This document shows positions 1-20,178 of a stretch of 20,178 nt of DNA, one piece after another. The stretch spans positions 1-20,178 of the IMG/VR virus record IMGVR_UViG_3300046376_000161; one strand, given 5' to 3'. Each line of letters starts with the position of its first letter. Within the stretch, counting starts at the first letter, position 1. Made by a program: the position numbers and the translations under genes. The notes under the pieces were generated by a model. The model was not told the DNA's origin and searched no databases. It saw only the letters and a list, made by a program, of their open reading frames with translations. The DNA is from a virus.

Positions 1-146
1 GGTGGGATGACGACGGCGAAGCCCTGGCCCGTCTTGCACGCTGCGGTGACGGCGCTCTGAATGGTGGGGTATCCGCTCTCACCGACGTAGAGGGTTTGAT
101 TGATTTGCGGCGTTTTGATCGGCCCCACGTTGGTCTGGTTTGGCAT
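1..146 (-). CDS. Tail fibre/spike N-terminus, probable pectin-lyase fold (partial)
   Basis: The reading frame starts at ATG (146-144) and runs off the left edge, giving 48 full residues. The start is supported by a GAGGGAG Shine-Dalgarno about eight bases upstream. After a polar leader the peptide reads YVGESGYPTIQSAVTAAC, then a Gly-rich turn and AVVIP. The pattern 'Y-x-TIQSAV-x-AAC ... V-x-IP' is typical of the first turn of right-handed parallel beta-helix (pectate-lyase-like) proteins, common in phage tail spikes and depolymerases. It follows the two fibre genes at the end of the tail module, as expected for a receptor-binding or polysaccharide-degrading appendage. The catalytic region lies outside the window, so enzymatic activity cannot be judged; a purely structural fibre is possible. 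Confidence 0.62.
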   Translation of the reverse strand, partial: MPNQTNVGPIKTPQINQTLYVGESGYPTIQSAVTAACKTGQGFAVVIP

Positions 147-170
147 GGTGTTGCTCCCTCTTTATGGCGT

Positions 171-479
171 TTATTCCTCGAACCAAGTTCCGGTCATGTT
201 GGCGTATAGTTGGCGGTCAATGCCGCCGATGAAGTTTTGAACGGTGACACTGTTGGGTGTGGTGTCAACCTGCATTGCGTTGTGGCATCGGGTCGGCCAT
301 GCGAAGCTGTTGCCTCCGATTTCGTCTTGTCGGATAAGGAAGCTGTAGAGAACGCCTGGGGTCATGTTTTTTAAGTTGACGGTGGTGACGTTGCTATACA
401 TGTCGATGATCCAGCACTCGGCATACAGGCCGTCGAAGGTCATCACGTTTGCCGATTCGAGTTCGAGAGTTCGTCTCAT
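171..479 (-). CDS. Small tail-fibre-domain protein (102 aa)
   Basis: The gene starts at ATG 479, overlapping the upstream fibre stop in an ATGA junction, and encodes 102 residues. Residues about 22-100 match the C-terminal domain of the upstream 227-aa protein: both have a W-x-I strand, 'N/DVT', 'G-x-LY-(S/T)', 'QD-x-x-GG-x-x-FAWP', then 'S-x-(T/V)-Q-x-FI' and a final 'LYA ... GT(W/Y)'. This domain occurs in many phage tail appendages. Here it is almost the whole protein, so it looks like a duplicated distal domain made as a separate subunit. A longer in-frame version starting further upstream would overlap the neighbouring fibre gene and has a basic, low-quality N-terminus, so I reject it. 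Role inferred: fibre tip or receptor-contact subunit, or a chaperone-like partner of the larger fibre. Confidence 0.75.
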   Translation of the reverse strand: MRRTLELESANVMTFDGLYAECWIIDMYSNVTTVNLKNMTPGVLYSFLIRQDEIGGNSFAWPTRCHNAMQVDTTPNSVTVQNFIGGIDRQLYANMTGTWFEE

Positions 480-1159
480 GACCAATAGGTTCCCGGTGCG
501 ACGGCGTACAAGTTGCCATCTGAAGCGGCGATAAAGGTCTGGATAGTCGAGGCACTTGGATCGGGATTGACGGAGGTGGCATTGGCGAAGTTGGGGGGCC
601 ATGCAAAGGCGTGGCCTCCGGCGGGGTCTTGAGTGACGATCATGGTGTAGAGATTTCCGGTGACACATCCGGTACACGTCGATGAGGTCACGTCTGCGCT
701 AAGGAATATCTGCCATGCGGTCAGAAGTGAGCCGTCAAAGTGGGGCGTGGGGCTGAAGGGTACGGTGATGAGTTGATTGCTGAGTTGTGGCGGAAGCGGC
801 GGCGGCGGCTGATTCGGGTCGATGGGATCGGTAAAGTCGAGGTCAATGGCGGGGCCGCTTGAAAAGCGGTAGGCATTGGTTTGCAGAATGTCACCGTTTC
901 CGTTACGAACCGTCGCGGTGTAGTAGGTTCCGGGGGGAAAGATGATGTCGTTGGGCTGCAACTGGATCGAGAACGCGGTGGCTGGGGGTACGGGCGTCGC
1001 AGCCGTGGCGGTCGCGCCTGAGAGTGAGCCTGTATCCGGGCCTCCGATGCCGTGTGCTTTCGGGCTTATACTTCCATAGCCGCACAACATAAACGACACG
1101 GTTGAGCCTGGATCAATTAGGCCGTCAATGGTGAGCAAGGTGCCTGTGACCGTTACCAT
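476..1159 (-). CDS. Tail fibre/appendage protein, two beta domains
   Basis: 227 residues from ATG 1159, with GAGG seven bases upstream and nine bases after the hydrolase stop. Residues 1-110 look like an Ig-like beta sandwich: alternating hydrophobic strands, 'TIDGLIDPGSTVSF' at the start and 'PPGTYYTATVRNGNGDIL' near 75-92. A poly-proline hinge (about 112-125, PIDPNQPPPPLPPQ) leads to a second domain (about 137-227) with the FAWP motif, repeated in the next gene. Small modular beta proteins of this type, next to core and lysis genes, are tail fibres or fibre adaptors in podoviruses. No catalytic motif is seen. Family recognition is by pattern only; it could instead be a capsid decoration protein, but its position near the end of the tail block favours a fibre. 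Confidence 0.7.
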   Translation of the reverse strand: MVTVTGTLLTIDGLIDPGSTVSFMLCGYGSISPKAHGIGGPDTGSLSGATATAATPVPPATAFSIQLQPNDIIFPPGTYYTATVRNGNGDILQTNAYRFSSGPAIDLDFTDPIDPNQPPPPLPPQLSNQLITVPFSPTPHFDGSLLTAWQIFLSADVTSSTCTGCVTGNLYTMIVTQDPAGGHAFAWPPNFANATSVNPDPSASTIQTFIAASDGNLYAVAPGTYWS

Positions 1160-1168
1160 TTCAGTACC

Positions 1169-1600
1169 TCATCCGAAGAAAGTTAACTGGCTTACCTGCG
1201 CGATGCGTGGATGCTCTTGCAGGTTCGCGGTGACGTTTTGCCGGAACCAATCGCGGTTGAGGTTGTGCATTTCGCAGTAATAGAGGGAGACGGCTTTGCC
1301 GTCTTCTCCCTCCACGTTCACGGCGCTGTCGTCGGCGGTGCCGTAGTAAACGTTGTCAATCTCCGCAAGCAGCTTGCGGAACGTGAGGTCTCGCGGCTCG
1401 ATGGGGGGCTGTGGGGCGTGAACGGTTCCGGCGTACTGCGGCGCGGTCTCGATCACTGTCAGCCAGTCCCCCCATCCGGCCTCCACGCGGTTCTTGATGA
1501 CCTGGGCGATGGCGAGCATGGTGTCGGTGCCGCCATAGCGGTATCCCTCCGCGATGACGAAGGACACAAGACGGGCCTTGATGTAGTTCTCGAAGGTCAA
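1169..1600 (-). CDS. SleB-like cell-wall hydrolase
   Basis: A 143-residue protein initiated at TTG 1600, chosen because AGGAGA lies five bases upstream and the start overlaps the preceding stop as TTGA. A TTG at 1642 would add 14 residues but lacks a clear ribosome site. Residues 14-42 (FVIAEGYRYGG ... MLAIAQVIKNRVEAG) match the start of the SleB/CwlJ-type hydrolase family, where the Glu after Ala (here E18) is the proposed catalytic acid and A-x-V-x-x-NR follows. The C-terminus (SLYYCEMHNLNRDWF ... RIAQVSQLTFF) fits the closing 'YHA ... W ... I-x-x-H-x-FY' pattern. The predicted role is cleavage of host peptidoglycan, as an endolysin or a virion-carried lysin. No signal peptide or membrane segment is seen, and no holin lies in the window. 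Confidence 0.72.
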   Translation of the reverse strand: MTFENYIKARLVSFVIAEGYRYGGTDTMLAIAQVIKNRVEAGWGDWLTVIETAPQYAGTVHAPQPPIEPRDLTFRKLLAEIDNVYYGTADDSAVNVEGEDGKAVSLYYCEMHNLNRDWFRQNVTANLQEHPRIAQVSQLTFFG

Positions 1601-1800
1601 TGCGCTCTCCTGTGATCTTTGCGGCTGTCGGCTCTGGGCCAAGGGTTCTCAGTGCAATCCCTGACGAGTGGAAGGCAACCCGCGCATAGCTGGTTGTAGA
1701 CGTGTTTGTCATTCGTCGATTTCAGAATGATCGTGGCGCGGCGCGTACAAAACTGGCAGTCGGGCCGTGCGCTCGCGCATCCGCTATTGCCGAATCTCAT
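1597..1800 (-). CDS. Small CxxC protein, putative zinc binding (67 aa)
   Basis: A 67-residue ORF from ATG 1800, overlapping the upstream stop as ATGA and preceded by a GAGGGGAAGG ribosome site. Its stop overlaps the hydrolase start. It has two CxxC pairs, C15-C18 (DCQFC) and C39-C42 (LCAGC), about 20 residues apart, plus C8 and C49. The two pairs fit a treble-clef or zinc-ribbon fold binding one zinc ion; the tail is basic (RADSRKDHRRAH). I do not recognise the family. The coupled start and stop and the paired cysteines argue that it is real. Candidate roles include nucleic-acid or protein binding; nothing in the sequence selects one. Confidence 0.6.
   Translation of the reverse strand: MRFGNSGCASARPDCQFCTRRATIILKSTNDKHVYNQLCAGCLPLVRDCTENPWPRADSRKDHRRAH
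1606..1611 (-). promoter_or_regulatory. Ribosome binding site setting the TTG start of the hydrolase
   Basis: On the minus strand the sequence AGGAGA stands five bases before TTG 1600. It decides the start of the SleB-like gene and lies inside the end of the upstream CxxC gene, giving a coupled TTGA junction. Confidence 0.65.
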
Positions 1801-2510
1801 AGCCTTCCCCTCTTCCTGCGGTAGTCGAGTAGCTGTTCGAGATAGAACTCGCTGGCCTCGTTGTGTACGACTGGCCCAAAGGCGCGGTCTACTTCGCTCT
1901 CATCCAGCACGCCTTTAATAACCATTGCAAGCAGGGCGGTGCGCCATCCGCGATATTTCTCTGAGGTCGGTACGTCGAACTCGTTGAAGCGCATGACTCC
2001 CCACTCTGGGCATCTTGGGTACTGCAAATATGTAACGTATTCCGCTACACGCTGGCCGTCCTTCCATACCCACGCGCTGATTCCAACCCGGTCGAGTATG
2101 ACTACATCGTGTAACCAGAAACGCGCGGTCGAACGGGTGCGCTGTACGGGGATGGTGATACCTGTCTTGTGGTCGATGTCCCACACCCAATCGACGGCGG
2201 GTTCGACGCTGCAATTCACTCCGGCGTCGATGAGTTTCTGAAAGACGGCGTGCGGGTGAAGGATGTTGACTAGGCGCATCTCTTCGTTCTCTTTGCCCAT
2301 CCAACGCTGCTGTCCTTCCCATCGCTGCGCGGCGTGAGCGCGATAGCTCTCCTCGTAGGCCCTGGCCTCGGCCTCGATGAGTTCGGCGCTGCTGCTATCG
2401 GTGTAGGGCAGGGGATCATTGACGACGGGCGTGGGTAGCTCGTCGTCATAGGGGAGGTTGACGCGCTTGAGGTTCGAGTAAACGGTTCCGGCCTGGGGTA
2501 TGTTGCTCAC
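1797..2510 (-). CDS. Conserved-looking phage protein of unknown function (237 aa)
   Basis: 237 residues from GTG 2510 (GTGA overlap with the upstream gene; AGGAG eight bases before the start). The first 70 residues are polar and Glu-rich with a predicted helix (SAELIEAEARAYEESYRAH). Residues 75-215 form a compact mixed domain: 'EEMRLVNILHPHAVFQKLIDAG', then 'RFWLHDVVILDRVGISAWVW' and 'GQRVAEYVTYLQYPRCPEWG'. The C-terminus is helical ('YRGWRTALLAMVIKGVLDE', 'EFYLEQLLDYRRKRGRL'). No catalytic motif, signal or membrane segment is visible. I recall similar proteins near internal virion proteins in environmental phages, but they have no assigned function. Context suggests a virion component or assembly factor. 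Confidence 0.8.
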   Translation of the reverse strand: MSNIPQAGTVYSNLKRVNLPYDDELPTPVVNDPLPYTDSSSAELIEAEARAYEESYRAHAAQRWEGQQRWMGKENEEMRLVNILHPHAVFQKLIDAGVNCSVEPAVDWVWDIDHKTGITIPVQRTRSTARFWLHDVVILDRVGISAWVWKDGQRVAEYVTYLQYPRCPEWGVMRFNEFDVPTSEKYRGWRTALLAMVIKGVLDESEVDRAFGPVVHNEASEFYLEQLLDYRRKRGRL

Positions 2511-5140
2511 GGTTGGGTCTCCTGTGGCTCGTCGGCGGTGTCGGTTTCTGGCGGCGGTGCTTCATGCATCTTGCGAATGATGTCCGCGAAGACAGGGGCA
2601 TAGACGCCTGGGTTAGTTCCGGCGCGTGCGGCTTGATAGGCGAGTTTCGCCATGAGGGGATGGGTGATGATCTGTTTGAGGATGAGGGCGGCTCCTACTT
2701 TGTGCGTTACCGCGCCCAATATCCCGCGCGGCACAATATTCGCAACCCCCTCCATCCCGGCTCCGGTGGCGATGTGGTGCCATCCATTTCTGGCGAGGTC
2801 GTAATACCACTTCTGTTTCGCGTTCGCGGCGGCTTCCTGCGCTGCTGCCTTCTGTTTGTATTCGGCTACGTTGGCCTTGTTGACCTGCTGCCTCTGCTGG
2901 TCTTTCTGCTGGTACTCCTCCATCGCTCCCTGATGCTGCTGTGCGGCTTCGGCCTTCGCTGCTGCGGTCGCGGCCTTGTCTGCGGCTGGCTCTCCGGCAA
3001 GGTCGTTAATCATGTTGTTCATGGCCTCATACCGCTCTGGGCCAAGCGTGTTGCTCATGCGCGGTGCGCCTACATCGTTGACGAGTGACTTCCATCCGGC
3101 TTGCAGTTTGCGGACGTTGAAATTGCCTGTGCGGTCGGCTCCCTCGAAGGCTTTGGTAAAGGCGTCGTCGACGCGCTTGACGAGATAACCGTTGTTGAAC
3201 TGCGATCTGGCAATTGCAAGGTCGGTGGGAGTTCCGGCGCGGCCTAGATAGGGGTCGCTGCCGTTGAACATCTGGTGCATCTCATCGGTCAGTGCTGCAA
3301 GTCGCTGGCGGCTGGCTTGCCCCGTCTTGCCGATGAGGTCATTCATCTCATCGTTGATGGTGCGGAAGCTGCCTCCCGGTCGATCTTTGGTCAGATTCTC
3401 CCACTGGTTGTACATCTCCTTTGGCCCACGCATCATCTCTTCTGCGGCGTCTCCCATGTCCCCCACGCGAGAGAGGGCGGTGTCTACGTCAACAGGTGCA
3501 AAGGTGGGCTGATGCAGGTAGGGGGAGTATTCATGCTGCGGTAGTAGTTGCTGATACTCCCTCATCTGCTGCATGACGTCGTTATGACTTTGCAGGATGT
3601 CGGCCTGTCTTGCGGGTGGGAGTCTGCTAAAGTTCGGGTCTTGCACGATGCTTTCAATCCGGTCTAGGTGACGCGCTGCCAAGTCCGCGTCGGTGGTGAG
3701 AATGCTTGGGCCTCCGGTGGTGGTGTCCTGCCGAATTACTGAGCCTGGGCGAACGCTGGTCTTATATTCGGTGGCTTGCATGATCGGCTCTTTGTGAGAG
3801 AACGGCGATGTGGGCGGTTCCTCTGGCCCTTGCTGTAACCACATGGGCGAAGACTCGCGCGGTGGCGTCGTCGGCTCTGGTGGCTGCGGCTCCGGCGATG
3901 GCACTCCGTTTCGTTCGGTGCTGAATACCGCTCCCGGCTCCTCGGCATACCTGGGGAGGTCGAATGGAACCTGCTCTCCCTCCCACGGCTTCCTGTTGCC
4001 GCTGCCCTTGCCTTCGACGACGCGAGTGCCTACTTGCTTGTATCGCGCTCCGGCTTCGTGCAAGAGGTCTCCGGCCTCCTCGGTCTGCGACCATCCCGGT
4101 ATGCGGAACTGGTACGGCTCGGTGGCGCTCTGGCTGGGTAGTCCTAGCTGCTGAATGTTGGTGGGGGTGCCGCTCTCGTCAACAGCGCGGTACTTGTTCA
4201 AGTCGGCAAGCTGCTCCGCTGTCATGCCCTGCGCGGCCTCTTGCTCATGCGCGGCGAAGCGTTCGGCGGCGGGTGGACGCGCGGCGGGTGCGGCGGGTGC
4301 GGGTGGAGTAGGTGGCGGCTCGGCGGGGGTGTGGATCGGCGGGGCGAGTGGCTTGGCCGCTTCTACTGCGGCTGCGGCTTCACTCTTCAACCGCGCGAGA
4401 TATTCCCCCAATGGGCCTATCCCTGCTCCCGCTCCCATGTGGATCGCGCCGGAGAGGATCGCATTTTCTATCCCCTGTTCTTTGTCGCCTCCACTCATGA
4501 GGTAGCTCTGCACTCCTCCTGCGGCGGCGGTTCTGGCGGCTGGTACAACGGCGTGGATCGCGCGGAGTCCTATCCCTGCGGCCTGTTTGAGAACGGGGTG
4601 CAGCTTGTCGAAGGTCTCCGCGACGTTGGCCGCTTGCTTCAACGTCTTTGCGATCTCTGTTCCTCCGACAAGTGAGGAGGCTCCCGCGCCTCCCATTCCG
4701 AGTAGGGAGGCAATCGCCTCGAAGCCTAGATAGTCGGCTCCCATCGCGCCAGAGTGTTCGCCAAACCCGCCTGGGTCTGTCCATCCCTTCATCTTTCCCT
4801 GCTCTGCCAGCCATGCGGCGGCGCTCTGCATGTGCTGGCGTGCGGCGGCGGGGATGATTCCGCTCGCATGATCGTTGACGATCTTCAGAATCCCTGCGGC
4901 GGCGTTGGCCGCTTCTTTCGCTCCCCCAACGGCCTCCGAATAGTAGGGGTTTCCGCTCTCCATCAAGTCGGATGCAGCGCCTAACATGCTCTGCGGTTTC
5001 GCTCCCGGCATGGCGACGGTGGTTCCTCCCGGTGGCGGTTGATCCGCTCCCGGCATGGCGACGGTGGTTCCTCCCGGTGGCGGCTGATCCGCTCCCGGCA
5101 TCGCTACCGTTATTCCGCCCGGTGGTGGTTGGTCGGCCAT
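2507..5140 (-). CDS. Large internal virion/ejection protein candidate (877 aa)
   Basis: 877 residues from ATG 5140, directly abutting the upstream TAA. The N-terminus has three copies of a 15-residue unit, ADQPPPGG(I/T)TVAMPG (residues 2-46). An Ala/Gly-rich, partly hydrophobic part follows (about 50-250), then a Pro-rich hinge (about 265-295). Residues about 717-777 form an Ala/Gln/Lys-rich coiled coil. A hydrophobic segment near 805-840 (ILGAVTHKVGAALILKQIIT) is followed by an acidic tail. Size, Ala/Gln bias, coiled coil and position after the nozzle and another internal protein match the large DNA-ejection proteins of podoviruses (compare T7 gp15/gp16 by position, not sequence). No lytic transglycosylase motif is visible. 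The hydrophobic segment might contact the host membrane during ejection. Confidence 0.68.
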   Translation of the reverse strand: MADQPPPGGITVAMPGADQPPPGGTTVAMPGADQPPPGGTTVAMPGAKPQSMLGAASDLMESGNPYYSEAVGGAKEAANAAAGILKIVNDHASGIIPAAARQHMQSAAAWLAEQGKMKGWTDPGGFGEHSGAMGADYLGFEAIASLLGMGGAGASSLVGGTEIAKTLKQAANVAETFDKLHPVLKQAAGIGLRAIHAVVPAARTAAAGGVQSYLMSGGDKEQGIENAILSGAIHMGAGAGIGPLGEYLARLKSEAAAAVEAAKPLAPPIHTPAEPPPTPPAPAAPAARPPAAERFAAHEQEAAQGMTAEQLADLNKYRAVDESGTPTNIQQLGLPSQSATEPYQFRIPGWSQTEEAGDLLHEAGARYKQVGTRVVEGKGSGNRKPWEGEQVPFDLPRYAEEPGAVFSTERNGVPSPEPQPPEPTTPPRESSPMWLQQGPEEPPTSPFSHKEPIMQATEYKTSVRPGSVIRQDTTTGGPSILTTDADLAARHLDRIESIVQDPNFSRLPPARQADILQSHNDVMQQMREYQQLLPQHEYSPYLHQPTFAPVDVDTALSRVGDMGDAAEEMMRGPKEMYNQWENLTKDRPGGSFRTINDEMNDLIGKTGQASRQRLAALTDEMHQMFNGSDPYLGRAGTPTDLAIARSQFNNGYLVKRVDDAFTKAFEGADRTGNFNVRKLQAGWKSLVNDVGAPRMSNTLGPERYEAMNNMINDLAGEPAADKAATAAAKAEAAQQHQGAMEEYQQKDQQRQQVNKANVAEYKQKAAAQEAAANAKQKWYYDLARNGWHHIATGAGMEGVANIVPRGILGAVTHKVGAALILKQIITHPLMAKLAYQAARAGTNPGVYAPVFADIIRKMHEAPPPETDTADEPQETQP
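5003..5137 (-). repeat. Three tandem 45-bp coding repeats at the start of the 877-aa virion gene
   Basis: Three in-frame 45-base units encode ADQPPPGG(I/T)TVAMPG. The two inner units (about 5003-5092) differ at a single base, while the outermost unit next to the start codon differs at many positions, most of them synonymous. This points to one older and one recent duplication. Each unit contains an ATG without a ribosome site, so internal starts are unlikely. Confidence 0.95.
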
Positions 5141-7189
5141 TTATTGCGCTCCTGCTGTCGGCAAATTGTGGTAGGTCTTGCCGTCCTTCTCGTAGTAGCC
5201 AACGATGTTTCCGTTGACGATGTAGGCGTGTCCGTCGATGGGTACTCCGGCTGCGGTTGCCTTCTGAATTAACTGCGGGTCGGCTGCTGCTGGCGCTGGC
5301 TGCGCGGCTCCTGCGGCTGGGGCGGCTCCTGCGGCTGGCGGCATGACGGCGTACCGATGTAGTAACTGCTGCGTCGGCGCGTCGAAAAATTCATGTACTG
5401 GTAGCTCTTGCCCTGTTCCTGTCTTGTACTTCTGAAACATCGCTCCCACCTTCCCACCTGTGAGGCGTAGAACTTCATGGAGGGCAGAGTCGCGGATGCT
5501 TTGGACGGGGGAGGTTATCTGGTTTCTTATGCGGTTTCCTTCTGCCTCTCCAATTACTCCCTGCATGACGAGCTTGCCCGTCTCTCCGGTGAAGAAGTTG
5601 GCATCCGTGTTGTAGTCCGCTGCCGCGCCTGAGAGGTTTTTCCCGGTGAGGAGAGACACGGAATCTCCCAGCCTTGCCGAAGTCTTCAATGCATTTTGCG
5701 CGTGGGAGAGTGCCGTCGATAGCTGCTTGATGCTGTCTGCATCGCCCTTGGTTTTGAAGTTCTGTTTGGTGTCATAACGGGCGTCGGTAAAGGTCGGGTC
5801 GTAGTTCATTACCTGCTGGCGGAAGGCGATGTTTTGCGGACTCCGGCTTGCGGTCGGCATCTTCACATCGCCGTTGGCGGTGGATTTGATGAGTTGCCAG
5901 TTGGATTCTGGAAGTCCAGACGCTTTCAGATATTCCTCGCCATGTAATCCTGCCGCTCCCTCCTGCACTCCTCCTGCAAGATTGTTGGCTTGGCGGGTGT
6001 GTAGGTCTGCCTCGGCGCGGCTGTTGGCGGCGGCGGCGTGGTGCGCGTCGATCTGGGCTTGAATGGCTGGGGTGTTTTGCAGCGTGTCCAGTGCGGCTTT
6101 AGATTGCGCTCGCTTGGCGGGATCGGGGTTGCTTTGTGCGTCACGCGCTAGTTCTGCGGCTGTCTTCGGCCCTTGATTATTCTTCTCCCAATTGTTCCGC
6201 AAGCCAACAAACTGCGCGATGAGGGCTTGATTCCCGGCGCGAACCTTTCCGGTCTTCTCGTTAGGAGATGCGTTTTTGGATGAGAGTGTGGGTTCTCCGG
6301 TCTTCGGGTCAACCTTGAGTTGCAGAACTTGATTGTCGGGGCCTGTGCCAACGGGTCTCTCATCGTCGCCGGGGTCTGTGGCGATGGCATGAAGTTCGGT
6401 TCCTCCTCCCGCCTTCGGTACTGCGGCAACTTTCAGAGTGAGGTCAGTGTGGGCCTTAAAGAAGTCGGGGTTTGAGTCCATGACTTTCTTCAGGTCGTCG
6501 AATCCGTTGATAACTCCGAAGTCTTTGGCGTTGGGGCTGCTGGCTAACCCGTCGCGGTATGCGTTCATAAGCTGGGCGGATTGGTCATCAACGCTGGTTT
6601 TCAACTGCTGCGAAGTCAGCATCCCTTGATAAAGCCGTTGCTGCACAAGCGCATTGTTTGCCTTGTTTTGGGTCTCCTTTTGCAGCGCGTCGTTCTGCTG
6701 ATTGGCGTCCTTGGTGGCCTGATCCTGCCGTTGCTGGGGCAGTTGCAACCCGGATTCAATCCCCCCGGCTGCGGCGCGTCCGAAGCCTCCCGGCCCCGGC
6801 CCTGCGGCGAAGCCCTGGGCGAGTCCCCCCAGCGCGGCCTGAGCTACCCGGCCCCACTTTTCGCCTCCGGTCGAAGGGTCATGGGTGACTTCCACGGTGC
6901 CGTCTGCCTTCTTCGTAATGTGGATGGTTTTGTCGCCTCCAAGCAGGGTTCCAACCGAGTCCAGAACACGCGCTAAACGGCCATGATGGACGGCGGCGGC
7001 GGCGGCTTCGATGGTGTTTGGATCGGCGCTGGCGGGGGGCTGATTGGGGGTCTGCGGGGGCGTCTGATCGGGGGGCTGAGGGGGTGCGGCGGGGGCGGAA
7101 TCGGGGGCATACGGGGGCTGCTGGGCCATCGTTGCGGCCTGTGTCATCTGGTCGATTGCATCCTGCGGATTGACTCCTAAACCGTCCAT
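5141..7189 (-). CDS. Internal virion protein candidate (682 aa)
   Basis: 682 residues from ATG 7189, with AAGGAGAG six bases upstream. The N-terminus is Pro/Gln/Ala-rich (about 20-60) and followed by a Gly/Ala-rich region (about 115-150, AALGGLAQGFAAGPGPGG) with membrane-active character. The centre is long, helical and rich in Gln, Asn, Ala and Lys (about 150-420). Residues around 540-620 (QGVIGEAEGNRIRNQI, SALHEVLRLTGGKVGAMFQKY) form a better ordered helical domain. An Ala/Pro linker precedes a small beta-like tail ending GHAYIVNGNIVGYYEKDGK. The stop abuts the next gene. Composition and position between two other Ala/Gln-rich proteins suggest an inner-core or ejection protein. No enzymatic motif is recognised. 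Confidence 0.68.
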   Translation of the reverse strand: MDGLGVNPQDAIDQMTQAATMAQQPPYAPDSAPAAPPQPPDQTPPQTPNQPPASADPNTIEAAAAAVHHGRLARVLDSVGTLLGGDKTIHITKKADGTVEVTHDPSTGGEKWGRVAQAALGGLAQGFAAGPGPGGFGRAAAGGIESGLQLPQQRQDQATKDANQQNDALQKETQNKANNALVQQRLYQGMLTSQQLKTSVDDQSAQLMNAYRDGLASSPNAKDFGVINGFDDLKKVMDSNPDFFKAHTDLTLKVAAVPKAGGGTELHAIATDPGDDERPVGTGPDNQVLQLKVDPKTGEPTLSSKNASPNEKTGKVRAGNQALIAQFVGLRNNWEKNNQGPKTAAELARDAQSNPDPAKRAQSKAALDTLQNTPAIQAQIDAHHAAAANSRAEADLHTRQANNLAGGVQEGAAGLHGEEYLKASGLPESNWQLIKSTANGDVKMPTASRSPQNIAFRQQVMNYDPTFTDARYDTKQNFKTKGDADSIKQLSTALSHAQNALKTSARLGDSVSLLTGKNLSGAAADYNTDANFFTGETGKLVMQGVIGEAEGNRIRNQITSPVQSIRDSALHEVLRLTGGKVGAMFQKYKTGTGQELPVHEFFDAPTQQLLHRYAVMPPAAGAAPAAGAAQPAPAAADPQLIQKATAAGVPIDGHAYIVNGNIVGYYEKDGKTYHNLPTAGAQ
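5304..5338 (-). repeat. Short 18-base tandem repeat in an Ala/Pro linker
   Basis: Two copies of a 17-base sequence with an 18-base period encode the Ala-Pro-Ala-Ala-Gly linker near residue 620 of the 682-aa virion protein. This is simple low-complexity expansion in a flexible hinge. Confidence 0.7.
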
Positions 7190-7204
7190 AAATTGCTCTC
7201 CTTC

Positions 7205-7894
7205 TTACCCGCTGGCTGCTGCTAATCCCGGCATATATCCCGCTGGCGATGCTGCCGATGCGGTTGGTAAAAGCTTCGATAACCCCCCTGTAAATCCGCT
7301 TGCGGCCTGTCCTGCAATGCCTCCCAATGAGCCGATAACCGAGTTCCAAAGCGAGTTGTTTTGGGTGGTGATGGCGTTGGCTTCGTTGGCTGCGGAGTTC
7401 CCCGCGTTGGTGGCGGAACCTGCGTATCCGGTCGGGTTCAAAAGCCCTGCTGTCGACCCCAGAACATTCGCGGCGGTGAGGAAGTTCTGATTGCCTTGGG
7501 CATAGTTCGCCTGGGTGATCTGGTTCTGTCCTTGGGCGCGGCTCTGCGCGGCAAGGTTGGCGTTTCTGGCGATCAAATTGGCGTCCACGCTCGACGGCAG
7601 GAAGGTATTTCCTCCCCCTCGGGCGGCTAGAACGTCGGCGGTGGCCTTCTGTGCCTGGGCGTAGTCGGTGGCAACGTTCTCGATGTTCTGGGTTTGGAGC
7701 GCGTTGGTCTCGGACGGGGTAAACCCGGACTGTCCCGGCCCTGCGGCAAGGATCGGCTGAAAAGTAGAGGTCAACGCTCCGGTGATGGCCTGATTCTGAC
7801 CAAAGACGGTGTTGTACTGCTGGGTCAGAGTCTCGTAAAACTGCTTCTCTTCGTCCGAAATTTGGTTCTGCTGCTGACTCGCGCCTCCACACAT
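7205..7894 (-). CDS. Internal core protein candidate, gp14-like by context (229 aa)
   Basis: 229 residues from ATG 7894, four bases after the acetyltransferase-like stop, with an AGGGAGGGA ribosome site. It begins MCGGASQQQNQ, an opening I associate with small internal core proteins of podoviruses (T7 gp14 begins MCW). The rest is rich in Gln, Asn, Ala, Ser and Gly. It has amphipathic helices (about 14-50 and 70-145) and a Gly/Ala-rich hydrophobic end (SVIGSLGGIAGQAASGF) that could insert in a membrane. It heads the run of three core-type proteins, matching the T7 order gp14-gp15-gp16. Sequence identity to T7 proteins is not evident. The role, forming the outer-membrane end of a DNA ejection channel, is inferred. 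Confidence 0.62.
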   Translation of the reverse strand: MCGGASQQQNQISDEEKQFYETLTQQYNTVFGQNQAITGALTSTFQPILAAGPGQSGFTPSETNALQTQNIENVATDYAQAQKATADVLAARGGGNTFLPSSVDANLIARNANLAAQSRAQGQNQITQANYAQGNQNFLTAANVLGSTAGLLNPTGYAGSATNAGNSAANEANAITTQNNSLWNSVIGSLGGIAGQAASGFTGGLSKLLPTASAASPAGYMPGLAAASG

Positions 7895-7897
7895 GGC

Positions 7898-8398
7898 CTA
7901 TCCCTCCCTCTGTAGCTCGTGTGGGGATCGTCCCCACGGCTCTACAGCGATCATCTGAGGCTTCGGGGGTGTAATCTCCCGCTTGAGGTCTCCGGTCGTC
8001 TCCCTGAAGCCCATCCGCCTTTTCGCCATTGCGCGGAGTTCGGGGCCTTCGGTGTCAAATAAAATCTCCCGAAAGTGGTTCTGCCTTAACATGGCCTCGA
8101 TCCAAGCCAGTCCGCGCAGCATCACATCCCGGTTTCGGTGCTTCTCGGCGGGGGTTGCGGCCTGGGCGAATAAGAGGGATAGGCGAACGGCGGTCTGGGT
8201 CTTGAAGTAGAGGACAACGGTGCCGTGTTCGTCCTCGATGGCCCACGCATCCTCTCCCGGTAGCAGGTTTATGAAGTAATCCGGGGTCATGCGGCCCTTG
8301 TGGTAGGCATCCGCCTCGATAAGAGTGTCAAGATAGGCACGGTCTTGCTCTCCCATCGGGCGAACAACGTAGTTATCGAAGCGAAAGATTTGGTTCAT
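7898..8398 (-). CDS. GNAT-fold acetyltransferase-like protein
   Basis: 166 residues from ATG 8398 (ATGA overlap with the upstream small gene). The layout fits the GNAT fold: strand 1 'YVVRPMGEQDRAYLDTLIEAD' (10-30), 'TPDYFINLLPGEDAWAIEDE' (38-57), the beta strands 'GTVVLYFKTQ' and 'AVRLSLLFA', a helix 'MLRGLAWIEAML' (93-104), and the closing 'REILFDTEG ... AKRRMGF' where the family often has 'a-x-r-x-lGF'. The usual acetyl-CoA loop (R/Q-x-x-G-x-G/A) is not intact: residues 82-96 read TPAEKHRNRDVMLRG. GNAT-like genes occur within podovirus virion blocks. It may modify a virion or host protein, or keep only the fold as a structural part. Confidence 0.66.
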   Translation of the reverse strand: MNQIFRFDNYVVRPMGEQDRAYLDTLIEADAYHKGRMTPDYFINLLPGEDAWAIEDEHGTVVLYFKTQTAVRLSLLFAQAATPAEKHRNRDVMLRGLAWIEAMLRQNHFREILFDTEGPELRAMAKRRMGFRETTGDLKREITPPKPQMIAVEPWGRSPHELQREG

Positions 8399-8649
8399 GC
8401 TCCTGCTCCTCGTTTCGCTGGCAGAATTCGGTAGGTCGGTACGTTCGTGCCTCCGTAAAACTGGCGTTGAAAAGCATCCCCGGTAGAAGCCATCAGTGGC
8501 ATAGAAGAAAGCATGTTTGGAGCGCGTCCATTAGGGTCGGCGTCCTGGGTCGGGGAGGAGGTCGGCGTGGGGGTCGGCGCGGGGGTCGGTGCGGGTACTT
8601 GCCGCATGTTCGAGAGGTCGGGATTTCTGAGCTTATTCATGGGTGGCAT
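8395..8649 (-). CDS. Small protein with Pro/Thr linker (84 aa)
   Basis: 84 residues from ATG 8649, which shares one base with the nozzle stop (TAATG), with GGAG six to seven bases upstream. An in-frame start further upstream (8760) would lie inside the nozzle gene and give a Cys/Arg-rich leader unlike a real protein. Residues 1-17 are polar (MPPMNKLRNPDLSNMRQ). About 18-35 is an Ala-Pro-Thr linker (VPAPTPAPTPTPTSSPT), and the C-terminal half ends FQRQFYGGTNVPTYRILPAK. The family is unknown. Between the nozzle and the core proteins it may be a tail-completion or plug peptide; that is inference from position. Confidence 0.65.
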   Translation of the reverse strand: MPPMNKLRNPDLSNMRQVPAPTPAPTPTPTSSPTQDADPNGRAPNMLSSMPLMASTGDAFQRQFYGGTNVPTYRILPAKRGAGA

Positions 8650-11189
8650 TACTGGCTCCTGAACTCCTGCCATAGCTGTCCGAAAATGGTGAATCCGATA
8701 AGCTCGTTGGCGGCATTTTCGGCAGGCCAATTGATGAGCATTTGGAAGTGTCTGCACCACACAGGTTTCTGCTTTTGCAGGAGTGAAAAACGGTCGCTGT
8801 AATAGCTGGTGCTGGGGGGTAAAAGTGGGGGGTCTTGACGGGTTCTTTTGACGCTTTCAAAGTGAGCAAAACCACCCAAAGGTTCAATCTCATTCATCAG
8901 TAAAAAGAGGGCTGCGGGGGTGCCTTTTGCTTCGCTGTCGAGGGTGATAAAAGCGATGGCGGCAAGCTGGCCGGGGGACGCCAAAGTGATCGACCCGAAG
9001 GTGGCAAAAGCGGGGTAGGGGGTGCCGTCGTCTTGATTGGTGGTGAGGTCGCGGAAGCGGATTCTTTGGTCTCCGGCGCTCGGCCCTAGCAGCAATCGCC
9101 ATACTCCCGGTGTGACTTCGACGCTCTGCACGGCGCTGAAGCCGTTGACGGTGATGGCGGTGGGACTCCAATTTGCTCCGGTCTCCGGCGCGGAGGTCGA
9201 TGCCATGCGGTTCCACTTCGAGACTCCATCCGAGAGATACAGCGCGTTTTCGGCGCTGGCCTCCATGTGATAGGTGAGGTAGGACGTTTTTGGGTCATAC
9301 TGCTGGATGATGTTGCTGATCTGGAATGAGGCTTCGAGGATGCCGCTGCTGGGATCGAGCGCGACAATCATGCGTGTCCCGAGATACAAATACGCGGTGG
9401 TGTGCTGCTCAGTCATGCAGTCATAACTAAGCAGCGGCAACCGGGCGATGTACTTAATCATGTAGAGCGGGTCGGCGTCGGTGGCGCTGCCAAGAATGAT
9501 GTAGCTGTCGCGCACGGTGAAGACGACGAGACCGATGGGTGTAACCCAAAAACGGGTGATCTTACTTTGCGCGGTGAAGGTGGTAGCAAATCCGGCCTGT
9601 CCGCTGCTGGTGCTGGCAATCGCATCCGGCCCGGTCGCAACATAGACCACGTTGCCTACTGCGACGAAGAGACGGCCAAGGTGATACTCGATGCAGCTTG
9701 CTCCCTGCGGCAACGGTGTACCTTCTCCGTTAACCTGCGCCTGAATGTTGACGTTCAGCGCGGAATCGGGCGCGGAATCGGTATATGTCCATTGCCCTCC
9801 CCCAATCGGCGCGGAAGAAAATTCGGTCAGATACAGGAATGTTGATCCGCCCTGCGCGGTGCGGTAGAGAATGATCGTGTCATCTGAGGGGACGGTCGGC
9901 CTGTCGCCTTGAATCGTGACTGCATTGTTGGCGATGACGCTGATGGTGAGGCTGGCCTGGGACATGTTGCCGATGTCTTTGGTGACTGAGTTCTTGTAGG
10001 CATAACCGTATTGGCGCGGTGCGGTCGCGGCTGAGGCGAAGTCTTTGGTGGTGTTCCATAGCACGCTTCCGTCGACGGTCAGCGCACCAATGCCGTCGTT
10101 GAAGCTCGGCGGCGCGTTTCCGGTCACGCCTGACTGTGCAACCGATTGAACGAAGCCTCCGGGGTCGAGAATTTCGTAGGTTTCGGATGTGCTTGTGCCT
10201 GATCTGCCGGGAATGCAGGGGGTATTCGCTCCGATGTCGGCCCATTGGTGTTGCACTCCTACGTTGATCCAGACGGCGGAACCGTCGACAATGAGGCTCC
10301 CTAGCCCCGATGTCCACGCTGGCGCGGATGCTGCGGTCGTTCCCGGCGTAAAGATGGTGAAGACCATCGCTTGAATGCCGGAGGGTACTGATACGTTTGC
10401 GCTGATGGTTTGCTCTAAGACGTATGCATGATTCGCTATCCAATTGGCCGAACCGTCATTAATCCATGCCGTTGTACCGTCCGGGGTGGCGCTGAATGGC
10501 GCGGGGTTGAACACTGGCAACGTGGCCCCGGTGGTGCCGCCCACAGAGATGTGAAACATGCAAGTTGTAATCGGGTCGTATATCAGAATCAGTCCACCCC
10601 ACCATGATCCGAAGGCGGTTCCTGGTCGCCATACGGGATAAGGGTTGGGGATCGGGGCCTGACTCACGATGGGCGCGTCGAGTGGCGTGTCTACTCCCCA
10701 CGGATAAGTCGTGTTGGTGTCGTTGTCGTATATCCGGTTGTCGATGCCGTTGGTGAAGTAGAGAAGATTGCCGATGCTCGAAAAGTAGGTGCGTCCCGCT
10801 CCCGGCGATTTCAGCCAGATTTCTAAATTGTTATTCGGCGTGACATCCAACACTTGGATCGCGGTATCGGCAAGAACTTTGATAGCTTCGCTGGTCAGCG
10901 TGAAGGTGTTGAAGGCGTAGTAACTGATGATGGGATTAAGCGGCTGGCCGTTGAAGACGGTATTGCCGGGTCTGCGGATGAGGGTGAGGCGGGTGCTGAT
11001 TTCGGTGTTTTGTCCATCCCAGATGGAATCCTGTCTTCCATAGCCATACTTCTCCCCTGCGGCGCTGACTGCACCATCCCGCAACGCGCTCCGGTTGGTG
11101 TAATACCCGGTGAAGATGCGGTTGGTGTGAAGCGGTGCGAAGGCGCTTGGCTCCGTCGAGGCTCCGGCGTTTTGTAGTGAACTGGTCAT
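8649..11189 (-). CDS. Tail nozzle / tail tubular B-like protein (846 aa)
   Basis: 846 residues from ATG 11189 (ATGA overlap). The N-terminus (about 23-80: 'NRIFTGYYTNRSALRDG', 'DSIWDGQNTEIS', 'LTLIRRPGNTVFN') and the many repeated beta strands at 135-155 and 500-660 ('GRLFVAVGNVVYVATG', 'YLYLGTRMIVALDPSSG', 'ALYLSDGVSKWNRM') suggest the beta-propeller nozzle proteins at the end of podovirus tails. Between about 215 and 380 there are three modules sharing a G-x-x-x-x-(V/T)-DGS-x-x-W type motif (ending at W250, W307 and W378). The final 150 residues are again beta rich. It follows the adaptor-like pair, the usual order (tubular A then B). Expected role: close the tail tip and contact fibres and host surface. 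Assignment rests on order, size and fold pattern. Confidence 0.68.
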   Translation of the reverse strand: MTSSLQNAGASTEPSAFAPLHTNRIFTGYYTNRSALRDGAVSAAGEKYGYGRQDSIWDGQNTEISTRLTLIRRPGNTVFNGQPLNPIISYYAFNTFTLTSEAIKVLADTAIQVLDVTPNNNLEIWLKSPGAGRTYFSSIGNLLYFTNGIDNRIYDNDTNTTYPWGVDTPLDAPIVSQAPIPNPYPVWRPGTAFGSWWGGLILIYDPITTCMFHISVGGTTGATLPVFNPAPFSATPDGTTAWINDGSANWIANHAYVLEQTISANVSVPSGIQAMVFTIFTPGTTAASAPAWTSGLGSLIVDGSAVWINVGVQHQWADIGANTPCIPGRSGTSTSETYEILDPGGFVQSVAQSGVTGNAPPSFNDGIGALTVDGSVLWNTTKDFASAATAPRQYGYAYKNSVTKDIGNMSQASLTISVIANNAVTIQGDRPTVPSDDTIILYRTAQGGSTFLYLTEFSSAPIGGGQWTYTDSAPDSALNVNIQAQVNGEGTPLPQGASCIEYHLGRLFVAVGNVVYVATGPDAIASTSSGQAGFATTFTAQSKITRFWVTPIGLVVFTVRDSYIILGSATDADPLYMIKYIARLPLLSYDCMTEQHTTAYLYLGTRMIVALDPSSGILEASFQISNIIQQYDPKTSYLTYHMEASAENALYLSDGVSKWNRMASTSAPETGANWSPTAITVNGFSAVQSVEVTPGVWRLLLGPSAGDQRIRFRDLTTNQDDGTPYPAFATFGSITLASPGQLAAIAFITLDSEAKGTPAALFLLMNEIEPLGGFAHFESVKRTRQDPPLLPPSTSYYSDRFSLLQKQKPVWCRHFQMLINWPAENAANELIGFTIFGQLWQEFRSQ
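10056..10562 (-). repeat. Three DGS-x-W protein modules inside the nozzle
   Basis: Residues about 210-378 of the nozzle hold three divergent repeats. Common pattern: hydrophobic strand, G-T-T/TG, Ala/Pro, a P-x-(W/F) or similar, Gly, then DG(S/T)-x-x-W. Examples are TTAASAPAWTSG ... IVDGSAVW and GVTGNAPPSFND ... TVDGSVLW. The first copy ends WINDGSANW. They look like small surface beta domains, inserted into the propeller body. Confidence 0.7.
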
Positions 11190-11890
11190 TGCTGTTTGGC
11201 CTGAACTCCCTGCTGGGTTTCGAGCGTGTTGCGTTGCGTTTCATTCATCAGGGTTAGAAAATTTCCGAGATAGATGTTGCGTTCGAGCGCGGTGAGACCG
11301 GACTGTTGCCCAAGTAGGTGCGCGGTGAACTTGGTCATAAAAAAGTTCGAGCGAGCATCCTTGGTTAACATCGAAAGCATCCCCAGAAAGCCCCAATCGA
11401 AGATGTAAGACAGGTGATCGGGGATGGGACTCCACAGACACGCGAGCGAATCCATCGTGACGGCGGCTCTCTGATAGAACGCTTCAACCTCATAGGTCTG
11501 ATCGGGGATCGCATTCAGCCGAAAGATGACATTGCCATCGGTGTCGGACTGCTGGGCGCTGATACTCTGCGGTCGCTGCTTCGATGACTCGGCGGCGAGT
11601 GACTTGACGATCTTGATTTCCTTTACTTTGTCCTGGCCATCCGTGAGCCAAGCCTGTTCTAAGAAGCCGTAATCCGGTAACACAACCTCGTAGTCCTGGG
11701 CCTCGGGCGTGACGCCGAAACTCACCACGCTACGGTTCCATATCCATTTGAAGGGGGGGCCAAGAATCTCCTGCTTGACGAGATTGGCCGCGTCTATGGC
11801 TGGCTGACCATAGGAGATGTCCGCTGGCTGGTAGCCGATGAAGGGCAGCGTGAACAAGATGCTCGATTGCAGATTGCGTGTGTAGCTCAT
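11186..11890 (-). CDS. Second adaptor (tail tubular A-like) protein, 234 aa
   Basis: 234 residues from ATG 11890, overlapping the previous stop as ATGA, with GGGGGTGG just upstream. A GTG two codons earlier (11896) is an alternative. It shares features with the 333-aa protein before it: 'PPFKWIWNRSVVSFGV' then 'AQDYEVVLPDYGFLEQAWL' (residues 45-82), and 'WSPIPDHLSYIFDWGFLGML' (153-172), facing 'FPWKWNSIKLKPFVL', 'QQDYATVNLRKLGWLTAGL' and 'LNPIPDDYIKWFRDGFVAY'. It lacks the about 90-residue middle region of its neighbour. The C-terminus is helical and Gln-rich. Adaptor proteins form a ring joining portal to nozzle; this copy is the shorter form and sits next to the nozzle gene. It is probably a true structural paralogue, not a fragment, because both ends are intact. 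Confidence 0.66.
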   Translation of the reverse strand: MSYTRNLQSSILFTLPFIGYQPADISYGQPAIDAANLVKQEILGPPFKWIWNRSVVSFGVTPEAQDYEVVLPDYGFLEQAWLTDGQDKVKEIKIVKSLAAESSKQRPQSISAQQSDTDGNVIFRLNAIPDQTYEVEAFYQRAAVTMDSLACLWSPIPDHLSYIFDWGFLGMLSMLTKDARSNFFMTKFTAHLLGQQSGLTALERNIYLGNFLTLMNETQRNTLETQQGVQAKQQ

Positions 11891-12888
11891 ATCCACCCCC
11901 AGCGGTAGGGATAGGGGCCTTGGTCTTGTATGTAGCTGGTCGCGGCGAGTGACTGATCGGGATAGAAGCCGTAATGCTCGTCTTCGCGGTCGGCCTCTTT
12001 ACAGGCTGAGGCGAGTGCCACAAGCCAGTCGGTTTTCATCGGCTCGAATCTGGCCTTGACGCTGGGCGTCGAAGAGTAGCGATGCGAGTAGGCAACGAAG
12101 CCATCGCGGAACCACTTGATGTAGTCATCGGGGATGGGATTCAGAAGGTCTTGCATCTCGACGATTTGGGGCGCTTTCAACTGGCCCCACAAGCGCATCA
12201 GCCAAACGATTCCTCCTCTGGGTGTGCGCGGGAAGATGCGGAACCCCTGCCCGTAGGGATCGGCAACCGTCCACTGACACGAACCATCGTTGATAACCTG
12301 CCCGGTCAAATCCGCATCCGGGTTGGCGGGGTCGATCACGGCGGCGGGTGGGACAAGTCCGGTGGTGCCGTACTTGGTGAGGATGAGGATGTTGCCGTAG
12401 ATGTCGAGGATGTTGGTGACGGGGTTGATTACGGGCGTCGTGGCTCCGATGGGTTCGGTGTAGGTGACTCCCGGCCCCGGCCAAATCCCTTGCTCCATCT
12501 GATCGTTCTGAAGCCAGCACACCTGTCCCGGCCATCCGGCCATCGTGTTATCCATCGGCAAGTCGCGGACGACGATGACGGGCCATGAAGGGGGCGGAAC
12601 CTGACTATTGTTGATGTCTACCCTGAGTCCTGCGGTCAGCCATCCCAGCTTTCGCAGGTTCACGGTCGCATAGTCCTGCTGGGTGGGAAACAGAACGAAC
12701 GGCTTAAGTTTGATGGAGTTCCATTTCCAAGGGAAGCGCGTGCTGATGAACTCGCTCATCACATCGTTGGCGATGGTGACGGCGGGTTCTTTGGCCCAAC
12801 CTCCGGTATTCGTGAGTACCGGGTTGAGGTCGCCAATGGTGGCAACCTCATCCACGATATTTTGTAACGTCTTCGTGCTGTTACCCAC
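11887..12888 (-). CDS. Adaptor (tail tubular A-like) protein, 333 aa
   Basis: 333 residues from GTG 12888, with GAGG about six bases upstream. The first 45 residues are helical (TKTLQNIVDEVATIG ... AVTIANDVMSEFIST), followed by the 'RFPWKWNSIKLKPFVLFP' and 'QQDYATVNLRKLGWL' beta region, and the 'LNPIPDDYIKWFRDGFVAYSH' helix near 249-270. That helix-beta-helix layout and the position between capsid and nozzle genes suggest the portal-bound head-tail adaptor of podoviruses. The middle (about 160-216) is an extra module ending TGQVINDGSCQW, the same motif repeated in the nozzle. The C-terminus is aromatic (PYPYRWGWI). The next gene is a shorter relative. Function is inferred from order and similarity of layout; no direct match was run. 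Confidence 0.66.
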   Translation of the reverse strand: MGNSTKTLQNIVDEVATIGDLNPVLTNTGGWAKEPAVTIANDVMSEFISTRFPWKWNSIKLKPFVLFPTQQDYATVNLRKLGWLTAGLRVDINNSQVPPPSWPVIVVRDLPMDNTMAGWPGQVCWLQNDQMEQGIWPGPGVTYTEPIGATTPVINPVTNILDIYGNILILTKYGTTGLVPPAAVIDPANPDADLTGQVINDGSCQWTVADPYGQGFRIFPRTPRGGIVWLMRLWGQLKAPQIVEMQDLLNPIPDDYIKWFRDGFVAYSHRYSSTPSVKARFEPMKTDWLVALASACKEADREDEHYGFYPDQSLAATSYIQDQGPYPYRWGWI

Positions 12889-12900
12889 GGCACACCTCGA

Positions 12901-13152
12901 CTACTTCTGTGCGTTTTGTGCGTCGATTTCCGCTTGCTGCGCGGGGGTGGGGCTGATGGTGGAGAATGCCGGATCGTTGTAGCTGCGGCCTCGGGTGGCG
13001 ACGGCTTCCTCTCCGGTTCCGGCTCCGCGCTGTTCGGCGGCGAGTGGAGCGGCGGCGGCGGGTATATCGGCGGCGGCGAGTGAAGCGTTGGGGTCGGGTG
13101 GAGCGTCGGCGGTGGTGCCTCCGGCTGCGGTGGTGTCATCGGGTGTAGTCAT
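12901..13152 (-). CDS. Ala/Pro-rich small virion-block protein (83 aa)
   Basis: 83 residues from ATG 13152, chosen because GAGGAGA lies six bases upstream. An in-frame ATG at 13209 would add 19 basic residues but has no good ribosome site. The protein is a low-complexity acidic Ala/Thr/Pro chain (MTTPDDTTAAGGTTADAPP, then SLAAADIPAAAAPLAAEQ), ending in a more regular tail (SYNDPAFSTISPTPAQQAE). No domain is recognised. Such Ala/Pro-rich chains between capsid and connector genes could be capsid decorations, linkers or assembly aids. It begins the run that leads to the adaptor genes. Confidence 0.6.
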   Translation of the reverse strand: MTTPDDTTAAGGTTADAPPDPNASLAAADIPAAAAPLAAEQRGAGTGEEAVATRGRSYNDPAFSTISPTPAQQAEIDAQNAQK

Positions 13153-13158
13153 AGCGGG

Positions 13159-13165
13159 TCTCCTC
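13159..13165 (-). promoter_or_regulatory. Ribosome binding site deciding the start of the 83-aa gene
   Basis: GAGGAGA on the minus strand, six bases before ATG 13152. Its strength argues for this start over the upstream ATG at 13209. Confidence 0.7.
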
Positions 13166-13210
13166 TTTCTGGTTCGTAGGTAGTGCATGATGCGAGAAAA
13201 TTCCGACATC

Positions 13211-13678
13211 TTAGGCCGCTGGTTCGGCTATGCCGATGACGAAAAGCTGGGTTCCGCTCTGCTCGTTGTCGGTGGGCAGGTTGAGGGCGCGGTGGTATTC
13301 GGCAAGGTCTTCGCGGTACTTCGTCCGCTCCTCGGCGCTGGCTCCCTTGGCTGGCTTCAGCGGCGGCTCCCAGAGCTTCGAGCAACGTTGGCAGACGACG
13401 ATGATGGGGCCGTGGCAAAGCTGGTGCTTGACGACGGCAAAGTTGTGATCGTTGCCCTGCGAAAGCATGGTGACTCCCTTGCCGCCTTTCTTGTGCCAGC
13501 ACGCATCCTGCTGTGCCTTGCGAATGGCGTCTCCGCGTTCGATGGTGAGGGCCATCTGTCGATTGCGGTTGATTCGCGCCTTGCGCGTGGCACGCGCGGC
13601 GTCGACGCGCTCCTGGGTCTCTTCAAGCTGCAACTGCTCTAACTGCGCGGTGACACTTTTCTTGTCGTATTCGGGCAT
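13211..13678 (-). CDS. Coiled-coil protein with Cys/His cluster, putative zinc binding (155 aa)
   Basis: 155 residues from ATG 13678, with AAGGAG seven bases upstream, just after the terminator that closes the capsid gene. Residues 1-58 are a charged helix, probably a coiled coil (SVTAQLEQLQLEETQERVD). Residues 60-99 have a Cys/His cluster: C60-x-H62, H78, H85-x-x-C88-H89, C96-x-x-C99 (HQLCHGPIIVVCQRCSKLW), consistent with one or two zinc sites. The C-terminus (125-155) is less ordered. The end of the cluster resembles a zinc-ribbon knuckle. The family is unknown to me. Because it lies between capsid and adaptor genes it may help head completion, or be a host-directed late protein. Confidence 0.72.
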   Translation of the reverse strand: MPEYDKKSVTAQLEQLQLEETQERVDAARATRKARINRNRQMALTIERGDAIRKAQQDACWHKKGGKGVTMLSQGNDHNFAVVKHQLCHGPIIVVCQRCSKLWEPPLKPAKGASAEERTKYREDLAEYHRALNLPTDNEQSGTQLFVIGIAEPAA

Positions 13679-13718
13679 GGTCGGCTCCTTGAGATAGCTT
13701 CGTTATGACTACACGGCG

Positions 13719-13759
13719 AAAAAGGGCATGTCCCCGGCGAAGGAACATGCCCCTTTTTT
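13719..13759 (-). terminator. Factor-independent terminator after the major capsid gene
   Basis: Read on the minus strand: A-rich start, then GGGGCATGT, a 13-base loop, ACATGCCC and five T. The stem is eight paired bases with one extra G/C, and A/T tracts can extend it. It begins one base after the capsid TAG. The tract also has six T on the plus strand, so it could act in both directions, but no plus-strand gene needs it. Confidence 0.82.
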
Positions 13760-14902
13760 CTAGGAGAATGCGGTCTGAGCGTCGACGTAGCGGATGCGCT
13801 GAACGGGGTCGGGTGGGAGGGTGCAGGTATACATGGTGTTGTAACTTGCAAACCCGCCAATCATGCGCGAAGGATCGTAGCCGGATGGCTCGGTCAGTCG
13901 CCGTACCCACACGTTCATGTTCCGCCAGTCTCCGTCACCAATCTGCGTGTTCTCTTTGGCTCCGAAGCTCACACCGATAACCCCATCCTTGCCTACGACG
14001 TAGGTGCGTAGCAGGATCGGGGGGCCAGCGGTTTTCTTGACGAAGGTGGATTGGTGGAAACTCGCGCCTCCCCAATCAATCACGATCACGTTGTCACCGT
14101 CCGGGGCCGGGAGTTCGCGTAGCTTCTCCTGACCTTCCGCCGTCCTCTTGAGGACATCGGTGATGCCGTTCGGCTGGGTGCTTACCAGAATGTCTCCCAC
14201 CATGAGCGGGTGAATGACTCCGGTGAAGCGTCCAGCCTCGAAGGGCAGAGCATTAACGGCGGTGAGCGATTGCACACACGATGTAATGTCCTGCGCGACG
14301 AGTGTGGTTCCCAGCGGCGGATGGTTGACGGTGGGATCGACAACCGATGCACCATCCGCCGTGTTCTGGATGATGGTGTTGATTAGCTGCGCCAACCGAT
14401 AACCCATCTGCACACCCAACGCTTCGAGGGCGGGGTCGATGGCCGTCTGAAGGGCATAGGTGGAGATGTTGGCGTAGTCCGCATAGTTGCCGATGGTCGA
14501 AGTGTTCTGAACAACGGAGACCGTGAGACCTGTTTGAATCGTTCCTTCCGGGGCCTGGGTGGTAGGCGGGGCGGGAAGGTTCTGATACATGAAGAGGACG
14601 AGCTTGTTGCCGCTGTTCTCGTCCAACATGCGCCGTGATGAGCAACGCACCCACGGCGTCTCGCCTTTCAAGTTTTCGATAAACACTTTATCGAAACTTG
14701 TGACTACAGACTGCGGGAGGTTGGTGGTGAGGTTGGAGGCTGGCGAAACGCCAACCCCCAACGCGCCATAAGCATGACGTCTGCCTACGTTCCCGGTGTA
14801 GAGGAATACCTGTCCGCCCAACGCACACAGGAACTCCAAAAACGGGATAACGAACTTCTGTGCGAACCTTCTGCCGCGTCCTGCGGCTGTAGAGTTTTGC
14901 AT
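13760..14902 (-). CDS. Major capsid protein, N4 gp56-like family
   Basis: 380 residues from ATG 14902, with AGGGGG nine bases upstream. The order of motifs matches N4 gp56-type coat proteins: 'LPQSVVTSFDKVFIENLKG' (62-80), 'SGNKLVLFMYQNL' (97-109), an EG-containing loop (APEGTIQTG), then 'TIGNYADYANISTYALQTAID' (136-156), helix 'QMGYRLAQLINTIIQNT' (165-181), 'GVIHPLMVGDIL' (228-239) and the late beta strands. The fold is an HK97-type shell protein. Before the conserved region there is an about 55-residue basic then hydrophobic N-terminal segment (GRRFAQKFVIPFLEFLCALG), longer than I would expect. It follows the scaffold candidate and is closed by a strong terminator, consistent with high expression. 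Confidence 0.88.
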   Translation of the reverse strand: MQNSTAAGRGRRFAQKFVIPFLEFLCALGGQVFLYTGNVGRRHAYGALGVGVSPASNLTTNLPQSVVTSFDKVFIENLKGETPWVRCSSRRMLDENSGNKLVLFMYQNLPAPPTTQAPEGTIQTGLTVSVVQNTSTIGNYADYANISTYALQTAIDPALEALGVQMGYRLAQLINTIIQNTADGASVVDPTVNHPPLGTTLVAQDITSCVQSLTAVNALPFEAGRFTGVIHPLMVGDILVSTQPNGITDVLKRTAEGQEKLRELPAPDGDNVIVIDWGGASFHQSTFVKKTAGPPILLRTYVVGKDGVIGVSFGAKENTQIGDGDWRNMNVWVRRLTEPSGYDPSRMIGGFASYNTMYTCTLPPDPVQRIRYVDAQTAFS

Positions 14903-14927
14903 GTGACTGTCCCCCTAACGGGTGAAG

Positions 14928-15791
14928 TCACGCGCCCATAGCATCAATCTGCCGTTTGAAGTCGGGATTTCGGAGTAGATCGCTGTACTCTGCCCTGCTC
15001 ATCCGTTCGATGTCGGCGCGTGTGTACTGCTTTCGCTTCGGCGGCGGGGGCGGGGCGGATGCGCTTGCATCGGAGCTTCGTATCCCTGTCGCTATGCTTC
15101 GCGGTCGCGTGTTTGGCGCGTTCGTGGGAGAGGGAGGATTAGGCTCCTGCGCTGGCGGTTGGGCTGCGCGTATCTGTCCGTTGGGGTGATACAGACTTTG
15201 CATCTGGGTTACATAGTCCTGTTTCTCTGCCTCGCTCGGCCAAGGGATTAGTTCCTCGCGGTCGGTGAGGGTTTGGAAGACGATTTCGAGGTTGTTGGTG
15301 GTGAAACTGTACCCGTTGGCCTGTAGCTCGTTAATGAGCGATTGCAGGTTTTGCGGAACGGGGTAATAGTCGGGGGTAGCTCGCGCGAACGCGATGGCCT
15401 GGGCGCGGTGATAGGCGTCCTCGGCCTCCTGCTCCTGCTGGGAGAGGACGCGGCCAACGCTGGCGGGGGAGGTTCCTTGCTGCGCGGTGACGATTTCGGT
15501 CACGGCGTCTACAACTTTATCCGGGTCGGTAATCTCGGCAGACAACCGCAGCTTGTCGGCTGGGGTGAGGTCGCGGGTTTGCACCTTAAGCCCCTGTCGG
15601 CCCTGGTCCGGGCGGCGTAGGCGGCTGATTTCGCGGTTTGCGTTGACTTGTGATTCGAGGAGTTTGTCAGCAACGTCCTTGTAGGTTTTACCTTTGAAGG
15701 TCGACACTCTTGCTCCTGCCGAGTTCTCTATGACGGCGATATAATCGCCGTTCTCGTCGGGTTCTCCGTCATTTAGCCAAATGTGTTTCAT
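14928..15791 (-). CDS. Head scaffolding protein candidate (287 aa)
   Basis: 287 residues from ATG 15791, with GGGAGAAG upstream. An in-frame start at 15977 would run through the upstream gene and has no ribosome site. The protein is hydrophilic and helical: residues 34-60 (YKDVADKLLESQVNANREIS), 76-135 with acidic coiled-coil character, a Pro/Ser-rich hinge (209-250) and a basic C-terminal helix pair (KRKQYTRADIERMSRAEYSD, then LLRNPDFKRQI). Scaffold proteins commonly have a long helical body and a short basic C-terminal helix that binds the coat protein; here it directly precedes the coat gene. No protease motif is seen. Could alternatively be an internal head protein. Confidence 0.7.
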   Translation of the reverse strand: MKHIWLNDGEPDENGDYIAVIENSAGARVSTFKGKTYKDVADKLLESQVNANREISRLRRPDQGRQGLKVQTRDLTPADKLRLSAEITDPDKVVDAVTEIVTAQQGTSPASVGRVLSQQEQEAEDAYHRAQAIAFARATPDYYPVPQNLQSLINELQANGYSFTTNNLEIVFQTLTDREELIPWPSEAEKQDYVTQMQSLYHPNGQIRAAQPPAQEPNPPSPTNAPNTRPRSIATGIRSSDASASAPPPPPKRKQYTRADIERMSRAEYSDLLRNPDFKRQIDAMGA

Positions 15792-15811
15792 GGTCTTTAC
15801 TTCTCCCGTTG

Positions 15812-16195
15812 TTACTGTTCCATCTGCCACTGTCTGCCGCGCGTCGGGTCTAGGATGTTCTCTCTTTCCAATTCGTCTTCGTCTGGTTCGGGGCCGATGG
15901 GTTGAGGCGCGATGCTTGCCATGTAAACGGCAATCTCCGCGTCGATTCGCTGCTGCATGTAGACGAACGTGACCCACATGGTTTTTGCTACAACATGCCT
16001 CGCTAACACCTGTTTTTCGTCGGCAGAATCAGTGTTGATTAGCTCTGTCTCCTTTTCGATACAGGCCATCTCCATCAAGTCAAGCAAGTCATCCCAGACT
16101 TCGGAATGACGAAGGCTCATCAAATTTCGGCGCTGGATGGGGCGCAACTCCCCAGTCACACCCATCCGGCGCTCGCTACGCACGGCCTTATCCAT
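15812..16195 (-). CDS. Small helical head-module protein, unknown (127 aa)
   Basis: 127 residues from ATG 16195, with AGGAGG six bases upstream; its start overlaps the previous gene by eight bases. It is helical: 'VWDDLLDLMEMACIEKETELI' (33-53) and 'DEKQVLARHVVAKTMWVTFVYMQQ' (59-82), then an acidic Pro-containing tail (PEPDEDELERENILDP). No known motif is visible. It stands between portal and scaffold; small proteins here are often head-assembly or accessory factors of unknown function. No membrane or signal segment is evident. Confidence 0.75.
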   Translation of the reverse strand: MDKAVRSERRMGVTGELRPIQRRNLMSLRHSEVWDDLLDLMEMACIEKETELINTDSADEKQVLARHVVAKTMWVTFVYMQQRIDAEIAVYMASIAPQPIGPEPDEDELERENILDPTRGRQWQMEQ

Positions 16196-16568
16196 GCGCG
16201 GCCTCCTGGGGCGCGGATAGCTGCACGCGGCCCTTATGATCGGTGGATAGCTCTGTCAGTTCCGCCACTGTGATCTTGCGCGAGTCGCGCAACATAACCC
16301 CCAGCGCGAGACAAATTTCTCCGGTGCGGGTGAGTCGGATGAAGAATCTTCCCGAAGCTCCTAACTCGGTCTCGGTGAGGTCTTCGACTAGGCCGCGCTC
16401 CCAGAGCGGCGTCACGATCTGTTCGAGCGTGAATACATCGTCCTCGTCGCGGATTGCTCCGACTCCGATTCCTCCCAGCGTGTCGCATTTTTTTTTGTCG
16501 GCAAGCATCTCCAACGCGCGGCGGTGGCGCGGTGGGATCGGCATAAATAATTGACTAACGCTCATCAT
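16188..16568 (-). CDS. Small winged-helix-like protein (126 aa)
   Basis: The gene starts at ATG 16568 or the next ATG 16565; both overlap the portal stop (ATGATGA-type junction) and a GGGGGAGG ribosome site stands immediately upstream, favouring 16565. The protein has a helix 'HRRALEMLADKK', a helix 'FTLEQIVTPLWERGLVEDLTE' and then 'GRFFIRLTRTGEICLALG', the arrangement of winged-helix proteins (helix, recognition helix, wing with L-T-x-x-G). A run of nine A in the coding strand encodes three lysines near residue 25. Role unknown; a winged helix next to the portal may be a DNA-packaging accessory or a late regulator. A small terminase subunit is possible, but it would normally lie before the large subunit. 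Confidence 0.65.
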   Translation of the reverse strand: MMSVSQLFMPIPPRHRRALEMLADKKKCDTLGGIGVGAIRDEDDVFTLEQIVTPLWERGLVEDLTETELGASGRFFIRLTRTGEICLALGVMLRDSRKITVAELTELSTDHKGRVQLSAPQEAAHG

Positions 16569-18691
16569 CCTCCCCCTGATGTTCCGTAGAACTGGCTGGC
16601 TTGCATCGCGCGTTCGTCGGCGGTGCGCTCGGCAAAGCTCGATGCGCGGTCGAGCGGCGATTCGATTAACTTTTTGCTGCTGTCCTTGACGGTCTGCGCG
16701 GCGATACGGCCGGAAATTTTCTTGTCTTCCAATTGCATGTCGTTCTGGTGTTTCTGCTGCAACATCTGGGAGTCGGCCTGGGCTTTGATGGCGGCGGGAT
16801 TCTGCGATGCCATCTGCTGCTTCTCCTCGTCGGACATCGGTACAACAAGGTCGGCCTGATTCTTCCATTCGCTCATGTCGAGAACCATCTTTACGAGTTC
16901 CATGACATTGACCTTCCAACCAATCTGAGCCATCTGCTGCACGAGGGCCTGATTGCCGAAGACTTCAAGCAGGAAGGGAAGGGCCTGGGCCATGCGTGCG
17001 CGTGCGGAGAGACGGGTTCCGGCAAGCGTCTCGAACTTGACGCTGGCGCTCATGAAGTCCCCGAAGTCGACGACTAGATTTTCGGTGCGCTCTGCCAGCA
17101 CATCGCGGATTTCAGCGATGGGCATACGCTCTTTAATCATCAGCCGTAGAAACTTGAGGAAGGGAATCAATACCCCGTCGATGAATCGCTCGACGGGCGA
17201 TTGCAGCCTCCCCGCTGAAGCTGCTGCCAGCATCCCGGCTCCGGTGCCAGAACGTCCAACGCTGCTCCCTCGCGCGGGGAGGCTTCCTTGCACGCTGGCC
17301 TGATCCGCTCCTGTGGCGCTCTCGCTCGATCCGACTACGGACGCAATTGCTCTCCATCCATCGGGCGGAACCTGCGGCTGCGGCACAAGCGCAATGGCGC
17401 GGGTGGCGTCGACTCCATCCACGAGACGGATGCCTCCGAGTCTCCGGCGCTGGTCTTGCGTCGGGACGTTCGCGCCTCGCGCGATGGCATACTCGGGTTG
17501 GACGGCGAAGGCTAAAATATCGAGGATCGCGTTAAGTGTCCCTTGTTCGACGCGCTGGTCGGCTCCCGCGATTCTTCCCACACCCATCCCGTAACCGCTG
17601 TTCTCGATGTCCCAATAGTTCGCGGCGAAAAACGGCTTCTCGGGTAGCTTGTGGGCATTGTTGCGGATGACGCATTTCTGTTGCAGCACTACGCGGCAAT
17701 CGGTCGAACTCCACCACTCCAAAACCTGCATCGGTTTCAAAAGTGGATCTTCGCTGGTGTCCTCGGCGGGGTCTTTGGCGTGGTGAACGCTGGTGTTGGC
17801 GCGTAGCGCCTCGGCGGTGCCATCGGCGGGTTCTGTCTGCTCGCTGCCTTGGTTGCTGAAGATGGCGCGTAACACGTCATCGGGCGGGATGTCGTAATCG
17901 GGATTCTCGCGTAGCTTGGTCAAGTCGTCGTAGTTCAACCAATTGCGATGAACGATGAACTTGGCCTTCCAAATTTGATTCGGCTTGTTCCACTTGGGAT
18001 CGACGAAGACCTCACCCAATTCGCACTTCTCGAAGACGGGCAGGTTGCGTGTGACCTCGACCTCTTGAACCTCGAACTCGTCGCTGTCCTCGGTGAAGAC
18101 AGTCATGGGGTCGCCTAGCGGCATGTCGATCTGTTGCGGGGCCTGTTTGCGGACGTAATGCGACTCCATCCGGGTCTCCGTCACCCACCCGGTTTTGAAG
18201 ATGACCGTCCCTTGATTGACCATGCTCTGAATGCCGTAGCTGGCCTCTTGCTTGAAATTGATCTGTTCGAGTTGTTCCGAGATGAGTTCTGTCCACGCTC
18301 GCGCGGTGTCCTGGTGGCCGGATGGCCGGGGCCGAATCAGGAACGGCGTGGGGTCAGAAAAAATCGCTCCTGAGATGGCAGGGGCGAGTGAGTTCACTTG
18401 CTTGGCGACGGCGAAGCGGGAGACGTTGGAGCGTGTGACCGATGACCCCTCGAAGACGCTTAGGCTGCGCGGGGACTGATAGAGAATGTCGCTCTCTGTC
18501 CATTGCAGCGGCCAACGGCGATCATCCAGCCATGCGCTTGCGGTCTCGTAGTCCTGAACCACGATGGATAAAACGGCTTCGTCGGTGTACCTGGGCGGGA
18601 TCGCGGGGTCGGTCGGGTCGGTGGTGATCTGGCTCGCAAGGACGGGGCGGCTCCAATTGCCGTTCATCTCAAGCGGTGCGGCTGCGGCCAT
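16565..18691 (-). CDS. Portal protein (708 aa)
   Basis: 708 residues from ATG 18691 with GAGG nearby (GAGGTAAGGGTC before ATG). Length matches podovirus portals (about 500-760 residues). The N-terminal half is beta/alpha wing-type, with 'SVTRSNVSRFAVAKQVNSLAPAIS' (84-107). The motif 'SGYGMGVGRIAGADQRVEQG' (365-384), then 'TLNAILDILAF', fits the portal signature of Gly-rich loop and helix ending in Asn. Residues 500-530 (FIDGVLIPFLKFLRLM) and 560-580 are the stem/clip helices. A C-terminal coiled coil (about 618-672, Gln/Lys-rich) could be a barrel or inner-core contact. It directly follows the terminase module and precedes the head genes. Function: the dodecameric DNA channel at the head vertex. 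Confidence 0.9.
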   Translation of the reverse strand: MAAAAPLEMNGNWSRPVLASQITTDPTDPAIPPRYTDEAVLSIVVQDYETASAWLDDRRWPLQWTESDILYQSPRSLSVFEGSSVTRSNVSRFAVAKQVNSLAPAISGAIFSDPTPFLIRPRPSGHQDTARAWTELISEQLEQINFKQEASYGIQSMVNQGTVIFKTGWVTETRMESHYVRKQAPQQIDMPLGDPMTVFTEDSDEFEVQEVEVTRNLPVFEKCELGEVFVDPKWNKPNQIWKAKFIVHRNWLNYDDLTKLRENPDYDIPPDDVLRAIFSNQGSEQTEPADGTAEALRANTSVHHAKDPAEDTSEDPLLKPMQVLEWWSSTDCRVVLQQKCVIRNNAHKLPEKPFFAANYWDIENSGYGMGVGRIAGADQRVEQGTLNAILDILAFAVQPEYAIARGANVPTQDQRRRLGGIRLVDGVDATRAIALVPQPQVPPDGWRAIASVVGSSESATGADQASVQGSLPARGSSVGRSGTGAGMLAAASAGRLQSPVERFIDGVLIPFLKFLRLMIKERMPIAEIRDVLAERTENLVVDFGDFMSASVKFETLAGTRLSARARMAQALPFLLEVFGNQALVQQMAQIGWKVNVMELVKMVLDMSEWKNQADLVVPMSDEEKQQMASQNPAAIKAQADSQMLQQKHQNDMQLEDKKISGRIAAQTVKDSSKKLIESPLDRASSFAERTADERAMQASQFYGTSGGG

Positions 18692-18930
18692 GACCCTTAC
18701 CTCGCGCGATGGTTGTTATGCCAACGGGTTCGGGTCGGGTTAGTCCGGCCACTTCCGAAACAGCTTAAATCTTTTGTTCAGACCGAAACAAAGACATTGA
18801 AAAGGGTTGTATGCAAAATATTGCGTAAAGCACTGAGCAACAATACCCCTATCTTTCGATAGCGGCAATCTTTCGCTTTAGCTTCGCTTTGAAGATGAAC
18901 GCTTTGTAATATTTGCGAATGGTCAGACAA
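18692..18930. other. Noncoding gap between terminase and portal
   Basis: The only long gene-free stretch (239 bases) and visibly richer in A and T than the rest. It contains a perfect 5-bp hairpin (18849-18862, CTATC-GAAA-GATAG on the minus strand), two copies of AAAGCGAA (minus strand; 18872-18879 and 18883-18890), and a weak promoter-like pair. Open frames here are only about ten codons. It may carry a late promoter or a packaging/regulatory site. Confidence 0.6.
18815..18843 (-). promoter_or_regulatory. Weak sigma70-like promoter candidate before the portal
   Basis: Minus strand: TTGTTG (18843-18838), 17-base spacer, TATTTT (18820-18815). The match is partial (three of six and four of six to consensus) but it sits in the AT-rich gap 124 bases before the portal ATG. 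A phage-specific promoter could equally be present and not recognised. Confidence 0.25.
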
Positions 18931-20178
18931 TCACTCTAAACCCGGCATGATGATTTCGAGTCCCATGTCATTGAACATACGTTCCTCGAAGCCTGGGGAG
19001 GTCTCCGGCGCTTCGTCCTCCGGCTCCGGCTCAACCGGGCTGTACTGGCCCCGGTTATAAATCAGGTTGTATTTGTCTTGCTCGATAAGACTCTGCCATG
19101 CGAGTTCGTTGTCGACGTCATCGGCGGCGATAGAGATGGGCAGGTTGTCGGCAACCGATGAGATGACATCGGGGATGCCGTACTCCTCGATCATCCCGTA
19201 CTGCGTCATGCTCTCCATCAGCGGCTTCATGTGATGGATCGCTTTGTTGAAGAGAAGCCGTGACGACGCAAGCAACGCCTCCATGCTGCGGATGCGCGTG
19301 TCGCGCTCTCCTGAGTCCCCGGCGAACTCGATCCAGTTCACACGGATGTCCCAGCCTGTCGTGAGGGCATGGTTGGCAAGGATCGGGGCCATGTGCCGCG
19401 CTCCCGGCGCGTCGGTGATCGAGACGTTGTGGAGGCCGTACTTCTTCGCGGTGTCGTGGATCAAACGACCCAGCGCGGACGGCTTGAAAAAGCCGTGCAG
19501 AACATCCGCGATATACATGCGATTGCGGTGCATCAGGCCCACGGCTCCCGAAGCTGCGGCCCATTTCATCGTTCGGCAGGGAACGCGCCAGTGGATGAAG
19601 AATTTTCCTTCCATCGGCATGTCTTCGGGGTCGATCATCGCGGCGAGCATCTGATCTTCAGCAAATACAATCTCTGCGGCCCCGTAGCTGTCCAACATAT
19701 ATTGCGACATGAAGCTGGCATAGTCGCCTTCGTACTCCTCGCGCAAAAAGTCGTAGCTGAGGATCGACGGGAAGAGAAGTTCGATTTCCTCCGGGGGAGG
19801 GAAGCCGTTGGGGTCAAGGCGCAACCCACTCTTCAATCGCATGGCTGGCTTGTAAACGCGGTCGTAGGTGCCTGGGCGGGACGTGAGGATTTGGTCAGCG
19901 AAGACATCTCCCGGCCCGTAGCAGGTTCCAATCTGCATCTCGATTCCGGTAGGCTTCAGAATCTTTCGCGCGAGTTTGTACTGTTCGGTGACGCGCATCC
20001 GCGACTCGAACTTGCGGCTGTTGCGGTTGGTGTGGATGTCGTCATAAATGGCAACGTCGGGATGCCATCCGGTGGTTGACGACTCGATGGAGTTGCCCCA
20101 TATCAACGGCTCGACGATGTTGGGTTCGTGCTGGCGCTGCGCGGCGGTGAACTCTCCGCTGGTGCTTTGGCTCTCGAC
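18931..20178 (-). CDS. terL: Terminase large subunit, C-terminal part (partial)
   Basis: 415 residues are visible, open at the right edge, so the N-terminus with the Walker A motif is missing. Visible residues 42-50 (VAIYDDIHT) are the Walker B motif with the acidic pair. 'MQIGTCYGPGD' (about 81-91) fits the coupling motif III. The nuclease part begins about residue 190: 'KFFIHWRVPCRTMKWAAASG', 'NRMYIADVLHGFFKPSALGRLI', 'VSITDAPGARHM' (second acidic residue) and 'EYGIPDVISSVADN' (third). The usual first Asp of the RNase H-like fold seems absent, replaced by Trp-Arg. The C-terminus is acidic (EPEPEDEAPETSPG). It pumps DNA into the head and cuts concatemers. It is separated from the portal by the AT-rich gap. 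Confidence 0.9.
   Translation of the reverse strand, partial: VESQSTSGEFTAAQRQHEPNIVEPLIWGNSIESSTTGWHPDVAIYDDIHTNRNSRKFESRMRVTEQYKLARKILKPTGIEMQIGTCYGPGDVFADQILTSRPGTYDRVYKPAMRLKSGLRLDPNGFPPPEEIELLFPSILSYDFLREEYEGDYASFMSQYMLDSYGAAEIVFAEDQMLAAMIDPEDMPMEGKFFIHWRVPCRTMKWAAASGAVGLMHRNRMYIADVLHGFFKPSALGRLIHDTAKKYGLHNVSITDAPGARHMAPILANHALTTGWDIRVNWIEFAGDSGERDTRIRSMEALLASSRLLFNKAIHHMKPLMESMTQYGMIEEYGIPDVISSVADNLPISIAADDVDNELAWQSLIEQDKYNLIYNRGQYSPVEPEPEDEAPETSPGFEERMFNDMGLEIIMPGLE

Follow-up and report, generated by a model that had tools for sequence, protein, structure and literature searches.

Accessory domains on phage virions are of a known kind. According to excerpts of one published account (PMC9509320), the nozzle of SU10 carries four added domains, and the SU10 adaptor domain that matches the one described below holds the long tail fibres. 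Likewise, the tail proteins of crAss-like phages have accessory BACON and Ig-like domains, and BACON is homologous to host proteins, as described in part of a second account (PMC10136315). Here we describe a module of about 55 residues in a 20,178-nucleotide stretch of viral DNA (IMG/VR record IMGVR_UViG_3300046376_000161; hereafter the window). It is located in the head-tail connector and the tail rings, and not only in fibres, and bacteria that may be hosts bear the same module on their flagellar hook and prepilins.

The carrier proteins in the window

The tail nozzle protein (positions 8649 to 11189, minus strand) has 846 residues and contains three tandem modules. Its AF2 model (pLDDT 85.4) has, by VIA, the platform plus beta-propeller fold of the T7 gp12 or SU10-like type, and the matches found by Foldseek and VIA are the nozzles of A4, SU10, T7, P22 and Pa223. 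Among the matches listed, VIA gave a Z-score of 25.1 to Pa223 (443 residues aligned, rmsd 3.1); the score to P22 gp10 was 22.5. The long head-tail adaptor (11887 to 12888, minus strand; 333 residues; pLDDT 86.9) has the helix bundle plus dock fold of T7 gp11 and SU10-like adaptors by the same comparison, with a Z-score of 12.1 to the A4 adaptor 9k09_d (208 aligned, rmsd 4.6) among the matches listed. The short adaptor (11186 to 11896, minus strand; 236 residues) is a paralogue of the long one by alignment and is module-free in this phage. The Pfam family SU10_adaptor (PF24175) matches it with an E-value of 3.4e-4, but the 21.6 bits fall short of the cut-off of 27. A sequence search of the PDB returned nothing significant for the nozzle or the modules, and the adaptor hits were dismissed as chance.

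Four copies of a two-hairpin module

An earlier note on this DNA had reported three occurrences of one motif in the nozzle and a single one in the long adaptor. We confirmed this count for the composite motif (G-T/V-T-G/A ... P ... DG-S/T-x-x-W). Its terminal part, DG[ST]xxW, has four occurrences in the nozzle, at residues 237, 245, 302 and 373, and one in the long adaptor (201); the short adaptor and the rest of the window, read in all six frames, have none. In 20,000 shuffles of the nozzle the mean count was 0.017 and three was never reached, while 0.96% of 20,000 shuffles of the long adaptor produced one.

The module consists of two beta-hairpins. The first turns at D-x-N-G-N and is joined through GTTG-x-x-x-P-x-W to the second, which turns at DG and ends in an invariant Trp that probably lies buried in the hairpin and does not take part in binding. 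All four copies are encoded on the minus strand: N1 at 10455 to 10631 (nozzle residues 187-245), N2 at 10260 to 10442 (250-310), N3 at 10047 to 10244 (316-381) and A at 12262 to 12438 (long adaptor residues 151-209; pLDDT of this block about 92-98). The AF2 models of the whole proteins predict an identical two-hairpin strand order for all of them, with strands at 202-205, 210-216, 234-237 and 240-247 in N1, at 261-268, 271-281, 299-302 and 305-312 in N2, at 339-341, 346-352, 370-373 and 376-383 in N3, and at 159-161, 167-172, 198-201 and 204-209 in A.

Two boundaries drawn by the earlier note had to be moved. The first nozzle copy exists, but alignment with relatives shows that its conserved turn and its Trp are those of DGTTAW (237-242) and not of DGSANW (245), which lies in the linker to N2, whose first Trp is W250. 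Similarly, the module had been described as exactly the part missing from the short adaptor; it does make up most of the excess, but the alignment shows that about 33 residues upstream of module A are missing as well.

The modules form one homologous family

A profile built from the modules of 14 relatives recovered all four window copies, with scores ranging from 17.7 bits for N1 to 39.8 bits for A (N2, 33.6; N3, 35.3), whereas the best of 900 shuffles reached 7.0. Thus, neither of the outcomes that had been named against a shared module, a profile that misses copies or folds that differ, was observed with the relatives' profile and the common predicted strand order. With a profile of relatives' adaptor modules only, all three nozzle copies scored 11.2-16.5 bits and no shuffle exceeded 7.5; a profile of relatives' nozzle modules only left N1 at noise (7.5 bits; shuffles up to 7.2). 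When the profile was built from the three nozzle copies of the window alone, the adaptor copy was not recovered (1.4 bits), indicating that the window copies are far apart. An independent profile of 10 modules from host proteins only found 240 domains. Their carriers were 78 of 93 nozzles, 41 of 93 long adaptors and 14 of 89 short adaptors; not one of the 4388 other ORFs was hit, and reversed ORFs gave no match. We conclude that the modules are one homologous family.

Distribution among relatives

Among the unique proteins from 126 loci, 92 of 93 long adaptors have the module, as do 84 of 93 nozzles and 14 of 89 short adaptors; some of the loci share a contig, and some of the proteins are cut by a contig end. 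The fetched loci contain 4388 further ORFs, none of them with the module; this set covers the fetched flanks only and includes spurious frames. The 93rd long adaptor has, by eye, a degenerate copy. Containment filtering changes the totals of long adaptors, short adaptors and nozzles from 93, 89 and 93 to 93, 88 and 91, and the number of short adaptors with a module from 14 to 13. For L007-L126 the patterns used to fetch the loci were located outside the module, and counts per genome are lower bounds, with at most 16 to 21 candidates scored in each. Most nozzles have three copies, adjoining other inserts. Three distinct complete nozzles (L004, L005 and L086, the first two near-identical) have no module, indicating that a nozzle can dispense with it. 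The modules of short adaptors sit at a different site from those of long adaptors; Tunturi_3-like phages, for example, have a short adaptor with its own copy at another site. Tunturi 3 itself was isolated on Tunturiibacter psychrotolerans X5P2.

The turn residues of the adaptor copies are strongly kept (D19 in 98%, G22 in 95%, P38 in 100%, D50 in 98% and W55 in 98%), while 86% of these copies lack the first Trp and 28% have Trp40. Among nozzle copies, Trp1 is found in 69% and Trp or Phe at position 40 in 91%.

The module outside this phage group

In other phages the module is carried by a tailspike, head-tail adaptors, a DUF2460 tail protein and the hub proteins of Caulobacter phages. Carriers in Acidobacteriota, which phages of the window type, from soil, probably infect, are FlgE hooks, prepilins and secreted proteins that include a beta-helix protein, and the module is also found in a subtilase; a fourth FlgE was called from its module and an ORF length like that of another FlgE carrier (L185), not from its own Pfam scan. 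One further locus lies within an Acidobacteria MAG contig and may be a mis-binned phage. A tblastn search of phages with the canonical Tunturi_3 module gave no match beyond itself, probably because the low-complexity filter masks the module. With a pilin-type module, Caulobacter and Brevundimonas phages were reached at E-values of 5e-3 to 9e-3, two of which the profile confirmed. The connector G276 had no relatives in the viral contigs searched. Tailspike, FlgE, prepilins and secreted beta-helix protein are all surface settings. Common to phage tail parts and to bacterial flagellar hooks and pilins, the module looks like a reusable surface building block.

Possible roles of the modules

Module A lies inside the beta part (58-237) of the SU10-like long adaptor, according to the AF2 model and VIA. 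The explanation that we favor, with confidence and doubt about evenly balanced, is an old inserted family in which the adaptor copy is structural and the nozzle copies are putative outward binding domains. The single adaptor copy, having lost its outer aromatics, would now be a fixed structural element in the region where fibres dock on the adaptor ring. Copies in the nozzle, which retain theirs, would face outward and bind with low affinity, most likely to glycans of the host surface or the soil, and may help to keep the short tail on the cell. A hexamer and a dodecamer ring would multiply such a weak contact.

Somewhat less probable, in our view, is a purely structural role for all copies, as spacers or staples in ring-on-ring contacts or in fibre or spike docking, with no ligand outside the virion. 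The nearly universal single copy in long adaptors, its vertical descent (see below) and its conserved turn residues would agree with this, as would the contacts of the SU10 nozzle domains and adaptor dock loops with fibres and neighboring subunits that are described in excerpts of PMC9509320. However, flagellar hooks, prepilins, a subtilase and secreted proteins bear the module without a common structural partner, and nozzles can lack it.

We consider it rather unlikely that the module is a divergent carbohydrate-binding domain of CBM family 5/12 with an added DG hairpin. The Pfam model PF02839 (CBM_5_12) matches 3 of 24 modules (best E-value 1.2e-5), on the first half, where Trp, Tyr, Gly, Val, Gly and Tyr are spaced as in that family (W...Y...G..V...G..Y). 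On the other hand, the module has an additional GTTG-P-W-DG-W half, the best match with bits shown scores 24.6 against a curated cut-off of 26.2, hhalign against 48 aligned Acidobacteriota CBM5/12 domains gave a non-significant probability of 0.24-0.69%, and the first Trp of the common half is missing from most adaptor copies. Given these two scores, the suggestion of sugar binding by the modules, while plausible, rests on little.

More doubtful still is the idea that the extracellular machines of Acidobacteriota and of their phages share the module as a common currency, by which the same polysaccharide coat is gripped or traversed. If true, it would serve the bacterium on the flagellar hook and the minor pilins, and the phage on adaptor, nozzle and spike, and the phage would have taken it from host appendages or would mimic them.

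Descent of the modules

On a tree of 115 of the 227 eligible labeled modules, the modules group according to their gene and their place within it, with 14 label changes compared with at least 61 after shuffling; with gene labels only, there are 4 changes compared with at least 31. The nearest neighbor of each adaptor module is another adaptor module (92 of 92), and the identity between adaptor and nozzle modules is 0.285 within a locus and 0.280 between loci. Clustering by gene together with equal identity within and between loci shows no sign of copying between neighboring genes, and we reject recent copying of that kind. The module is an old recurring insert that each site acquired early and has since passed on together with the gene. 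Of the mobile domain that the earlier note had pictured as copied between tail genes, the recurring insert of one family thus stands, and the copying between neighbors does not.

Copying from nozzle to adaptor, or back, within this phage lineage is accordingly improbable, and conceivable only as an ancient event. It would account for one family in neighboring genes, and a 33-nucleotide repeat (10502-10534 and 12420-12452) is 79% identical at the DNA level. This sole notable pair is, however, out of register by eye, pairing the GTTG of N1 with the linker before the adaptor module, and we rejected DNA repeats as a trace of copying; the adaptor-to-adaptor neighbors and the few label changes by gene also speak against it. 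Chance or compositional likeness of Gly/Thr-rich loops, although the segments are short and T/G-rich and some profiles give N1 and A weak scores, has a negligible probability, being contradicted by the shuffle, reversed-sequence and independent host-profile controls.

Comparison with known systems

No curated Pfam or NCBIfam model covers the module, and no description of it was found in the titles and abstract openings of the open-licence literature. It is covered by the profile phrog_20658 ('head decoration'), which falls on the modules themselves: it matches residues 209-321 of the window nozzle (E-value 3.8e-6) and 6 of 16 module sequences (best 3.4e-7), as well as phage, prophage and CcrSwift proteins, with no match in 14 control genomes. 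Its name fits capsid decoration, whereas the module is found in adaptor rings, nozzles, hubs and spikes, and fold comparison identifies the two carriers of the window as a nozzle and an adaptor and not as capsid decoration proteins. The match of this profile to the module is probably why the Tunturi_3 nozzle was named 'head decoration protein', an annotation of the kind that a module profile would mend. The module is also a candidate for the grip of soil phages on Acidobacteriota, a phylum whose phages have barely been studied.

Residues 511-543 of the cyanophage Pam1 tailspike gp17 (PDB 7eea) resemble the second half of the module at 14.0 bits, but the whole-sequence E-value of 1.5 is not significant and the first half is unmatched. 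Pfam listed no Ig or BACON match for the 24 modules, and by this measure BACON is a separate sequence family; the BACON domains of crAss-like phages are, in the part of PMC10136315 cited above, located in tail spikes and not in adaptor rings. SU10 and the T7 type share the fold of the carriers, with VIA Z-scores to SU10 of 22.0 for the nozzle and 10.4 for the adaptor (7z47_A). The added domains of SU10 are Ig-like, whereas here they are short two-hairpin modules, one of which is in the long adaptor too.

Adaptor and nozzle genes of the window

In the window, which is 20178 bp of a virus record, the minus strand carries, ahead of the long adaptor gene, genes that PHROG matches identify as terminase-like, portal and major capsid. 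The long adaptor (11887-12888), the short adaptor (11186-11896) and the 846-residue nozzle (8649-11189) are encoded on the same strand, with overlaps of 10 bases between the adaptor genes and 4 bases between the short adaptor and nozzle genes. Between the major capsid and long adaptor genes, a small ORF contains GC-rich 18-nt tandem repeat units (13035-13124). An acetyltransferase-like gene (7898-8398) follows the nozzle; similar ORFs follow the nozzle in three related contigs (L002, L003 and L127), and in the isolated phage Tunturi_3 a gene annotated as an acetyltransferase lies three genes past the nozzle. At 171-1159 there is an overlapping, paralogue-like pair of minus-strand ORFs (GGHAFAWPPNFANA and GGNSFAWPTRCHNA), possibly of tail-fibre type.

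A search of all six frames of the window located DG[ST]xxW at four places in the nozzle and one in the long adaptor, with no further occurrence. Shuffled nozzles contained a mean of 0.017 motifs and none of 20000 shuffles contained three. The earlier note's observation of the motif in these two proteins holds. Alignment with relatives places the modules at nozzle residues 187-245 (N1), 250-310 (N2) and 316-381 (N3) and at long-adaptor residues 151-209 (A). The nozzle DGSANW at 245 is assigned to a linker in this alignment because the related phage L003 has NNGSANW at that place. The adaptor module had been described as exactly the part missing in the short adaptor; the module is indeed absent there, but so are approximately 33 further long-adaptor residues.

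Predicted structure and homology of the four copies

AF2 models of the whole long adaptor (pLDDT 86.9, 67 sequences) and nozzle (pLDDT 85.4, pTM 0.67, 42 sequences) predict two strand pairs in identical order in all four modules, which bears out a shared module at the level of predicted strand order. The long-adaptor model resembles known adaptors (Z of 12.1 for A4, 11.2 for Pa223 and 10.4 for SU10), and the nozzle model resembles the nozzles of Pa223 (Z 25.1), P22 (22.5), SU10 (22.0) and A4 (Foldseek E 2.1e-13). P22 gp10 (471 residues) and its Pa223 counterpart (512) align over 423-443 residues across approximately 16-843 of the 846-residue model. These much shorter proteins span nearly the whole model, and therefore a large portion of the window nozzle is extra. 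Judged by sequence, the module block at 187-381 is a natural candidate for the extra residues, the aligner yielding end points only.

A profile of 14 modules from other phages recovered all four window copies (17.7, 33.6, 35.3 and 39.8 bits; maximum of 7.0 among 900 shuffled proteins), and a profile of relatives' adaptor modules gave the nozzle copies 11.2-16.5 bits (shuffles at most 7.5). The relatives' nozzle-only profile did not separate N1 (7.5 bits) or the adaptor copy (5.6 bits) from shuffles (up to 7.2), and a profile from the window's three nozzle copies missed the adaptor copy (1.4 bits). Because these last profiles score low, the adaptor-nozzle link rests on relatives and independent host modules rather than on the window by itself.

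Distribution and descent of the modules

Related loci L007-L126 came from scans with the adaptor and nozzle alignments. Tunturiibacter phage Tunturi_3, described in PMC11924767 as a podovirus from Finnish tundra soil, is one isolated phage with relatives of both proteins (adaptor 37%, nozzle 32% identity), and an Acidobacteria MAG contig (L127) holds a further relative. From these two relatives we infer that the window phage infects Acidobacteriota.

An iterated profile search of unique sequences found the module, always as a single copy, in 92 of 93 long adaptors (the 93rd has a degenerate copy by eye), in 84 of 93 nozzles, mostly as three copies, and in 14 of 89 short adaptors, where it occupies one common site past the QQDY strand, distinct from the long-adaptor site. 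The 4388 remaining ORFs with 100 or more residues contained no module, nor did the reversed ORFs used as a control. Four of the 82 nozzles of at least 765 residues are module-free (L004, L005, L086 and L119); the first two are near-identical and the last is cut by a contig end. The L004/L005 nozzle (3700-7674, 1324 aa) has several hundred extra residues which by reading resemble Ig-like repeats and a glycoside-hydrolase-like part, for which Pfam gave no supporting match. Gaps between modules exceed 80 aa in 14 of the 82 long nozzles, and a big between-module insert in the Tunturi_3 nozzle (residues ~415-456; L006 18182-21592) has a weak, below-cut-off likeness to PA14 (E 0.053).

The nearest neighbour of an adaptor module is an adaptor module from another locus in 92/92 cases, and that of a nozzle module is another nozzle module in 252/257. 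Adaptor-nozzle identity is similar within and between loci, at 0.285 (n=240) versus 0.280 (n=22821) in the larger orientation set and 0.265 (n=3) versus 0.280 (n=524) in the other. Short adaptor-nozzle pairs are slightly more alike within loci (0.362, n=20, versus 0.343, n=3463; 0.397, n=3, versus 0.334, n=108). A tree built from 115 modules needs 14 changes to account for five site labels (shuffles at least 61) and 4 to account for three gene labels (shuffles at least 31). The gene-specific neighbours, equal identities and few label changes leave copying between neighbouring tail genes, as the earlier note proposed, unsupported; these sequence comparisons indicate that the modules are inherited gene-wise following old insertions.

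Carriers beyond this phage group

The module reaches wider than the earlier note proposed. When 396 Acidobacteriota genomes were surveyed with 24 module queries (E 1e-5 or better), at least 16 contained a match, and the carriers in these 16 were classed by ORF reading, Pfam and PHROGs. Five have phage-like carriers: rings and a beta-helix spike (G001), head-tail adaptors of phrog_442 (G016, G153), a small protein whose connector position comes from gene order only (G276) and a DUF2460 protein (G395). In four (G156, G218, G234, G330) the carrier is the flagellar hook protein FlgE, with Pfam run on three; by eye, the G156 and G218 genes lie within operons reading FliG to FlhA. Two have prepilin-cluster carriers (G030, G043), PilW-like and weakly PilX-like in G043, and five have other secreted or extracellular carriers (G074, G085, G184, G279, G287). 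A baseplate hub protein of Caulobacter phage CcrSwift and Brevundimonas phage Kikimora also contains the module. A profile of ten host modules alone detected 240 modules in 78/93 nozzles, and others in 41/93 long and 14/89 short adaptors, with no match in other or reversed ORFs of the loci.

Proposed roles of the adaptor and nozzle copies

The family, its sites, its descent and its carriers are shown by the results above. Adaptor copies retain the final Trp and the residues at the turns, yet the first Trp is absent in 86% and Trp40 is present in 28%, whereas nozzle copies have the first Trp in 69% and Trp40 in 72%, with Phe in a further 19%. Because both Trp residues are mostly lost in adaptor copies and kept in nozzle copies, we infer a division of roles. 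The adaptor copy would be a fixed structural part, sited by analogy in the beta region that docks fibres in the SU10 adaptor (PMC9509320), and the nozzle copies would be exposed and may bind surface polymers weakly. The main rival to this reading, that the modules are purely structural, is possible if somewhat doubtful.

Relation to known families

Neither Pfam nor NCBIfam has a curated model that covers the module. CBM5/12 matched 3 of 24 modules (best E 1.2e-5), below cut-off wherever bits were given, and a profile-profile comparison was not significant; kinship with CBM5/12 is a lead only. CBM5/12-type domains also occur amid the collagen repeats of Acidobacteriota collagen-like (GPAGP) proteins (L155, L156, L160, L163, L168). 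The module matches phrog_20658, a family named head decoration, which probably lies behind the name 'head decoration protein' given to Tunturi_3 gp19 (XOB77200.1, L006 18182-21592), a protein orthologous to the window nozzle. A stretch of the Pam1 tailspike (7eea) resembles the module's second half, a likeness that is not significant, and PMC9382816 proposes the domain of that tailspike as a binder of host polysaccharide.
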